NCBI RefSeq assembly: GCF_900188205.1
Contig: NZ_FZOH01000004.1
Location: forward strand, 1-64,000
Source: Geodermatophilus saharensis
GTDB taxonomy: Bacteria > Actinomycetota > Actinomycetes > Mycobacteriales > Geodermatophilaceae
Length of the DNA: 64,000 nt
Direction of reading: 5' to 3'
Below are positions 1-64,000 of the stretch, piece after piece (the first letter of the stretch is position 1; each line of letters begins with the position of its first letter). Under the pieces are notes generated by a model. That model had not been told where the DNA came from. It did no database searches and saw only the letters and a program-made list of their open reading frames with translations. A program made the translations under genes and the position numbers.

Positions 1-356
1 GGTTCGGGGTGGACGTGGCCATCGACGCCGTCGGCCGCCCGGAGGTGTTCGAGCAGGCCTTCTACGCCCGCGACCTGGCCGGGCGCGTGGTGCTGGTCGG
101 GGTGCCCACCCCGGAGATGCGGCTGACCCTGCCGATGATCGAGCTGTTCGGCCGCGGCGGGGCGCTGAAGTCGAGCTGGTACGGCGACTGCCTGCCCTCC
201 CGGGACTTCCCGATGCTGGCCGACCTCTACCGGCAGGGCCGCTTCCCGCTGGCCGACTTCGTCACCGAGACCATCGGCCTGGACGACGTGGAGGCCGCCT
301 TCGCCAAGATGCACCGCGGCGAGGTGCTGCGCTCCGTGGTGGTGTTCGAGAAGTGA
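1..356 (+). CDS. mscR: S-(hydroxymethyl)mycothiol dehydrogenase, C-terminal part (5' end outside window)
   Basis: The frame is open through the left edge, so only about the last 118 residues are present. They match the end of a zinc-dependent medium-chain alcohol dehydrogenase: the end of the NAD-binding fold ([14 protein letters not shown], then GRVVLVGVP) and the [20 protein letters not shown] segment of the class III, MscR-type enzymes. Family knowledge: MscR oxidises the formaldehyde-mycothiol adduct NAD-dependently. Its stop overlaps the GTG of a metallo-beta-lactamase-fold hydrolase by 4 bp, a pairing I recall for mscR in actinobacteria. The nearby Rieske demethylase genes would supply the formaldehyde. 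Catalytic zinc ligands lie outside the window, so another zinc dehydrogenase of this class cannot be excluded. Confidence 0.8.
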
Positions 357-973
357 CCGCCCGCATCGAGAAGACCGTCGTCTCCGGGGTGTTCAGCCTC
401 GACGGGCAGGACTTCGACGTCGACAACAACGTCTGGCTCGTCGGCGACGACGCCGAGGTGCTCGTCATCGACGCCCCGCACCGCGCCGGGCCGATCGTGC
501 AGGCCATCGGCGGGCGGCGGGTGACCGCGATCGTGCTCACCCACGGGCACAACGACCACATCACCGCCGCGGTCGACCTGCGGGCGGCCACCGGCGCGCC
601 GGTCTGGTTCCACCCCGCCGACACGATGCTGTGGGACGTGGTCCACGGCGAGGTGCACCCCGAGGCCCGCCCCGACGAGGCGCTGGCCGAGGGCACCCGG
701 TTCCGGGTGGCCGGCACGAGCCTGACCACGCTGCACACCCCCGGTCACTCCCCGGGCAGCAGCTGCCTGCACGCTCCCGACCTGGCCGCGGTGTTCACCG
801 GGGACACGCTGTTCTGCGGCGGGCCGGGCGCCACCGGCCGCTCGTACAGCGACCACCCGACGATCGTGCGGTCGATCCGCGCCAAGCTGCTAACCCTGCA
901 CGGCGACACCGTCGTGCACACCGGGCACGGCGAGGACACGACCATCGGAGCGGAGCTCGGCCGTGTCGGCTGA
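353..973 (+). CDS. MBL-fold metallo-hydrolase, partner of mscR
   Basis: This 206-residue protein has the metallo-beta-lactamase signature THGHNDH, with H64, H66, D68 and H69 as metal ligands. Further metal positions are HTPGHSPGS around residue 125, FTGDTLF around residue 147 and a late TGHGEDT motif. It is the glyoxalase II-like hydrolase class and is cytoplasmic, with no signal peptide. The GTG start overlaps the mscR stop (GTGA), so the two are translationally coupled. Inference: it hydrolyses S-formylmycothiol or a related thioester made by MscR, finishing formaldehyde oxidation to formate. The exact substrate cannot be read from the sequence. Confidence 0.88.
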
Positions 974-1838
974 GGGCGGCGTCGTCCTCGACGCGCGGGT
1001 CGCGCTGGAGGCCGCGCTGCGGGGGGCCAGTTACGAGGTCCTGCCGCTGCGGGGGACCGAGGAGGCGGTCGTCGAGCACGTCCCCCGCAGCGTCCCCCTG
1101 ACCGTGACGGTGACCCAGTCCAGGGGCCTCACGCCCACGCTCGACCTGGCCGAACGCCTCGCCGGCCACGGGTTCGCGGTCAGCCCGCACCTGGCCGCCC
1201 GGCTCGTCCGCGACGCGACGCACCTGTCCGACGTCGTCGCGCACCTGCACGCCGCGGGCGTCGACGGCGTGTTCGTCGTCGGAGGCGACGCCCCGGAGCC
1301 CGCGGGGACGTTCACCGACGCCCTCGGTCTGCTCGAGGCGCTGGAGACCGCCGGCCACTCCTTCCGGCACGTGGGGATCGGCGGCTACCCCGAGGGGCAC
1401 GGGCACATCAGCCCGGCGCTGATCGAACGCGCCCTCGAGCGCAAGGCCCCGCACGCCGGCGAGGTCATCACCCAGCTGTGCTTCTCCGCCGCGGCGATCA
1501 CGGCGTGGGCGCGGCAGGTCGCGCTGCGGGGTGTCGACCTGCCGATCCGGATCGGCCTCCCGGGCGCGGTGACGCGCCAGAAGCTGGTGCGCATCTCCGC
1601 CGGCCTCGGACTCGGCCAGTCGGCCCGGTTCCTGTCGAAGCAGCACAGGCTGATCTGGCGCTTCCTCCTCCCCCACGGCTACCGGCCGGACCGGCTCGTC
1701 GACGGTCTCGCCCCTGCCCTCGGGCAGCCCGGGCACCACCTGCGGGGCTTCCACTTCTCCACCTTCAACGAGGTGGCGCGGACGGAGGCCTGGCGGCAGG
1801 ACCGGCTGGCCCGCCTGTCCGGCGACGGCACGGGGTAG
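963..1838 (+). CDS. methylenetetrahydrofolate reductase-like protein (MetF family)
   Basis: This 291-residue TIM-barrel protein shows MetF-family features: LTVTVTQSRGLTPTLDLAERL near the N-terminus, GVDGVFVVGGDAPEPAG in the middle, IGGYPEGH around residue 140, and ITQLCFSAAAITAWA with the Q-x-C/F-F flavin-pocket region around residue 175. It overlaps the hydrolase gene by 11 bp, so the three genes form one operon. Members of this divergent MTHFR-like subgroup often sit beside N-demethylation genes, which suggests handling of folate-bound one-carbon units released from methylated amines. This role is inferred. Normal MetF (methionine synthesis) is less likely because no methionine genes are near. 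Confidence 0.75.
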   Translation: MSAEGGVVLDARVALEAALRGASYEVLPLRGTEEAVVEHVPRSVPLTVTVTQSRGLTPTLDLAERLAGHGFAVSPHLAARLVRDATHLSDVVAHLHAAGVDGVFVVGGDAPEPAGTFTDALGLLEALETAGHSFRHVGIGGYPEGHGHISPALIERALERKAPHAGEVITQLCFSAAAITAWARQVALRGVDLPIRIGLPGAVTRQKLVRISAGLGLGQSARFLSKQHRLIWRFLLPHGYRPDRLVDGLAPALGQPGHHLRGFHFSTFNEVARTEAWRQDRLARLSGDGTG

Positions 1839-1857
1839 CGGATCCGCCGCTCCCACG

Positions 1858-1896
1858 CCGAGGGGCCGGGAGGACCTCGTCCTCCCGGCCCCTCGG
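1858..1896. terminator. bidirectional intrinsic terminator-like hairpin
   Basis: A perfect 18-bp stem (1858-1875 with 1879-1896) closes on a 3-nt CTC loop. It lies between two convergent genes whose stops are about 20 bp and 12 bp away, so it probably ends transcription from both sides. There is no clear U-tract, as is common in GC-rich actinobacteria. Confidence 0.8.
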
Positions 1897-1907
1897 GGTG
1901 TCCCGCC

Positions 1908-3029
1908 TCAGCCCGACAGGCGCTGGGTCAGCCACTCGTGGAAGGCGCCGATGTGGTGCTCGGAGGGCACGAGCACGCCACCGTTGGCGTAGGCCCGCGA
2001 GGACATGGCCGGCTGCGTGCGCTCGCAGGCCGCGAAGTCCTGCTCGTTGACCCGGTGGAACAGCTCCACCGACCGGGACACGTCCCTGCCCGACTCCACC
2101 ACGTCGCGGGAGTAGAGCCAGTCGCACTCCACGATCGTGCGGTCCTCCGCGACCGGGAACATCCGGTGGAAGACCACGTGGTCGGGCACCAGGTTGACGA
2201 AGACCGTCGGCCGGACGGTGATGGCGTAGTAGCGGCGGTCCTGGTCCTCGGCGACGCCGGGGAGCTTGTCGAAGCCCTCGCCGCCGTCGACGGTGAAGCC
2301 CTGGACCTCCTTCCCGAACTCCGCGCCGTGCCCGACGAAGAACTGCGCGGCGTAGCCGTCGGCGAACTCCGGGAGCACCTCGGTCAGCTCAGGGTGGATG
2401 GTCGCGCAGTGGTAGCACTCCATGAAGTTCTCGATGATGAGCTTCCAGTTGGCCTTCACGTCGTAGGTGATGCGACGGCCCACGGTGAGCGAGTCCAGCT
2501 CGTAGCGGTCGATGGACTCCACGTCCCCCAGCCGCTCGGTGACGGCGCCCACCACGTCGTCCTCGAACGACGGGGGCTCCGTCGCCAGACACACCCAGGC
2601 GTAGCCGAGCCACTCCCGCAGGTGGACCGGCACCAGCCCGTACTGGACCCGGTCGACGTCGGGCATCTTCGTCAGGTTCGGGGCCGCGATCAGCTTGCCG
2701 TCGAGGTCGTAGGTCCAGGCGTGGTACGGGCACTGGAAGGCGCGCTTGACCGCACCCGAGTCCTCCGTGCAGATCTGCGCCCCGCGGTGCCGGCAGACGT
2801 TGAGGAACGCGCGCAGCCCGCCGTCCCGGCTGCGGACGACGAGGACGCTCTCCCTGCCCACCTGGACCTTCCGGAAGGAGCCGGGGGTCGGCAGGTCACT
2901 CGAGCGCACGACGCAGAACCACATGTCCTCGAAGACGTGCGCCTGCTCCAGCGCGAAGACGGCCGGGTCGGTGTAGTAGTGACCCGGCAACGTGGAGATG
3001 AGGCTCGCGGGCTGTTCGGTGGTGGTCAT
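1908..3029 (-). CDS. Rieske non-heme iron oxygenase, alpha subunit (betaine/carnitine-type demethylase)
   Basis: This 373-residue protein has a Rieske [2Fe-2S] domain with C79-x-H81 and C100-x2-H103 (CRHRG, CPYHAW). It also has a mononuclear iron site in ENFMECYHCATIHPEL (H207, H212), a bridging acid E204 and a probable third ligand D331. A Glu bridge with ENFxECYHC is seen in carnitine, glycine-betaine and stachydrine oxygenases rather than classic naphthalene-type enzymes. The start is the ATG preceded by GAGGTG at good spacing; a longer frame upstream has no ribosome site. Neighbours (formaldehyde removal, folate enzyme, BCCT transporter, ferredoxin and reductase) support oxidative N-demethylation of a quaternary amine. 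Glycine betaine is my best guess, with carnitine, choline or stachydrine as alternatives. Confidence 0.88.
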   Translation of the reverse strand: MTTTEQPASLISTLPGHYYTDPAVFALEQAHVFEDMWFCVVRSSDLPTPGSFRKVQVGRESVLVVRSRDGGLRAFLNVCRHRGAQICTEDSGAVKRAFQCPYHAWTYDLDGKLIAAPNLTKMPDVDRVQYGLVPVHLREWLGYAWVCLATEPPSFEDDVVGAVTERLGDVESIDRYELDSLTVGRRITYDVKANWKLIIENFMECYHCATIHPELTEVLPEFADGYAAQFFVGHGAEFGKEVQGFTVDGGEGFDKLPGVAEDQDRRYYAITVRPTVFVNLVPDHVVFHRMFPVAEDRTIVECDWLYSRDVVESGRDVSRSVELFHRVNEQDFAACERTQPAMSSRAYANGGVLVPSEHHIGAFHEWLTQRLSG

Positions 3030-3143
3030 ACGGCACCTCGGGGTTCCGTCGGGCGATGTGAGCACTGCGCCGGAAGTCGCACGACCCCAGGGTCTGCGAC
3101 CAACCACGGTCGTCATCCGCCAGCGAGCTCCAGACGACCGGTG

Positions 3144-3181
3144 TGTTGCACATTACTCAGCAGCTCGCGCAGGACGCAACA
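3144..3181. promoter_or_regulatory. putative operator pair upstream of the Rieske oxygenase
   Basis: Two GTTGC half-sites face each other: TGTTGCACA on the plus strand (3144-3152) and TGTTGCGTC on the minus strand (3173-3181). The same core stands before the ferredoxin gene and the BCCT gene. It lies between the oxygenase start and the oppositely placed IclR gene, where an IclR-family repressor or activator would be expected to bind. Confidence 0.45.
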
Positions 3182-3250
3182 ATCCCGCGACAGTCTCCTG
3201 CCGCTGCCGCCACCCGGACCCCCGGGACCGACCCGACCCCGCGGGTGGGC

Positions 3251-4051
3251 TCAGCGGGACGGGCCGAAGAACCCCAGCCGCCGGCTCAGCTCCTCGGCGC
3301 CGGCGCACACCCGCCGGGCCAGCGCGGGGAAGTCCTGCGACGCCATGCGGAAGGACGGCCCCGAGACGCTGAGCGCCGCGACCACGTCGCCGTCCGCGCC
3401 CCGGACCGGGGCGGCGACGGCGCTGAGCCCGACCTCGTACTCCTCGACGGTGCACCCCCAGCCCTGCTCGGCGATCCGGTCGAGGTCCTGCCGCAGCGCC
3501 TCCGGGTCGGTGATCGTGGCGGGGGTGAACCGCTGCAGGTCCCGGGAGAGCACGTCCTTGCGGACGGCGTCGGCAGCGTGGGCCAGCAGCACCTTGCCGC
3601 TCGACGTCGCGTGCAGCGGCGTGCCCTGCCCCACCCAGTTGTGCGTGCTGAGCGCGGCCGGCCCGCGGGCCTGGCTGACGTTCACCGCACGGTCACCGTC
3701 GAGGATGGCGATGTTGACCGTCTCCTCGAGGTCGGCCGCCAGGGCCTCGCAGATCACTCGCCCCTCCCGGGCGATGTCCAGCTGGACGGCGGCGGCGCCG
3801 GCGAGGCGCACGACGCCGAAGCCCAGCCGGTACTTGCCGCGATCGGCCAGCTGCTCGACGAAGCCCCGGCTCTCGAGGACCGCGACCAGCCGGAAGGCGG
3901 TGGACTTGTGCACGCCCAGCTCGGCGGCCACCTCCGTGACCCCGGCCTCCCCGTGCGCCGCGAGGATCTCGAGGACGCTCAGCGCACGGTCCACGGACTG
4001 GACCGCGGCGACCGAGTTCCGCTCTCCGTTCGCACCCTGCGGCCCGCTCAT
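3251..4051 (-). CDS. IclR-family transcriptional regulator
   Basis: This 266-residue protein has an N-terminal winged helix (VQSVDRALSVLEILAAHGEAGVTEVAAELGVHKSTAFRLVAVLESRGFV, about residues 18-65) and a C-terminal IclR effector domain, with LHATSSGKVLLA and GWGCTVEEYEVGLSAVAAPV typical of the family. The start is the ATG giving MSGPQGANG; a longer open frame upstream lacks family similarity. The gene lies between the Rieske oxygenase and the ferredoxin-reductase unit. It is a likely local regulator responding to the methylated amine or a breakdown product, which is inferred from position and the shared GTTGC motif. Activator versus repressor cannot be decided. Confidence 0.92.
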   Translation of the reverse strand: MSGPQGANGERNSVAAVQSVDRALSVLEILAAHGEAGVTEVAAELGVHKSTAFRLVAVLESRGFVEQLADRGKYRLGFGVVRLAGAAAVQLDIAREGRVICEALAADLEETVNIAILDGDRAVNVSQARGPAALSTHNWVGQGTPLHATSSGKVLLAHAADAVRKDVLSRDLQRFTPATITDPEALRQDLDRIAEQGWGCTVEEYEVGLSAVAAPVRGADGDVVAALSVSGPSFRMASQDFPALARRVCAGAEELSRRLGFFGPSR

Positions 4052-4094
4052 GGCGTCAGCGTAGGTCGCCGGCCGGGCGAGACCCCGGCCTCTC

Positions 4095-4160
4095 TTGACG
4101 GGCAGGATCGACCTCGCCCATGCTGTTGCGTCATCGGCACAGTGTTGCATAAAGCGCAAC
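4095..4160 (+). promoter_or_regulatory. promoter and GTTGC operator region of the ferredoxin-reductase operon
   Basis: A TTGACG box (4095-4100) is followed at 18 bp by CATGCT (4119-4124), a plausible sigma70-like promoter. Two copies of the local motif follow: TGTTGCGTCAT (4124-4134) and the 17-bp near-palindrome GTTGCATAAAGCGCAAC (4144-4160). Sites on and just after the -10 box would suit repression by the divergent IclR protein. Confidence 0.5.
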
Positions 4161-4180
4161 GAGATGAGCCTGGAGCGCCC

Positions 4181-4501
4181 ATGATCCCGGTCTGCCCCAC
4201 GACCGCACTGCCGCCCGGCGAGGCGATCCGCGTCGAGGGCGACGAGCCCATCGCCGTCTTCAACGTCGACGGCGAGTTCTACGCCATCGACGACACGTGC
4301 ACCCACCAGGACGCCTCGCTGGCCGACGGCTGGCTGGACGGCTGCGCGGTGGAGTGCCCGCTGCACGCCTCGTGCTTCGACCTCCGCACCGGGAAGGTGT
4401 CCGGCCCCCCGGCCAAGACGCCCGTCCGCACGCACCGGGTCGTCGTGGCCGACGGCGTGGTCCACGTGCAGCCCGGGGTCGCCGCGGAGGGCGCCGCGTG
4501 A
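4181..4501 (+). CDS. Rieske-type [2Fe-2S] ferredoxin
   Basis: This 106-residue single-domain protein has the ligand set C40-x-H42 (CTHQDASL) and C59-x2-H62 (CPLHASCFDL). It is the bacterial Rieske ferredoxin type that carries electrons to three-component ring-hydroxylating oxygenases (BphF-like). The ATG follows GGAG. Its stop overlaps the GTG of a FAD-dependent reductase, so the pair forms an electron-transfer operon. Inferred role: pass electrons from the reductase to the Rieske oxygenase encoded on the opposite strand about 1.1 kb away. Confidence 0.93.
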   Translation: MIPVCPTTALPPGEAIRVEGDEPIAVFNVDGEFYAIDDTCTHQDASLADGWLDGCAVECPLHASCFDLRTGKVSGPPAKTPVRTHRVVVADGVVHVQPGVAAEGAA

Positions 4502-5670
4502 GCACCACGATCGCCGTGGTCGGGGCCTCCCTGGCCGGCCTCTCCGCCGCCCGGGCACTCCGCGACCAGTCCTACGACGGCCGCATCGTGGTGATCGGCG
4601 ACGAGGTGCACGCCCCCTACGACCGGCCGCCGCTGTCCAAGGAGTTCCTGGCCGGCACGGCGTCACGGCAGGACATCGCCCTGGGCGCCCCCGACGACGA
4701 GGACCTGCAGCTGGAGTGGCGGCTGGGGACCACGGCGGTCGGCCTGGACTCCCTCGGCCGCTCGGTGCGGCTCGCGGACGGCAGCGCGGTCCGCGCCGAT
4801 GGCGTCGTCCTCGCCACGGGCGCCCGCGCCCGGCGACTGCCCGGCGGCGACGGCCTCGACGGCGTGCACGTGCTGCGCTCCCTCGACGACGCGATCGCCC
4901 TGCGGGAGGACCTGGCCGTCGCCGAGCGCCTCGTCGTGATCGGTGCCGGGTTCATCGGGGCCGAGGTCGCCGCGACGGCCCGCACGCTCGGACTGGACGT
5001 CACCGTCGTCGAGACGCAGCCGGTCCCGCTCGCCGGCCCGCTGGGCGCCGACCTGGGCGCGGTCTGCGCCCAGCTGCACGCCGACCACGGCACCCGGCTG
5101 CTCGTCGGCACCGGGGTCGCCGGGCTCGTCGGCACCGGCAGGGTCGAGGCCGTCGAGCTGACCGACGGCACGCGCCTGCCCGCCGACGTGGTGGTCGTGG
5201 GGATCGGCGCCGCGCCGAACACCGAGTGGCTCACCCACTCCGGCGTGGCCCTCGGCAACGGCGTCCTCACCGATGCGCGCGGCGCCACCACCGTCCCCGG
5301 CGTGGTCGCGGTCGGTGACTGTGCCGCGACCTGGTCGGTCGCCGCCGGGCGGCACGTCCGCACCGAGCACTGGACCAACGCGCTCGAGCAACCGGCCACG
5401 GCGACCGCCGCCCTGCTGGGCGCCGGGGGGCCGGCTCCCACTCCCGTGCCCTACTTCTGGTCCGACCAGTACGGCGCCCGCATCCAGTTCGCCGGGTCGC
5501 GCCGCGAGGGGGACGTCGTCCGCCTGGTCGAGGGCAGCTTCGCCGACCGCAGCTTCCTGGTGGCCTACGAGCGTGACGGGCACCCGGTGGCCGTCCTCGG
5601 GATGAACCAGCCCCGCCTGTTCACGCGGTGGCGCCGGCAGCTGCGCTCGGCGGTACCGACGGCGTCCTGA
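4498..5670 (+). CDS. NAD(P)H:ferredoxin reductase, FAD-dependent
   Basis: This 390-residue pyridine-nucleotide-disulfide family reductase has an N-terminal FAD dinucleotide fold (IAVVGASLAGLSAARAL), the YDRPPLSKEFL segment typical of ferredoxin and rubredoxin reductases, an NAD fold (VVIGAGFIGAEVAA, about residues 147-160) and the second FAD motif VPGVVAVGDCA (about residue 270). The GTG start overlaps the ferredoxin stop and has GGAGGG upstream. The length and lack of a redox CxxC disulfide fit BphA4/PdR-type ferredoxin reductases. It supplies electrons from NAD(P)H to the adjacent Rieske ferredoxin. Confidence 0.93.
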   Translation: MSTTIAVVGASLAGLSAARALRDQSYDGRIVVIGDEVHAPYDRPPLSKEFLAGTASRQDIALGAPDDEDLQLEWRLGTTAVGLDSLGRSVRLADGSAVRADGVVLATGARARRLPGGDGLDGVHVLRSLDDAIALREDLAVAERLVVIGAGFIGAEVAATARTLGLDVTVVETQPVPLAGPLGADLGAVCAQLHADHGTRLLVGTGVAGLVGTGRVEAVELTDGTRLPADVVVVGIGAAPNTEWLTHSGVALGNGVLTDARGATTVPGVVAVGDCAATWSVAAGRHVRTEHWTNALEQPATATAALLGAGGPAPTPVPYFWSDQYGARIQFAGSRREGDVVRLVEGSFADRSFLVAYERDGHPVAVLGMNQPRLFTRWRRQLRSAVPTAS

Positions 5671-6137
5671 CGCCGACGCCGGTACCACCCCGGCCGGGGG
5701 TCGTCCCCGAAACGGCTCGCGCGCCACTCCCGCACCCGGTCCGGCCGACCGCAGCGTCGGCCGGGCCTCGCCGCGGTCGACGGGGTCCGACGAGGGCCCG
5801 GCGATGCGCCGTCCGCGGGCCACCGCCGCGCCTGGCGTCGTGCCCCGTCGGCGCTCCGGCGTCGACGCCCCCTCTGGACGCCCCCCTCGACGCCGTCCCG
5901 GCCCGGGCACGGGCGTGACCGGCCACCCGCACGGCCCCGTCACCGACGGGTCGCGCGTGCCCCGTGCCGCCCTCCGCCCCGCGGTCGGCCCGGAGGAGAC
6001 CCCGCCGTGAGGACCCGCGACGCCCCGGCCGTGCGTGGTGCCGGGGCCGGACGCACGCCGACCCGGGGGTCGGCGTGCGGCGGAGGCACCCGGGTCCCGC
6101 CGGTCACGCGCCGCAGGGGGCTGCGCCCGACACGGCG
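5671..6137. other. intergenic stretch, no gene seen
   Basis: About 470 bp lie between the reductase gene and the terminator of the BCCT gene. The open frames here are either short or antisense shadows of the BCCT gene, and none shows family-like sequence. No clear promoter or RNA element was recognised. Confidence 0.5.
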
Positions 6138-6188
6138 GAGCCTCCCGGCACCGGGGCGGCGTGCAGCGGCTCCGGTGCCGGGAGGCTC
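6138..6188 (-). terminator. intrinsic terminator-like hairpin after the BCCT gene
   Basis: A perfect 17-bp stem (6138-6154 with 6172-6188) with a 17-nt loop starts 19 bp past the BCCT stop codon on the minus strand. Confidence 0.75.
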
Positions 6189-6207
6189 TCCTCCCGCGAG
6201 CGAGGGG

Positions 6208-8187
6208 TCAGTCGCGTGGATCCGACGGCCGGCCCATCGCCTCCGCCCTCGGCTGCGTCCGCGCGGGGACGGACGGGCCGTCCCCGGGCGATGCCACGAA
6301 GTTGCCGCCCGGGGAGGGCGGCACCTGGCCGTCCGTTCCCGGGCTGCCCACGGGCGGCTGTCCCGGGTCGGCGGTCGTGGCGCCCGACGACGGGTCCGGC
6401 GTCTTCTCCACGACCAGGACGAAGTCGTCGCCGTGGCGACTGATGCCGTCGACGACGGCCTGCTCGATCGCCAGGGAGGCGTAGTTGCCGCGCAGGACGA
6501 TCGGGTCGTGCCGGAGGTCCTTCACCAGGCTCACCGCCAGTGCCGCCATCACCAGGGCGAAGGGCAGCGCCGCGATGATCGTCAGGTTCTGCAGCCCAGT
6601 CAGCGCGGCCCCGTCCTCGCCCAGCAGCAGCATGATCGCGGCCACCGACCCCATCACGACGCCCCAGAAGACGACGACCCAGCGGCTGGGCTCCAGGGTG
6701 CCGCGCTGCGAGAGCGACCCCATGACGATCGAGGCCGCGTCCGCGCCGGACACGAAGAAGATCGCCACGAGGACCATCACCAGCACGGTCGCGGCAGTGG
6801 CCAGCGGGTACTGCTCCAGGACGGCGAACAGCTGGCCCTCGGTGGTGCCCTGACCGGCGATGTCGGCGCCGCCGCGCTGGGCGGCGATCCCGGCCCCGCC
6901 GAACACCGCGAACCACAGCAGGCTGACCAGGCTGGGCACCAGGAGCACGCCCGTGACGAACTGGCGGATGGTGCGGCCGCGGCTGATGCGGGCGATGAAC
7001 AGACCGACGAACGGCGTCCAGCTGATCCACCAGGCCCAGTAGAAGACCGTCCAGCCGCGCAGCCAGGTGGCCATCGCGTCGCCACCGGTGGCCTCGGTGC
7101 GCGCGGCCATCTCGCCGAGGTCGGAGAAGTAGCTGCCGACCGCGTCGGGGATCAGGTTCAGGATGAAGATCGTCGGACCGAGGACGAAGACGAACACCGC
7201 GAGCAGCAGCGCCAGGACCATGTTGGTGTTGGACAGCCACTGGATCCCGCGCTCGATGCCGGAGACGGCCGAGGCGACGAAGGCCGCCGTCAGGATCGCG
7301 ATGATCGCGACCAGGACGCCGTTGCCGACGTCCCCGGCCCAGCCGAGGATCTCCACCCCGCTGCCGATCTGCAGGGCACCGAGGCCCAGGGACGCGGCCG
7401 AGCCGAACAGCGTGGCGAAGATGGCGAGGACGTCGATGACGCGGCCGGCCGGCCCCTCGGCCCGCCGGCGGCCGAGCAGCGGGATGAAGGCGGAGCTGAT
7501 CAGCTGCCGGCGGCCCTTGCGGAAGGTGCCGTAGGCGATGGCCAGCCCGACGACGGCGTACATCGCCCACGGGTGCAGCGTCCAGTGGAACAGCGTGGTC
7601 GCCATCGCCGTCTGGATCGCCTCCGACGACTCCGCCTCGGTGGTGAGCGGAGGCGGCGAGACGTAGTGCGACAGGGGCTCGGCGACCCCGAAGAACATGA
7701 GGCCGATGCCCATGCCCGCGCTGAACATCATCGCGATCCACGAGACGGTGCGGAACTCCGGCCGCTCGGTGTCCCGTCCCAGCGGGATCCGCCCGTACTT
7801 GCCGGCCGCCAGCCAGATGACGTAGATGACGAACGCCGAGGCGAGCAGCACGAACAGCCAGCCCAGGTTGCCGGTGATCCAGCCGAGGGCCGACGTGCTG
7901 GCGGTGCCGAGACCCGTCGGGCTCACGAAGCCCCAGGCGACGAAGCCCAGCGCCATGACCGCGGCGATGGCGAACAGCACCCTGTCCACGGCCCAGTGGC
8001 TGTCGGCGACACAGGGCGGCGGCTCGGCGATCGCCGGGTGGGTGCCGGTCACGGTCACGTCCGTCGCGTGCACGGCCGGGCGGTCCGCGGCGGCCGGCGC
8101 ACCCCTGCCGGACGGCGGATCGGCCCCCACGGCTCCTGACTGGCCCGCCCGGGGAGGAGACGAGGCGGACTTCCGCGGATTCTCCAT
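6208..8187 (-). CDS. BCCT-family betaine/carnitine/choline transporter
   Basis: This 659-residue membrane protein has about 12 transmembrane segments. It carries the BCCT signature around GWTVFYWAWWISWTPFVGLF, followed by IARISRGRTIRQF, and has a hydrophilic C-terminal tail rich in Pro and Gly. BCCT carriers import quaternary ammonium compounds with Na+ or H+. I chose the ATG giving MENPRKSA, which has GGGGA upstream; ATG at 8199 (MGIV) is also possible, while the longer frame would run through the GTTGC motif. Its place at the end of the demethylation locus suggests substrate uptake for catabolism and not only osmoprotection. Confidence 0.93.
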   Translation of the reverse strand: MENPRKSASSPPRAGQSGAVGADPPSGRGAPAAADRPAVHATDVTVTGTHPAIAEPPPCVADSHWAVDRVLFAIAAVMALGFVAWGFVSPTGLGTASTSALGWITGNLGWLFVLLASAFVIYVIWLAAGKYGRIPLGRDTERPEFRTVSWIAMMFSAGMGIGLMFFGVAEPLSHYVSPPPLTTEAESSEAIQTAMATTLFHWTLHPWAMYAVVGLAIAYGTFRKGRRQLISSAFIPLLGRRRAEGPAGRVIDVLAIFATLFGSAASLGLGALQIGSGVEILGWAGDVGNGVLVAIIAILTAAFVASAVSGIERGIQWLSNTNMVLALLLAVFVFVLGPTIFILNLIPDAVGSYFSDLGEMAARTEATGGDAMATWLRGWTVFYWAWWISWTPFVGLFIARISRGRTIRQFVTGVLLVPSLVSLLWFAVFGGAGIAAQRGGADIAGQGTTEGQLFAVLEQYPLATAATVLVMVLVAIFFVSGADAASIVMGSLSQRGTLEPSRWVVVFWGVVMGSVAAIMLLLGEDGAALTGLQNLTIIAALPFALVMAALAVSLVKDLRHDPIVLRGNYASLAIEQAVVDGISRHGDDFVLVVEKTPDPSSGATTADPGQPPVGSPGTDGQVPPSPGGNFVASPGDGPSVPARTQPRAEAMGRPSDPRD

Positions 8188-8202
8188 GACGATCCCCATC
8201 TC

Positions 8203-8220
8203 TGTTGCGTCATTCGAAAC
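8203..8220. promoter_or_regulatory. putative IclR operator upstream of the BCCT gene
   Basis: TGTTGCGTCAT here is identical over 11 bases to the copy at 4124-4134. The 17-mer GTTGCGTCATTCGAAAC (8204-8220) matches the near-palindrome at 4144-4160 at 12 of 17 positions. It lies directly before the BCCT start. Confidence 0.5.
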
Positions 8221-8382
8221 CGGCTTCGCATGAGGGAACCAGAGAGTCGACAAGGGAACAAGAGCCGAACGTGACCTTTTACACAGCCGCAGTCCCAGGG
8301 AAACGCTCCGGGACGCCGGGCGCGACTCGGCGGCGACCGCGACCGGGGAGCCGGCCGGCGGGACCCGTGCGGCGGTGGCGCC

Positions 8383-9906
8383 TCAGGTGTGCGGCGTGCG
8401 CGACCGGGTCGAGGGGATCACCCGCCAGGCCGTTCCCGCCGCCACCGCGAGCAGGGCGGCGGCGCCGAGCGAGGTGACCTGCACGGCCCAGGTGAACGCG
8501 TCCCGGGCGGCCGCGAGCGCCTCGCCGTCGAGCCCTCCACCGGCCCTCGCCAGCGACTCCCGCGCCGCGCCGCCGACGTCACTGGGCAGCTGCGCGCGGT
8601 AGAGCACGGTCTGCAGCGACCCGAGGAGGGCGATCCCGAGCGCGGCACCGAGCTCGTAGGAGGTCTCCGACAGCGCCGACGCGGTCCCGGCGCGGTGCGG
8701 GGGCACCGCGCCGACGGCGGCGTCGGTGCTCAGCGTGAACGCCAGCCCGAACCCGGCGCCGAGCACCACCAGCGCGACGGCCAGCCCCGGGTAGCCGGGC
8801 AGCGACCCGGCGCCGGCGAGGGCCAGCATGCCGACCGCCGACAGGGCCAGCCCGAGGCCGATCGCCCGGCCCAGCCCCGCCCGGGCGACCAGGGGCCCGA
8901 CCACGACGAGCACGCCCAGGGAGGCCAGCGTCAGCGGCAGCTCCCGCAGCCCCGCCTCCAGCGCGGTGTGCCCGCGTACGAGCTGCAGGTACTGGGAGAA
9001 GAAGTACAGCAGCCCCATGAGCGCGAACAGCGCGATCAGCTGGCTGGCCAGGGCGCCGGAGAAGGCGCGGGAGGCGAACAGCCCGAGGTCGACCAGCGGC
9101 GAGGGGATCCGCCGCTGCCGCCGGACGAAGAGCACCGCGGCCAGCACCCCGGCCAGCGCCGTCGCCCCCGCGACCGGTGTGGGGCCGGAGCCGACGACCT
9201 CCTTGACCGCGTAGACCACGGCCAGGACGGCGACCACCGACTGCACGGCGCCGAGGACGTCGAGCCGCCCGGGCCGCGGATCGCGCGACTCCGGCAGCAG
9301 GAGCCATCCCCCGACCAGCAGCACCGCCACCACCGGCAGGTTGACGAGGAAGACCGACCCCCACCAGAAGTGCTCCAGCAGCACCCCGCCCACCAGCGGG
9401 CCGAGCACGGCACCGCCGGAGGCCGCGGCGCTCCACAGCGCGATGGCGCGGGTCCGCTGCTGGGCGACCGGGAACAGGTTGCGGATCAGCGACAGCGTCG
9501 AGGGCATGAGCGTCGCCGCGGCGACGCCCAGCGCCGCCCGGGCGGCGACCAGGGTCGCCGGGTCCGGCGCGAACGCCGCGACGGCGGAGGCGACACCGAA
9601 GGCGGCGCTGCCGACGAGCAGCACCCGCTTGCGGCCGAAGCGGTCGGCGAGCCCGCCCATGAGCACCAGCAGCCCGGCCAGGGCGAAGCCGTAGACGTCG
9701 CCGATCCACAGCAGCTGCCCGGCGGTGGGCTGCAGCTCCGCGGAGAGGGCGGGCACCGCGAGGGCGAGCACGGTGCCGTCGACGGCCAGCAGCACCACGG
9801 CGAGGACGAGCACCGCCAGCGCCGCCCACTCGCGGGCCCCGGCCGGGCGGGCCTCCCCCTCCCGGGCGGCCGGGACCGCGGCGGACGGCGGGGCGACGCT
9901 GCTCAT
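8383..9906 (-). CDS. MFS drug-efflux transporter, DHA2 (EmrB/QacA) family
   Basis: This 507-residue protein has about 14 hydrophobic helices. It shows the motif-A sequence GGLADRFGRKRVLL after the second helix, the DGTVLALAVPAL start of DHA2 pumps (D in helix 1) and the LGPLVGGVLLEHFWWGSVFLVNLP motif-C region. It probably exports toxic organic compounds with the proton gradient. The start is taken as ATG (MSSVAPPS); ATG four codons earlier is possible. A TetR-type operator lies in the promoter and a TetR gene is divergent, the usual arrangement for an inducible efflux pump. Confidence 0.92.
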   Translation of the reverse strand: MSSVAPPSAAVPAAREGEARPAGAREWAALAVLVLAVVLLAVDGTVLALAVPALSAELQPTAGQLLWIGDVYGFALAGLLVLMGGLADRFGRKRVLLVGSAAFGVASAVAAFAPDPATLVAARAALGVAAATLMPSTLSLIRNLFPVAQQRTRAIALWSAAASGGAVLGPLVGGVLLEHFWWGSVFLVNLPVVAVLLVGGWLLLPESRDPRPGRLDVLGAVQSVVAVLAVVYAVKEVVGSGPTPVAGATALAGVLAAVLFVRRQRRIPSPLVDLGLFASRAFSGALASQLIALFALMGLLYFFSQYLQLVRGHTALEAGLRELPLTLASLGVLVVVGPLVARAGLGRAIGLGLALSAVGMLALAGAGSLPGYPGLAVALVVLGAGFGLAFTLSTDAAVGAVPPHRAGTASALSETSYELGAALGIALLGSLQTVLYRAQLPSDVGGAARESLARAGGGLDGEALAAARDAFTWAVQVTSLGAAALLAVAAGTAWRVIPSTRSRTPHT

Positions 9907-9918
9907 GAGAGGCAGCAT

Positions 9919-9932
9919 ACCGACCAGACGGT
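9919..9932. promoter_or_regulatory. putative TetR operator
   Basis: ACCGACCAGACGGT forms an imperfect inverted repeat (ACCG...CGGT) 12 bp upstream of the pump start and before the divergent TetR gene. The GACCGTCGGT-like character is typical of operators of TetR-controlled DHA2 pumps. Confidence 0.45.
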
Positions 9933-10077
9933 TTGTTACCTGCGGTGAGCCGTGGCCCGGGACACGGTCGGGCGGTGGGTCACCGGTCCGCCCGGCGGCC
10001 CGTGCGGCACCCTGGTCCCGCTCCCGACCGGAGAGCAGACCGCCGAGCGGCCGTCCACGCCGCCCGAGGAGGGAACC

Positions 10078-10644
10078 GTGCCGGGACCGCTGCGCGACGC
10101 CGCCCGGACGCGCCGCGCGCTGCTCGACGCCGCCGCGCGCTCGGTGGTCGTGCACGGCGCCGGCGTCAGCCTCGACACGGTCGCCCGGGAGGCCGGCGTC
10201 TCCAAGGGCGGCCTCATGCACCACTTCAGGAGCAAGGACGAGCTGCTCGGGGCGCTCGCCGACGACCTCTTCGAGCAGTTCACGCGGGCCGTCGAGGACC
10301 GGGTCGACCCCGACGACGTCGCTCCCGGGCGCCGGCTGCGCGCCTACGTGCACGCCACGTTCGACGACCTCGAGCGACGGGAGGAGGCCGTCGAGCTGGC
10401 CACCCTGCTGGCCACGCTCGGCTCGTTCCCCGAGGCCGCCCGCCGGTCGCAGGACCGGTACCGGCACTGGAACGAGTCCCTGGCCGAGGACGGCGTCGAC
10501 CCCCAGCGGGTGCTCCTGGTGCTCCGGGCCTGCGACGGCGTGTCGATCGCCCCGCTGTTCGAGGGGCCGCTGGGTCGCGACGAGCTGGCCACCACCCGCG
10601 ACCTGCTGCTCGCGCTCACCCGCGGCGAGGGCCCGCCGGCCTGA
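10078..10644 (+). CDS. TetR/AcrR-family transcriptional regulator
   Basis: This 188-residue protein has an N-terminal TetR helix-turn-helix (GVSLDTVAREAGVSKGGLMHHFRSKDELL, about residues 28-57) and a C-terminal ligand-binding domain that includes ATFDDLERREEAVELATLLATLGSFPEAARRSQDRY, typical of the TetR C-terminal family often next to MFS pumps. The GTG start is set by GAGGAGGG 4-5 bp upstream; the longer frame is a Pro/Gly-rich leader without a ribosome site. It is divergent from the MFS pump and probably represses it. Confidence 0.92.
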   Translation: MPGPLRDAARTRRALLDAAARSVVVHGAGVSLDTVAREAGVSKGGLMHHFRSKDELLGALADDLFEQFTRAVEDRVDPDDVAPGRRLRAYVHATFDDLERREEAVELATLLATLGSFPEAARRSQDRYRHWNESLAEDGVDPQRVLLVLRACDGVSIAPLFEGPLGRDELATTRDLLLALTRGEGPPA

Positions 10645-10680
10645 GGGACGCCGTCGCCGACCGGCGTCCCCGGTCCCCGC

Positions 10681-10900
10681 TCACGACCGGCCCGTCGCGC
10701 GGAGGGCGACGTCCCGCAGGGCCGCCCGCACGGCCTGGACTGCGGGGTCTCCCGCCCGGCCGCGGCGCGCCGCCGTGACGATCCGCCGGTACGTCCGCCG
10801 TCCTGGCAGCGGCCGGGCGTCCACGCGCGGACGCCGGCCGCCCAGGCCAGGTCGGGGAGGAGCGGCGCCCGACGCTCCACCACCGGCGCGCGCCCTCCCG
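10681..10900 (-). pseudogene. decayed C-terminal end of a LysR-family regulator
   Basis: On the minus strand one frame reads APLLPDLAWAAG (the usual ALLP..A segment of LysR effector domains). A neighbouring frame continues RVDARPLPGRRTYRRIVTAARRG and then DPAVQAVRAALRDVA before a stop. Together these match the ordered last 70 or so residues of a LysR co-inducer domain, but they are out of frame with each other and no helix-turn-helix part is present. It is therefore a broken remnant. It fills most of the gap between the TetR and hydrolase genes. Alternative: chance similarity in a GC-rich frame. Confidence 0.45.
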
Positions 10901-10925
10901 GAGCGGGGCATCCGCGAACCGCCAC

Positions 10926-10952
10926 GGGGACCGGATCGGCGAGCCGGTCCCC
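10926..10952 (-). terminator. terminator-like hairpin after the alpha/beta hydrolase gene
   Basis: A 9-bp perfect stem GGGGACCGG / CCGGTCCCC with a 9-nt loop lies 5 bp past the hydrolase stop codon on the minus strand. Confidence 0.6.
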
Positions 10953-10957
10953 GGGGC

Positions 10958-11800
10958 TCAGGATCGGCCGGTCGGCCCGTCGCCGGCCAGGAAGGCCAGC
11001 AGGTCGGCGTTGAACTCCTGCTCGTAGGCGCCGTGGAGACCGTGCGGGGCGCCCGGGTAGACCTTCAGCGTCGCGGTGGGCACCAGCTCGATCGACTTCC
11101 GGGCGGCCGCCACGATCGGCACGATCTGGTCGTCGTCGCCGTGGGCGATCAGCGTCGGCACGTCGATGGCCTCCAGGTCCTCGGTCAGGTCGGTCTCGGA
11201 GAACGCCGCGATGCAGTCGTAGGCGCCCTTGTAGCCCACGGTCATGCACTGCAGCCAGAACTCGTCCCGCTTGCCCTGCGAGACGGTGGAGCCGGGCCGG
11301 TTGGCGCCGTAGAAGGACGCCGACAGGTCGCGGTAGAACTGCGAGCGGTCACCGGCCACCCCGGCCCGCAACCCGTCGAACACCGACCGTGGCAGGCCCT
11401 CGGGGTTGGCGTCGGTCTGCAGCATCAGCGGCGGGATGGCACCCAGCAGCACGGCCTTGGCCACCCGGGCGGTGCCGTGCCGGCCCATGTAGCGGGTGAC
11501 CTCTCCCCCGCCGGTGGAGTGCCCGACCAGCACGACGTCGTGCAGGTCCAGGTGCTCGATCAGCCCGGCCAGGTCGTCGGCGTAGGTGCTCAGGTCGTTG
11601 CCCTCCCACGGCTGGGAGGAGCGGCCGCCGCCGCGCCGGTCGTGGGCGATCGCCCGGTAGCCGGCCGAGGCGACCAGGTCGAGCTGCGGGTCCCAGGCGT
11701 CGGCGGTCAGCGGCCAGCCGTGGCTGAACACGACCGGCTGACCGGAGCCCCAGTCCTTGTAGTAGATGTCGACGCCGTCCTTGGTCGTGTAGGTCCCCAT
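10958..11800 (-). CDS. alpha/beta hydrolase, non-heme chloroperoxidase-like
   Basis: This 280-residue protein begins [18 protein letters not shown], the usual start of the chloroperoxidase/arylesterase group. It has the oxyanion HGWPL (about residue 28), nucleophile S95 in GHSTGGGE, an acid in [10 protein letters not shown] and the catalytic His in GAPHGLH. Family members are cofactor-free esterases with perhydrolase side activity. The ATG has GGGAGA upstream. No signal peptide, so cytoplasmic. The next hydrolase gene upstream on the same strand is 124 bp away. The substrate is unknown. Confidence 0.9.
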
Positions 11801-11924
11801 CTCGTCTCCCGGTGTCGGACTGCGGTGGCCCCCGACGTCACGGTCGTGCCCCCGGCTCGGACTCGCGCCCGGGGATGCCCCTGGTCGACCGACGGGCGCG
11901 GTGCCCGGCGGGAGCGCGCCGGGG

Positions 11925-12845
11925 TCAGCCCGGACCTGCCGGCGTCGTCCCCGCGGCACCCGATCGCCGCGTACGGGGGCGGCGCGGCCGATCCGCGTCG
12001 CCGCGCAGGCACCGCTCGACGAAGTCGAGCGCCGTCCGGGCGACCTCGTGCCAGCCGGAGTCGATCGTGAGGGAGTGGCCCCGGTCCGGGACCTCCACGA
12101 TCTCGGTCACGGCGGGGTTGTGCCGCTGCCGCTGGTAGGCCGCGTGCGCGATCGCCCACGGCACCGTGTGGTCCCGCTCCCCCTCGATGATCAGCAGGGG
12201 CCCGCGGTCGGGGTTCCTCGTGTCGACCCTGGCCTGCGTCCACGGGTTGAGGTTCGCGTTGGCCATCTGCACGAGCGCGAGCCCGGAGCCGGCGACGTGG
12301 TGGCGGTCGTAGAGCTCCCTCGCCTCGTCCTCGTCGAGCGCGTTCGCCCAGCCGTACCGGAACTGGTCGAAGGTCAGCGTGATCGCCCGGCTGCGGGTGC
12401 GCGGATCGACCAGGAACGGGCCGATCCCCCGGAGCACGGAGACCGGGAGGGGGAGGACGCCGCGGAAGACCCCGGGGTCGATCGCCACCGTGACCGCCGA
12501 CAGACCCCGGCCCGCGAGCACCTGCGCCAGCAGCCCCCCGGTCGAGTGCCCCATGACCACCGGCCGCCGGTCCAGTGCCTCGACGACCTCGGCGGTGTGG
12601 TCGGCGACCTGCCGCAGGGACTTCCGGGCGAGGACGTCCGGGTCCGCCCGGGCCTGCTCCACCGTCTCGGGGTCGTCGGGCCAGTCCGGCGTCAGCGTCG
12701 GGTGGCCGGCTGCCTGGAAGAGGTCCACCCAGGGCGCCCAGCTGCTCGGCAGCAGCCACAGGCCGTGGACGAGGACCACCGGGGTGGCGCCGGCGGCGTT
12801 GGCCGCCCGGATCTCCTGCGCCTCCCGCTCGGACACCGATGTCAT
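11925..12845 (-). CDS. alpha/beta hydrolase
   Basis: This 306-residue hydrolase-fold protein has the oxyanion-hole motif [13 protein letters not shown] (about residues 24-36), nucleophile S101 in GHSTGGLL, an acid in [12 protein letters not shown] and the catalytic His in [10 protein letters not shown]. The C-terminal 25 residues are Arg/Pro-rich and low in complexity. The ATG follows a strong GGGGAGGAG site. Substrate unknown; lipase-like or haloperoxidase-like esterase activity is the family expectation. Same strand as the chloroperoxidase-like gene downstream, possibly co-transcribed. Confidence 0.88.
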
Positions 12846-12963
12846 GACGGACTCCTCCCCGGTCGGGCGCGCGTCGCCCGACGCGTCGTGCGGGCCCGCT
12901 CGCCGGCTCAGCGCGGTGCGGTGGGCGCCCGCCACGGCCGCCGGGGCGGCGTACCGGTCGCGG

Positions 12964-13158
12964 TCAGGGGCTGCCCCCCATCCGGTCGGTCAGCGTGTCC
13001 AGGCTGACGCCGACCGACTCGAAGGCCGCCGCCGCGACGGCGAAGTCGACCGGGTAGGGCAGGGCGAGCAGGCGGGCCTCCTGCTCCGGGCGGAGGCGCA
13101 CGAGCCGCAGCAGGTCCACGACGTGCTGACGGGTGATGACCGATCGGCTCAGTTGCAT
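12964..13158 (-). CDS. small conserved-looking protein, function unknown
   Basis: A 64-residue protein (MQLSRSVITRQHVVDLLRLVRLRPEQEARLL...) is preceded by GGGGAG at good spacing. It consists of predicted helices with basic patches and no membrane segment or cysteines. The start was chosen at this ATG because the longer frame has no ribosome site and low-complexity sequence. I do not recognise the family. It stands alone, 118 bp upstream of the hydrolase start and divergent from the STAND NTPase gene. Confidence 0.6.
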   Translation of the reverse strand: MQLSRSVITRQHVVDLLRLVRLRPEQEARLLALPYPVDFAVAAAAFESVGVSLDTLTDRMGGSP

Positions 13159-13508
13159 CGGGGACTCCCCGGGTGCTCGGCCGGGTGGACCACCGGCCGG
13201 GTCCCCCGGCCGGGCCCGCCCCACCACGAAGGACGCACGCAGGAGCGTAGACCCTCCTCCTCGCCGCCGGACCCGGCGCGAGCCCACCACTCAGGTGCCG
13301 GTGGACGGGGAGGCCGGGACGGCGACGCCGGAGCACACCATGGACGCCCGCGGGTCTCCCGGCAGGCCCGGGACCGGGGACCGGGCGGGCAAGGCCCGGG
13401 ACCCGGGAGCGGCCGGAAGCCCCTACCCAGGCCGGGTCGCGGTCGGGACGCTGTCCCCACGCCGCCGGACCGCCGGACGTCGACGGCGCCCCTCCCCGAG
13501 GAGGACGC
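13159..13508. other. divergent intergenic region, no further gene seen
   Basis: About 350 bp separate the small minus-strand gene from the STAND NTPase. Several GC-rich inverted repeats are present and the 3' end carries the strong GAGGAGG ribosome site of the NTPase gene. No promoter with recognisable boxes and no RNA gene was found. Confidence 0.4.
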
Positions 13509-16103
13509 ATGACGGTGCAGGAGCAGGGCACGGTCGTGATCCGGACGCCCGACCAGCGGCTGCGGGTGTTCGTGAGCTCCACCCTCACCGAGCTCGCCGG
13601 GGAGCGTGCCGCGGTGGCGCGGGCCATCGCGGCGCTGCGGCTCACGCCGGTGATGTTCGAGCTCGGCGCCCGGCCGCACCCACCCCGTGAGCTGTACCGG
13701 GCGTACCTGGCGCAGTCGGACGTCTTCATCGGTCTCTACTGGCAGCGGTACGGCTGGATCGGCCCCGACATGGACGTCTCGGGCCTGGAGGACGAGTTCC
13801 GGCTGTCCGGCTCGATGCCGCGGCTGCTGTACGTCAAGGAGCCGGCGCCCGAGCGCGAGGCCCGGCTGACGGCCATGATCGGCGAACTCCAGTCGGAGGG
13901 GACCGACTCCTACCGTCCGTTCCGCACCCCCCGGGAGCTGGCCCGGCTGGTCCGCGACGACCTGGCCCTGCTGCTGAGCGAGCGGTTCGCGACGGCGGAG
14001 CGGGCGGCCGACACCGCGGGCTCCTCCCCGGGGTCCCCGCCCGCGGACCGGCCGGGGACGCGGTCCCTGCCGCTGACGTCGACGTCGCTGATCGGGCGCG
14101 AGCAGGACATCGCCGCCGTCGCGGCGCTGCTGGCCTCCCCCGAGGCGCGCCTGGTGACGCTGACCGGACCGGGAGGGGTGGGCAAGACCCGGCTCGCGGT
14201 CGCCGTGGCCGAGCGGGTGCAGGCCCGCTACCCGCGCGGGGCGGTGTTCGTCCCCCTGGCCTCCGTCGACGACCCGGCGCGGGTGCTGCCGCGCGTCGCC
14301 GCCGTCCTCGGCCTCCCGCCCGACGCCGCGCGCCCACCCCTGGAGGCGCTGGCCGAGCACCTCGCGGAGGCGCCGACGCTGCTCGTCCTGGACAACCTCG
14401 AACAGGTCGTGGCCGTCGCCGCCGACCTCGACGGCCTGCTGGCGCGCTGCCCCGGCCTCACGATCCTGGCCACGAGCCGCACCGCCCTGCGGCTGCGGGC
14501 CGAGCGGGAGTACGCGGTGGGGCCGCTGACGGTGCCGGAGCCCTCCCACCTGCCGACGACGGAGGAGCTGGCCGCGCTCCCCGCCGTCCGGCTGTTCGTC
14601 GACCGGGCTCGCGCCGTCCGCTACGACTTCGCGCTCACCGAGGACAACGCGCCGGCGGTGGCCGAGATCTGCCGGCGCCTCGACGGGCTGCCGCTGGCCA
14701 TCGAGCTCGCGGCCGCGCGCACCCGGCTGCTGCCCCCCGACGCGCTGCTCGCGCGGCTCGGCACCCGCCTCGACGCCCTGGGGTCCGGGCCGGTCGACCT
14801 GCCCGAGCGCCAGCGCACGCTCCGCGCGGCCGTCGAGTGGAGCGTCGGCCTGCTGACCGAGGCCGAACGGCGGATGCTGGCGACCCTGTCGGTCTTCGCC
14901 GGGGGCTGGAGCGCCGAGGCCGCCGCGCACGTCTCCGGCCTGCCCGAGGACGCCACCCTGGACCTGCTCGACGCCCTCGCCCGGCACAGCCTGGTCACCA
15001 TCGACCTCACCGACGCCGGTCCCCGGTTCCGCATGCTGGCGGCGGTGCGGGAACTGGCCGCCGAGCGCCTCGCCGGCAGCCCGGACGCCCACGACGTGGC
15101 CCGGCGCCACGCCCGGTACTTCGGCGGGCTCGTGGAGCACGCCGACTGGCCCACCGAGCGCCAGGGCGAGTGGGCCGCCCGCCTGCGCACCGAGGAGGAG
15201 AACCTCCGGGTCGCCATCCGGTGGTTCCTCGCGCACGACATCACGCCGCTCCCCCACGTCTTCCGCATCCTCTGGCTGTTCTGGCAGATGCGCGGGCGCA
15301 TGCCGGAGGGCCGGGCGTGGATCGACGAGGTCCAGCTGCGGGCCGGTGCACTGGACGACCGGGGCCGGGCCGAGCTGCTGCTCACCTCGGCCGTCACCGC
15401 CGTGGAGGTCGGCGACGACGACCGTGCGCTCACCGCCGTCGACGGGCTGCGCGCCCTGGAGGGCCGGTTCGACGACCCGTACCTGGTCGACTCCGCGCAG
15501 CTGGCCGTCTCGTGGATCCTCCCCATCACCGGGGACCTCGACGGCGCGCTGCAGGTCGCGTCGTCGGCTCTCGACGGCCTCCGCCGCCAGAACGAGCCCT
15601 TCGCCGCCTTCGCCGCCCTGACGGTCGGCATGCTGGAGATGGCGCTGGACAGGGACCACGCCGCCCGTGCCCACCTCGCGGAGGTCGACGAGCACGGGGG
15701 GCGGCTGGACAACGAGTGGCTGACGGCGACGGCCCGCACCCAGCTCGCCACCCTCGCGGTGCGGTCCGGCGACCTGGACGAGGCCCAGACGCTGCTGGCC
15801 GCCGCCACGGACGGGGGCGAGGACGCCGAGGTGAGCACGCTGACCCTCACCTTCGCCCTGGTCGCCGCCGCCGGGCTCGCGCTGGCCCGCGGCGACGCCC
15901 GGCGCGCCGCGACCGCCCTCGGCGCGGCCGACGGGCTGCGCCGGCGGGCGGGGCTGCGGGCCTGGCCGTCGGCGCGGCCGGGTGAGGCGGCCCTGGCCGC
16001 CCGCGTGGCGGACGCCGTGGACGCCTCCGGCTTCGCCGACGCCTTCGCCGCCGGCGCGGGGCTCGACCACCGCCGTGCGGTCGCCCTGGTCCGCGGCCGG
16101 TAG
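13509..16103 (+). CDS. DUF4062-STAND NTPase with C-terminal helical repeats
   Basis: This 864-residue protein has three parts. Residues about 15-120 are a DUF4062 domain (RLRVFVSSTLTEL, then SDVFIGLYWQRYGWIG). Residues about 195-460 are an AAA/NB-ARC-like STAND NTPase with Walker A GPGGVGKT (220-227), Walker B LLVLDNLEQV (about 292), ILATSRTALRL and GLPLAIELAAART (about 393). The rest is TPR-like helices (EWSVGLLTEAERRML onward). The family normally pairs a sensor-repeat region with an N-terminal effector and oligomerises on ATP binding. No DNA-binding helix-turn-helix is seen, so it is not an AfsR/LuxR activator. A signalling or defence role is inferred. Confidence 0.88.
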   Translation: MTVQEQGTVVIRTPDQRLRVFVSSTLTELAGERAAVARAIAALRLTPVMFELGARPHPPRELYRAYLAQSDVFIGLYWQRYGWIGPDMDVSGLEDEFRLSGSMPRLLYVKEPAPEREARLTAMIGELQSEGTDSYRPFRTPRELARLVRDDLALLLSERFATAERAADTAGSSPGSPPADRPGTRSLPLTSTSLIGREQDIAAVAALLASPEARLVTLTGPGGVGKTRLAVAVAERVQARYPRGAVFVPLASVDDPARVLPRVAAVLGLPPDAARPPLEALAEHLAEAPTLLVLDNLEQVVAVAADLDGLLARCPGLTILATSRTALRLRAEREYAVGPLTVPEPSHLPTTEELAALPAVRLFVDRARAVRYDFALTEDNAPAVAEICRRLDGLPLAIELAAARTRLLPPDALLARLGTRLDALGSGPVDLPERQRTLRAAVEWSVGLLTEAERRMLATLSVFAGGWSAEAAAHVSGLPEDATLDLLDALARHSLVTIDLTDAGPRFRMLAAVRELAAERLAGSPDAHDVARRHARYFGGLVEHADWPTERQGEWAARLRTEEENLRVAIRWFLAHDITPLPHVFRILWLFWQMRGRMPEGRAWIDEVQLRAGALDDRGRAELLLTSAVTAVEVGDDDRALTAVDGLRALEGRFDDPYLVDSAQLAVSWILPITGDLDGALQVASSALDGLRRQNEPFAAFAALTVGMLEMALDRDHAARAHLAEVDEHGGRLDNEWLTATARTQLATLAVRSGDLDEAQTLLAAATDGGEDAEVSTLTLTFALVAAAGLALARGDARRAATALGAADGLRRRAGLRAWPSARPGEAALAARVADAVDASGFADAFAAGAGLDHRRAVALVRGR

Positions 16104-16107
16104 CCGA

Positions 16108-16129
16108 CCCCCGGGCTCCTGCCCGGGGG
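16108..16129. terminator. bidirectional terminator-like hairpin
   Basis: An 8-bp stem CCCCCGGG / CCCGGGGG with a 6-nt loop lies 4 bp after the STAND stop codon and directly before the convergent M1 peptidase stop. Confidence 0.6.
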
Positions 16130-16130
16130 C

Positions 16131-17555
16131 TCAGGGCAGGGCGCCGACGTCCCGGAGGACCGCGAGGACCTCCGGCAGGTCGGCGAACGTTTCGCGGACG
16201 TCCTCGGGCTCGGCGACGGTGTGGGCGTTCTCCGCGACGTACCGGGCCAGCGCGGCGTCGAACGCGTCGTGGCCCGCGCGGTCGCGGGCCTCCACCAGCG
16301 CGGCGCCGCCGAGGGTGTAGACGGTGTCGTAGTAGGTGCTGCTGGGCCGCTCGAACTCCGCGGCCCAGTAGGTCATCGACCCGCCCACCGGCGGGGCGTC
16401 CCCGTCCGACCCGTGGACGTAGGGCTCGTCGTCGTCGGCCACCACCTGGGCGAACGTCGCGAACGACTCGTCCAGCCACGGGTGCTCGCCCTGGTCGTTG
16501 CCCACCAGCCCGTAGAACCACATGTGCGCGAGCTCGTGCGTCACCAGCCCGCGGCGCTCGGCCGGGTCCACGTCACCGAACTGGATCGCCCCGGGGAACT
16601 CGATGCCGCTGGACTGGCTGGAGAGCACCACCACCCACAGGTCCTCGTAGGGGAAGGGGCCCAGCAGGTCGACGAGGTCGCCGGTGGACGCCTCGATCTG
16701 GTCCAGCCAGTCCTCGCCGTCCGCCTCCTCCACGTCCCGGTCGAGGCCCACGCGCACGCGGACGCCGCCGATCGTCCGCTCGCTGACGTCGAGGTCCCCG
16801 ACCGCGACGGCGACGTCGCGCACCGCCGGGGCGGTGAAGCGGTGCACGGTCGTCCCGTCGGGACCGTCCTCCGTCCCCTCCGCCTGCCCGGCGCCGAGGA
16901 CCTCGTGGCCCGACGGCGCGGCCACCTCCATCGACCGCAGCCGGAAGTCCTCGCTCACCGCGGTCTCCCCGGCGACCGGGACGGCGGGACCGCGCTCCCA
17001 GCCCCGCCCGCGCTCCCACGCCAGGAGGGGGAACGCCGTGGCGAACCAGGCGACCTCCGCGTCGGAGGAGGTCCCGACCCGCTCGTCGACCTCCTCGCCG
17101 AGCACGACGTCGAAGCGCAGCTCGGCGGTCAGGGTCTCCCCCGCCGCCACGCACTCCTCGAGCGGGACCTCGACCAGGGTGCCGGGTGCGTCCTCCGGCG
17201 CGCCGGCGGCGACCTCGCGGAACCCGGCGTCCCGGCCGTCGACGCGCACACCGGTCACCGTCAGCGAGCTGCCCGCGTCCGCGGTGGCGGGCTTGTTCGG
17301 CCAGGCCCGGAAGACCAGCTCGCAGGTGTCCAGGTCGGGGGTGAACTCGACGACCTCCCGCCCGGCGACCGAGCCGAGGTCCTCGGCGACGTCGAAGCGC
17401 AGGTCCACCACCGGGCGGTCGGGCCAGGGCTCGGCGAGCTCGGTCCCCAGGGCGTCGGGCTTCGGCTCCGCGTCCGGGGCCGTCGCGGTGCACCCGCTCG
17501 CCAGCACCACCGACCACGCCAGGACGACCGTGGACCACCGTCGTCCTCCGCGCAT
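16131..17555 (-). CDS. M1-family zinc metallopeptidase, lipoprotein
   Basis: This 474-residue protein has a lipoprotein signal peptide with lipobox LASGC (Cys22), an N-terminal beta domain, and the gluzincin site HELAH (H340, E341, H344) with E363 exactly 18 residues after the motif, as in M1 aminopeptidases. The GAMEN-like position reads GIEFPGAIQF, so the exopeptidase motif is altered. It is anchored on the outer face of the membrane. It lies near the Pls-like synthetase; epsilon-polylysine producers carry a membrane Zn aminopeptidase that degrades the polymer, so a matching role is possible but only inferred. Confidence 0.88.
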   Translation of the reverse strand: MRGGRRWSTVVLAWSVVLASGCTATAPDAEPKPDALGTELAEPWPDRPVVDLRFDVAEDLGSVAGREVVEFTPDLDTCELVFRAWPNKPATADAGSSLTVTGVRVDGRDAGFREVAAGAPEDAPGTLVEVPLEECVAAGETLTAELRFDVVLGEEVDERVGTSSDAEVAWFATAFPLLAWERGRGWERGPAVPVAGETAVSEDFRLRSMEVAAPSGHEVLGAGQAEGTEDGPDGTTVHRFTAPAVRDVAVAVGDLDVSERTIGGVRVRVGLDRDVEEADGEDWLDQIEASTGDLVDLLGPFPYEDLWVVVLSSQSSGIEFPGAIQFGDVDPAERRGLVTHELAHMWFYGLVGNDQGEHPWLDESFATFAQVVADDDEPYVHGSDGDAPPVGGSMTYWAAEFERPSSTYYDTVYTLGGAALVEARDRAGHDAFDAALARYVAENAHTVAEPEDVRETFADLPEVLAVLRDVGALP

Positions 17556-17816
17556 CCCCGTCCTCGTGAGCTGGCCACCGGGTGGCTCCGACCGGATCTC
17601 CCCCGATCATCCCCGAAGCGCCCGACACGCGGGACGGTCGACGAACGTGGCGCCGGTCATCGGCAGGCGCACCGCGGCCCGTGGGGCGGGTGTTCCGGAC
17701 GGGACGAGTGTGACCCATCCCGCTCTGGTCGACGCGGAGTTGATCTGTCAGCCTCGTAGCGTCACAGTGCAATCACGGTCCGTCGTCACGGCGGACGTCC
17801 GGAGGCTTCCCCACCC

Positions 17817-19037
17817 GTGCGCAGTTCCCTCTCCGCGGCCGGTCGTCGGGCCGGCGTGCTCGCGGCCGCGGCTCTCGTCTGCCTGACCACCGCCGCCTGC
17901 GACCCCGCCGGCCTGCAGCTCGGCGCCACCGCCCCGTCCGGTGCCCCCGACGCGAGCAGCCAGGCGGGGACCGCGTCGTCGGCTCCCCTCGCCGACGCCG
18001 CCCCGAGCAGCACCGTCCCGGCGCCCGTGCCCACCCCGCCGGCGGAGGTCCCCGCCGAGGCGACGGTCCAGCCCCCGGTCGAGGCGCCGGTCGAGACCCC
18101 GGCGGCCGAGGCCACCGAGCCCACCGAGCCCACCGAGGCCGCCGAGGCGCCGGTGGACGACGCGGTCACCGACGAGGCCGACGACGTCGTGGCCGAGGAC
18201 GTGCCCGCAGCGCCGCAGGCCGCCGCGGCCGCCGGCACCGGGCGCAGCGGCGCCGCCCCGACGGCGGGCCGCTCGTCGGGCGCACCGGCGTCCGCCGCAG
18301 CGGCGGCGACCGCGGCCGGCGGCTCCACCGGTGGCTCGGGCGGGTCGTACACCGACCAGCCGCGCCAGTCGTTCCGGGCCGGCAACGGGCAGACCGGCAA
18401 CTACCTGGTCTACGCCGGCGGGATCGACCCGGCGCGTGCGGTGGGCCTAGTCGTCTACGTCGACGGGACCGGCGAGTACGGCGTCGACAACCCCGACTCC
18501 TCCTACGCGCTCGGCGGCCCGTCGGGGCTGGTCGCGACCAGCCGCGCCCGCAACATGGTCACGCTGGCCGTCGAGAGCCCCAACCAGTCCTGCGAGTGCT
18601 GGCACACCGGTGACACCGCCGCCTACGCGGACTTCCTGGCCGAGCTGGTCGAGCGCCAGCTGGCCGCGTACCCGGTCACCGAGGTGTGGCTGGCCGGCTT
18701 CTCCTCCGGCGCGCAGGAGATCACCCGCTTCCTCGTGCCGCGGCACCCCGAGCTCATGCGCCTCGGCGGCGGCTGGGTGGTCTTCGGCGGCGGCGGTCCG
18801 CCGGCCGACGGCGGGGCCGCGGTGACCGCCGCCCGCATGGCCGGGGTCCGCGGCCACTGGTTCACCGGCACCGCCGACACCGCCGTCCCGCTGACCGCCT
18901 CCTGGGGCGCGCAGGCCGGGGAGCGCTTCTACGCCGACCGCGGCGTCGTCACCTCGCACGAGTGGCCGGCCGGCGTCGGCCACGGGCTCGACGGCCGGCT
19001 GGGCCGCACGGTGGGACAGCTGGTCGACGGCTCCTGA
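17817..19037 (+). CDS. secreted lipoprotein hydrolase, depolymerase-like alpha/beta fold
   Basis: This 406-residue protein starts at GTG with GGAGG upstream. A signal peptide ends in lipobox TTAAC (Cys28). Next comes a 130-residue Ala/Pro/Glu/Thr-rich linker, then a catalytic domain from about residue 180 with GLVVYVDGTGEYG, a nucleophile Ser in WLAGFSSGAQE and a late His in GVGHGLDG. The layout resembles polyhydroxybutyrate depolymerase or feruloyl esterase-like secreted enzymes tethered through a flexible linker. Substrate unknown. It is divergent from the M1 peptidase and convergent with the biotin-ligase-N-like gene. Confidence 0.8.
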   Translation: MRSSLSAAGRRAGVLAAAALVCLTTAACDPAGLQLGATAPSGAPDASSQAGTASSAPLADAAPSSTVPAPVPTPPAEVPAEATVQPPVEAPVETPAAEATEPTEPTEAAEAPVDDAVTDEADDVVAEDVPAAPQAAAAAGTGRSGAAPTAGRSSGAPASAAAAATAAGGSTGGSGGSYTDQPRQSFRAGNGQTGNYLVYAGGIDPARAVGLVVYVDGTGEYGVDNPDSSYALGGPSGLVATSRARNMVTLAVESPNQSCECWHTGDTAAYADFLAELVERQLAAYPVTEVWLAGFSSGAQEITRFLVPRHPELMRLGGGWVVFGGGGPPADGGAAVTAARMAGVRGHWFTGTADTAVPLTASWGAQAGERFYADRGVVTSHEWPAGVGHGLDGRLGRTVGQLVDGS

Positions 19038-19043
19038 CCGCCG

Positions 19044-19084
19044 CCCCGGGGCCGCGGGGGTCGTCAGGCCGCGCGGCCCCGGGG
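19044..19084. terminator. bidirectional terminator-like hairpin
   Basis: A perfect 13-bp stem (19044-19056 with 19072-19084) with a 15-nt loop spans the junction of two convergent genes and overlaps the last codons of the minus-strand gene. Confidence 0.65.
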
Positions 19085-19783
19085 GCGCGCGGCCTGCAGG
19101 ACCCGGTCGACCAGGTCCTGGGTGAGGTCCGCGCGGACGTCGGCGGGCACGGGCAGCCCGCTGCCGGTGTACCAGTCGGGCGTGGCCTCCGGGTGCGGCC
19201 CGACGACGCCGACCGCACCGCGCCCGAAGGGGGCGACGACGGCGGCGGGCAACCCGTTGCCGTAGGTGGCGAGCACCTCCGCCGGGCCCCGGGAGGGGTC
19301 CAGGTCGAACCACGGCCCGTCCTGGAAGTAGACCCGACGCGGGCGTCCGGCCCAGTCGACGTCGACCAGGCTGTCGCCGTCGTGGTCCGGTCGCGCGCCG
19401 GATGAGGAGATGAACCGGTCCGCGTCGCCCGGCAGCAGGCCGAAGCCCGGGGTCTCGCCGGCGAGGTAGCCGCCCAGGCAGAAGCCGAGGTAGCCGCCGC
19501 CGGACCGGACGAACTCCCGGACGGTGCCCGCCGAGCGGCGGAGCCTCCGCCAGGCCGCCCGCAGGCCACCGCCGCCGGGCTGGGCGTAGACGCGGGCCCC
19601 GGCGAGCACGGCCGGCTCCAGCGCGAGCTCCTCCCGCGGCCCGACGAAGCGGACCTCCAGGTCCCACCGGCTGCGGCGCAGCGCGGCCGCCACCGCCTCC
19701 GGGCACCCGGGGGTCGAGGCGGGGCCGCGGTAGACCAGCGCCAGGTCGCGGCCGGGCGGCCGGTCCCCCTCAGGCGCCGGCAC
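19064..19783 (-). CDS. BPL_N (biotin-protein-ligase N-terminal, GATase1-like) domain protein
   Basis: This 239-residue protein has a class I amidotransferase-like fold. The GGGYLGFCLGGYLAGE motif places a nucleophile-like Cys102 at the elbow, and YAQPGGGGLR precedes it. This matches the BPL_N family found alone in bacteria, with no biotin-transferase domain. The GTG start overlaps the upstream acyltransferase gene by 14 bp, so the pair is co-translated. The reaction is unknown; the family resembles glutamine amidotransferases without a proven partner. Its presence downstream of a Pls-type synthetase is notable. Confidence 0.8.
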   Translation of the reverse strand: MPAPEGDRPPGRDLALVYRGPASTPGCPEAVAAALRRSRWDLEVRFVGPREELALEPAVLAGARVYAQPGGGGLRAAWRRLRRSAGTVREFVRSGGGYLGFCLGGYLAGETPGFGLLPGDADRFISSSGARPDHDGDSLVDVDWAGRPRRVYFQDGPWFDLDPSRGPAEVLATYGNGLPAAVVAPFGRGAVGVVGPHPEATPDWYTGSGLPVPADVRADLTQDLVDRVLQAARPRGRAA

Positions 19784-21125
19784 CGGCCCGCTGCCCGCGC
19801 CCCGCCAGCACGCGTCGCCGGACCGCGCCGGTCGCCTGCGCCACGAGGTCCTCGAGCGGCCCGCGGACGTGGGAGCTGCTCCACGCGAAGGCGAAGGCCA
19901 CCAGGACCAGCACCTGCAGCAGCAGGGAGGCCAGGTCGTCCTCCGGCATGAAGGGCGAGCTGAGCATCAGCAGGTGCAGGGAGTACAGCGTCAGCGTCAT
20001 GCTGCCGGCCACGGCGAGCGGCCGCAGCAGGCCGGTCGTCATCCGCCCGGCGAGCAGGCAGACCCCCAGGACCGCCAGGCCCACCCCGATGGTGAACAGC
20101 AGGTCCAGCGGGGTGCTCGAGTGCGGCGCGACCGTCGCCAGCCACCACCCGGTGTCCGACGGCGTGGTGCCCGTGGGACCCCACACCAGCAGGTTCGTGT
20201 ACTGGTCCTCGGTCAGCGACCGCAGCGCCACCTCCTCGAGGTCGGCGCGCCCGCCCAGGACGTCCAGGAGGACCCATGAGACCACCCGGGCGGTCACCGC
20301 GAGGGCGACGCCGGTGAGCGTGATCGCGACGACGGTCCGGCGGGAGGAGAGCGCCGCCCGGCCCACCGCGAGCCCGACGCACACGTAGGCCAGCCACGGC
20401 AGCGCGGGGTAGGTCCCGGTGAGTGCCAGCTCGGTGAGCACGCCCACCGGGTCCGAGGCGAGCTGGCCGATGGTCGTGTTGGGGGCGGTCACCAGCTCGC
20501 TGCCCGACCGCAGCACGTGGCTGAGCACCGGCATCCCGAGGGCGATGGCGCCGGCGACCAGGACGAGGGCGCGGACCGACAGCGACAGCAGCGGGATCGC
20601 CAGCAGGAACAGCAGCGCGTAGTACGGCAGGATCACCGCCGCCAGGTCCTCGGGGACCACGGCCCCGAGGACGAGGCCCACGGCGCCGATGACGAGCGCC
20701 CGCACGACGAGCGAGCTCGCGTTGGCCGCCCAGAGCCGGCCGTGCGGCCGCTCGCGACGGCCGCTGGCGAAGGCGACGCCGACGCCGGCGAGCAGGGCGA
20801 ACAGCGCCGCGGACTTGCCCGCCGCCAGGGTCCAGGCCAGGGAGGGGTTCCTGCCGTCGGCGGCGACCGGGTCCATCACGTGGACGGCGATCATGCCGAG
20901 CAGCGCGACCCCGCGCGCGGCGTCGATCCCGATCAGCCGCGTCCCGGCCCGCCGGCCCGGTGACGTCGTCGCCGGGGTGCCCGAGGCGTCACCGGGCGGC
21001 TCGGGGTCGCACGCGTGCGCCAGGGCGGACGCCGGGGCCGGGGCGGACGCCGGGGCCGGGGCGGACGCCGGGGGCGGACCCGCCGTCGTCACCAGGTCCC
21101 GCTGTCCCTCTGCACTCGTCGTCAT
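19770..21125 (-). CDS. membrane acyltransferase-like protein (HGSNAT/DUF418-like)
   Basis: This 451-residue protein has a Pro/Ala-rich cytoplasmic N-tail of about 60 residues and then about 10-11 transmembrane helices. It begins with RLIGIDAARGVALLGMIAVHVMDP, the hallmark of heparan-alpha-glucosaminide acetyltransferase-like and DUF418/DUF1624 proteins (catalytic-type His in helix 1). The start is the ATG overlapping the Pls-like gene stop (ATGA), so it is in the same operon. It may acylate a surface product across the membrane. The substrate is unknown. The N-tail contains an imperfect tandem APAPAS repeat encoded by an 18-bp DNA repeat. Confidence 0.82.
   Translation of the reverse strand: MTTSAEGQRDLVTTAGPPPASAPAPASAPAPASALAHACDPEPPGDASGTPATTSPGRRAGTRLIGIDAARGVALLGMIAVHVMDPVAADGRNPSLAWTLAAGKSAALFALLAGVGVAFASGRRERPHGRLWAANASSLVVRALVIGAVGLVLGAVVPEDLAAVILPYYALLFLLAIPLLSLSVRALVLVAGAIALGMPVLSHVLRSGSELVTAPNTTIGQLASDPVGVLTELALTGTYPALPWLAYVCVGLAVGRAALSSRRTVVAITLTGVALAVTARVVSWVLLDVLGGRADLEEVALRSLTEDQYTNLLVWGPTGTTPSDTGWWLATVAPHSSTPLDLLFTIGVGLAVLGVCLLAGRMTTGLLRPLAVAGSMTLTLYSLHLLMLSSPFMPEDDLASLLLQVLVLVAFAFAWSSSHVRGPLEDLVAQATGAVRRRVLAGRGQRAGAGA
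21025..21074. repeat. 18-bp tandem repeat inside the acyltransferase gene
   Basis: Two full units (21025-21042 and 21043-21060) and a partial third unit of the same 18-bp GC-rich sequence encode the APAPAS repeats of the N-terminal tail. Such in-frame units can expand or contract without breaking the gene. Confidence 0.75.
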
Positions 21126-24100
21126 CGCCGGCTCGCCCCCGCGGGCTGCCGGCGGCCGCGCCGGGACGCAGCGGCGACCGGGGCGCGGTCGACCTTCTGG
21201 GCGGGGATGCCGCACCAGGTGGTCTCCCGGGGCAGCACCTCGCCCTTCATCGCCAGGGACATCGCGGCCAGCGTGGCGTCTCCCTCGACGACGGAGTCGT
21301 ACAGGACGACGGCCTTGTCGCCGATGCTCGCGCGGTCGCGCAGGACCACGTGGTCCATCTTCATGACGCGGTCCTCGAACAGGTGGGTCTGCAGCGACGC
21401 GTTGGCGCCCACCGAGACGTCGTCGCCGATGGTGACCAGGTCGAACTCCGTGACGTAGGTGGTGTCGACCAGCGTGCGCCGGCCCACCCGGCAGCCGAAG
21501 AGGCGCAGCGCCGGGCCGAGCAGCGGCGTGCCGGTGAGGAAGGTGAGCAGCGCCGGGACCGCCGCGGCCTCGTAGACCCCGGTGACGAACTCCGTGCGGC
21601 GCACGAACCCGCTCCACAGCGGCCGCACCCGCGGCCGGTAGCGGCCCACGACGACCCACTTGAGCGCGGCCACCGCGACCACCACCAGGACGCTGGAGGT
21701 CAGGGCCACCAGCGGGGCGAGCAGGACCGTGGCCGCCGTGTTCCACGACAGCGCCAGCGAGGACAGGCCGTAGAGGGTGGCGAACGTCGCGACGGCGAGC
21801 AGGGAGCTCGGCAGGACGATGCGCAGGAACTCGATGGCGTACCGGGCGCGGACCTGCCGCCGCGAGGGCGCGTAGGTCTGGGCCTCGGTGAACTCCTCGA
21901 AGACCTCCCGGCGGGGGAGGTAGAAGGGGGGCGACCCGAGCCAGGACGTGCCGGGCTCGGTCCCGCCCGTGGGCGGCACGCTGCGGACGCCGACCAGCGA
22001 GCCCTCGCCGAGCCGCGACCCGGCGGGGACGAGAGCGGCGTTGCCCACGAAGGCCCGGGAGCCGATCTCGGTGCGGCGGAAGGCGACGTGCCCGTTGGCG
22101 TAGGTCGCGCTGCCCACGCTGGCCATGTCGGCCACGAAGCTGCCCTCGCCGAGGGTGAGCAGGTCCGGGTCGATGTTGGCGATGGTGGACACCTCGGCGC
22201 CCGCCCCGACGCGGGTGCCCAGCGCCCGCAGCCACAGCGGCGTGTAGAGGGTCGAGTACATGGTGTTGGTGAACAGCAGGCTCTGCTCGAGCAGCTTGTC
22301 CCCGAGCCACTTCTCGACGCCCAGCTGGGAGCGCAGGTGGTGCACCCCCTCCGGCGTCTCGGCGAGCACCAGGCGGCGGGCGCCCAGCAGCAGGCCGCAG
22401 GAGGCGAGGACGAACAGCGGCCCGGACAGCGCGCTGGCGAGGAACGCCGCCGCGGTGCCGAAGGTCAGCAGCGCCCACCACACGACGGCGACCACCGGCA
22501 GCAGGATCAGGAACGGCATCAGCTCCAGGAGGAGGACGCCGCCGGCGAAGCCGGCCAGCAGGCCCCGCGACCAGGAGCGCGGGGCGTCGGCGCAGCTGGC
22601 CATGAGCTCGACGACCGGGTCGATCGCCTCGGGCGCCGGCCGTGCCGGGGACCCGGCCCAGCTCTCCCCCGCCGGGACGACGTGGCCGGAGGGCAGCAGG
22701 GACTGGTCGCCGAGGATGGCGTCCTCCCCGACCTCGGAGCCGCACTCGAGCACGCTCTCGGACCCGACGACGGCGCCGGTGCCGACGGTGACGGGGGCGA
22801 GGGTGAGCACGCCCTCGGCGACGCGGTGGCCGTGCAGCTGGGTGCCGTAGCCGATCGTCGCCCCGGGGCCGACGTGCAGGAATGACGGCAGCGAGACGGC
22901 GGCCGAGCCGAGGTGGCACTCGTCGTCGACCCGGGCGCCGGCCAGGCGCAGGTAGGTCGCCGCCCAGGGGGACCCGCTGAGGACGGTCAGCGGGGAGACG
23001 GCCATCAGCTTCTGCACCGCCCACACCCGCAGGTGCGTGCTGCCCCACAGCGGGTGGTCACCGGCGCGCAGGCCGCGGCCGAGCAGCCGGGCGCCGACGA
23101 CCGGGAGGACCCAGCGGAGGAGCAGGTAGGCCGACGGCAGCGCGACGGCCAGCTGGAGGACCAGGGCGATCGAGGGCTGACCGTCGTTGAGGCCGTACGC
23201 GACGGCGACGGGGAGGAGGAAGAGCAGGACGATCGCGTAGAGCACCGACACCTGCGCCGAGCCGAAGGCCAGGACCCGGCCGCGGGACGGCGGTGCCGGC
23301 CGGGGCTCGCGCGGCTCGAGCGTCGCGGTGACGTCCGAGCGGTGCGCGGCGCCGTCCTCGAGGAAGGCGGCCAGGGCGCGGACGGTCGGGTGCCGGTAGA
23401 AGTCCAGGATGGACAGCCCGGCACCCAGGTCGCTCTCCCGCATGGCGGAGACGACGTTCGCCGCCACCAGCGAGTGACCGCCCAGCGCCTCGAAGAAGTC
23501 GGCGTCGACGGAGACCGCGCCGGCGGGCAGGGAGAGCATCTCCTCCCAGAGCCCGGCGATCCACGCCTCCGCGGGGGTGGCCGGGGGCTCGTGCTGCGGG
23601 CCGGTGCGGATCAGCCGCGGCCGCGTGGGCGCGGGCAGCCGGCCGCGGTCGGCCTTGCCGCTGGGCAGCATCGGGATCGAGGTGACCACGTCGAGGTAGG
23701 ACGGCACCATGTACGGCGGCAGCTGCTGCACCGCCTGCTCGTGCAGCTGGGCGACGACCTCGTCGGCGCGGGCGGTGTCGCCGTCCCGGAGCACGACGTA
23801 CCCGGCCAGGTCCCCTCCGGTGTCGGCGGAGGACAGGAGGGTGACGACGGCGGCGGTGACCGCCGGGTGCTCCAGGAGCACGCTCTCGATCTCCTGCAGG
23901 TCGACCCGGTGACCGCGGACCTTGACCTCGCTGTCGGCCCGCCCGAGGTACTCGATCTCGCCGTCGGGGAGGAACCGGCCGAGGTCCCCGGTGCGGTAGA
24001 TGCGCTCGCCGGGGATGCCGCGGGGGTCGGGGATGAAGCGGTCGGCGGTGAGGTCGGGCCGGTTGACGTAGCCGCGGGCCACGCCGGGACCCCCGACGCA

Positions 24101-25276
24101 GATCTCGCCGACCTCCCCGGCAGGCACCGGCCGCCGGTCCTCGTCGAGCAGGGTGACCCGGTAGGTGGGCAGGGGCCGCCCGATCGTCACCGGCCTGCCC
24201 GGCCGCAGCTCGGCCATGGTGCAGGTGACGGTCGTCTCGGTGGGCCCGTAGGTGTTCAGGATCCGGCGCCCCGGCCCCCACCGGTCGACCAGCTCGCGCG
24301 GGCAGGCCTCCCCGCCCACGTTCACCGTGCGGATCGCGGGCAGCAGCCGGTCCAGGGTCGCCAGCACGGTGGGGACGCAGTAGATCATCGTGATCTCGTG
24401 GTCCTCGAGGAAGTCGGCCAGTCCCGACCCCACGCGGCGGCCGTCGGTGGGACCGGCGACGAGCGTCGCGCCCACCGCCCAGGTGGGCCAGATCTCCTCG
24501 ATGGAGAAGTCGAAGGCGATCGTCATGCCCTGGTACACGCGGTCGGAGGGCTCGACCCCGTACAGGGACGGCACGATGCCGATGAAGTTGCAGATGCTCG
24601 ACTGGCTGATCTCCACGCCCTTGGGGCGGCCGCTCGAGCCGGACGTGTAGATGACGTAGCAGACCGGGTCGCCGTCGGACTCGGTGCCCGGACGCGCGCT
24701 CGACTGGGCCGCGAGCTCGGGGCCCACCTCGTCGAGTAGCAGGCTCTCGCAGGGCAGGGCGGCGCACGAGGCGGCGAACGACGAGTGCGTCACCACCAGG
24801 CGCAGCGCGCAGTCCTCGGCGATGTACTGCAGCCGGTCGGCCGGCGCCTCGGGGTCGATGGGGACGAACGTCGCCTCGGTCTTGGTGACGGCCAGCAGCG
24901 CGACGTAGGTGTCCACGGAGCGGTGCAGCAGGATGCCCACCCGCACGCCGCACCCCACGCCCCGGCTCGTCAACAGGTTGGCCAGGCGGTTGGCCCGCTG
25001 GTCGAGGTCGGCGTAGGAGATGCGCTCGCCGTCGCACTCCAGCGCCGTCGCCGAGGGGCGGACGTCGCAGGTGCGCTCGAAGTACCGGCTCAACCGGGTG
25101 ACGCCGCTGGTCTGGCCCAGTTCGGCGACGAAGTTGTCGTGCAGCCGGTAGCCGGGAGCGGCGTCCCCGGGCGGCTCGCCGACGGGAGCCGGGACCGTGA
25201 AGTTCCCCGTGAGGTGCACGTCCTCCCGGTGGGGGAAGTCCCTGAAGTCGTGCGACCATTCATTCTGCGTCGTCAT
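21122..25276 (-). CDS. Pls/PosA-type non-ribosomal peptide synthetase (A-T plus membrane/hexapeptide tail)
   Basis: This 1384-residue protein has an adenylation domain (about 60-560) with YTSGSSGRPKG (210-220), AFDFSIEEIW, NTYGPTETT, YRTGDLGRF, RGHRVDLQEIE and PSGKADR (K541). A carrier domain follows with GGHS (Ser602 for phosphopantetheine). The tail of about 700 residues has paired membrane helices separating three left-handed beta-helix-like stretches. This is the layout of epsilon-polylysine synthetase and related omega-poly-amino-acid enzymes; there is no condensation or thioesterase domain of the usual type. The start is uncertain: ATG at 25276 was taken, ATG at 25303 is possible. A divergent phosphopantetheinyl transferase supports activity. 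Confidence 0.92.
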   Translation of the reverse strand: MTTQNEWSHDFRDFPHREDVHLTGNFTVPAPVGEPPGDAAPGYRLHDNFVAELGQTSGVTRLSRYFERTCDVRPSATALECDGERISYADLDQRANRLANLLTSRGVGCGVRVGILLHRSVDTYVALLAVTKTEATFVPIDPEAPADRLQYIAEDCALRLVVTHSSFAASCAALPCESLLLDEVGPELAAQSSARPGTESDGDPVCYVIYTSGSSGRPKGVEISQSSICNFIGIVPSLYGVEPSDRVYQGMTIAFDFSIEEIWPTWAVGATLVAGPTDGRRVGSGLADFLEDHEITMIYCVPTVLATLDRLLPAIRTVNVGGEACPRELVDRWGPGRRILNTYGPTETTVTCTMAELRPGRPVTIGRPLPTYRVTLLDEDRRPVPAGEVGEICVGGPGVARGYVNRPDLTADRFIPDPRGIPGERIYRTGDLGRFLPDGEIEYLGRADSEVKVRGHRVDLQEIESVLLEHPAVTAAVVTLLSSADTGGDLAGYVVLRDGDTARADEVVAQLHEQAVQQLPPYMVPSYLDVVTSIPMLPSGKADRGRLPAPTRPRLIRTGPQHEPPATPAEAWIAGLWEEMLSLPAGAVSVDADFFEALGGHSLVAANVVSAMRESDLGAGLSILDFYRHPTVRALAAFLEDGAAHRSDVTATLEPREPRPAPPSRGRVLAFGSAQVSVLYAIVLLFLLPVAVAYGLNDGQPSIALVLQLAVALPSAYLLLRWVLPVVGARLLGRGLRAGDHPLWGSTHLRVWAVQKLMAVSPLTVLSGSPWAATYLRLAGARVDDECHLGSAAVSLPSFLHVGPGATIGYGTQLHGHRVAEGVLTLAPVTVGTGAVVGSESVLECGSEVGEDAILGDQSLLPSGHVVPAGESWAGSPARPAPEAIDPVVELMASCADAPRSWSRGLLAGFAGGVLLLELMPFLILLPVVAVVWWALLTFGTAAAFLASALSGPLFVLASCGLLLGARRLVLAETPEGVHHLRSQLGVEKWLGDKLLEQSLLFTNTMYSTLYTPLWLRALGTRVGAGAEVSTIANIDPDLLTLGEGSFVADMASVGSATYANGHVAFRRTEIGSRAFVGNAALVPAGSRLGEGSLVGVRSVPPTGGTEPGTSWLGSPPFYLPRREVFEEFTEAQTYAPSRRQVRARYAIEFLRIVLPSSLLAVATFATLYGLSSLALSWNTAATVLLAPLVALTSSVLVVVAVAALKWVVVGRYRPRVRPLWSGFVRRTEFVTGVYEAAAVPALLTFLTGTPLLGPALRLFGCRVGRRTLVDTTYVTEFDLVTIGDDVSVGANASLQTHLFEDRVMKMDHVVLRDRASIGDKAVVLYDSVVEGDATLAAMSLAMKGEVLPRETTWCGIPAQKVDRAPVAAASRRGRRQPAGASRR

Positions 25277-25545
25277 ACACTCACTCTCTGCAGCCCCCGA
25301 CATGACATCCGACCGACCACTAAACATGGCGCTTCGCGAGTCCCCAGGTCAGTGGCCCGATTGCCGGGCGACACGCCCCGACTCGTCACTGAGCAGGACC
25401 GACAGAATCCGAGCCGTAACGTCGCCGTAAATCCTCTGGCACGATTCGTGACTGTCCGCATTGGCCCGGTCACGACTACTGTCCGCCGATTCCGTCGCAC
25501 CTGACAGCGACCGCCCCTCGTCCAGGAAAGCGCAGGAGAACCGGG

Positions 25546-26280
25546 ATGGAACGGGCGCCCCAGGGACCTCTCGTGGTCGTGGCCCGCGCCCGCGCGGTCC
25601 TCGACGTCCTCGACGGCGGCGTCCTGACCGCGAGGGAGCGACGACGCCGGGACGCGCTGCACCACCCCGCCGACCGGGAGTCCTACGCCGCGGCGCACCT
25701 GCTGGTCCGCTACTGCGCCGCCGCGGTGGCCGGCCGCGCGCTCGCGACGCTCGAGCTGGTGCAGCGGTGCCCGGAGTGCGGGTCGGGCGACCACGGCAGG
25801 CCGTCGGTGGCCGGCCTGCCCGGCCTGCACGTCAGCCTCGCGCACACGCGGGGCGCCGTCGTCGCCGCCGCGGACCGGCACCCGGTCGGCGTCGACGTGG
25901 AGGGCCCCCCGGCCCGCGGTGCCGGCCCGACGGTGTCCCCCCACCCGCTGCCGACCTACACGCTGACCCCGGCCGAGATCCGCCGGGTGCGCTCGGCCGA
26001 GGACCCGGCGACGGCGTTCCTGCGCTCCTGGGTGCGCAAGGAGTGTCTGGTGAAGGTGGGTGCGGCGACCCTCGACGACCTGTCGCGGATCGAGGTCGAC
26101 CCCTGCCCCGGGCCCTCCCCGGGAGACGGGCCGGCGATCGGCCGGTTCGGCGCCCTGCACGTCGTCGACTGGTTCGACGACGTGCTGGGCGTGGCGGTCG
26201 GGGTGGCGGGGACGGGGCCACCGCGGCCGGGCGCCCTCCCCGCGGCGCCGGTCGACCGGGCGCGCCCGCCGCACGCCTGA
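25546..26280 (+). CDS. 4'-phosphopantetheinyl transferase (Sfp type)
   Basis: This 244-residue protein has the Sfp-family motifs LHVSLAHTRG, VGVDVE (Mg-binding acids) and the WxxKE motif SWVRKECLVKVGA. The ATG is preceded by AGGAGAA. It transfers phosphopantetheine from CoA to a carrier-protein serine, making holo-T domains. It is divergent from the Pls-like synthetase, whose Ser602 is the obvious local target, and the 269-bp gap probably holds both promoters. It could also serve other carrier proteins in the cell. Confidence 0.92.
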   Translation: MERAPQGPLVVVARARAVLDVLDGGVLTARERRRRDALHHPADRESYAAAHLLVRYCAAAVAGRALATLELVQRCPECGSGDHGRPSVAGLPGLHVSLAHTRGAVVAAADRHPVGVDVEGPPARGAGPTVSPHPLPTYTLTPAEIRRVRSAEDPATAFLRSWVRKECLVKVGAATLDDLSRIEVDPCPGPSPGDGPAIGRFGALHVVDWFDDVLGVAVGVAGTGPPRPGALPAAPVDRARPPHA

Positions 26281-26438
26281 CCCGTCCCGGGCGGGGACGG
26301 TGCAGCCGTTCGTGCCGGCCGGTGTCCCCCGGACGGTCGACGCCGTCTCCGCGGCGCCGCCGCCGGGGTCGCCCGGAGCCGGGCTCACGTAGAGTCCGCC
26401 TCCCGGGCGTCGGGTGCCCGTTCCCCCCTGGAGGTCGT

Positions 26439-27038
26439 GTGCGCAGGCCCGTGGTCGTCGTCGGGGTGGCGGCGCTGCTGTCGCTCGTCGCCGGACCGGC
26501 GGCGGCCGAACCCCCGCTGGAGGTGACCGACCGGGTCACCGACGAGGTCGCGGCCCTGGGCGCCGGGGCGGAGGCCGCCCGGACCGCCGTGGCGGACCTG
26601 GCCGCGGAGGCCGACCTCGGTGTGCACGCGGTCTTCGTGTCCTCCTTCGACTCCGCCGACCCCGGCACGTGGGCGGAGGACACCGCGCAGCTGTCCGGCC
26701 TCGGGGAGTCCGACCTCCTGCTCGCCGTGGCCGTCGGCCAGGAGACCTACGAGTACGGCTGGTGGGTCGACGACTCCTTCCCCCTGTCCCAGGTCGACGT
26801 CGAGGGCGTCGTCGCCGACGACGTGCAGCCACGGCTGGACGCCGGCGACTGGTCCGGCGCGGTCGTCACGCTGTCCGAGGGACTCGGGGCCCTCGCCGGA
26901 CCCGCGGAGGAGGACGAGGCCGCGGGCCCCCAGTGGTCGGCGACCCGGACCCTCGCCGTGGTCGGCGGGGTCGCCGCCGTGCTGCTCGCCGCGCACCTGC
27001 TGTCCCGTCGGCGGTCGTCGACCGGCCCGTCCCGGTGA
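26439..27038 (+). CDS. TPM-domain protein, secreted and membrane-anchored
   Basis: This 199-residue protein has a signal peptide (cleavage near AAA-E, about residue 24), a TPM domain (about 30-150, with GVHAVFVSSFDSAD, LAVAVGQETYEYGWWVDD) and a C-terminal transmembrane helix with an RRR stop-transfer end. TPM domains occur in thylakoid and bacterial envelope proteins, some with phosphatase or membrane-repair roles. The GTG start is set by GGAGG at good spacing; the longer frame is the out-of-frame shadow of the PPTase gene. The exact role is unknown. Confidence 0.85.
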   Translation: MRRPVVVVGVAALLSLVAGPAAAEPPLEVTDRVTDEVAALGAGAEAARTAVADLAAEADLGVHAVFVSSFDSADPGTWAEDTAQLSGLGESDLLLAVAVGQETYEYGWWVDDSFPLSQVDVEGVVADDVQPRLDAGDWSGAVVTLSEGLGALAGPAEEDEAAGPQWSATRTLAVVGGVAAVLLAAHLLSRRRSSTGPSR

Positions 27039-27045
27039 CCGCGCC

Positions 27046-27071
27046 GGGACACCGGCGGCCCCCGGTGTCCC
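27046..27071 (+). terminator. terminator-like hairpin after the TPM gene
   Basis: A 10-bp perfect stem GGGACACCGG / CCGGTGTCCC with a 6-nt loop lies 7 bp past the TPM stop codon. Confidence 0.6.
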
Positions 27072-27291
27072 GCGCCACGCCTCCCAGGGGACTCACAGGC
27101 CCGATCCCGGGGAACCCCCAGGCCGTGCCCCGACGCTGTCCGGCGTGTCCATCCCCCCGGCCGTCACCGAGCCGACGCCGGCTCCCCCACCGCCCCAGCC
27201 GGGAGCACCTCCGATCGCCGGCCGGCCCGTCCGGGACGCCGTCCGCCCGGGCCGGGCGGCCTCTGCAGCGTCGGCCGGAGCCGCACCCGGC

Positions 27292-27546
27292 ATGAGCCCG
27301 GCCGGTCCCCACGACCCTGCGTGCTGCGAGGGGCGCTGCTGTTCCCGGCACTCCCCGAGCGCCCACCACATGCGGACGTGGCCGCTGGTGTGGCGGGAGG
27401 CCTACGGGTTCTCCGACCGCATCTGCCCCCACGGCGTCGGGCACCCCGACCCCGACGACGTCGTCGCCCTCCAGGCGGCCGGTGGGGCGACGACCGCCCA
27501 CGCGTGCGACGGCTGCTGCATCGCGCCGCTGCGGGACGCCCGCTGA
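27292..27546 (+). CDS. small cysteine-rich protein, possible metal binder
   Basis: This 84-residue protein has clustered cysteines (CCEGRCC near residue 11, a CPHG motif, and CDGCC near the C-terminus) around a core HMRTWPLVWREAYGF and PHGVGHPDPDDV. I recall similar GVGHPDPD...CDGCC proteins in other actinobacteria, always uncharacterised. The number and spacing of Cys and His suggest zinc or iron-sulfur binding, which is inferred. The start is uncertain: ATG at 27292 has only a distant GGAG, and an in-frame GTG lies at 27145. Confidence 0.6.
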   Translation: MSPAGPHDPACCEGRCCSRHSPSAHHMRTWPLVWREAYGFSDRICPHGVGHPDPDDVVALQAAGGATTAHACDGCCIAPLRDAR

Positions 27547-27732
27547 GTCCAGCCCTCCCCCGCATCGGTGGTCGGCAGGGACCGGCGACGGCAGCCTCGG
27601 CGGCCCGCCACCGCGGATGGCGCAGCGCGGCGCCGAACGGCCCGCAGGTCGGCACCGACCGGTAGCTTCCGGTCGCACAGCCGCCCGGTCGGCAGCCGGT
27701 TCCCGGACGCCGCGACGGTGCAGGGAGGTCCG

Positions 27733-28335
27733 GTGAGCGCAGCTGCCACCGTGGGGACGACGGCCCTCGCCTCGTCCGGCGCACCGGCGGAGAACGGGGT
27801 CGTCGAGGTCGTCGCGCTGACCGTGCTGCTCGCGCTGGCCGGATGGTCGTTCTGGCGGCGGCGGGCGCTGCGCCGCCGCTACCACCTGGGCCACCGGGAG
27901 CGGGCCGTCCGCCTGCAGCAGCAGTGGCTGGAGCCCGTGGTGGCGGTGGTCGTGGTCGCCGGGGTGCTGGCCAAGGACGTCGCGGCCGGGTCGGCGCACC
28001 TGGTCGCGCTCGCGGTCGGCGGGGTGGTCGGCGCGGTGCTCGGGGTCCTGCGGGGGCGCTACCTCCTCGGGCGCGCCCGCCGCGTGGGGAACCGGCTGGT
28101 CCTGGAGCGCACCTGGCAGGAGGTGCTGCTGCTCGTCGTCCTCGTGGTCCTGCAGATGGTCCAGCGCGAGCTGAGCACGGAGTCCACGAGCGCCCTCGCC
28201 CTGGTCAGCACCGCGCTGCTCAGCGCCGGCGTGGTCGAGTCGGTGGCGCGCGTGACCTACCTGACCGTCCGGGCCCGCACGGCGACGACCCAGGACCCGC
28301 CCGGCTCCGCTGCCGGGCTGGGACGGACGACCTGA
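27733..28335 (+). CDS. multi-pass membrane protein, function unknown
   Basis: This 200-residue protein has five or six hydrophobic helices, with a basic patch FWRRRALRRRYHLGHRER after the first helix and LERTWQEVLLLVVLVVLQM in the third quarter. The GTG start has GGGAGG at good spacing. No enzymatic motif was recognised. It is convergent with the Lon-like gene across a shared hairpin. Confidence 0.75.
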   Translation: MSAAATVGTTALASSGAPAENGVVEVVALTVLLALAGWSFWRRRALRRRYHLGHRERAVRLQQQWLEPVVAVVVVAGVLAKDVAAGSAHLVALAVGGVVGAVLGVLRGRYLLGRARRVGNRLVLERTWQEVLLLVVLVVLQMVQRELSTESTSALALVSTALLSAGVVESVARVTYLTVRARTATTQDPPGSAAGLGRTT

Positions 28336-28343
28336 CCCGGCGC

Positions 28344-28375
28344 GGGGCCCGGCCGCGTGCCTGCGGCCGGACCCC
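28344..28375. terminator. bidirectional terminator-like hairpin
   Basis: An 8-bp GC stem CCGGCCGC / GCGGCCGG with a 6-nt loop is extended by a GGGG / CCCC pairing after one mismatch. It lies between convergent stop codons. Confidence 0.55.
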
Positions 28376-28381
28376 GGGGCC

Positions 28382-29056
28382 TCAGGCGGCCAGCTGCCGG
28401 CGGAGCAGGAACTCCCGCTGCTGGCGGTCCATGCCCTCCTGCACGTCCTTGCGGATGGTCTCGGCGACCTCGAGCTCGGCCAGGTGCTCCCGGGCCCAGC
28501 CGATCGCCAGCCGCAGCCGGGCGGCCACGTCCGGGGTCTCCAGCAGGGTCAGCTCCTGCTCGGCGGTCAGGTGCGACGCGTACCCGGCGGTGTCGGCCAC
28601 CGCGGACGGGTCGGTCACCCGCTGCACGCCGTCGATCAGCTGCCACGCCCCGCGGGCCTGCAGCACGGACACGACCAGCCCCCTGTACTCGCGGGCCAGC
28701 TCCCGGGCGCCCTCGTCGACGGCCTCGTCGGCGAGCACGGTGACCTCCACCCACAGCGCGCCGCCGGGACCGGTGGCGCCGGCCCCGACGCGGGCGCGGG
28801 CCGTGCCGCGCACCAGCGCGCCCGGCTGCCCGCCGGGCAGCCGGCCGACCTGCTCGACGACGGCGACGGTGCCGACGCCGGCGTAGCGGCCGTGCAGCCG
28901 CGGCACGAGCAGCACCCGGCCGGTCCCCTCCTGGGCGCCGGCGGCCTCGACGGCGACGCGCGCCTCGGCCCCGTCCAGCTCGACGGGCACCGCCATCCCG
29001 GGGAGGACGACCGTGTCGTCCAATGGCAGCAGCGGCAGTCGCTCGTTTCCGCTCAT
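28382..29056 (-). CDS. orphan Lon protease N-terminal domain (no AAA+ or protease part)
   Basis: This 224-residue protein starts MSGNERLPLLPLDDTVVLPGM as in actinobacterial Lon. It runs through the whole LON substrate-binding domain and into the helical linker ETIRKDVQEGMDRQQREFLLRRQLAA, then stops where full-length Lon continues into its ATPase. No AAA+ or peptidase sequence is found downstream, where a terminator and a convergent gene follow. Stand-alone LON-domain proteins exist, but the coiled-coil end is that of true Lon. It may be a decayed lon or a substrate-binding adaptor. Confidence 0.8.
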   Translation of the reverse strand: MSGNERLPLLPLDDTVVLPGMAVPVELDGAEARVAVEAAGAQEGTGRVLLVPRLHGRYAGVGTVAVVEQVGRLPGGQPGALVRGTARARVGAGATGPGGALWVEVTVLADEAVDEGARELAREYRGLVVSVLQARGAWQLIDGVQRVTDPSAVADTAGYASHLTAEQELTLLETPDVAARLRLAIGWAREHLAELEVAETIRKDVQEGMDRQQREFLLRRQLAA

Positions 29057-29201
29057 CGTCTGCTCGTGCAATGGTGTAATCACCGATGCCGCGGCCAACG
29101 CGGCCGGTGCGGGCGGCGTTCCGGACGTTCGCCCACAGCGCACCGCCGGACCCGCGCCGCGGCACTGGACGACCGGCCGGAGGTCGGACAGGCTCCAGAC
29201 C

Positions 29202-31202
29202 ATGACCGCCGGCCCGCCGGGGCTCCCCCGGCCGACGGCGGCACGCGCCGCGGCGCCGGACCGCACCGGGCGCCGCGTCCTGGCGCTGTTCCGCCCCTAC
29301 CGGCGGCGGGTCACCGTCGTCGCGGTGGCGATCCTGGTCTCCTCGCTGCTGGGCATCGTGCTGCCGTTCCTCACCCAGGCGGTCTTCGACCGCGCGCTGT
29401 TCCCGCGCACCGCGGACGGCTCGGTCGGGCCGCCGCGGCTGGGGCTGCTCCTGGTCCTGGTCGGCGCGAGCGTCGGGGTCACGCTGCTCGGCGCCGTCCT
29501 CGGGGTGGCGCAGACCTGGCTGACCACCCGCCTCGGCAACTCCGTGATGCGCGACCTGCGCGACCGGCTGTTCGCCCACCTGCAGCGGATGGAGCTGGCG
29601 TTCTTCACCGGCACCCGCACCGGGGAGATCCAGAGCCGGCTGGGCAACGACGTCGCCGGGGTGCAGTCGGTGGTCACCGACACCGCGAGCTCCATCCTGG
29701 GCAACGTGGTGACCGTGGTCAGCGCGCTGGTCGCCATGCTGGTGCTGTCCTGGCGGCTGACGCTGGTCGCCGTGGTGCTGCTGCCGGTGTTCATCGCGCT
29801 GCAGGTCCGGGTCGGCCGGGTCCGCCGCCGGGTCGCCGGGGCCACCCAGCGATCGGTGGCCGACATGACCGCCATCACCCAGGAGACGCTGTCGGTCAGC
29901 GGCGTGCTGCTGGCCAAGGTCTTCGACCGCCAGGACGCCGAGGTGCGGCGGTACGCCGCGGAGAACGCGCGGCAGGCCGACCTGCAGGTGCAGCAGACCA
30001 TGACCGGCCAGTCGTTCTTCGCCACCGTCCAGGCCTTCTTCGGGCTGACCCCGGCGCTGGTGTACCTGGTGGCGGGGCTGTCGATCGGCGGGGTCTTCCT
30101 CGCCGGCGGCGCCGCCACGCTGACCCCCGGGACGATCGTGGCGTTCACGACGCTGCAGACCCGGCTGCTGTTCCCCGTGGTGGCGCTGCTGCGGGTCGGC
30201 GTCGACGTCCAGACCTCGCTGGCGCTGTTCGAGCGGGTCTTCGAGTACCTCGACCTGCGGCCGGCGATCGTGGACCGGCCCGGCGCGCTCGACCTGCCGG
30301 CGGAGGACGTCGCCGGGCACGTCGCCTTCGAGGACGTGCGCTTCCGCTACGGCACCGGAGACCGCGCCGGCAGCGACGGCACCCAGCCGTGGGTCCTCGA
30401 CGGGGTCAGCCTCGACGTCCCGGCCGGGTCGCTGGTCGCCTTCGTCGGGCCCAGCGGCGCCGGCAAGACGACGGCGTCCTACCTGGTGCCCCGCCTCTAC
30501 GACGTCGACGCCGGCCGGGTCACCCTCGACGGCCACGACGTCCGCGACCTGACCCGGGCCACCCTCGCCCGCGTGATCGGCGTGGTGACCCAGGAGTCCT
30601 ACCTCTTCCACGCCTCGGTGCGGGACAACCTGCGCTACGGCCGCCCGGACGCCACCGACGAGCAGGTCCGGGCGGCAGCCCGCGCGGCCAACATCGACGA
30701 GCGGATCGAGCGCCTGGCCGAGGGCTACGACACGACCGTCGGCGAGCGCGGCTACCGGCTCTCCGGCGGGGAGAAGCAGCGGCTGGCCATCGCGCGGGTG
30801 CTGCTGGCCGACCCGCGCGTGCTGATCCTCGACGAGGCCACCTCCGCCCTCGACACCGCCAGCGAGCGGCTGGTGCAGCAGGCCCTGGAGCAGGCCGTGC
30901 GGGGGCGGACCACCATCGCGATCGCCCACCGGCTGTCGACCGTGCTGGCCGCCGACACCATCGTCGTGTTCGACCGGGGGCGGGTGGTCGAGCGGGGCAC
31001 CCACGCCGAGCTGCTCGCCCTCGGCGGCCTCTACGCCCGGCTCTACGCCGAGCAGTTCGGCGGTGGGGCGATCGAGGCGCGGTGCGACGACGGCGTCGTC
31101 TTCGCCGACGGCGACGTCGTGCCGCACACCCCCTCGGCCCGCGACGGGCGGTCCGCGGCCGGGACGGCGGACGCGCGCACGGCACCGGCGGGGAGCCGGT
31201 GA
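29202..31202 (+). CDS. ABC transporter, fused membrane and ATPase domains (exporter type)
   Basis: This 666-residue half-transporter has an N-terminal six-helix exporter domain (about 20-330, with QAVFDRALFPR and FFTGTRTGEIQSRLGNDV). Its nucleotide-binding domain has Walker A GPSGAGKT (about 416), signature LSGGEKQRLAIAR (about 519), Walker B ILDEATSALD and the H-loop AIAHRLST. It would act as a homodimer; substrate unknown (lipid- or drug-type exporters look alike). The start ATG lacks a close ribosome site. The last 50 residues are low-complexity. It is divergent from the orphan Lon gene. Confidence 0.92.
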   Translation: MTAGPPGLPRPTAARAAAPDRTGRRVLALFRPYRRRVTVVAVAILVSSLLGIVLPFLTQAVFDRALFPRTADGSVGPPRLGLLLVLVGASVGVTLLGAVLGVAQTWLTTRLGNSVMRDLRDRLFAHLQRMELAFFTGTRTGEIQSRLGNDVAGVQSVVTDTASSILGNVVTVVSALVAMLVLSWRLTLVAVVLLPVFIALQVRVGRVRRRVAGATQRSVADMTAITQETLSVSGVLLAKVFDRQDAEVRRYAAENARQADLQVQQTMTGQSFFATVQAFFGLTPALVYLVAGLSIGGVFLAGGAATLTPGTIVAFTTLQTRLLFPVVALLRVGVDVQTSLALFERVFEYLDLRPAIVDRPGALDLPAEDVAGHVAFEDVRFRYGTGDRAGSDGTQPWVLDGVSLDVPAGSLVAFVGPSGAGKTTASYLVPRLYDVDAGRVTLDGHDVRDLTRATLARVIGVVTQESYLFHASVRDNLRYGRPDATDEQVRAAARAANIDERIERLAEGYDTTVGERGYRLSGGEKQRLAIARVLLADPRVLILDEATSALDTASERLVQQALEQAVRGRTTIAIAHRLSTVLAADTIVVFDRGRVVERGTHAELLALGGLYARLYAEQFGGGAIEARCDDGVVFADGDVVPHTPSARDGRSAAGTADARTAPAGSR

Positions 31203-31204
31203 CC

Positions 31205-31296
31205 GCGGCGCTCAGCGGGTCAGCGCTCGAGCGTGCACTTCCGCGGAACTGCACCCGGGAGCGGGCCGCTGAGGGCGGCGCTCAGCGGGTCAGCGC
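31205..31296. repeat. 22-bp direct repeat flanking a palindromic element
   Basis: A 22-bp sequence is present at 31205-31226 and again, identically, at 31275-31296. The second copy encodes the last codons and stop of the OsmC-like gene, so the first copy is a duplication of that 3' end. Between them is the 48-bp stretch holding the TGCACTTCC palindrome. Confidence 0.8.
31233..31254. repeat. dispersed palindrome, copy 1
   Basis: A 22-bp inverted repeat with one mismatch, built around CACTTCCGCGGAA. Near-identical copies are at 57784-57809 and 57961-57992. It sits between convergent genes and may act as a terminator or as a REP-like element. Confidence 0.7.
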
Positions 31297-31728
31297 GGAG
31301 CTGTGCGCGAACGTCGTCCGCAGCTCGACGCCGGTGCCGAGCACGCGGGTGAGGGGCGCCTGGCCGGCGACCTCGCGGGCACCGTCGAGCTGCTCGGCGT
31401 CGAGGTCCTCGGTGTAGGTCACCCGGACGTCGAGGACCCACCCCGGGCGGACCGCGACGACCACCTCGAGGTCACCGCCGTAGGAGTAGGTGCTGTCCAG
31501 GTGCGACCGCAGCGTGATGGCGGTGTCGGAGGCCAGCGCGGCCGCGAGCAGGCCCAGCGGGCTCGGTCCGGCGCTGCCGCCGCCGGGGTGCGGCGGGGCG
31601 CTCACCGTGAGGTGCTGGCGGCCGACGTGCACCGCCGTCACCCGCTCCTCGGTGGCCGGCAGCAGGGCGCTGGCCACCGCCAGACCGTCCTGCGCCGTCG
31701 TGTACGGGGTCGCCGCGGGATCGGTCAC
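31282..31728 (-). CDS. OsmC-like protein lacking the redox cysteines
   Basis: This 148-residue protein has the OsmC/Ohr fold sequence pattern: SPLGLLAAALASDTAITLRSHLD, then GGDLEVVVAVRP. Where OsmC proteins have the peroxidatic Cys (ALASCTAMTL), this one has Asp, and the resolving position reads AGQAPLTRVL. There is no cysteine in the whole protein, so thiol peroxidase chemistry is impossible. GTG start with GGGAGG upstream. It may be a ligand-binding relic. It lies upstream of no obvious partner. Confidence 0.82.
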   Translation of the reverse strand: MTDPAATPYTTAQDGLAVASALLPATEERVTAVHVGRQHLTVSAPPHPGGGSAGPSPLGLLAAALASDTAITLRSHLDSTYSYGGDLEVVVAVRPGWVLDVRVTYTEDLDAEQLDGAREVAGQAPLTRVLGTGVELRTTFAHSSALTR

Positions 31729-31897
31729 GTCGTCCTCCCAGGTGGTCCGCGCGTCCGGTCGGCGCGGTGCCGCCGGGGCGGTGGGCGACCCGGCGGAGCC
31801 GCCGGCACCCTCGCGGTCACCGCTGCACGCCCGACCCTGGCACGCCCGCCGGGGCCCGTCGAGGTCGCCGGCCGCGGCGTCCCGGGACGGCGGCCGG

Positions 31898-33508
31898 TCA
31901 GCCGCGGCTGAGCAGCATCTCCTCGGTGTCGAGCTCCCGCAGGATCGCGGTGACGACCTCCTCCTCGATGCGGCCCTCGTCGCGGGCCCGGAGGAAGACC
32001 GCCCGCTCCACGGCCAGCATCTCCCGGCGCAGCCGCCGGTAGACGGTGGACGGCGGCTCACGGTCCCGGCTGCCCAGCCGCTCCCAGGCGAACAGCCCGC
32101 GGAGCTCCGCCTTGTCCCGGAGCCGGTCCACCACGTCGGGCGGCACCGCGCCGTCGCCGGCGACGAGCTCGTCGAGCCGCTTGATCGCGGCGTTGGCCGC
32201 CTCGTGCTGGACCGCGGCCTCCTGCAGCGCGTCCTCGGTGGCGCTGGGCCCGGGCAGCGCGGCCCGGCGGATCAGCCAGGGCAGCGTCAGGCCCTGCCCG
32301 ACCAGGGTGGCGACGACCACGACGAAGGTCAGGAAGACCAGCAGGTTCCCCTGCGGGACACCCGGGAGGAGGGCCAGCGCGGCGGCCAGGGAGACCACCC
32401 CGCGCATCCCGGCCCACGACAGCACCGCCGGGTACTGCCAGGGCGTCGCCGGGTCGCGCCGGCGCAGCCGCGGTACCAGCCGCCCCAGGTAGGTGGCCGG
32501 GAAGACCCACGCCGGCCGGCTCAGCACCACCGCGAGGGTCACCGCCACCGCGGCACCCACCACGGTGCCGGCCGGCAGCCCGCGGACCTCCTCGAGGATC
32601 GACGGCAGCTCCAGCCCGATGAGCGCGAACACGATCCCGGTGAGCAGGAAGTCGATGACCTCCCACAGCGGGTCGGCGAGGGTCCGCGAGGCCGCGGTGA
32701 AGTACCGGTACCACCGGGTGCTCAGCCACAGCCCGGTGGTCACCACCGCGACCACGCCGGACGCGCCCACGGCCTCGGCGAGCAGGTAGGACGTGAACGG
32801 CGTCAGGAGGCTGAGGACGACGTCGATCATCGGCTCGTCGGTGCGCCGGTGCAGCTGCGCGGCGACCCACGCGGCGCCCAGCCCGATCGCCGCCCCACCG
32901 GCCGCGGCGAGCACGAACTCCCCGAGGAAGTCCGCGACCGACACCGACCCGGCCAGCGCGGCGATGGCCACCCGCAGCGTGGTCAGCGCCGTCGCGTCGT
33001 TGACCAGGCTCTCCCCCTCGAGGACGCTCACCAGCCGCCGCGGCAGGCCGGTGCGCCGGGCCACCGCCGTGGCCGCCACGGCGTCGGGGGGTGCCACCAC
33101 CGCCCCGAGGGCGAAGCCGGCCGCGAGCGGCAGGCCCGGGACCACCGCCCAGGCCACCAGCCCCACGACCACCGTCGTGAACAGCACCAGGCCCACCGAC
33201 AGCAGCCCGATGGTCCGCAGGTTCGCCCGCAGCGAGCGGTTGGACGTGCGCCAGGCCGCGGCGTACAGCAGCGGCGGCAGCAGGAGCAGCAGGACCACGT
33301 TCGGGTCGATGCGGTAGTCGGGCACGCCGGGCACGTAGGACAGCGCGAAGCCGACCAGGACGAGCAGGATCGGGCCGGCCACCGGCACCCGGCGGCTGAG
33401 CGCGGTCACGGCCGCCACGACGAGGACCAGACCCAGCACCTCGAACAGTCCCCCGACCGTCACCGCGCTGTCGGCCGCGGCCGCCAGGAGCGTCCGGTCC
33501 GTCGCCAT
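31898..33508 (-). CDS. Na+/H+ antiporter, CPA1 (NhaP-like) family
   Basis: This 536-residue protein has about 12 membrane helices, the core FALGAVVAPPDAVAATAVARR and EGESLVNDATALTTL motifs (the ND pair for cation exchange) and LSWAGMRGVVSLAAALALL. A C-terminal cytoplasmic region of about 120 residues is helical and charged. The ATG is preceded by GGAGG. It probably exports Na+ (or K+) for H+ and helps pH and salt homeostasis. Confidence 0.93.
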   Translation of the reverse strand: MATDRTLLAAAADSAVTVGGLFEVLGLVLVVAAVTALSRRVPVAGPILLVLVGFALSYVPGVPDYRIDPNVVLLLLLPPLLYAAAWRTSNRSLRANLRTIGLLSVGLVLFTTVVVGLVAWAVVPGLPLAAGFALGAVVAPPDAVAATAVARRTGLPRRLVSVLEGESLVNDATALTTLRVAIAALAGSVSVADFLGEFVLAAAGGAAIGLGAAWVAAQLHRRTDEPMIDVVLSLLTPFTSYLLAEAVGASGVVAVVTTGLWLSTRWYRYFTAASRTLADPLWEVIDFLLTGIVFALIGLELPSILEEVRGLPAGTVVGAAVAVTLAVVLSRPAWVFPATYLGRLVPRLRRRDPATPWQYPAVLSWAGMRGVVSLAAALALLPGVPQGNLLVFLTFVVVVATLVGQGLTLPWLIRRAALPGPSATEDALQEAAVQHEAANAAIKRLDELVAGDGAVPPDVVDRLRDKAELRGLFAWERLGSRDREPPSTVYRRLRREMLAVERAVFLRARDEGRIEEEVVTAILRELDTEEMLLSRG

Positions 33509-33622
33509 CGAACCTCCACCGGTCCGGGAGGGGTCGGACCGCCGCCCAGTATCGGTGCCCCGGCCGCGCCGGGGCGCCGGCACCCCCGCCGGTCACGGGC
33601 CGGTGACGGTCGATGTGGTTCC

Positions 33623-33652
33623 TTGACGTCGGATCCGGCCGGGACGGACGAT
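33623..33652 (+). promoter_or_regulatory. putative promoter of the sugar ABC importer operon
   Basis: TTGACG (33623-33628) followed after 18 bp by GACGAT (33647-33652) resembles actinobacterial housekeeping promoters. It lies about 50 bp upstream of the substrate-binding-protein start. Confidence 0.4.
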
Positions 33653-33703
33653 TCGCGCTCCGCGCGACCGCGCTCGAGACGACGTCGTCGAAAGGGCCTC
33701 CCT

Positions 33704-34984
33704 GTGCGCTCCTCCTCCAAGCTCCTGGTCACCTCCCTGGTCTGCCTGCTCGCGACCGCGTGCACGGGCCAGACGGCCTCCGACGACGACAGCGGCGGTG
33801 ACGGCGGTGGTGGCGGCGGCTCGCTGGTGTACCTGGTGGAGCAGCTGGAGGACGCCGACGCCCTCAGCCGCCTCGAGGACCACCTGGCCGAGTTCACCGA
33901 GTCCTCGGGCGTCGAGGTCGAGGTGCAGCAGCTCGACGTCGACACCATGCGCACCGTGCTGCAGACCCGGCTGCGCTCGGAGGAGGGCCCGGACGTCATC
34001 AGCTTCGGCTCGGGTCCGAGCTTCGGCGGGGCGCTGGCCGAGGCCGGGCTGCTCTACGACCTCACCGACGCCTACGAGGAGAACGGCTGGGAGGTCTACG
34101 ACTTCGCCAAGGAGCGGGTCACCTACGAGGACACGGTGTACGGCATCCCCGGTGAGATGGAGACCGTCGGGCTGTTCTACAACACCCAGGTCCTCGGCGA
34201 CCTGGGCATCGAGCCGCCCCGGACGCTCGACGACCTCCGCGCGGCGTGCCGGGCCATCACCGAGGCCGGGCTGGTCTGCATGGCGTTCGGCGACCAGGAC
34301 GCCTGGCCGGGCAGCCACCTGCTGAGCATGGCGCTGTCGAGCGCCGTGGGCGCCGACGGCATGGAGGCGCTGCTGTCCGGCGAGCAGTCCTGGGACTCCC
34401 CCGAGGTCGTGGACGCGCTCACCTTCTGGCAGGAGGCCAACCAGAACGGCTGGCTCGGCGAGTCACCGGTGTCGATCGACTACGACACGATGACGTCCCT
34501 CTACATCTCCGGTGAGGCGGCGATGATCCCGACCGGTAGCTGGTTGATCAACGACCTGGCCGTCGGCGCGGACTTCGAGTCCGGGTACGTGCCCTTCCCG
34601 GCGCCCGACGGTGAGGGCGTCTTCGCCGCGGGCCTGGGCTCGGGCCCGATGATCGCGGCCAACACCGACGACCCCGAGGGTGCGATCGCGCTGCTGGACT
34701 TCTTCGCCTCGGAGGAGCACGGCCAGTGGGCGGTGGAGAACCTGTCGACGATCCCGCCGCGCCCCATCGACACCGAGGGTCTCGAGATCGACCCGCTGCT
34801 GGCCCAGGTGCTGGAGGACGTCTCCACCCTGTCCGAGGGCGGGGGCCAGCTCGGCTACAACATCGACGTCCTCATGCCCGAGACGTTCAACGAGGCGATG
34901 TTCGACGGCGTCCAGGCGGTGCTCACCGGCCAGTCGACCCCGGCCGACGTGGCGGCCGCGCTGCAGGCGGCGTCGCAGCAGTGA
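33704..34984 (+). CDS. extracellular solute-binding lipoprotein, family 1 (carbohydrate)
   Basis: This 426-residue protein has a lipoprotein signal peptide with LATAC (Cys20), a short Asp/Gly linker and a type-1 sugar-binding fold (FTESSGVEVEVQQLD, GIPGEMETVGLFYNTQVL, AAMIPTGSWLINDL). It is anchored to the outer membrane face and delivers a sugar or oligosaccharide to the permeases encoded next. GTG start with AAAGGG upstream. The bound sugar cannot be read. Confidence 0.92.
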   Translation: MRSSSKLLVTSLVCLLATACTGQTASDDDSGGDGGGGGGSLVYLVEQLEDADALSRLEDHLAEFTESSGVEVEVQQLDVDTMRTVLQTRLRSEEGPDVISFGSGPSFGGALAEAGLLYDLTDAYEENGWEVYDFAKERVTYEDTVYGIPGEMETVGLFYNTQVLGDLGIEPPRTLDDLRAACRAITEAGLVCMAFGDQDAWPGSHLLSMALSSAVGADGMEALLSGEQSWDSPEVVDALTFWQEANQNGWLGESPVSIDYDTMTSLYISGEAAMIPTGSWLINDLAVGADFESGYVPFPAPDGEGVFAAGLGSGPMIAANTDDPEGAIALLDFFASEEHGQWAVENLSTIPPRPIDTEGLEIDPLLAQVLEDVSTLSEGGGQLGYNIDVLMPETFNEAMFDGVQAVLTGQSTPADVAAALQAASQQ

Positions 34985-35024
34985 GCCGCGGTACCGACCG
35001 CGACGTCCACGGACGGGGGCCGGC

Positions 35025-36014
35025 GTGACCGCAGCGCCGGCCCCCGCCGCGGCACCGCCGCTCCCCTCGTCGAAGGGGTCGCGCCGACGGGGGCGCCGGC
35101 CGGCCCGGTCGGGTGTCTCGGAGGCCACCCGCCGGGAGCAGGCGCGCCTCGGCGTGCTGCTCGTCGCGCCGGCCGTCCTGCTGATGGCGGTCTTCCTCGT
35201 CTTCCCGGTGCTCAACGCCGTCTACTACGTCTTCGTCGACTTCGACGGCCTGGACACCAGCCCGCCCTGGGTCGGGCTGGCCAACTTCACCGAGCTGGCC
35301 CGGGACGAGCAGGTCTGGGCAGCGGCGTGGCACAACCTCATCTGGATCGTCCTGGGCACCGTCGGGCCGCTGGTCCTGGGCCTCGGGCTCGCCCTGCTGC
35401 TGTGGGGGGTCCGGCGCGGCTCGACCTTCTACCGGGTCGTGTTCTTCCTGCCCTACGTGCTGCCGCAGGTGGCCGTCGGGGTGGTCTGGGGCTGGATCTA
35501 CGCCCCGACCCGCGGCTGGCTCAACCGCGGGCTCGAGGCGATCGGCCTCGGCGGGCTGGCGCGGGGCTGGCTGGGCGACCCGGACACCGCGCTCTACGCC
35601 GTGCTCGGCACCGCCATCTGGACGGCCACCGGCTTCGTCTTCGTGATCATCCTGTCGGCGCTGCGCAACGTCGCCACCGAGCTGGTCGACGCGGCCATGC
35701 TCGACGGCGCGAACTACCTGCAGCGGCTGCGCTACGTCGTGCTGCCGCAGATCATGCCGGTGTTCCTCATGGTCACCGCGCTCACGCTCATCGGCGGCTT
35801 CGCGGTCTTCGACATCGTCTTCGTGATGACCGGCGGAGGCCCGGCCAACGCCACCGAGGTGCTCGGCACCTACGCGTACAGCAACGCCTTCCAGCTCAGC
35901 CGGATCAGCTACGGCACGACCCTCGCCCTGGTCGTGACGGCCCTCGCCGTGCCGGTCGCGGTGTGGCTCAACCGGCTGCAGCGGCGGGCCTCGCTCGAGG
36001 GAGGCGGCGCGTGA
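35025..36014 (+). CDS. carbohydrate ABC transporter permease (MalF type)
   Basis: This 329-residue protein has six membrane helices after a 45-residue basic N-tail. The ATPase-contacting EAA loop reads ELVDAAMLDGANYLQRLRYVVLPQI. It is the MalF-like partner of the next permease, whose GTG overlaps its stop. The GTG start follows GGGGG. No ATPase gene follows; a shared MsiK-type ATPase encoded elsewhere is the usual actinobacterial solution. Confidence 0.92.
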   Translation: MTAAPAPAAAPPLPSSKGSRRRGRRPARSGVSEATRREQARLGVLLVAPAVLLMAVFLVFPVLNAVYYVFVDFDGLDTSPPWVGLANFTELARDEQVWAAAWHNLIWIVLGTVGPLVLGLGLALLLWGVRRGSTFYRVVFFLPYVLPQVAVGVVWGWIYAPTRGWLNRGLEAIGLGGLARGWLGDPDTALYAVLGTAIWTATGFVFVIILSALRNVATELVDAAMLDGANYLQRLRYVVLPQIMPVFLMVTALTLIGGFAVFDIVFVMTGGGPANATEVLGTYAYSNAFQLSRISYGTTLALVVTALAVPVAVWLNRLQRRASLEGGGA

Positions 36015-36856
36015 GCGGGGCGCGGCGGGCGTACGCGCCGGGCCGGCCCGGCGTCGGCCGCACCGTGGCGCTCGGGCTGCTCGCCCTGCTCACGCTGTTC
36101 CCGGTGATCCTGGTCGTCTCGACGACCCTCAAGACCACCCAGGACGTCCGCGCCAACCCCTTCGGCCTGTTCAGCTCCTTCTCGCTGGAGAACCTGGAGA
36201 CGGCCTGGACGGTCGGCGACTTCGACTCCTACCTGCTCAACAGCGTCCTGCTCAGCGTCCCCAGCACGGTGATCGTCGTCGTGCTGTCGACGATGGCCGG
36301 CTACGCGTTCGCCCGGCTGCCGTTCCCGGGCCGCACCCTGGCGTTCTACCTGGTGGTCTTCGGGCTGCTGGTGCCGTTCTTCGCCTACATGGTCCCGCTG
36401 TACTTCCAGCTGCGGTCGATGGGCCTGCTCGACAGCCTGCTCGGGGTCAACCTGGTGCTGGCCACAACGCAGCTGTCGTTCGGCACCTGGTTCATGCGCG
36501 CCTTCTTCTCCGACCTGCCGACCGAGCTCGAGCAGGCCGGCCGGATGGACGGCGCCAGTGAGTGGCAGCTGTTCCGGCGGGTCATGGTGCCACTGGTGAC
36601 CTCCGGCATGGGGGCGCTGGCGGTGTTCACCTTCCTGCAGCAGTGGAACAACTTCCTGGTGCCGCTGCTCTACATGCCCGGTGGCGGCTACCGCCCGCTG
36701 ACCCTGGGCCTGTACCTGTTCATCGGCGGGCGGTCGGTCGACATCGGCCCGCTGGCGGCCGGCACGCTGATCACGATCCTGCCGGTGGTCGTCCTCTACG
36801 TCGTCCTGCAGCGCCAGGTCACCCAGGGCTTCCTCTCCGGCGCCGTCAAGGGCTGA
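36011..36856 (+). CDS. carbohydrate ABC transporter permease (MalG type)
   Basis: This 281-residue protein has six helices and the EAA loop ELEQAGRMDGASEWQLFRRVMVPL. It is translationally coupled to the preceding permease through a GTGA overlap. It completes the membrane channel of the sugar importer. Confidence 0.92.
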   Translation: MSGARRAYAPGRPGVGRTVALGLLALLTLFPVILVVSTTLKTTQDVRANPFGLFSSFSLENLETAWTVGDFDSYLLNSVLLSVPSTVIVVVLSTMAGYAFARLPFPGRTLAFYLVVFGLLVPFFAYMVPLYFQLRSMGLLDSLLGVNLVLATTQLSFGTWFMRAFFSDLPTELEQAGRMDGASEWQLFRRVMVPLVTSGMGALAVFTFLQQWNNFLVPLLYMPGGGYRPLTLGLYLFIGGRSVDIGPLAAGTLITILPVVVLYVVLQRQVTQGFLSGAVKG

Positions 36857-36981
36857 TCGCGCCGCCACCCCTCCCCCACGGGTCCCGCCCGCCACGGCGC
36901 CCCCGGCGTTCCCGTACCGGACGGTCCGTGGCGCGGGGCATGGACCGCGGGTGCACCGGCGCACCCTCCGGGAGGTCCCAC

Positions 36982-37520
36982 GTGTCGTCGTCGTCGGATC
37001 CCGCCGTCGTGCGGGTGCTTACGCCACCACGCCCGCCGTCGACGGGCCGCTCAACCAGGCCAAGGGCGACGGCGACGCCGCCACCTGGCTCCCGCCGGAC
37101 CGCTCGTACCGCTGCGCCTACGTCGCCCGGCAGGTGGCGGTGGAGGTCGGCTACGGGCTGTGGGCGACCGCCGCCGAGCGCAACGCGATCGCCACGGTGC
37201 TGGCCGGCTGCCCGGCCGAGCCGCTGCCCGGCGGCGTGGTGGTCCCGGCGCGGCAGACCGCGGCGCCGACCACCGCCGCACCCGGCCGACCGGCGCCCGC
37301 GCCCGTCCCCGCCCCTGCACCGGCGCCCGCACCGGCCCCGGCGCCCGTCCCCGAGCCGGCACCCGAACCCGGTCCGGTGACCACGTCCTACGCGAACTGC
37401 GACGCCGTGCGCGCCGCCGGTGCCGCTCCCATCACGCCGGGGGACCCGGGCTGGGACCGGGAGTTCGACCGGGACGACGACGGCGTCGGCTGCGAGTGGT
37501 CGCCGGGTCCTGGACCCCGC
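36982..37520 (+). pseudogene. remnant of an HNH nuclease-Excalibur protein
   Basis: One frame reads AVDGPLNQAKGDGDAATWLPPDRSYRCAYVARQVAVEVGYGLWATAAERNAI. This is the C-terminal half of the HNH/DUF1524-like secreted nucleases, followed by a Pro/Ala linker and an Excalibur calcium-binding motif (YANCDAVRAAGAAPI, FDRDDDGVGCE). The N-terminal half with the HNH active site is missing. A GTG with GGGAGG at 36982 lies in a different frame, so a deletion plus a frameshift is likely. The frame also runs past the normal end into the next gene. Not expected to make a working nuclease. Confidence 0.6.
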
Positions 37521-37566
37521 GCCCCCGTGGTGCGGGGGCCAGGACCGGCGGATCGGGGAGCCGGCG

Positions 37567-37788
37567 TCAGTCGGCCAGCAGGGCGGCGTGCGCGCCGAGG
37601 CGGTGCGCGAGGGCCGCGGCGGTGCCGGTGGCGCGCAGGACGTCGGCCAGCAGCTCGGCGAACTCCGTGGCGTCACCCGGACGCTCCTCGAGCTCGTCGT
37701 CGAGCAGGGCGTCGAGGTCGGCGGGCTCGAGGTCGGCCAGGTCGACCAGCACCAGGGGGACGCCGGCGGCGTCGGGGGTGGTGTCCAC
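37567..37788 (-). CDS. small acidic protein, function unknown
   Basis: This 73-residue protein (VDTTPDAAGVPLVLVDLADL...) is rich in Asp, Glu, Leu and Ala, with helical DELEERPGDATEFAELLADVL. GTG start with GAGGAG at suitable spacing. No family is recognised. It lies divergent to the cold-shock gene and its stop faces the end of the nuclease remnant. Confidence 0.6.
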   Translation of the reverse strand: MDTTPDAAGVPLVLVDLADLEPADLDALLDDELEERPGDATEFAELLADVLRATGTAAALAHRLGAHAALLAD

Positions 37789-38107
37789 GGCGGTGCTCCT
37801 CGGGTCGGGCCGGGGTCGGTCCCGGCACCTGCGACCCTGCGCGGGCTGCCGCAGCGGCGGCGCCGCGGAACCGCACGATCGGCGCAAGACCGCCCGCCGA
37901 CCCCCCTTCGGGTGACGCCCGGCGCGCCCGGGTGTGACCGCGCCCCGCGGGGGTCATCGACCGGGCGCCCGGCACCGCCCGGGCCCGCGGCACCCTGACC
38001 AGCGCCCCGGTCCCCCACGCGGGGCTCCGGACGGCTAGGGTCGTCGCGTCGGGAAGGCCCTGCGCACTGGCAGGACCCCGATGCACCATCGCAGCTAGGA
38101 GCGAGCA
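37789..38107. other. divergent leader region of the cold-shock gene
   Basis: About 320 bp without a gene. It contains the small acidic gene's ribosome site at its left edge. A -10-like TAGGGT (38036-38041) lies about 65 bp before the cold-shock start, giving a leader of some 60 nt that ends in AGGAG. Cold-shock genes often use structured leaders; I could not define a specific structure. Confidence 0.4.
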
Positions 38108-38311
38108 ATGCCCGAAGGAACTGTCAAGTGGTTCAACGCGGAGAAGGGGTTCGGCTTCGCCACCCCTGACGGCGGTGGGCCGGACGTGTTCGTCCACTAC
38201 TCGGCCATCCAGACCAGCGGGTACCGCTCGCTCGACGAAGGCCAGCGGATCTCGTTCGACATCGAGCAGGGCCAGAAGGGCCCGCAGGCGGCGAACGTCA
38301 ACCCGCTCTGA
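38108..38311 (+). CDS. cspA: cold-shock protein
   Basis: This 67-residue single cold-shock domain has RNP1 KGFGFA and RNP2 VFVHYS. It begins [17 protein letters not shown], as in major actinobacterial CspA proteins. It binds single-stranded RNA/DNA as a chaperone. AGGAG precedes the ATG, and a strong terminator follows. Confidence 0.96.
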
Positions 38312-38325
38312 TCCCCTGATCAGCG

Positions 38326-38362
38326 CAGCGCCCCCGTCCGGCTCCGCCGGGCGGGGGCGCTG
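38326..38362 (+). terminator. terminator-like hairpin after cspA
   Basis: An 11-bp perfect stem CAGCGCCCCCG / CGGGGGCGCTG whose 15-nt loop can pair internally. It starts 15 bp after the cspA stop and faces the end of the next minus-strand gene. Confidence 0.75.
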
Positions 38363-38377
38363 TCGTGTGCGGGCCGG

Positions 38378-38884
38378 TCAGCGCGCGCGGGGGACGTACC
38401 CGCCGATCAGCGCCGACATCAGCAGCGCGCCGTCGTCGGGTCCCACGGCGGCCGCGGCGTCGGCGAACGCCCGCCAGCGGGCCCGCTCGACGTCGGTCGG
38501 GGCGTGGGCCGCCCGGGCGGTGAGCTGCTCGACCAGCCGCTCCCACTCCGACTGCGGCGTCGGCCAGAGCCCGGCCAGGCGGCGGGCCTCCGGCGAGATC
38601 CCGGTGAAGCGGACGATCTCCCCGGAGTAGGTGGTGAGCACCTCGACGTAGCCGGCGGCGACCAGTGCCCGGGCCGCGGCGAGGACGTCGGGCTTGGGCA
38701 GTCCGCTGGCCGGGACCACCTGCCCGAGGTAGGGGTTGCCGCCGTGGTCGGGCCCGTCGACGAGCCGCGCGACCGCTCGCAGCACGGGGAGGTCGCGGCG
38801 GAACCAGGTGTCGGGCAGCGGCGTGTCGGGCAGCGGCGTGTCGGGCAGCGGCGTGTCGGGCAGCGGCCGGTCGGGCGGGGTCAC
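38378..38884 (-). CDS. winged-helix-like conserved protein with PLPDT repeats
   Basis: This 168-residue protein has an N-terminus holding four PLPDT pentapeptides. The rest (LPVLRAVARLVDG, GLPKPDVLAAARALVAAGYVEVLTTYS) looks like a winged helix, with a helical C-terminal tail (SEWERLVEQLTARAAHAPTDVERARW). The start is GTG at 38884; the true start could lie within the repeats, since no clear ribosome site is visible. A DNA-binding role is inferred only. Confidence 0.6.
   Translation of the reverse strand: MTPPDRPLPDTPLPDTPLPDTPLPDTWFRRDLPVLRAVARLVDGPDHGGNPYLGQVVPASGLPKPDVLAAARALVAAGYVEVLTTYSGEIVRFTGISPEARRLAGLWPTPQSEWERLVEQLTARAAHAPTDVERARWRAFADAAAAVGPDDGALLMSALIGGYVPRAR
38808..38867. repeat. 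15-bp tandem repeat, four units
   Basis: Four perfect copies of GTGTCGGGCAGCGGC in tandem, in frame, encode PLPDT repeats at the N-terminus of the minus-strand gene. Because 15 is a multiple of three, copy-number change would not shift the frame. Confidence 0.9.
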
Positions 38885-38960
38885 CGGCCCAGTCTCCGCC
38901 GGACGCGACGGCGCCCCGCCACCCGGGTGCACGGGGTGGCGGGGCCATTGGTGAGGTGGT

Positions 38961-39024
38961 GATCGGCCCGCGTGCAGGATTCCGCCGCGAGCGTGCGAGC
39001 GGTGGGGGGCACGGGGGCCCTTCG
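38961..39024. repeat. dispersed 65-70 bp hairpin element, copy 1
   Basis: It runs from GGCCCGCGTGC to GCACGGGGGCCCTTCG, which pair imperfectly, around a core GCGAGCGTGCGAGC. The core is shared with the copy at 62044-62112, and the CCTTCGTCA end with the copy at 50868-50934. It ends exactly at the stop codon of the following minus-strand gene and probably acts as its terminator. Confidence 0.6.
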
Positions 39025-39669
39025 TCAGGCGTCGCGGGCGCCGGTCAGCTCCGGCCGGAGCGCCAGGACCACGCCGAGGGCGACGTAGCCGACCAGCAGG
39101 TGCGCGGCGCCCACGTACTGGGTGATCGAGGGCAGCAGGAAGGCGGTCGGGACGGTGACCGGCGCCCAGCTCTCGGCGACCACCGGCCAGAAGCGCGCGG
39201 CCCCCTTCCACCGGCCGGCGATGGCGATCCGCACGCCGATCGCGGCCATGCCCAGCATCGACAGCGGCCAGAACAGGTCGATCACGAAGAAGAAGCCGGT
39301 GTCGTAGAGGCTCGGCGTCAGCGCCCACATCAGCGACGACACCATCGCCACCGCGAGCAGGGCGTGCTCGACGTGCAGCAGGCCCCGGGCGAGCCGGCCG
39401 GTCCCGATGGCGCCGGTCCGCATCTGCGCGGCGACGAGGAAGACCAGGCCGCCCTGGAAGGCGAACGCGGTCAGGTTGACCACGAGGGCCTGCCAGGTGC
39501 CGGCCGGCGGAGTGGTCCCGAGGGCGGCGCAGGCGACCGCCCACGAGAGCGATCCGGCCGAGACGGCGATGCCGGCCCTGCGGACCGGGTGGGTCGAGGC
39601 ACGGGGTGCCGCCTCCAGCGGCGAGGAGACGTCGGTACGGGCCGGGGCGGGAGTGGTGCTGAGCGACAC
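39025..39669 (-). CDS. membrane protein, function unknown
   Basis: This 214-residue protein has about six hydrophobic helices (AGIAVSAGSLSWAVACAALG, LTAFAFQGGLVFLVAAQM, FFFVIDLFWPLSMLGMAAIG). The GTG start has GGAGG upstream. No enzyme motif is seen. It is divergent from the histidine-kinase gene with about 175 bp between them. Confidence 0.75.
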   Translation of the reverse strand: MSLSTTPAPARTDVSSPLEAAPRASTHPVRRAGIAVSAGSLSWAVACAALGTTPPAGTWQALVVNLTAFAFQGGLVFLVAAQMRTGAIGTGRLARGLLHVEHALLAVAMVSSLMWALTPSLYDTGFFFVIDLFWPLSMLGMAAIGVRIAIAGRWKGAARFWPVVAESWAPVTVPTAFLLPSITQYVGAAHLLVGYVALGVVLALRPELTGARDA

Positions 39670-39843
39670 GGGAGGTCCTCCGGGATCGTGCGGCGCCCTG
39701 TGCGCCGCCTGGGAGAACCGTCGCGGGGACGCGTCCCGGGCCGACAGGGCCGCCCGCCACGGATCCGGTCCCCGTCGGTGTCCCGGGCGACACGGGACGC
39801 CTGACCCGTGACGGCGGGGACACCACCGGGTCAGGATGCGCGC

Positions 39844-41985
39844 GTGCGGGTACAGGCCCCGGTGACCGGGCGGACCGGACCGGCTCCGGAGGCGCTCCCC
39901 GGGGCCGCGCGCGACGCGATGACGCGGTGGACCGCGCCCGCCGCACTGGCCGTCGTGGTGGTCGGCTCGGCCGTCACCGCCGCCGTCCTGGACGCGCAGA
40001 CGTCGTCGACGGTGCGTGGGGCGCTGGGACGCGATCCCGGCTGGCTCGCCACGCTCCCCGCCCTGGCGCTCGTGGTCCCCACGACGCTGCTCCTGCTGCG
40101 GACGCCGCGCAACGCGGTGTCCTGGGTGCTCGCCGGTACCGCCACGCTGTGGGCCGTCGACGGGCTCGCGGAGTCCTGGCTCACCTGGGCGCTGCAGGAC
40201 GACCCGCCGAGGGCGGGTGCGAGCCTGGCCTTCTGGACCGTGGAACGGCTGGGGTCGGGGCTGCTGCTCTGCCTGCCGCTGCTGCTGCTGCTGCTCTACC
40301 CCGACGGCCGGCTGCCCGACGGCCGCTGGCGCCGGGCGAGCCTGGTCAGCCTCGCCACGACTGCGCTGCTGCCGGTGCTGCTGCTGGTCACCCCGGCGGA
40401 GATCGCGTTCGCCGAGGACGAGGGCACAGGCGTCCCCGCCGCGTACCGGGCTCTCGACCTGGACCTGACCTCGCTGCCGCTGCCGGCGGCCGTGGCGCTC
40501 CCGCTGCTGCGGATCGGGTTCCCGCTCGCCGTGCTCGGCATCGCCGTCCCGGCGGCATCGGTGGTGGCCCGGTACCGGCGCGCGCCGGGCGAGGACCGGC
40601 GCCGGATGCGCTGGCTGCTGTGGGCGGCCGTCGTCGACGTCCTCGTCATGCTCGCGACGCTGCTCCTGCCCGGCGACCCGAGTACGGCGGCGCTGAGCAC
40701 CGCCGTCGCGCTCACCGGGGCGGCGGTCGCGGTCGGCATCCTGCGGCCGCAGGCGGTCGACGTCGACCGGCTCCTCGGCGGCACGCTCGTCCACGGCGGG
40801 CTGGCCGTGGGCGTGGTGCTCCTCGACCTCGCCGTCCTCGGCGCCGCCGGGACGCTGCTGGGCGACTCCTTCGGCGAGCGCGACGCCACCCTGCTCACCC
40901 TGCTGCTGGTCGCCGGCGTCTACGTCCCGCTGCGCGCACCGCTGTGGCGGCTGGTCCGCCGGTGGGTGCTCGGCGAGCGCGAGGACCCCTACCGCGTCGT
41001 CTCCGGCCTGGCCGAGCGGCTCGAGCGCACCGACGGCGCCGAGGAGCAGCTCATGGCGGTCGCCGCGGGCATCGCCGAGGCGTTCCGCAGCCCCTACGTC
41101 GGCGTCGAGGTCGACTCCGCCGACGGCGGGCGGCTGGTCGCCGAGCACGGCACCCGGCCGGCCGCCGTCACCTCCCTGCCGATCGCCTACCGCGACGAGC
41201 AGGTCGGCCGGCTGCTGCTCCCCCGCGACGGCGTCCGCGCGCAGCTGGTGACCCGCGACGAGCGGCTGCTCGCCGACGTCGTCCGGCAGGCCGCGGCGGC
41301 GGCCCGGGCCGGCGCGCTCGCCGCCCAGCTGCAGGCCAGCCGCGAGCAGCTGGTCACCGCCCGGGAGGAGGAGCGGCGCCGGCTGCGCCGCGACCTGCAC
41401 GACGGGCTCGGCCCCTCGCTCGGCGCGGTGGTACTGCGCATCGACACCGCCCGCAACCTCGCCGCCACCCGGCCCGAGGACGCCGACCGGCTGCTGCGCC
41501 AGGCCCGCGACGACGTCGCCGCCGCACTGGCCGACGTCCGCCGGCTGGTGCACGACCTGCGCCCGCCTGCCCTCGACGACGTCGGCCTGGCCGGGGCGGT
41601 GCGCCAGCAGGCCGAGCGGCTGCTCGCCCCGCGGGTGCCGGTGACCGTCACCGCCGACGGGGTGGGCGACCTGCCCGCGGCGGTGGAGGTGGCGGCCTAC
41701 CGGATCGCCTCGGAGGCGCTGGCCAACGCCGCCCGGCACGCGCGGGCCTCCCGGGTGGACGTGACCGTCGAGCGCGACGGCGACGGCGCCCTGGTGGTCA
41801 CCGTCGCCGACGACGGCACCGGCATCGCGCCCGACCGGGCCGCCGGGGTCGGGCTCGTGTCGCTGCGCGAGCGGGCCGCCGAGCTGGGCGGACACTGCAC
41901 GGTCAGCTGCCCGGCCGAGGGCGGCACGCGGGTGCGGGCGGTGCTGCCCGTCGAGGGAGGGGTCCCCGGTGACCGAACCGGATGA
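39844..41985 (+). CDS. membrane sensor histidine kinase (NarL-type partner)
   Basis: This 713-residue protein has eight to ten N-terminal membrane helices (about 30-345), a GAF-like region, and then a HisKA_3 dimerisation box EEERRRLRRDLHDGLGPSLG with phospho-acceptor H519. A HATPase domain follows (ASEALANAARHARAS, ADDGTGI). GTG at 39844 was chosen because AGGA lies at the right distance; GTG at 39808 and ATG at 39919 are alternatives. Its 3' end overlaps the response-regulator gene by 17 bp. The signal is unknown; the membrane part suggests it senses an envelope or small-molecule cue. Confidence 0.92.
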   Translation: MRVQAPVTGRTGPAPEALPGAARDAMTRWTAPAALAVVVVGSAVTAAVLDAQTSSTVRGALGRDPGWLATLPALALVVPTTLLLLRTPRNAVSWVLAGTATLWAVDGLAESWLTWALQDDPPRAGASLAFWTVERLGSGLLLCLPLLLLLLYPDGRLPDGRWRRASLVSLATTALLPVLLLVTPAEIAFAEDEGTGVPAAYRALDLDLTSLPLPAAVALPLLRIGFPLAVLGIAVPAASVVARYRRAPGEDRRRMRWLLWAAVVDVLVMLATLLLPGDPSTAALSTAVALTGAAVAVGILRPQAVDVDRLLGGTLVHGGLAVGVVLLDLAVLGAAGTLLGDSFGERDATLLTLLLVAGVYVPLRAPLWRLVRRWVLGEREDPYRVVSGLAERLERTDGAEEQLMAVAAGIAEAFRSPYVGVEVDSADGGRLVAEHGTRPAAVTSLPIAYRDEQVGRLLLPRDGVRAQLVTRDERLLADVVRQAAAAARAGALAAQLQASREQLVTAREEERRRLRRDLHDGLGPSLGAVVLRIDTARNLAATRPEDADRLLRQARDDVAAALADVRRLVHDLRPPALDDVGLAGAVRQQAERLLAPRVPVTVTADGVGDLPAAVEVAAYRIASEALANAARHARASRVDVTVERDGDGALVVTVADDGTGIAPDRAAGVGLVSLRERAAELGGHCTVSCPAEGGTRVRAVLPVEGGVPGDRTG

Positions 41986-42625
41986 GCCGGTGCGGGTGGT
42001 CGTCGCCGACGACCACCCCGTGTACCGCGACGGTCTGGCGCTGCTGCTGGGCTCGGTTCCCGGGCTGGAGGTGGTCGGCACCGCGGCCGACGGCGCGGCG
42101 GCGATCGAGGTGGTCCGCGAGCACCTGCCCGACGTCGTGGTCATGGACGTGCAGATGCCGGTGCTCGACGGCATCGAGGCCACCCGGCGGATCGCCGCCG
42201 AGGCGCCGTCGGTGGGCGTGGTGGTGCTGACGATGAGCGAGGACGACGGCACGGTGTTCGCCGCCGTCCGCGCCGGCGCCCGCGGCTACCTGCTCAAGGG
42301 CGCCGACCAGGAGGAGGTGGTGCGCGCGATCACCACCGTGGCCTCGGGCGGGGCGGTGTTCGGCGCGGCGCTGGCCCGCCGCATCGCCGACTTCTTCACC
42401 GCCGGGCCCGCCGGTCCCGAGACGGCGTTCCCGCAGCTGACCGCCCGTGAGCGGGAGGTGCTCGACCTGGTCGCCGCGGGGCGGTCCAACGCGCAGATCG
42501 CCGCGGCGCTGTACCTGTCGCCGAAGACGGTGCGCAACGTGGTGTCCAACGTGCTGACCAAGCTGCAGGTCACCGACCGGGCGCAGGCGATCGTGCGGGC
42601 CCGCGAGGCCGGCCTGGGCCGGTGA
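41969..42625 (+). CDS. NarL/FixJ-family response regulator
   Basis: This 218-residue protein has a receiver domain with acidic pocket ADDHP, phospho-acceptor D60 in VVMDVQMP, and conserved Thr and Lys (LTMSE, LLKGA). The C-terminal LuxR-type helix-turn-helix ([36 protein letters not shown], about 157-192) binds DNA. It is coupled to the upstream kinase by overlap and to the following fusion gene by a GTGA overlap. Target genes are unknown. Confidence 0.95.
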
Positions 42626-43497
42626 CGGCCGGCGGTGCCGACGACGTCCGCGACCTCCTGCGGCGGGTGGCCGGCTGGGCCGCGGGCCGCCCGGACGTCG
42701 TCGCCGTCGGGCTCGCGGGGTCGCGGGCCCGCGGGACGGCGCGGCCGGACTCCGACGTCGACCTGGTCGTCGTCACCCGCGACCGGGACGGTTACCGCGG
42801 CACCGACCGGCTGGCCGGTCTCCTCGGCGCCGGGGCGGGCGACCTGCGGACCCGGCGCTGGGGGCCGCTGCTCGAGCGGCGCTTCCGGCTGCCCGGCGGG
42901 CTGGAGGTCGAGGTCGGGCTGGTGCCGGAGAGCTGGGCGGGCGACCCGGTCGACGCCGGCACGGCGCGGGTCGTCGGTGACGGGCTCGTCGTCCTGCACG
43001 ACCCGTCGGGACTGCTCACCCGGCTCGTCGGGGCGGTGCGCGCGGGGAATCCGCCCGTCGGCCGGCCTGTTCTCCCGGGCATGACGACCACTCCCCAGCC
43101 CAGGGTGACCAAGACCGACGAGGAGTGGCGGGCCGAGCTCTCCCCGCAGGAGTACGCCGTGCTGCGCCAGGCCGGCACCGAGCGCCCGTTCACCGGTGAG
43201 TACGTCGACACCAGGACCGTCGGCGTCTACACCTGCCGCGCGTGCGGGGCCGAGCTGTTCCGCTCGGAGAGCAAGTTCGACTCGCACTGCGGCTGGCCGT
43301 CCTTCTACGAGCCGTCGTCCGGCGACAACGTGGTGCTCCGCGAGGACCGCAGCCACGGCATGGTCCGCACCGAGGTCCTCTGCGGCAGCTGCCACAGCCA
43401 CCTCGGCCACGTCTTCGACGACGCCCCGCAGACCCCGACCGGCGACCGCTACTGCATCAACTCGGTCTCGATCCGGCTGGTCCCCGCCGAGGGCTGA
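42622..43497 (+). CDS. msrB: nucleotidyltransferase-MsrB in-frame fusion
   Basis: One open frame of 291 residues joins two units. Residues 1-150 are a minimal nucleotidyltransferase with GSRARG and DSDVDLVVV. From Met154 a complete methionine-R-sulfoxide reductase follows, with zinc CxxC pairs (CRAC, CGSC), HLGHVFDD and catalytic RYCINS. There is no stop between them. MsrB might instead start at the internal ATG (43081), but that site has no clear ribosome site, so either a fusion or a leaderless internal start is possible. MsrB repairs oxidised methionine; the NT substrate is unknown. The GTG overlaps the response-regulator stop. Confidence 0.82.
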
Positions 43498-43512
43498 GCG
43501 CTCCCCGCACCC

Positions 43513-43553
43513 GCCCGAGGGCGGTCACCCGGCTCGGGTGGCCGCCCTCGGGC
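43513..43553. terminator. bidirectional terminator-like hairpin
   Basis: An 18-bp stem (43513-43530 with 43536-43553, one G-U type pair) with a 5-nt loop lies 15 bp after the MsrB stop and before the convergent hemQ stop. Confidence 0.8.
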
Positions 43554-43593
43554 GCATCTCGGCGCCGGGCGTCCTGGCTCACACCCACGCGCG

Positions 43594-44310
43594 TCAGGCG
43601 AGGTCGCGGACGAGCTCGGCGACCGGCTTGCGCATGCCGGTGTAGAAGGGGATCTCCTCGCGGACGTGCCGGCGGGCGCGGCTGGCCCGCAGGTCGCGCA
43701 TGAGGTCGACGATGCGGTGCAGCTCGTCGGCCTCGAAGGCGAGCATCCACTCGTAGTCGCCCAGCCCGAACGAGGCGACCGTGTTCGCCCGGACGTCGGG
43801 GTAGGGCCGGGCCTGCATGCCGTGCTCCTTGAGCATGTCCCGCCGCTCCTCGTCGGGCAGCAGGTACCACTCGTAGGACCGGACGAACGGGTAGACGCAG
43901 ACGTAGCGGCGCGGCTCCTCGTCGGCGAGGAACGCCGGGATGTGGCTGCGGTTGAACTCCGCCGGGCGGTGCAGCGCCATCTGCGACCACACCGGCTCCA
44001 GGGAGCGGCCCAGCGTGGTGCGGCGCAGCCGGGTGTAGGCCTCCTGCAGCGCGTCGGGGGACTCCGCGTGCCACCAGACCATCAGGTCGGCGTCGGCGCG
44101 CAGGCCGGCGAGGTCGTAGGTCCCGCGGACGACCACGCCCTTGCCCGCCAGCTCCTCGAACAGCCCGGCGACCTCCTCGGCGGCGGCGGTGCGCTGCTCG
44201 TCGGGGAGCGGCCGGGCGAGCCGGAACACCGACCACATCGTGTACCGGATGAGGGCGTTGAGCTCGTTGGCCCGCTTGCCGGTGCTCTTCGTCTCCGTCT
44301 GCTCGCTCAT
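43594..44310 (-). CDS. hemQ: coproheme decarboxylase HemQ (ChdC)
   Basis: This 238-residue chlorite-dismutase-family protein carries YTMWSVFRL near the start, [20 protein letters not shown] with the expected catalytic Tyr, and the proximal His in [24 protein letters not shown]. In Gram-positives HemQ converts coproheme to heme b as the last step. The start is the ATG with GGGAGG 9 bp upstream, overlapping the DUF4126 stop (ATGA). It is the last gene of the heme operon. Confidence 0.95.
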
Positions 44311-44804
44311 GCCCCCCATCCTCCCGCGGCAGGCGGGAGACCTGCCGGGGCGCTGGGTGTGGCGCGGACCGCAGCGGCGGCGGAGGCCAGCACCAGCACG
44401 TCCTCGGCCAGCGCCGGCCGCAGCGGGCCCAGGCGCGGCGCCGCCCACCGCCGCCACCGGAGCCCGCCCAGCGCGCCCGCGGTGGCGCCGGCCGCCCCGG
44501 CGAGCGCCGCCGCCACTGCGGACCCGCCGGCGCGCCGGGCCAGCAGCGCCCCGCCGGCGGCTCCCGAGAGCAGCCGGAACGCGAAGCTGGGCGGCATCGT
44601 GCGGTCCGGGGTCGCGGGCAGCTTGTCGGCCACCAACTCCCCCGCGACGGCGGCGAGCGCGGCCCACCGCACCGGCCCGCCGGGCGAGGCGGTGAGGGCG
44701 GGCGCGGCGGTGAGGGCGGGCGCGGCGAGTCCCAGGGAGCTGCGGCCACCCGCGGCGATGCCGAGCAGGGCGGCCCGCAGGAGGAGCGAGGCGGTCACCG
44801 GCAC
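44307..44804 (-). CDS. DUF4126-like membrane protein
   Basis: This 165-residue, Ala/Gly-rich hydrophobic protein has several helices and the DUF4126-like [16 protein letters not shown] segment with conserved acids and a Pro-x-x-x-DR motif. It overlaps hemQ by 4 bp, so the two are coupled. Its GTG start lies 16 bp from the displaced copy of the hemG 3' end, showing it once directly followed hemG. The function is unknown; a link to heme or membrane physiology is only suggested by position. Confidence 0.75.
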
Positions 44805-44820
44805 ACCCTGTCAGGTCAGG

Positions 44821-44855
44821 TCAGGCCAGCGCCTCGACCGCCCGGCGGGCGCCGC
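44821..44855. repeat. 35-bp direct repeat, left copy (displaced hemG 3' end)
   Basis: 35 bases are identical to 46225-46259, which are the last codons and stop of hemG. This copy lies 16 bp before DUF4126. The two copies bracket a 1.4-kb segment with two genes. After the 35 identical bases, similarity fades over about 7 more. Confidence 0.95.
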
Positions 44856-44876
44856 AGCTGCAGTGGGCCGGTTCCC

Positions 44877-45572
44877 TCACTGCTTGATGAACGTGCCGCA
44901 CCCGTTGTTCTTGAAGTCCTGCCCCTCGCTCAGGGTGACGGTCGGAAATCCCCCACTCACGATGTCGTTCTCGATGATGTCGTCGCCGTTGCTACCTGAT
45001 CGGTAGATGCCCCAGTAGCAGTCACCGGTGACGGCCTCCGCAGTGCGGTAGGTGCCCGGCTCGACGTCACGACCGACGGTCCACGTGCCCTCGTCGATGG
45101 ACGTCGCGGCCACCTGTTGCTCGACCGCCGTCACGGCCTGTTCGCGTGCTCCCACCGCCGCTTCGCGCTGCGCGATCTCGGCCGCGTACCGGGAGGCCGA
45201 CGCGGCTGCGCTGCTCGCCGTGGCCTGAGCGGCCTCGGCCTCGGACCGTGTCTGCTCCTGGGCAGCCGCCGCACCGGACTGCTCAGCAGCCATCTGGTCC
45301 TGGAGGGACCGGTACTCGTCCGAGTGGGTGGGGTCGAGGGCCGCGACCGCGATGAGGACCCCGAGGACCAGGCCGAGGACCGCACCACCGGTACCAACCG
45401 CCGCGGGCAGCCATGCTCGGGAGTCGTTCGTCACGGGAGGCCGCAGGACGGGTGGCCCGAGGGGGGCCTGCGGACCGGCCGGAGGAGATCCGGACGGCGG
45501 GCCGATCAGGGGCAACCCCTCGTGGATCGAGTCAGGCGTCGACTCGGCAGCGTCGCCGGGCTGCCGTGTCAC
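44877..45572 (-). CDS. membrane-anchored coiled-coil protein with GTWTVG..PGTYR domain
   Basis: This 231-residue protein has a Pro-rich cytoplasmic N-tail (about 1-50), one transmembrane helix (LPAAVGTGGAVLGLVLGVLIAVAAL), a long Ala/Glu/Gln-rich coiled coil (about 85-150) and a C-terminal domain from IDEGTWTVGRDVEPGTYRT to NNGCGTFIK with two cysteines. That last domain recurs in actinobacterial surface and phage-encoded proteins of unknown role. Its GTG overlaps the stop of the preceding gene. It lies in the islet that splits the heme operon, and its sequence is visibly less GC-extreme than its neighbours. Confidence 0.8.
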   Translation of the reverse strand: MTRQPGDAAESTPDSIHEGLPLIGPPSGSPPAGPQAPLGPPVLRPPVTNDSRAWLPAAVGTGGAVLGLVLGVLIAVAALDPTHSDEYRSLQDQMAAEQSGAAAAQEQTRSEAEAAQATASSAAASASRYAAEIAQREAAVGAREQAVTAVEQQVAATSIDEGTWTVGRDVEPGTYRTAEAVTGDCYWGIYRSGSNGDDIIENDIVSGGFPTVTLSEGQDFKNNGCGTFIKQ

Positions 45573-46060
45573 AGGGCACGCGCCAGCGACGCCGCGTCGA
45601 CCGTGGCGTCGACATCCTCGATCGTCGTTGACCCCTCCTCACGAGGGTCGGGGGCGACGGCGGTCGTCATGGCACCGCGGGGCGACGTGGCGACGGCGAG
45701 CGCGAGCCCCAGGACGAGGAGGCCGACCAGCGCAGGGACCCGCTCGTCGTTCGGCACCACGGGCGCCACTGGGGGCGCCACCTCGGGACGGGTGAGCGCC
45801 TCGTTCTGCTGCTCGGCGATGATCGTCAGCAGGTCCTTGGCCACCCAACCGTTCACCACGGCCTGCTGCGGGGCGCCCTGAGTGAAACGCTCGTTGGCCT
45901 CGTAGTCGGCCAGTGCACCGGAGATCTCCCGGCTGCGGTCGCTGACCTGCTCCTGGACCTGCGCTACTGGCTGTTTCGGCTCTGCGGGCTCCATGAGGAA
46001 CCAGACGGCGACTGCGGCGACGGCCAGGATGGCGGCACCCACACGACGGACCACGACCAC
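45569..46060 (-). CDS. two-helix membrane protein of the hemG islet
   Basis: This 163-residue protein has an N-terminal membrane helix (VGAAILAVAAVAVWFL), a polar middle region (QVQEQVSDRSREISGALADYEANERF, WVAKDLLTIIAEQQNEAL) and a second helix (VPALVGLLVLGLALAVA). GTG start with AGGAG 5 bp upstream. No family recognised. It is coupled by a 4-bp overlap to the coiled-coil gene, so the two products probably work together at the membrane. Confidence 0.75.
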   Translation of the reverse strand: MVVVRRVGAAILAVAAVAVWFLMEPAEPKQPVAQVQEQVSDRSREISGALADYEANERFTQGAPQQAVVNGWVAKDLLTIIAEQQNEALTRPEVAPPVAPVVPNDERVPALVGLLVLGLALAVATSPRGAMTTAVAPDPREEGSTTIEDVDATVDAASLARAL

Positions 46061-46115
46061 GACGACTCCTACGACGAGCGGCCGGCCTCGGCTATAGCGG
46101 CACGCAACTGTTCCG

Positions 46116-46144
46116 GCTATCGGCCGGATCGCATCGCCGGTCAA
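46116..46144 (-). promoter_or_regulatory. promoter of the islet gene pair
   Basis: On the minus strand TTGACC (46139-46144) and GATAGC (46116-46121) are 17 bp apart, a good sigma70-like spacing, and start about 55 bp before the first islet gene. The islet therefore may be transcribed independently of the heme operon. Confidence 0.55.
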
Positions 46145-46224
46145 GCTGACGGGATCCCCTTTTCTCAGGGCGTCGGCTCGACTGTCCCGGCACCGCGGAC
46201 ACGTGACTTGCTGGGAGGCTGGTA

Positions 46225-46259
46225 TCAGGCCAGCGCCTCGACCGCCCGGCGGGCGCCGC
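46225..46259. repeat. 35-bp direct repeat, right copy (hemG 3' end)
   Basis: These bases code for the last residues ([11 protein letters not shown]) and stop of hemG. The identical copy at 44821-44855 lies on the far side of the two-gene islet, like the two ends of an integrated element that restores its target gene. Confidence 0.95.
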
Positions 46260-47592
46260 GGATGCACGCCGGCACCCCGACCCCGTCGTAGGCCGCCCCG
46301 GCCACGGCCAGGCCGGGCACCGCGGCCACCGCCTCCCGGACGGCGACCACCCGCTGCGGGTGCCCGACCAGGTACTGGGGCAGCCCGCCGCCCCAGCGGG
46401 CGAGGTGGGTCTCCACCGGCTCGCGGCGCTCGAGGTCGAGCAGGTCGGCGACGTCGGCGACCACCGCGGCGGTGAGGTCGTCGTCGTCGCGCTGCAGCTG
46501 CACCTCGTCGCCGTAGCGGCCCACCGACGCGCGCACCCGCACCAGGCCGTCGCCGGACAGGTGCGGCCACTTCGACGACGACACGGTCACGCCCTTGACC
46601 AGCCGCCCGGTCACCGGGGGCACGAGCAGGCCCGACCCGGCGTCGACCGGCTGCGCCGGGAAGGCCATCGCCACCACCGCCATCGAGGCGTACGGGATGC
46701 CGCGCAGCGGCTCGACGGCGCCCGGCGCGATCCCGGCCAGCAGCCGCGCGGACTTGCCGGCCGGCGAGGTGACGACGACGGCGTCGGCCTCGATGACCTC
46801 CGGCGCCGCGAGCGGGCCGACGGCGACCTCCAGCCGCCCGCCCGCCCGGCGCAGCGCGTGCGCGGGCGTGCGCAGCCGCACCTGCGCACCCGAGGCGCCG
46901 GCCAGCGCCTGCGGCAGCGCCCCGAGCCCGTCGGCGACGGTCACGAACACCGGCCCGTCGGCGTCGCCGCGGCTGCGCGCGCCGGCGTCCCGGGCCGCCA
47001 CCGCGGCGGCGAGCACGCTGTCGGTGCGGGCCAGCTGCGCGGCCAGCGCCGGCATGGTCGCGGCCAGCGACAGGTCGTCGGGCCGGCCGGCGTACACCCC
47101 GCCCAGCAGCGGCTCGACCAGCCGGTCGACCACCTCGTCCCCGAGCCGCTCGCGCAGCAGGTGACCGACCGAGACGTCGCCGTCCAGGCGCAGCGGCGGC
47201 AGCCCCGCCTCGGCCCGCACCCGCGCGACGCCGTCGGGGGTGAGCACCCCGGCCAGCCCGTCGGCCGACGTCGGCACCCCCAGCACGGTGCCCGGCGGCA
47301 GCGGGTGGCGGCCGTCGGGCAGCACGATGGCCGCCTGCGTCGTCGACGGGGCGACCAGCCGGTCGGCGAGCCCGAGCTCGGCGACCAGCTCGAGCGCCTC
47401 GGGGACGCGGGCGAGCACCGCCTCCGGGCCGGTGTCGTACCAGGTGCCGGCCAGCTCGACCCGGTCGACCTTGCCGCCGATCCGCCCGCCGGCCTCGACG
47501 ACGACCACCTCGTCACCGGGCCGCTGCCGCGACCACGCGAACGCCGCGGCGAGCCCGGTGATCCCCGCGCCGACGACGACCAGCCGGCTCAT
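46225..47592 (-). CDS. hemG: coproporphyrinogen III / protoporphyrinogen oxidase (HemG/HemY, CgoX type)
   Basis: This 455-residue FAD amine-oxidase-fold protein starts [20 protein letters not shown] (dinucleotide motif). It contains [15 protein letters not shown] and [18 protein letters not shown] and ends with [18 protein letters not shown], typical of bacterial HemY. In organisms with HemQ it oxidises coproporphyrinogen III to coproporphyrin III. Its ATG overlaps the hemE stop (ATGA). Its extreme 3' end is duplicated on the other side of the islet, but the reading frame is intact. Confidence 0.95.
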
Positions 47593-48644
47593 CGCCGGGT
47601 CAGCTCGTGCACCAGCTCGACGACGGCGGTCAGCACGCCGGGGTCGGTGTCGGGCAGCACGCCGTGGCCGAGGTTGAACACGTGCCCGCGGGCGGCGCGG
47701 CCCTGCTCGACCACGCGGCGCACCTCGCGGTCGACGGTGGCCCGGTCGGCGAGCAGGACGGCGGGGTCGAGGTTGCCCTGCAGCGACCGCTGGGGGCCCA
47801 CCCGCCGCGCGGCCTCGTCCAGCGGCACCCGCCAGTCGACGCCGACGACGTCGGCCCCCGCGTCGCCGATCAGCGCCAGCAGCTCCCCGGTGCCGACGCC
47901 GAAGTGGATGCGCGGGACGTCGCGGTCGCCGAGCCCGTCGAAGACGGCGCGGGAGTGCGGCAGCACGCGAGTGCCGTAGTCGGCCGCCGACAGCACGCCG
48001 GCCCAGGAGTCGAACAGCTGCACCGCCGAGGCGCCGGCGTCGACCTGCGCCCGCAGGAACGTCGCGGCGGACACCGCCAGCCGGTCCAGCAGCCGGGTCC
48101 AGGCCTCGGGCTCGGCGTACATGAACGCCTTGGTGCGGGCGTGCTCCTTCGACGGGCCGCCCTCGATGAGGTAGGTGGCCAGCGTGAACGGCGCCCCGGC
48201 GAAGCCGATCAGCGGCGTGGGCCCGAGCTCGGCGACCAGCCGGCGCACCGCCGTCGCGAGGAAGTCCAGCCGGTCGGGCTCGAGGTCGGGCAGCGCGTCG
48301 ACGTCGGCCACCGTGCGCACCGGGTCGGCCACCACCGGGCCGACCCCCGGCTTGATCTCGATGTCGACCCCGGCCACCACCAGCGGCAGCACGATGTCGG
48401 AGAAGAGGATCGCGGCGTCCACGCCGTGCCGGCGGACCGGCTGCAGGGTGATCTCGGTGACCAGGTCGGGGTCCTGGCAGGCCTCCAGCATCGCCGTCCC
48501 GGCGCGCAGCGCGCGGTACTCCGGCAGCGAGCGGCCGGCCTGCCGCATGAACCACACCGGCGTCCGGTCGACCGGGAGGCCGCGCGCGGCGCGGACCAGG
48601 TCCGAGTCGGCGGGGGACGTCGGGCGGGCGGCAGCGGTGCTCAC
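47589..48644 (-). CDS. hemE: uroporphyrinogen decarboxylase
   Basis: This 351-residue protein carries [21 protein letters not shown] with the substrate-binding Arg residues, [26 protein letters not shown] and a C-terminal [13 protein letters not shown]. It makes coproporphyrinogen III from uroporphyrinogen III in the cytoplasm. It is the first gene of the operon hemE-hemG-(islet)-DUF4126-hemQ and divergent from the DUF3000 gene. GTG start. Confidence 0.97.
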
Positions 48645-48780
48645 GACGGCCGATCCTCCCAGACCCGGAGCGCCGGGGTGCCGGACCGCCCGGCGTCCGG
48701 GACCGGCCCGCCGACCGGCCCGGGCCGCCGACCTGCGGCGAGTCCGAGACAGACCGGGCCCGGGGCCCTACCCTGCGAGC

Positions 48781-49410
48781 GTGGAGCCTCGCAAGCTGGC
48801 CGGTCCCCGGGAGGGTGCCGGTGCACGCGCGGCCACGGACCCCCCGGACGACTTCGTCGCGGGTGTCGCCGCGCTCACCGCGCTGCGCGTCCGCCCGGAG
48901 ATCGTCGTCGAGCCCATCCCCGCCCCGCAGCGGCTCGCGCCGTTCGCCCACGCGCTGGGCGTGCGGGTCACCGAGGGCGAGGGCGACGACGAGGTCGAGC
49001 TGGCCGTCGGCCGGTTCATCGTGCTCCACGACCCCGCCGGTCACGAGGCGTGGCACGGCACCACCCGCTGCGTCGGGTACCTGTCGGCCAGCACCGACGA
49101 GCACATGGTCGACGACGCGATGTTCTCCGAGGTCGCGTGGAGCTGGCTGACCGAGGCGCTGTCCGGCTCCGGTGCCGCCGCGCACGCCCTGGGCGGGACC
49201 GTCACCCGCACCGCCTCCACCCGCTTCGGCGACCTGGCCGGCCCCGAGCACACCGTCGACGTCGAGATCCGGGCCTCCTGGACCGCCGCGGACACCGCGC
49301 TGGACCGGCACCTCGACGCCTGGCTGGAGGTCATCGGCACCGCGGCGGGGCTCCCCCCGCCCGGGGTCTCCCTGCTGGGCCCCTCCGGCTCCGTCGACGA
49401 CGGCAACTAG
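48781..49410 (+). CDS. DUF3000 family protein
   Basis: This 209-residue protein matches the actinobacterial DUF3000 family: FVAGVAALTALRVRPEIVVEPIPAPQRLAPFAHAL, VGRFIVLHDPAGHEAWHGT, DDAMFSEVAWSWLTEAL. It is cytoplasmic with no known activity. DUF3000 beside RNase D and heme genes is a common actinobacterial arrangement as far as I recall. GTG start; a short overlapping upstream frame is antisense to hemE. Confidence 0.88.
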   Translation: MEPRKLAGPREGAGARAATDPPDDFVAGVAALTALRVRPEIVVEPIPAPQRLAPFAHALGVRVTEGEGDDEVELAVGRFIVLHDPAGHEAWHGTTRCVGYLSASTDEHMVDDAMFSEVAWSWLTEALSGSGAAAHALGGTVTRTASTRFGDLAGPEHTVDVEIRASWTAADTALDRHLDAWLEVIGTAAGLPPPGVSLLGPSGSVDDGN

Positions 49411-49414
49411 GATC

Positions 49415-49447
49415 GCGGACCGGGGAGTCCGGCACTCCCCGGTCCGC
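49415..49447 (+). terminator. terminator-like hairpin after the DUF3000 gene
   Basis: A perfect 13-bp stem (49415-49427 with 49435-49447) with a 7-nt loop starts 4 bp past the stop codon. It suggests RNase D downstream is transcribed at least partly from its own promoter. Confidence 0.7.
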
Positions 49448-49527
49448 ACCGGGGCGGCCAGGGCCGCCCCGGGAGCCGCAGCGGCGGCGGGCGCACGGAC
49501 GAGACGGGGCGAGAAGGTGGACGGCAA

Positions 49528-50802
49528 CTGAGCACCCAGCCCCTGCCCGACCCCGCACCGGCCGACGACCCCACCCCGGCCGACGACGCACCGGCGGCCG
49601 ACACACCCGCCCCGGTGCCGCTGCTCGCTCCCCGCGACGGCCTGCCGCCGGTCATCGACACCCCCGCGGCGCTGGCCGACTACGCCGCCGCCCTGCGCGC
49701 CGGCAGCGGCCCGGTCGCCGTCGACGCCGAGCGCGCCTCGGGCTACCGCTACGGCCAGCGCGCCTACCTGGTGCAGCTGCGCCGCGCCGGCGCCGGCACC
49801 GGCCTGGTCGACCCCGTCCCGCTCGACGACCTCTCCGCGGTCCAGGCGGCCATCGGCGACGAGGAGTGGGTGCTGCACGCGGCCAGCCAGGACCTCCCCT
49901 GCCTCGCCGAGATCGGGCTGGTGCCCGCGCGGGTCTTCGACACCGAGCTCGCCGCCCGCCTCGCCGGGCTGCCGCGGGTGGGCCTGGCCGCCGTCGTGGA
50001 GTCGCTGCTGGGGTACTCGCTGGTCAAGGGCCACTCCGCCGCCGACTGGAGCACCCGCCCGCTGCCGGAGGAGTGGCTGGTCTACGCCGCGCTCGACGTC
50101 GAGGTGCTCGTCGACCTGCGTGACGCGCTCGCCGCGCTGCTGGCGGAGCAGGGCAAGACGGAGTGGGCGCGGCAGGAGTTCGCGGCGGTCCTCGCCGCCG
50201 GGCCGCCGGCGCCGCGGCAGGACCCGTGGCGGCGCACCTCCGGCGTGCACGGGCTGCGCAACCGCCGTCAGCTGGGCATGCTGCGCTCGCTGTGGGAGGC
50301 GCGCGACGACCTCGCCCGCCGGCGCGACATCGCCCCGGGCCGGGTGCTGCCCGACGCCGCGATGGTCTCCGCCGTGCAGGCCGACCCCCAGACCGAGGCC
50401 GCGCTGCTCGAGCTGCCGGTGTTCCGCGGCCGGGCCAACCGCCGGCTCGTGGGCACCTGGTTCGGCGCGCTGGCCCGCGGCCGCGCGCTGGCCGAGTCGG
50501 AGCTGCCCCTGCACAGCCGCCCCGGGGAGGGACCGCCGCCGGTGAGCCGGTGGGCCGACCGCGACCCGGCCGCGGCCACCCGCCTGCAGGCCGCCCGCAC
50601 CGGGCTGGCCGAGCTCGCCGCGAAGCACGACCTGCCCGTGGAGAACCTGCTCTCCCCCGACCTGGTCCGCCGGCTGGCGTGGACGCCGCCGGAGCCGCGC
50701 GACCCGGAGACGGTCGCCGCGACGCTGCGCGCCGGGGGCGCGCGCGAGTGGCAGGTCGAGCTCACCCGCGACCTGCTCACCGACGCCGTCAACCGCGCCT
50801 GA
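49528..50802 (+). CDS. rnd: ribonuclease D
   Basis: This exonuclease has a DEDDy site: VAVDAERASGYRYG, HAASQDLPCL and YAALDVEVLVDL. A helical HRDC region follows (RQLGMLRSLWEARDDLARRRDIAPGRVLPD) and a second one near the end. It trims structured RNA 3' ends in the cytoplasm. The frame is open from a CTG preceded by AAGGTGG seven bases upstream, giving MSTQPLPDPAPADD; the first GTG (49615) has no ribosome site. I therefore prefer the non-standard CTG start, but this is uncertain. Confidence 0.9.
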   Translation: MSTQPLPDPAPADDPTPADDAPAADTPAPVPLLAPRDGLPPVIDTPAALADYAAALRAGSGPVAVDAERASGYRYGQRAYLVQLRRAGAGTGLVDPVPLDDLSAVQAAIGDEEWVLHAASQDLPCLAEIGLVPARVFDTELAARLAGLPRVGLAAVVESLLGYSLVKGHSAADWSTRPLPEEWLVYAALDVEVLVDLRDALAALLAEQGKTEWARQEFAAVLAAGPPAPRQDPWRRTSGVHGLRNRRQLGMLRSLWEARDDLARRRDIAPGRVLPDAAMVSAVQADPQTEAALLELPVFRGRANRRLVGTWFGALARGRALAESELPLHSRPGEGPPPVSRWADRDPAAATRLQAARTGLAELAAKHDLPVENLLSPDLVRRLAWTPPEPRDPETVAATLRAGGAREWQVELTRDLLTDAVNRA

Positions 50803-50821
50803 GCGGCGCCCCCACCGACGA

Positions 50822-50852
50822 GGGCCCGCCGTCCGGGTCGGACGGCGGGCCC
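50822..50852 (+). terminator. strong terminator-like hairpin after rnd
   Basis: A perfect 13-bp GC stem GGGCCCGCCGTCC / GGACGGCGGGCCC with a 5-nt loop starts 20 bp after the RNase D stop. Confidence 0.8.
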
Positions 50853-50867
50853 CCGAGGTGAGCTGCT

Positions 50868-50934
50868 GGAACGGCCTCCCTGCAGGGGCCCGCGCCGAGC
50901 GGAGCGAGGCGTGCGGGGGCAGGGAGGTCCTTCG
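50868..50934. repeat. dispersed 65-70 bp hairpin element, copy 2
   Basis: It starts GGAACGGCCTCCCTGC and ends GCAGGGAGGTCCTTCG, whose CCTCCCTGC / GCAGGGAGG arms pair around a GAGCGGAGCGAGG core. The GGAACGGCC start is shared with the copy at 62044 and the CCTTCGTCA end with the copy at 38961. It abuts the stop of the sugar permease gene on the minus strand. Confidence 0.65.
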
Positions 50935-52221
50935 TCAGTGACCCGTCGCCGCGGCCCTCCTCCGGGCCAGCGCGTCGACCGAGGCGGCGAGCAGCAGCAC
51001 CCCGCCGGTGATGATGAAGTTCAGGTACGCCTCGGTGCCCAGCAGGCCCAGCCCGTTGGCGATGATCGCCACCACCAGGCCACCGAGGACGGCGTCGCGC
51101 ACCCGTCCGCGGCCGCCGAAGAGGCTGGTGCCACCGATGACCGCCGCGCCGACGGCGTAGAGCAGCGTGTTCCCACCGCCGGAGCCGGGCGCCACCGAGC
51201 CGAGCCGGGCGGCGGCGACGATGCCGCTGATCGCCGCCAGGGTCGAGCCGATGACGAAGACGGCCACCCGGATCCGGGTGACGTTGATGCCGGCCCGCCG
51301 CGACGCCTCGGCGTTGCCGCCGACGGCGTAGACGTGCCGGCCGAAGCTGGTGCGGCCGAGCACGAAGGTCAGGACCAGCAGCAGGACGACGACCAGCGGG
51401 ATGGCGTACGGGATGCCGGCGAGCACCACGCCGGGCGCCGGGGCCCGGTCGACGCTGAGCACGGCCGTGACCACCACGACGACGGCGGCGATGACACCGA
51501 TCCGCACGAGCACGACGGCGAGCGGGGCGTGCGCGAGTCCCTTGGCGCGCTGGACGCGGAACCGGTTGAGCTGCAGCGCGGCGTACACGGCGATGACCAC
51601 CAGTGCGAGGATCCAGCCGAGGACGACCGGCAGGTTCCTGTCGCTGATCGCCGAGATGACCGGGTCGCGCACCGGCACGGTGCCGCCCTCGCCGATGAGC
51701 CGCAGCGTGAAGCCCTGCCAGCCCAGGAAGAGCGCCAGGGTGACGACGAACGACGGGATGCCGATCAGGCCGACGAGGCTGCCGGTGAACAGGCCGATGA
51801 CCACGCCGGTGGCGATGGCCGCGAGCACCGCGACGTACCAGGGCGCGCCGGCGTCGGCGAGCAGCTTGGCCATGACCGCGGCGCAGACGCCGCTGACCAC
51901 ACCGGCGGACAGGTCGATCTCGCCCAGCAGCAGGATGAAGACCAGCCCCATCGCCAGGATGATGATCGGCGCCGCCTGGTCGGCCAGGTTCGCCATGTTG
52001 CGCGGGGTCAGGAACGTCTCGGGCCGCAGCACGAAGAACAGCAGGCCCAGCGCGAGGATGCCGAGGACGGCCGGCAGCGCCCCGAGGTCACCGCCCCGGA
52101 CGCGGTCGACGTAGGCCCGGACCGTGCCGCCGAGGGAGTCGGCGCTGCGGTCGGCCTCGAAGCCCGACGGCGCACCGCCGGGCTCCTGAGCGCTCGTCGG
52201 CTTGGAGATGGTGCTGGACAT
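50935..52221 (-). CDS. sugar ABC transporter permease (XylH/FrcC type)
   Basis: This 428-residue protein has about ten membrane helices with the family motifs LAMGLVFILLLGEIDLSAG, IPSFVVTLALFLGWQG and VAPGSGGGNTLLYAVGAAVIGGTSLFGG. It is the BPD_transp_2 class that serves xylose, ribose or fructose importers. It follows the ATPase gene by 2 bp and is the third gene of the operon. The start is ATG giving MSSTISKPTS. Confidence 0.93.
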   Translation of the reverse strand: MSSTISKPTSAQEPGGAPSGFEADRSADSLGGTVRAYVDRVRGGDLGALPAVLGILALGLLFFVLRPETFLTPRNMANLADQAAPIIILAMGLVFILLLGEIDLSAGVVSGVCAAVMAKLLADAGAPWYVAVLAAIATGVVIGLFTGSLVGLIGIPSFVVTLALFLGWQGFTLRLIGEGGTVPVRDPVISAISDRNLPVVLGWILALVVIAVYAALQLNRFRVQRAKGLAHAPLAVVLVRIGVIAAVVVVVTAVLSVDRAPAPGVVLAGIPYAIPLVVVLLLVLTFVLGRTSFGRHVYAVGGNAEASRRAGINVTRIRVAVFVIGSTLAAISGIVAAARLGSVAPGSGGGNTLLYAVGAAVIGGTSLFGGRGRVRDAVLGGLVVAIIANGLGLLGTEAYLNFIITGGVLLLAASVDALARRRAAATGH

Positions 52222-52223
52222 GC

Positions 52224-53030
52224 TCAGACCTCCACCGCTGCGACGTCGGCGGGCGCGATGCCCAGGTCGCCCGAGCGGCCCGCCGTGATGAGCTCGATGA
52301 CCTGGGGCCGGTCGACCTGGGAGATCGGGACGTCGGCGGCCATCCGGCCGAGGAACAGGGCCGCGACGCGGTCGGCCACCTCGAAGACGTCGACCATGTT
52401 GTGGCTGATGAAGACCACCGCGTGACCGGTGTCGGCCAGCCGCCGGACGAGGTCGAGCACCTGCCGGGTCTGCGCGACACCGAGGGCGGCGGTCGGCTCG
52501 TCGAGGATGACCAGCTTGGACTCCCACAGCACGGCCTTGGCGATCGCGACCGTCTGGCGCTGCCCACCGGAGAGGCTGGAGACCAGCTGGCGCACCGACT
52601 TCAGGGTGCGCACGGAGAGCTTGGCCAGGGTGTCCCGGGCGGCCTGCTCCATCGAGGACTCGTCGAGGACGAAGCCGTTCTTGCGCTCGCGGCCGAGGAA
52701 CATGTTCTGGACGACGTCGAGGTTGTCGGCCAGCGCGAGGTCCTGGTAGACGACCTCGATGCCCAGCGCCGCGGCGTCGCGCGGGCCGCTGACCGTGACC
52801 GGCCGGCCCTCGAACAGGAACTCGCCGGAGTCGATCGGGTGGATGCCGGCGATGGACTTGATGAGCGTGCTCTTGCCCGCGCCGTTGTCGCCGACCAGCG
52901 CGGTGACCTGGCCGGGGTAGACCTTCAGGTGCACGTCGTGCAGGACCTGGATCGCGCCGAAGCTCTTGTTGACGCCGCGGAGCTCCAGGGTGGGGGTGCC
53001 GTTCTCAAGACGGTCGGTGGGTGCGGACAC
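52224..53030 (-). CDS. sugar ABC transporter ATPase, single-domain (FrcA type)
   Basis: This 268-residue protein has Walker A VGDNGAGKSTLIK, signature LSGGQRQTVAIAKA and Walker B LVILDEPTAALGV, with H-loop FISHNM. It is a single nucleotide-binding domain, unlike the tandem RbsA/XylG ATPases of about 500 residues, and so resembles FrcA-type importers where two copies assemble. GTG start. It lies between the binding protein and permease genes. Confidence 0.93.
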   Translation of the reverse strand: MSAPTDRLENGTPTLELRGVNKSFGAIQVLHDVHLKVYPGQVTALVGDNGAGKSTLIKSIAGIHPIDSGEFLFEGRPVTVSGPRDAAALGIEVVYQDLALADNLDVVQNMFLGRERKNGFVLDESSMEQAARDTLAKLSVRTLKSVRQLVSSLSGGQRQTVAIAKAVLWESKLVILDEPTAALGVAQTRQVLDLVRRLADTGHAVVFISHNMVDVFEVADRVAALFLGRMAADVPISQVDRPQVIELITAGRSGDLGIAPADVAAVEV

Positions 53031-53086
53031 GCCGGGCCTCTCGGTCGCGCGGGTGGGGCGGGTGCGGCGGTGGAGCGGGTGCAGCA

Positions 53087-53121
53087 GCCGCCGGGGCGCC
53101 CATCATCGACGCCCCGGCGGC
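53087..53121 (-). terminator. intra-operon stem-loop after the binding-protein gene
   Basis: A 12-bp stem GCCGCCGGGGCG / CGCCCCGGCGGC with an 11-nt loop lies 10 bp past the solute-binding-protein stop and before the ATPase gene. In such operons it usually stabilises or partly terminates the transcript so the binding protein is made in excess. Confidence 0.6.
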
Positions 53122-53130
53122 CGCTGACCA

Positions 53131-54240
53131 CTACTCGATCCCGAGCTCCTGGCAGGCGGCGGCGAAGTCGCCGGTGCACAGCTCCTCGGCGCTCACGAAG
53201 TCGTCCTCGACGACGTCGTTGACGTTGTCCCGGAAGATCGAGACCGGCGTCAGCAGGACCGACGGGACCTCGCGGCCGCCCTCGGGGTCCTCGACGGTGC
53301 CGGTGGTCTCGCCCTCCTCGCCGTTGATGAGGGCGACGGCCAGCTCGGCCAGCGCGTTGGCCTCCTCGCGGACCGACTTGTAGACCGTCATGCACTGGTT
53401 GCCCGCGAGGATGTTCTGCAGGCCCTCGACGGTGGCGTCCTGGCCGGTCACGTTGGACTGGCCGGCGGCGTTGTTGCGCTCGAGGATCTGGATCACCGAG
53501 TTCGCCAGGCCGTCGTTGGCGGCGAGCACACCCTGGATGTTGCCGTTGTTCTGGGTGTACATCTGCTCGAAGATCGTCGCCGCCTCCTGGTTGTCCCAGT
53601 CGGGCACGGCCTGCTCGGCGACCTGCGTGTACTGCGTCAGCGGGTCGAGGACCTCGTGCGCGCCGGAGGAGAACAGCGTCGCGTTGTTGTCGTCGGGCGA
53701 GCCGTTGACGAAGGCGATGTTGCCCTGAGTGACGCCGTTGGCCTCGAGGCACTGCTGCAGGCCCTGGCCCTGCAGCCGGCCGACCTCGGTGTTGTCGAAG
53801 GAGACGTAGTACTCCGCCGTGCCACCCAGGGTGAGCCGGTCGTAGTCGATGGTCGCGACGCCCTCGGCGGACGCCTGCTCCTGGATCTGGGCGCCCGAGG
53901 CCGAGTCGAGGTTGACGATCGCGAGGACGGTGGCGCCCTCGGTGATCATCTGCTCGGCGATGGTCGCCTGCCGCTGGGCGTCGCCCTCGGCGTTCTGGAT
54001 GTCGTAGTCGACACCGGCCTCCTCGAAGGCCGCCTCGAGGTAGGGGCGGTCGAAGTTCTCCCAGCGCACCGAGGACTCAGTGTCGGGGAGGATCACGCCG
54101 ACCCGGCCGGCGGAGTCGCCGCCACCGCCGCCGCCCCCACCGCCACCGGAGTCACCGCCGCCGCTGTCGCTGCCGCAGGCGGCCAGGCTGAAGACGAGGG
54201 AGGCCGCGAGGGCCGTCATGAGGGTGCGCCGTCGCGCCAT
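53131..54240 (-). CDS. sugar-binding lipoprotein (periplasmic-binding-protein 4, XylF/RbsB-like)
   Basis: This 369-residue protein has a lipoprotein signal ending SLAAC (Cys22), a Gly/Ser linker of about 25 residues with a run of ten Gly, and then a D-xylose/ribose-binding fold (VGVILPDTESSVRWENFDRPYLEAAF, VLAIVNLDSASGAQIQ, VNGSPDDNNATLFSSG, ILAGNQCMTVYKSVREEA). The GQDATVEG and ILAGNQCMTVYK segments resemble XylF of xylose importers. ATG with GGTGGAG. First gene of a binding protein-ATPase-permease operon. Confidence 0.93.
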   Translation of the reverse strand: MARRRTLMTALAASLVFSLAACGSDSGGGDSGGGGGGGGGGDSAGRVGVILPDTESSVRWENFDRPYLEAAFEEAGVDYDIQNAEGDAQRQATIAEQMITEGATVLAIVNLDSASGAQIQEQASAEGVATIDYDRLTLGGTAEYYVSFDNTEVGRLQGQGLQQCLEANGVTQGNIAFVNGSPDDNNATLFSSGAHEVLDPLTQYTQVAEQAVPDWDNQEAATIFEQMYTQNNGNIQGVLAANDGLANSVIQILERNNAAGQSNVTGQDATVEGLQNILAGNQCMTVYKSVREEANALAELAVALINGEEGETTGTVEDPEGGREVPSVLLTPVSIFRDNVNDVVEDDFVSAEELCTGDFAAACQELGIE

Positions 54241-54284
54241 GGATCTCCACCGTTCCGTCGGGAATCTACAGAAGTGCGGCGGTC

Positions 54285-54314
54285 AATATGCGCTCTCCGT
54301 CACACCTGTCGCAA
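54285..54314 (-). promoter_or_regulatory. putative promoter of the xylose-type importer operon
   Basis: On the minus strand TTGCGA (54309-54314) and CATATT (54285-54290) are 18 bp apart, about 45 bp before the binding-protein ATG. The AT-rich CATATT stands out in this GC-rich DNA. Confidence 0.45.
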
Positions 54315-54486
54315 GGGTGCGTCCGGCACGTTGCCGGACCGTGACCCTCTGGGGAGGCGCGGAGTCCCGCCGGCGCCGGCCGACCCGGAGGGGGCGGCCG
54401 TGCTTGGCCGTGCGGTTACCGACGGGTAACTTCATCGGTGCCGCGTCCCTCTCCGGGCCGGTTCCCGTTCCCGCTGCGGAGGTCCC

Positions 54487-55692
54487 ATGTCCCGCTCGCT
54501 GCGCGAGGTCGTCTTCGTCGACGGCGTGCGCACCCCCTTCGGCAAGGCCGGCCCGAAGGGTCTCTACGCCGAGACGCGCGCCGACGACCTCGTCGTCCGC
54601 GTCATCCGTGAGCTGTTGCGCCGCAACCCGGCGCTCCCGGCCGACCGTGTCGACGAGGTCGCCATCGCCGCCACCACCCAGGTCGGCGACCAGGGCCTGA
54701 CCATCGGCCGGACCGCCGCGCTGCTGGCCGGGCTGCCGACGTCCGTCCCCGGTTACGCGATCGACCGCATGTGCGCCGGCGCGATGACCGCGGTCACCAC
54801 CACCGCGAGCGGCATCGCCTTCGGCGCCTACGACGTCGCCATCGCCGGCGGCGTGGAGCACATGGGCCGCCACCCGATGGGCGAGGGCGCCGACCCCAAC
54901 CCGCGGTTCTTCAGCGAGAAGCTCGTCGACGGCTCGGCGCTGGTCATGGGCTCCACCGCCGAGAACCTGCACGACCGCTTCCCGCACCTGACCCGTGAGC
55001 GCGCCGACGCCTTCGCGCTGGCCAGCCAGCAGCGCTACGCCAAGGCCGTGGCCAACGGCCAGATCGGCCCGGAGCTGGTGACCGTGGCGACCCGCTCGGC
55101 CGAGCACGGCTGGGGCCTGGCCACCACCGACGAGCCGCCGCGGCCGGGCACCACCCTCGAGGGGCTGGCCACGCTCAAGACGCCGTTCCGCCCGCACGGG
55201 CACGTGACCGCCGGCAACGCCGCGGGCCTCAACGACGGCGCCACCGGCTGCATCCTCGCCGCCGAGGAGGTCGCCCGGGAGCTGGGCCTGACCGCCGGCA
55301 TGCGGCTGGTCGGCTACGGCTTCGCCGGCGTCGAGCCCGAGGTCATGGGCGTCGGGCCGGTCCCCTCGACCGAGCGCGCGCTGGCCCGCACCGGCCTGAC
55401 CATCGGCGACATCGGCCTCTTCGAGCTCAACGAGGCCTTCGCCGTCCAGGTGCTGGCCTTCCTCGACCACTTCGGCATCGCCGACGACGACCCGCGGGTC
55501 AACCCGTGGGGCGGCGCGATCGCCGTCGGCCACCCGCTGGCCTCCTCCGGCGTGCGCCTCATGACGCAGCTGTCGCGGCAGTTCGCCGAGCGACCCGACG
55601 TCCGCTACGGCCTGACCGCCATGTGCGTGGGCCTCGGCATGGGCGCCAGCGTCATCTGGGAGAACCCGAACTGGGAGGGTGTCAGCAAGTGA
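54487..55692 (+). CDS. fadA: acetyl-CoA C-acyltransferase (thiolase)
   Basis: This 401-residue thiolase has all three catalytic regions: IDRMCAGAMTAV (acyl-accepting Cys, about residue 95), GGAIAVGHPLASSG and AMCVGLGMG (second Cys). It performs the last step of fatty-acid beta-oxidation, cleaving 3-ketoacyl-CoA. GGAGG precedes the ATG. The stop overlaps the GTG of the FadB-like gene, making a two-gene beta-oxidation operon. Confidence 0.95.
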   Translation: MSRSLREVVFVDGVRTPFGKAGPKGLYAETRADDLVVRVIRELLRRNPALPADRVDEVAIAATTQVGDQGLTIGRTAALLAGLPTSVPGYAIDRMCAGAMTAVTTTASGIAFGAYDVAIAGGVEHMGRHPMGEGADPNPRFFSEKLVDGSALVMGSTAENLHDRFPHLTRERADAFALASQQRYAKAVANGQIGPELVTVATRSAEHGWGLATTDEPPRPGTTLEGLATLKTPFRPHGHVTAGNAAGLNDGATGCILAAEEVARELGLTAGMRLVGYGFAGVEPEVMGVGPVPSTERALARTGLTIGDIGLFELNEAFAVQVLAFLDHFGIADDDPRVNPWGGAIAVGHPLASSGVRLMTQLSRQFAERPDVRYGLTAMCVGLGMGASVIWENPNWEGVSK

Positions 55693-57776
55693 CCACCGCC
55701 GTCTTCGAGAACGAGGTCGTGACCCACGCGCACGTGCAGTACCTGCGCGTGCCCGGCCTGGCCGGCGAGATCGCCCTGATCACGCTCGACAACGGGCACG
55801 ACCACACCCGCCCGTCCACCTTCGGCCCCGGCGGCCTGGCCTCGCTGGACGCCGCGCTCGACGAGATCGCAGCAGCCACCCCGGCGCCGGCGGCCATCGC
55901 GGTCACCGGCAAGCCGTTCGTCTTCGCCGTCGGCGCCGACCTCTCCGGCGTCCCGGCGGTCACCTCCGCCGGGCAGGCGCGGGAGATCGCCGAGACGGGC
56001 CACCGGGTGTTCCGGCGGCTCAAGGACTCGGCGGTCCCGACGTTCGCCTTCGTCAACGGCGTCGCCCTCGGCGGCGGCCTGGAGCTGGCGCTGCACTGCC
56101 ACCACCGCACGATCGCCTCGACGGCGCTGGTCGCCTTCCCCGAGGTGTTCCTCGGCCTGGTGCCCGGCTGGGGCGGCACCCAGCTGCTGCCGAACCTCAT
56201 CGGCATCGACCCCGCCGTGACGGTGGTCGTCGAGAACGCGCTGGCGCAGAACAGGATGACGCCGGCCCCGAAGGCGGCGGCGCTGGGCATCGCCGACGCC
56301 GTCCTCGAGCCCGCCGACTTCCTCGAGCGGTCGCTGGAGTGGGCCGTCGGCGTGCTCGACGGCGACGTGACGGTCCGGCGTCCCCAGGTCGACCGCTCGG
56401 CGTGGGACGCCGCGATCGAGCGGGCCCGCGGCATCGTGGCCGCCCGCACCCGCAACGCCTCCCCCGGTGCGCTGCGCGCCGTCGAGCTGCTCGACCTCGC
56501 CCGCCACGGCGTCGACGGGGAGGCGTTCACCGCCGGCACCGCCGCCGAGGACGACGCCTTGGCCGACCTGCTCCTGAGCGACGAGCTGCGCGCCTCGCTC
56601 TACTCCTTCGACCTGGTCAACAAGCGGGCGAAGCGGCCGGCCGGCGCGCCGGACAGGTCACTGGCCCGGAAGGTCGGCAAGGTCGGCGTCGTCGGCGCCG
56701 GGCTGATGGCCAGCCAGCTGGCGCTGCTGTTCGTGCGGCAGCTGGAGGTGCCGGTGGTCCTCACCGACGTCGACCAGGCACGCGTCGACAAGGGCGTGGG
56801 CTACGTGCACGGGGAGCTGGAGAAGCTCGCCGCCCGCGGCCGGCTCTCCCGCGACCGGCTCAACCGGCTCACCGGCCTGGTCACCGGGTCGCTGGACAAG
56901 GCGGCGTTCGCCGACGCCGACCTCGTCGTCGAGGCCGTGTTCGAGGAGATGTCGGTCAAGCAGCAGGTGTTCGCCGAGGTGGAGGCCGTCGTCTCCGCCG
57001 AGTGCGTGCTGGCCACCAACACCTCGGCGCTGTCGGTGACCGAGATGGCCTCCAAGCTCGAGCACCCGGAGCGCGTGGTCGGCCTGCACTTCTTCAACCC
57101 GGTGGCGGTCCTGCCGCTGCTGGAGGTGGTGCGCGCCGAGCAGACCGACGACGCCGCGCTGGCCACCGCCTTCGCCGTCGGCAAGGCGCTGAGGAAGTCC
57201 TGCGTCCTCGTCGCCGACGCCCCGGCGTTCGTGGTCAACCGGCTGCTCACCCGCTTCCTCGGCGAGGTCACCGCCGCCGTCGAGCAGGGCACGCCGGTGG
57301 CCGTGGCCGACCGGGCGCTGGACCCGCTGGGCCTGCCGATGACGCCGTTCGAGCTGCTCACGCTGGTCGGCCCGCCGGTGGCGCTGCACGTGGCCGAGCG
57401 GATGCACGAGGCCTTCCCCGACCGGTTCGCCGTCGGCGAGGGGCTGCGGCGGATGGTCGAGCTGGGCAAGACCTCGGTGTACTCCGAGCCCGGCGTCGTC
57501 GACCCCGAGCTCGAGGGCATCGACGCCGGTGACTCGCCGCTGAGCGAGGAGCAGGTGCGCGACCGCGCCGTCGAGGCCCTGGCGCAGGAGATCGGGCTGA
57601 TGCTCGACGAGGGCGTCGTCCAGGCCGTGCAGGACGTCGACCTGTGCATGGTCCTGGGCGCCGGCTGGCCGTTCTGGCTGGGCGGGATCTCCGCCCACCT
57701 CGACCGCACCGGCGTGTCCGAGAGGGTGACCGGCCGGCGGTTCCTGCCGCGCGGGGTGGCCTCGCTGCCCGCCTGA
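55689..57776 (+). CDS. fadB: multifunctional enoyl-CoA hydratase / 3-hydroxyacyl-CoA dehydrogenase
   Basis: This 695-residue fusion has an enoyl-CoA hydratase domain (about 1-200, with AVGADLSGV, LGGGLELALHCHHR, FPEVFLGLVPGWGGTQLLPN), an NAD-binding 3-hydroxyacyl-CoA dehydrogenase domain (about 333 on, VGVVGAGLMASQLALLF, ATNTSALSVTEMA, GLHFFNPVAVLPLLEVV) and a C-terminal dehydrogenase domain. It hydrates and oxidises acyl-CoA intermediates for the preceding thiolase, with which it overlaps by a GTGA. GTG start. Confidence 0.95.
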   Translation: MTTAVFENEVVTHAHVQYLRVPGLAGEIALITLDNGHDHTRPSTFGPGGLASLDAALDEIAAATPAPAAIAVTGKPFVFAVGADLSGVPAVTSAGQAREIAETGHRVFRRLKDSAVPTFAFVNGVALGGGLELALHCHHRTIASTALVAFPEVFLGLVPGWGGTQLLPNLIGIDPAVTVVVENALAQNRMTPAPKAAALGIADAVLEPADFLERSLEWAVGVLDGDVTVRRPQVDRSAWDAAIERARGIVAARTRNASPGALRAVELLDLARHGVDGEAFTAGTAAEDDALADLLLSDELRASLYSFDLVNKRAKRPAGAPDRSLARKVGKVGVVGAGLMASQLALLFVRQLEVPVVLTDVDQARVDKGVGYVHGELEKLAARGRLSRDRLNRLTGLVTGSLDKAAFADADLVVEAVFEEMSVKQQVFAEVEAVVSAECVLATNTSALSVTEMASKLEHPERVVGLHFFNPVAVLPLLEVVRAEQTDDAALATAFAVGKALRKSCVLVADAPAFVVNRLLTRFLGEVTAAVEQGTPVAVADRALDPLGLPMTPFELLTLVGPPVALHVAERMHEAFPDRFAVGEGLRRMVELGKTSVYSEPGVVDPELEGIDAGDSPLSEEQVRDRAVEALAQEIGLMLDEGVVQAVQDVDLCMVLGAGWPFWLGGISAHLDRTGVSERVTGRRFLPRGVASLPA

Positions 57777-57783
57777 CCCTCCT

Positions 57784-57809
57784 CCGTGCACTTCCGCGGA
57801 AGTGCACGG
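57784..57809. repeat. dispersed palindrome, copy 2 (perfect)
   Basis: A perfect 26-bp palindrome containing TGCACTTCCGCGGAAGTGCA. It starts 7 bp after the fadB stop. Together with the hairpins just downstream it lies in the 250-bp gap between convergent genes. Confidence 0.85.
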
Positions 57810-57895
57810 ACGTCGACGGCCCGGGTCCCGCACGAGGGGCCCGGGCCGTTCGCCGTCCCGGGCCGTCCCGGCTCACCTCCGCCCGACCTGACGCC

Positions 57896-57937
57896 GCGGT
57901 GCCCGACCTCACGCTGCGGGGTGAGGTCGGGCACCGC
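57896..57937. terminator. long hairpin between fadB and the thiamine-binding-protein gene
   Basis: A perfect 17-bp stem (57896-57912 with 57921-57937) with an 8-nt loop. Its left part belongs to a 20-bp near-tandem repeat (57881-57900 and 57901-57920, differing at a few bases). It is a likely bidirectional terminator. Confidence 0.7.
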
Positions 57938-57960
57938 ACGGCGGGGTCGGCGCGGGGGTG

Positions 57961-57992
57961 CCGGTGTGCACTTCCGCGGCAGTGCACACCGG
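57961..57992. repeat. dispersed palindrome, copy 3
   Basis: A 32-bp inverted repeat with a single mismatched pair, sharing the TGCACTTCCGCGG core with copies 1 and 2. It lies 36 bp from the stop of the convergent thiamine-binding-protein gene. Confidence 0.8.
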
Positions 57993-58028
57993 ACGACGGA
58001 CCGGGCCGCGCGTGAGGAACCGGCCGTC

Positions 58029-58307
58029 TCAGCGGAACTTGCGGGTGAGGCTGTCCATGGTGCGGTCCACCGACGCGATCTTCACGTGCGAGATGCCGCT
58101 GGTGGCACCGGCGGCGAGCATCGCCTCGTGCGCGGCGCGCAGGGTCGCCCACACCGCGTCGGCGTCGCCCTCCAGCGTCGTCCCGAGGGCGCCGACCTCG
58201 AACCGCAGCCCGGATGCCCGGATGACCCGCACCGCGGCCTCGACGAAGGCGTGCGGGTCGTCCGGCGTCCCGGCGGGCGAGGGTGCCACCTGGATCTCGG
58301 CGATCAC
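58029..58307 (-). CDS. MTH1187-type thiamine-binding protein
   Basis: This 92-residue protein begins [29 protein letters not shown] and contains [25 protein letters not shown], matching the MTH1187/YkoF-like small thiamine-binding family. GTG start overlapping the dxs stop by 4 bp, so it is coupled to dxs. Since Dxs needs thiamine diphosphate, a supply or buffering role is an attractive but unproven inference. Confidence 0.85.
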
Positions 58308-60223
58308 CGCTGGGCGCCGTCCACCGGCTCGACGGCGGCCGGCTGCTCCGCGCGCTCGGTCACCACCGCGGCCCACTCGGCGATGCGCCGGGCGACGTCC
58401 TGCTCGGTCAGCCCGCAGTCGGCCAGCACCTGCCCGCGCGTGCCGTGCTCGAGGAACGCCTGGGGCAGGCCCAGGGACCGCACGGGGACGTCGACCTGGC
58501 GGTCCTGCAGCGCCCGGGTCAGCGTCGCGCCGACCCCGCCGGCCCGCCCGCAGTCCTCGACGGTGACCACCAGCCGGTGGGCGCCGGCCAGCTCGACGAG
58601 CTCGTCGGCGACCGGCAGCACCCAGCGCGGGTCGACCACGGTCACCCCGATGCCGTGGTCGGCGGCGCGCTCGGCGGCGGCCAGGCACGTGGGCACCATC
58701 GACCCGACGGCGACCAGCAGCACGTCGGCCCGGTCGTCGCGGCGCAGCACGTCGACCGGCCCGCGCCGCTCCAGCGCGGGGACGTCGACCGGCGGGGCGC
58801 CCTTGGGGAAGCGCACGACCGTGGGCCCGTCGGACACCGCGACCGCCTCGCGCAGCACCTCGCGCAGGGTCGGCTCGTCGCGCGGGGCGGCCATGCGCAG
58901 CCCCGGCACCACCGAGCAGATCGAGAAGTCCCACATGCCGTTGTGCGAGGCGCCGTCGGTGCCGGTGACCCCGGCCCGGTCGAGGACGACGGTGACCGGC
59001 TGCCCGTGCAGTGCGACGTCCATCAGCAGCTGGTCGAAGGCCCGGTTGAGGAAGGTCGAGTAGACCGCGACCACGGGGTGCAGGCCGGCCATGGCCATGC
59101 CCGCGGCGCTGGTCAGCGCGTGCTGCTCGGCGATGCCGACGTCGAAGGTGCGCTCGGGGAACCGCTCGGCGAAGGCGGCCAGGCCGGTGGGGTGCAGCAT
59201 GGCGGCGGTGACGGCGACGACGTCGGCCCGCTCGGCGCCGATGCGCACCAGCTCGTCGGAGAAGGCCGCTGTCCAGTCGCGCGCCGCGACGGGACCCACC
59301 CCGCTGTCGGGGTCGAACACCCCGGTGGCGTGCCAGGCGTCGATCTGGTCGGTCTCGGCCGGCGGGTAGCCGAAGCCCTTGGTGGTGACGGCGTGCACGA
59401 TGACCGGCCGGCCGAACGACCGCGCCCGGCGCAGCGCGGACTCCAGCCCCTCGACGTCGTGCCCGTCGACCGGGCCGACGTACTTCAGGCCGAGGTCCTC
59501 GAACATGCCCTGCGGGGCGAGGACGTCCTTGACGCCCTTCTTGAGCCCGTGCAGCGCGTCGTAGAGCGCCGAGCCCACGACCGGGGCCCGGTGCAGCGCC
59601 TGGCGGATGGCCAGCAGCGCCTGCTCGTAGCCCGGGCGCAGCCGCAGGGCCGCGAGCGCGTCGGCCACCCCGCCGATGGTCGGCGAGTAGGACCGGCCGT
59701 TGTCGTTGACGACGATGACCACCGGGCGGTCCTGCGCGGCGGCGATGTTGTTCAGCGCCTCCCAGGCCATGCCGCCGGTGAGGGCGCCGTCGCCGACGAC
59801 GGCGACGACGGGGCGCCGGTCCCCGCGGACGGCGAAGGCCTTGGCCAGCCCGTCGGCGTAGGACAGCGCCGTGGAGGCGTGGCTGTTCTCCACCCAGTCG
59901 TGCTCGCTCTCGGTCCGGCTGGGGTAGCCGGAGAGCCCGCCGCGCTGGCGCAGCCGCTCGAAGCCCTCGACGCGGCCGGTGAGCATCTTGTGCACGTAGG
60001 CCTGGTGGCCGGTGTCGAAGACGATCGGCTCGTGCGGGGACTCGAACACCCGGTGCAGGGCGATGGTGAGCTCGACGGTGCCGAGGTTGGGACCGAGGTG
60101 GCCGCCGGTGCGGGCCACGCTCGTGACGAGCGCGTCACGGATCTCCGCGGCCAGGGCCGGCAGCTGCTCGGCGGGCAGGGCCCGGAGGTCGGCGGGGTCG
60201 CGGAGCGAGCGCAGGAGCGACAC
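58304..60223 (-). CDS. dxs: 1-deoxy-D-xylulose-5-phosphate synthase
   Basis: This 639-residue transketolase-like enzyme shows [18 protein letters not shown], the thiamine diphosphate motif [51 protein letters not shown] and [18 protein letters not shown]. It makes DXP from pyruvate and glyceraldehyde-3-phosphate, the first step of the methylerythritol isoprenoid pathway, and also feeds thiamine and pyridoxal synthesis. GTG start with AGAGGA somewhat far upstream; a much longer frame beyond it is antisense to the ROK gene. Confidence 0.97.
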
Positions 60224-60389
60224 GGCGCAGCGGTGTCCTCTCTGTCGGCGGCGGGAGCACGGCTCGTCGGCGGCCGCCGATCCACTGTAGTCGCGTTCCT
60301 GGGGTCCCTCCCGGCGACGGCGGCAGGAGCCGGACCGGTCCGTCCCGGGCGACCCGTCCTCCCCGGCGGGGACCCACTTCCGTCGTTCA

Positions 60390-60424
60390 TTGACAGAAGG
60401 CGACGGTGTGCTCACGATCACGCC
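60390..60424 (+). promoter_or_regulatory. near-leaderless promoter of the ROK gene
   Basis: A consensus TTGACA (60390-60395) and CACGAT (60413-60418) are separated by 17 bp. The expected start of transcription is at or next to the ATG at 60425, and no ribosome site is visible, so the mRNA is probably leaderless. Confidence 0.6.
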
Positions 60425-61606
60425 ATGAGACAGCCGTGGCTGCCCGACCTGACCGGCCCCTCGCGCCGGCTGGTCCAGGCGCTGCGGGTCGACGGCCCGG
60501 CCACGCGGGCCCAGCTGGTCGAGCAGACCGGGCTGTCCCGCGCGACGGTCTCCGGGTACCTCACCGAGCTCGTCGACCGGGGGCTGGTCGCACCCGCCGA
60601 CCCCTCCGACGCACTGCCGACCGGCGGCCGGCCCGCCCGGCGGGTGCAGCTGACCCGCCGGGCCGGCGTCGTCGTCGGGGTGGACGTCGGGCGCACCCAC
60701 GTCCGCACCGCCGTCGCCGACCTCTCCCACCGCATCGTCGGCGAGGAGGTGACGACGCTGCCGGTCGCCGACCTCGGCGCCGACGCGGTCCTCGACACCG
60801 TCGCCGCGCAGGTGGAGGACGAGCTGGGCCGGGCCGGGGCCGGCACCGACGACGTCGTCGGGGCGGTCGTCGGCCTGCCGACGCCGGTCGTGGGCCGGGC
60901 CGCCGACACCGGCGGCACCGTGGCCCGCTCCAACATCCTGCCGACGTGGTCGGGCCGGACCCCGGGCCCGGCGTTGCAGGAGCGGCTGGGCGTCCCGGTG
61001 ATCGTGGAGAACGACGCCAACCTCGGCGCCGTGGCCGAGGTGCGTTGGGGCGCCGGCCGCGGCTCGCGCTCGACGATCTACCTGAAGATGGCCACCGGCG
61101 TGGGCGGCGCGCTGGTGCTCGACGGCGACCTGCTGCGCGGAGTCTCCGGCACCGCCGGGGAGATGGGCCACGTGAGCCTGGACCCGGCCGGGCCGCTGTG
61201 CCGCTGCGGCAACCGCGGCTGCCTGGAGCTGACCGCCGGCGGGAGCGCGCTGCTGCAGGCGATCCGCTCGGCCGGACCGCACTACACCGACCTGCGCGCG
61301 CTGGTGGCCGGCGCGCAGGACGGCGACCAGGCCTGCCGGCGGCTGATCGCCGACGCGGGGGCGTCGGTGGGCGTCGTCCTGGGCGGGCTGGTCAACGTGC
61401 TCAACCCCGACCGCATCGTCGTCGGCGGGGAGCTCGGCACCGCCGGCGACCTGCTGGTAGAGCCGCTGCGGCGGGCGCTGGAGCAGTCGGCCATCCCCGC
61501 CGCGGCCGAGCAGCTCACCGTGGTGCCGGGCTCGCTGGGCGGCCGCGCGGAGCTGCTCGGCGCCCTCGCGGTCGGGATCCGGGAGGCCGACCGGCTCGGC
61601 GGCTGA
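60425..61606 (+). CDS. ROK-family transcriptional regulator
   Basis: This 393-residue protein has an N-terminal winged helix ([41 protein letters not shown], about 14-53) and a ROK sugar-kinase-like domain with [48 protein letters not shown] and the zinc motif [13 protein letters not shown] repressors of this type control sugar uptake and metabolism. It is divergent from dxs with about 200 bp between. The effector sugar cannot be read; target genes are not obvious nearby. Confidence 0.94.
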
Positions 61607-61627
61607 GTCCCGGGCCCGGCGGCGGCC

Positions 61628-61996
61628 CTAGAGGCGGGGCACCCAGACCTCGCCGCGCAGCGCCCCGGCCACGACCGTCACGCCGCGGGCCGCGGCGGCC
61701 AGCCGCGCGCCCTCCCGCTCGTACGCGGCCACGGCGGCCTCCAGCGCGTCCGGCGGCAGGTGGTCGGCGAGGTCGACCCGGACGGTGCGCCAGCCCTCCC
61801 GGGCGGCCGCGAGCCCCGCGCCGACGTGGTCCCCGGCCATCCGGGCCAGCAGGACCGGGTAGCGGCGGAGCACCTCGTGCGCGCGGTAGTCCGGTGGCAC
61901 CAGGTCGAACAGCCAGGTGACCGCGCTGCGCTCCCAGTCGGGCGCGCCCGGCGGGCGCACCTGCTCCGGCCAGCCCGGCGGCACGCTCGCTCCCAC
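61628..61996 (-). CDS. conserved-looking protein, function unknown
   Basis: This 122-residue protein (AVTWLFDLVPPDYRAHEVLRRYPVLLARMAGDHV...) is rich in Arg and Ala and mainly helical, with an N-terminal Pro-rich segment and no membrane segment. GTG start. The phrase PPDYRAHEVLRRYPVLLA looks conserved-domain-like, but I do not recognise a family. It ends 21 bp from the convergent ROK gene. Confidence 0.6.
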   Translation of the reverse strand: MGASVPPGWPEQVRPPGAPDWERSAVTWLFDLVPPDYRAHEVLRRYPVLLARMAGDHVGAGLAAAREGWRTVRVDLADHLPPDALEAAVAAYEREGARLAAAARGVTVVAGALRGEVWVPRL

Positions 61997-62043
61997 ACCG
62001 GCAGTGTGCCGCAGGTCGAACGGGTGTTCGACCGCTGGGTGCT

Positions 62044-62112
62044 GGAACGGCCCCCTCGCAGGGTCCCGTGGCGAGCGTGCGAGCCGCGGGGGGCGAGGGG
62101 GTCCTCCACCAC
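62044..62112. repeat. dispersed 65-70 bp hairpin element, copy 3
   Basis: It starts GGAACGGCCCCCTCGC and ends GCGAGGGGGTCCT, forming a 9-bp CCCCCTCGC / GCGAGGGGG stem around GCGAGCGTGCGAGC. It lies about 10 bp downstream of the DUF4177 stop on the minus strand, as the other copies do for their genes. Confidence 0.65.
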
Positions 62113-62122
62113 CCGGTCGTGA

Positions 62123-62350
62123 TCAGCTGCGCTGTCGCTTGAGCCAGAACTGCTCGAAGCCCCAGGTGCCGGCGCCGCTGGAGTGGTAGCTGACCAGCTC
62201 CCACCCCTCGCCGCCGAGCCGGTTGAGCACCGAGCTGGTGTCCCCGCTCTGCCGTTCGAGGCTCCCGCCGGGAAGCTTGACGCTCACCCCCGCGCGCTGC
62301 GACTCGGCGTCGTTGGCCGTGATGACCGAGGCGTACTCCCAGGTGGTCAC
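62123..62350 (-). CDS. DUF4177 domain protein
   Basis: This 75-residue protein starts MTTWEYASVITANDAES and contains LNRLGGEGWELVSYHSSGAG and FWLKRQRS, the DUF4177 pattern. Cytoplasmic; function unknown in the family. GTG start. It follows the RNA methyltransferase gene by 27 bp on the same strand. Confidence 0.88.
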   Translation of the reverse strand: MTTWEYASVITANDAESQRAGVSVKLPGGSLERQSGDTSSVLNRLGGEGWELVSYHSSGAGTWGFEQFWLKRQRS

Positions 62351-62377
62351 CCGACGACCGTATCCGGCCCCTCCGGA

Positions 62378-63688
62378 TCAGGCCGCCGGGACGAGCAGGG
62401 CCACGCACTCGACGTGCGCGGTCATCGGGAAGGCGTCGAACGCGCGCAGCCCGGTGAGGCGGTACCCGGCGCCGGCGAGGACGGCGACGTCGCGGCCCAG
62501 CGACGCCGGGTCGCAGGCCACGTAGACGACGGCGCGCGCGCCCGTGCCGGCCAGCACCCGGCTGACCGCCGGCCCGGCGCCGGCGCGCGGCGGGTCGAGC
62601 ACGACCACGTCGGGGCCCCCGCCGAGCTCCTCGAGCAGCCCGGTGAGCCCCTCGGCGTCGACCTCGCCCTGCCACACCTCGGCCTGCGGCAGCGCGCCCA
62701 GGTTCGCCTCGGCCGCGGCGCACGCCTCCGCGTCGGCCTCGACGCACACCACCCGCCCGGACTCCCCCACCGCGGGCGCCAGCGCGCCGCCGAACAGGCC
62801 CGCCCCGGCGTAGAGGTCGAGCACCGTCTCCCCCGGCCGCACCGCGGCGAGGTCCCCGACAGCGCCCACCAGCGCGTCGGCGGCCGACTCGTGCACCTGC
62901 CAGAAGCCGGTGCCCTCGACCTCCCAGTCCCGCCCCGCGGCGCGGCGGCCGGCCCGGCCCGCGGGCGGCGCCGGCGTCTGCTCGCCCGGCTGCAGCACGC
63001 GGGTCGAGGTGGGCAGGCCGCGCCGGTCGAGCCGGGTGGTGGTCACCGTGCCCGCGGAGTCGACGGCGACGTCGACGGCGCCCGCGCCCGGCCAGCGGCG
63101 GGTCAGCACCGCGCGGGCGGCCGCCTCGACGGTGATGGGGCAGTCCTCGAGGAGGACCAGGTCGTGCGAGCGGTGCCGCCGCAGCCCCGGCGTCCCGGCC
63201 CGGTCGACGGCGAAGCGTGCCCGCGACCGCCAGCGCAGCGGGCCGCCGGGCAGCGCCTCGACCGACAGGCCCGCCAGCAGCGGGTCGGCGGGGTCGAGCC
63301 GGCCGAGCCGGGTGAGCTGCTCGCGGACGACGTCGGCCTTGAGCCGGCGCTGCCCCTCCCAGGACACGTGCTGCCAGTCGCAGCCGCCGCAGCGCCCCGG
63401 CCCGCTGTACGGGCACGGGCGCTCGACGCGGTCGGGTGAGGCCTCGAGCACCTCGACGGCGTCGGCGCGGCAGTACCCGGGCTGGCGGTCCTCGGTGACC
63501 CGGGCGAGGACCCGCTCCCCCGGCAGGGCGTGCCGCACGAACACCACCCGGCCCTCGTGCCGGGCCACGCAGTGCCCGCCGTGGGCCACCCGGCCGACGG
63601 TCACCTCGAACTCCCGCCCGGTCCACCCCCCGCCACGGTCGGGGCGCGGCGGACGGGGTCCCCGGGGACGGCGGCGGTCCTCACCCAT
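62378..63688 (-). CDS. TrmA/RlmD-family RNA (uracil-5-)-methyltransferase
   Basis: This 436-residue protein has an N-terminal TRAM-like region (TVGRVAHGGHCVARHEGRVVFVRHALPGE), a [4Fe-4S] cluster segment (PCPYSGPGRCGGCDWQH, plus Cys in LLEDCPIT), and a SAM methyltransferase domain with LDLYAGAGLFGGAL, LDPPRAGAGP and catalytic Cys in VYVACDPASLGRD. It methylates a uridine in RNA. Which rRNA or tRNA site is modified is not certain. The ATG overlaps the permease stop by 8 bp. Confidence 0.92.
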   Translation of the reverse strand: MGEDRRRPRGPRPPRPDRGGGWTGREFEVTVGRVAHGGHCVARHEGRVVFVRHALPGERVLARVTEDRQPGYCRADAVEVLEASPDRVERPCPYSGPGRCGGCDWQHVSWEGQRRLKADVVREQLTRLGRLDPADPLLAGLSVEALPGGPLRWRSRARFAVDRAGTPGLRRHRSHDLVLLEDCPITVEAAARAVLTRRWPGAGAVDVAVDSAGTVTTTRLDRRGLPTSTRVLQPGEQTPAPPAGRAGRRAAGRDWEVEGTGFWQVHESAADALVGAVGDLAAVRPGETVLDLYAGAGLFGGALAPAVGESGRVVCVEADAEACAAAEANLGALPQAEVWQGEVDAEGLTGLLEELGGGPDVVVLDPPRAGAGPAVSRVLAGTGARAVVYVACDPASLGRDVAVLAGAGYRLTGLRAFDAFPMTAHVECVALLVPAA

Positions 63689-64000
63689 ACGGCGTCGCCT
63701 CGGCCTGGTCGTCGGTGAGCCCGCGGCGCAGGTCGCCGGGGGCGGGGCCGCCACCGCGGTCGTCGTCGCGGCCGATCGAGCTCTCCAGCTGCCACGGCAC
63801 CGTGGTGATCATGACGCCGGGCTGGAACTGCAGCCGGGCGCGCAGCCGCAGCGCGCTCTGGTTGTGCAGGACGTTCTCCCACCAGTGCCCGACGACGTAC
63901 TGCGGCACGAACACGATGACCAGCTCGCGCGGGCTGGCTCGGCGGACGGCCTTCACGTAGTCGACGACCGGGCGGGTGATCTCCCGGTAGGGCGACTCCA
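63681..64000 (-). CDS. APC-family permease, C-terminal part (5' end outside window)
   Basis: The frame is open to the right edge and gives at least 105 residues. The part seen is the cytoplasmic tail with ESPYREITRPVVDYV, ELVIVFVPQYVVGHWWENVLHNQSALRLRARL and VMITTVPWQLESS. This matches the C-terminal region of actinobacterial amino-acid/polyamine permeases of the APC superfamily with a cytoplasmic extension. No membrane segment lies in the visible part. The substrate cannot be read. It is translationally coupled to the RNA methyltransferase. Confidence 0.75.
   Translation of the reverse strand, partial: ESPYREITRPVVDYVKAVRRASPRELVIVFVPQYVVGHWWENVLHNQSALRLRARLQFQPGVMITTVPWQLESSIGRDDDRGGGPAPGDLRRGLTDDQAEATPYG

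Follow-up and report, generated by a model that had tools for sequence, protein, structure and literature searches.

A 1.4-kb islet that carries two coupled genes, A and B, is enclosed by direct repeats of the 3' end of hemG in the window, by which we mean the whole 64,000-nt stretch of Geodermatophilus saharensis DNA that was analysed, and it is an insertion with respect to five congeners in which the same site is empty. A second carrier, G. tzadiensis, has the same gene order and a hemG repeat of its own. We consider that there is about an even chance that the two carriers result from separate insertions of a hemG-linked A-B module by att-like recombination, the recombinase having been lost or having acted in trans. 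The parts of this arrangement are of known kinds; what is unusual is that two species have sister modules devoid of an integrase at one and the same gene end.

The islet and its repeat

All of the features described here lie on the minus strand. The islet is preceded by a complete hemG gene, which encodes protoporphyrinogen oxidase (46225..47592; TIGR00562, 215 bits against a cut-off of 97.85; Pfam Amino_oxidase), and is followed by the next operon gene (44307..44804), which comes directly after hemG in the five congeners, and by hemQ, which encodes the peroxide-dependent heme synthase (43594..44310; NF042928, 369 bits against a cut-off of 235). The original prediction, which was made from the sequence alone, described a perfect 35-bp repeat of the hemG stop region that brackets 1.4 kb, and this was confirmed: positions 44821-44855 and 46225-46259 are identical at 35 of 35 bp, and a longer repeat of 42 bp matches at 95% (44821-44862 and 46225-46266). 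The upstream copy (46225..46266) is made of the last codons and the stop of hemG, and the downstream copy (44821..44862) is a displaced hemG 3' end. When the repeat was collapsed in silico, 16 bp remained between the hemG stop and the start codon of the next gene, which is the predicted distance, but the DUF4126 label that had been given to this gene could not be confirmed, as searches of Pfam (E up to 1) and NCBIfam (E up to 0.01) gave no match to it. The hemG-end repeat was the sole direct repeat in the 64-kb window in a scan that used exact seeds of 18 bases, a score of at least 26 and a spacing of 150-8000 bases, while 275 random pairs of 200-nt segments that were 1404 apart had at most 13 exact bases in common. 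A search of the whole 4.89-Mb genome for the 25-bp repeat core with up to three mismatches returned just the two islet copies and no third one. The lower GC content that had been noticed in the islet was also evident, with 70.3% compared to 75.5% in the window and a third-position GC of 0.84-0.86 in A and B compared to 0.92-1.0 in their neighbours.

The other open reading frames inside the islet stretch overlap A, B or the end of hemG. Neither A and B nor the four others that were searched matched any of the integrase families, which agrees with the prediction that no integrase is encoded, and the same four had no match in a PHROG search. The islet had also been credited with its own promoter at 46116-46144; this was not borne out, as nothing promoter-like passed a scan of 44700-46400. 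The leader between the hemG stop and gene A (46067..46224) aligns with that of G. tzadiensis near A and not clearly near hemG. Two candidate explanations of the repeat as an RNA element were rejected. A hairpin at the hemG repeat was dismissed because the repeat stretches of the window folded as RNA about as well as their shuffles (z 1.6 and 0.3), as did those of G. tzadiensis (z 0.1 and -1.8). A tRNA-type or other RNA feature was likewise discarded, as the one tRNA of the window is far off and the four Rfam matches that were obtained for 43000-48000 at E up to 1 were all under their gathering scores.

Empty sites and a second carrier

The hemG gene was present in all 61 genomes, and its locus was read in 35 of them, i.e., in 30 with flanks of up to 1.5 kb, the window's own included, and in five further genomes. 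Longer stretches downstream of hemG (3-16 kb) were read for 18 loci, five of which come from genomes outside the 30. An uninterrupted order of hemG, the next gene and hemQ, which the prediction had proposed as a check, was found in five congeners (G017, G001, G005, G023 and G002). In three others (G009, G010 and G019), the next gene has a homologue (about 50%) that begins some 500 bases further on, and the remaining relatives have different genes behind hemG. Only two of the 35 loci have A and B next to hemG, namely those of the window and of G. tzadiensis DSM 45416 (G006; NZ_PVTG01000011), and the order in the latter is hemG, A, B, repeat, next gene and hemQ. Its repeat comprises 61 nt at 95% when aligned without gaps, or, with gaps allowed, 81 columns that include nine mismatches and one gap. 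No carrier with divergent flanks and without a repeat was seen at hemG, as the one other carrier has its repeat. The proposal that the geometry reflects a site-specific insertion which restores the gene end was thus supported, by the five empty congeners and by the same geometry in G. tzadiensis, as far as the insertion is concerned, whereas a site-specific recombinase can only be supposed.

A tblastn search with five integrase queries found no integrase at hemG in the 18 loci of 3-16 kb. Motif matches in the longer hemG loci were considered as a possible helper integrase and rejected, as by eye they looked like large regulators. The genome to which the window belongs contains six tyrosine-recombinase matches, four of which are above the cut-off. 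No hemG-like site was present around three of the six; the two strongest matches, which we take to be XerC and XerD, and a short match on C11 fall outside that set.

The products of A and B

The claim that the islet holds two coupled membrane genes was upheld, as A and B overlap by four bases (GTGA) and hydrophobic segments are found in both proteins. Gene A (45569..~46066) encodes about 163-165 aa, and the hydrophobic segments of its product, at residues 1-19 and 110-128, flank a loop with the conserved motif GAPQQxVVNGW. Its predicted structure model is poor, and it matched no Pfam model above the cut-off and none in NCBIfam, PADLOC or PHROGs at the limits used. Gene B (44877..45572) encodes 231 aa with a hydrophobic segment at residues 61-79, a long helix at 85-156 and a C-terminal beta domain; its predicted structure has a mean pLDDT of 77.9 and a pTM of 0.47, with the long helix being confident. 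Structure searches revealed no clear relative. Residues 160-230 of B, however, match the NCBIfam family NF053833 (Rv1352/Rv1906c) with 63 bits against a cut-off of 25, and because its C-terminal domain belongs to a named family, B is not wholly undescribed. The earlier statement that the proteins were undescribed was too strong in this respect; A matched no model searched. The likeness to the Rv1352/Rv1906c proteins concerns the last 70 residues of B, which differs from them in its added membrane anchor and long coiled coil and in often being paired with A. A weak resemblance of the C-terminal beta domain to a PHROG whose function is unknown was also seen. A study of culture filtrates (PMC7053730) lists a Sec signal peptide for Rv1352. 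Judging from these sequence features, A would be a small membrane protein and B a membrane-anchored coiled coil whose Rv1352/Rv1906c domain is presumably extracytoplasmic.

Phage cargo or a known defence family was considered for the two proteins of the window and rejected; tblastn against 50,697 phage records gave no match at the limits used, and PADLOC-DB 2.0.0 returned no defence family at E up to 1. Proteins with the B domain occur on 13 IMG/VR contigs and in 13 plasmid records, and A was on no IMG/VR contig. At four Arthrobacter-group loci (L118, L121, L122 and L123; near 7800-8350), distant homologues of A lie directly behind a long gene, which is hsdR by model in L123, has a similar-looking protein start in L118 and L121 and is seen in L122 only as fragments. 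This location directly behind hsdR-like genes is the sole and weak hint of a defence role; the A-B cargo may be an envelope-anchored accessory module, possibly one involved in phage defence.

Distribution of A and B

B was found in 27 of the 112 family genomes at E up to 0.001, with 16 strong matches (E below 1e-36, window included). A was detected at 23 loci in the named collection, nine of which come from Geodermatophilaceae; with the window added, B is present within about 1.1 kb in seven of these ten family loci. Proteins that match A at 77-78% identity are also encoded on metagenome contigs. The order is A-B in the window, G006 and G026, B-A in G003, G087 and G092, and divergent in G061. 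In Nocardioides sp. Root140 (L114), a distant B-like stretch overlaps the start of A. Some of the Arthrobacter-group A loci have toxin-antitoxin-like genes on the other side of A.

The two genes, or B alone, do occur at other gene ends, where the prediction had suggested looking for them. In G. africanus (G003), B and A stand beside a tyrosine integrase in a stretch of ~20 kb that runs from the ychF 3' end to a 15-bp copy of that end. In G107, a lone B is framed by two identical 58-bp sequences, each of which comprises the stop and terminator of an L,D-transpeptidase gene (L076:10009-10066 and 10821-10878); this is the cleanest case, in which relatives, G106 and G109 among them, have the sequence once and the terminator repeat folds strongly (z -6.0). 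Moreover, B of G027 lies in a repeat-bounded stretch of ~10 kb with an integrase and an excisionase, next to tRNA-Pro, and integrase-like sequence was also present in L067, L071, L108 and L109. Within the ychF-linked element of G. africanus, a 30-75-nt hairpin-containing repeat occurs in three places (L066:8975-14098).

Gapped alignment of the 450-nt flanks of 19 A/B loci showed a flanking repeat in four (the window, G006, G107 and G026) and none in the other 15. The repeat of G026 (Blastococcus sp. TF02A-26) was ambiguous and was rejected as proof of an insertion, since a pair of tandem hairpins is already present there in G134 and G135, which carry no insert. A binomial comparison (2/737 versus 17 and 16 loci) was set aside, since the final gapped test covered 19 loci with a different method. 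Duplication of 3' ends was not in excess in general: among 737 called gene tails, a score of at least 26 was reached by four downstream, six upstream and no inverted pairs, with a crude caller that missed hemG and counted the islet only from the side of B, in the upstream column. Most of the other strong pairs are coding sequence of neighbouring similar genes, and among the strong pairs of C16 that were checked, only the hemG islet and the pair at C16:370k were not of this type. The latter, in the same genome as the window, consists of a small lipoprotein-like gene between copies of a stop plus terminator (C16:370358-370994; 38 nt, score 29). A similar geometry was observed in G036, where a GDPD-like gene lies behind a duplicated 74-nt gene end (L095:1049-2488), and in Modestobacter excelsi, where the duplicated 3' end of a luciferase-like gene encloses a DUF4357 gene, with an A homologue alongside (L107:9133-10570).

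One insertion or two

The trees of A and B unite the window and G. tzadiensis as sisters (98/96 and 95/87, respectively). In the hemG DNA tree, the two carriers are not sisters; G. tzadiensis is the sister of G005 (97/93) and the window falls into a group with G010 and G019 (85/95, not starred). The presence of the islet requires two changes on this tree, and the same number was obtained with the starred branches alone. Inspection of the shared 42-nt block by eye showed that three positions separate both of the window copies from both of the G. tzadiensis copies, i.e., the copies group by genome, and that no position unites the two displaced copies. Each repeat is also closer to the hemG of its own genome than to the repeat of the other islet. 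The dS between the two carriers was 0.63 for A and 0.78 for B (0.84 over 211 codons) compared with 0.23-0.35 for eight flanking genes, some of them part-length, and 0.52 for the next gene (86 codons), values that are not strictly comparable because codon bias is weaker in A and B, which raises their dS in comparison with the neighbours; the frame at 48815-49406 (dS 0.08) was left out, as it is not a convincing gene. The trees, the grouping of the repeats and the dS values appear to favour two insertions of a hemG-linked module lineage.

In our preferred explanation, a horizontally acquired A-B module would have inserted at the hemG 3' end and produced two attL/attR-like hemG ends, one of which would complete hemG while the other would be displaced to just behind B. 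A sister module would have inserted separately at the hemG end of G. tzadiensis, and the module lineage would therefore be tied to this gene end. The recombinase, which is not in the islet, may have disappeared together with the remainder of a larger tyrosine-integrase element or may have been supplied in trans. We infer this loss or action in trans from other loci of the family, at which tyrosine-integrase elements carry B, or both B and A, as cargo, and the type of recombinase, excision and topology are presumptions of the same kind. Several observations count against this explanation: no integrase was found at hemG in the 18 longer loci, nor a hemG-like site around three of the six recombinase matches, 15 of the 19 A/B loci are repeat-free and there is no third repeat core; furthermore, the repeats of the two carriers are unlike in length (42 versus 81 columns) and the ends of the insert that adjoin hemG align poorly between them. 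Homogenisation of the repeats, which would mimic a separate insertion, also weighs against it.

Such homogenisation is part of the main rival, namely one old insertion in a common ancestor of these Geodermatophilus species that was followed by several clean losses via the repeats, the copies having been kept alike by gene conversion. The shared site and gene order and the sister relationship of the A and B genes would be expected from it, the repeat eases clean loss, and the G. tzadiensis repeat is not fresh, since it has nine mismatches and a gap in 81 columns. However, it would call for about five losses on the hemG tree by our own count, in addition to conversion across short repeats. The repeat copies group by genome at all three informative positions, and in both genomes A and B retain a third-position GC of 0.80-0.87, compared with 0.92-1.0 in the neighbours. 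We regard a single old insertion as unlikely.

DNA capture at a staggered break, or template switching, could also have duplicated the gene end without a site-specific enzyme, and insertions at gene 3' ends would then be tolerated, as they leave the gene intact. The repeats do vary in length and sequence between the sites (42, 81 and 58 nt) and are located at gene ends or terminators, a like geometry occurs with the other cargo at C16:370358-370994, L095 and L107, and Ku is encoded in the genome. Sister modules at one hemG spot on two occasions would nevertheless be unexpected from random breaks, and we consider this origin very unlikely. Finally, a circle that carried A, B and a hemG end from a related strain could have re-entered by homologous (Campbell-type) recombination, the carried end setting the site; this would account for the site, the repeat, the missing integrase and the sister modules, as well as for the match of the upstream copy of G. 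tzadiensis with the empty site of G005, identical in the 42 bases that precede the stop and the nine that follow it, while the downstream copy has diverged, but it is very unlikely, as it leaves the first arrival unexplained, both of the window copies carry the same hemG variant, so that the donor must have been very close, and 35-80 bp is a short homology for a RecA-dependent crossover.

Relation to known systems and significance

The nearest known systems are the integrative elements and genomic islands that tyrosine integrases place at gene 3' ends, represented here by the one at ychF in G. africanus, which has in common with the hemG islet a gene-end target that is kept whole, direct repeats at both ends and A/B cargo. 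The islet differs in its size of 1.4 kb, in that neither an integrase nor an excisionase was found and in its longer repeat (35-81 versus 15 bp). Thus, of the features of an integrative element, direct repeats of the target and an empty site in relatives were found and an integrase of its own was not. Reuse of the target is suggested by two carriers with sister A and B genes and their own repeats, but an old insertion with homogenised repeats would give the same picture. Another known kind is made up of remnant islets or satellites that lack an integrase and depend on a helper. They resemble the hemG islet in having att-like repeats with cargo only, whereas no helper integrated at hemG was found in the loci read. 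In integron gene cassettes, a gene is likewise followed by a copy that resembles a recombination site, and the strongly folding G107 repeat (z -6.0) is similar in this respect; in contrast, the hemG repeats fold as RNA about as well as shuffles and the repeats are unlike between the loci.

A more far-reaching view is that a minimal integrase-less module lineage, which consists of two envelope genes and a gene-end repeat, targets the hemG 3' end of Geodermatophilus, either via a recombinase in trans or via a new mechanism that forms duplications and by which other single genes of this family, too, have come to lie behind duplicated gene ends or terminators; we consider this distinctly unlikely. 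If the module does re-enter at the hemG end without a recombinase of its own, it would be a very small mobile unit and would offer a clean system for the movement of integrase-free cargo. Moreover, islets with gene-end repeats can be found from the repeat geometry alone, which would help to spot accessory, perhaps defence, genes in core operons.
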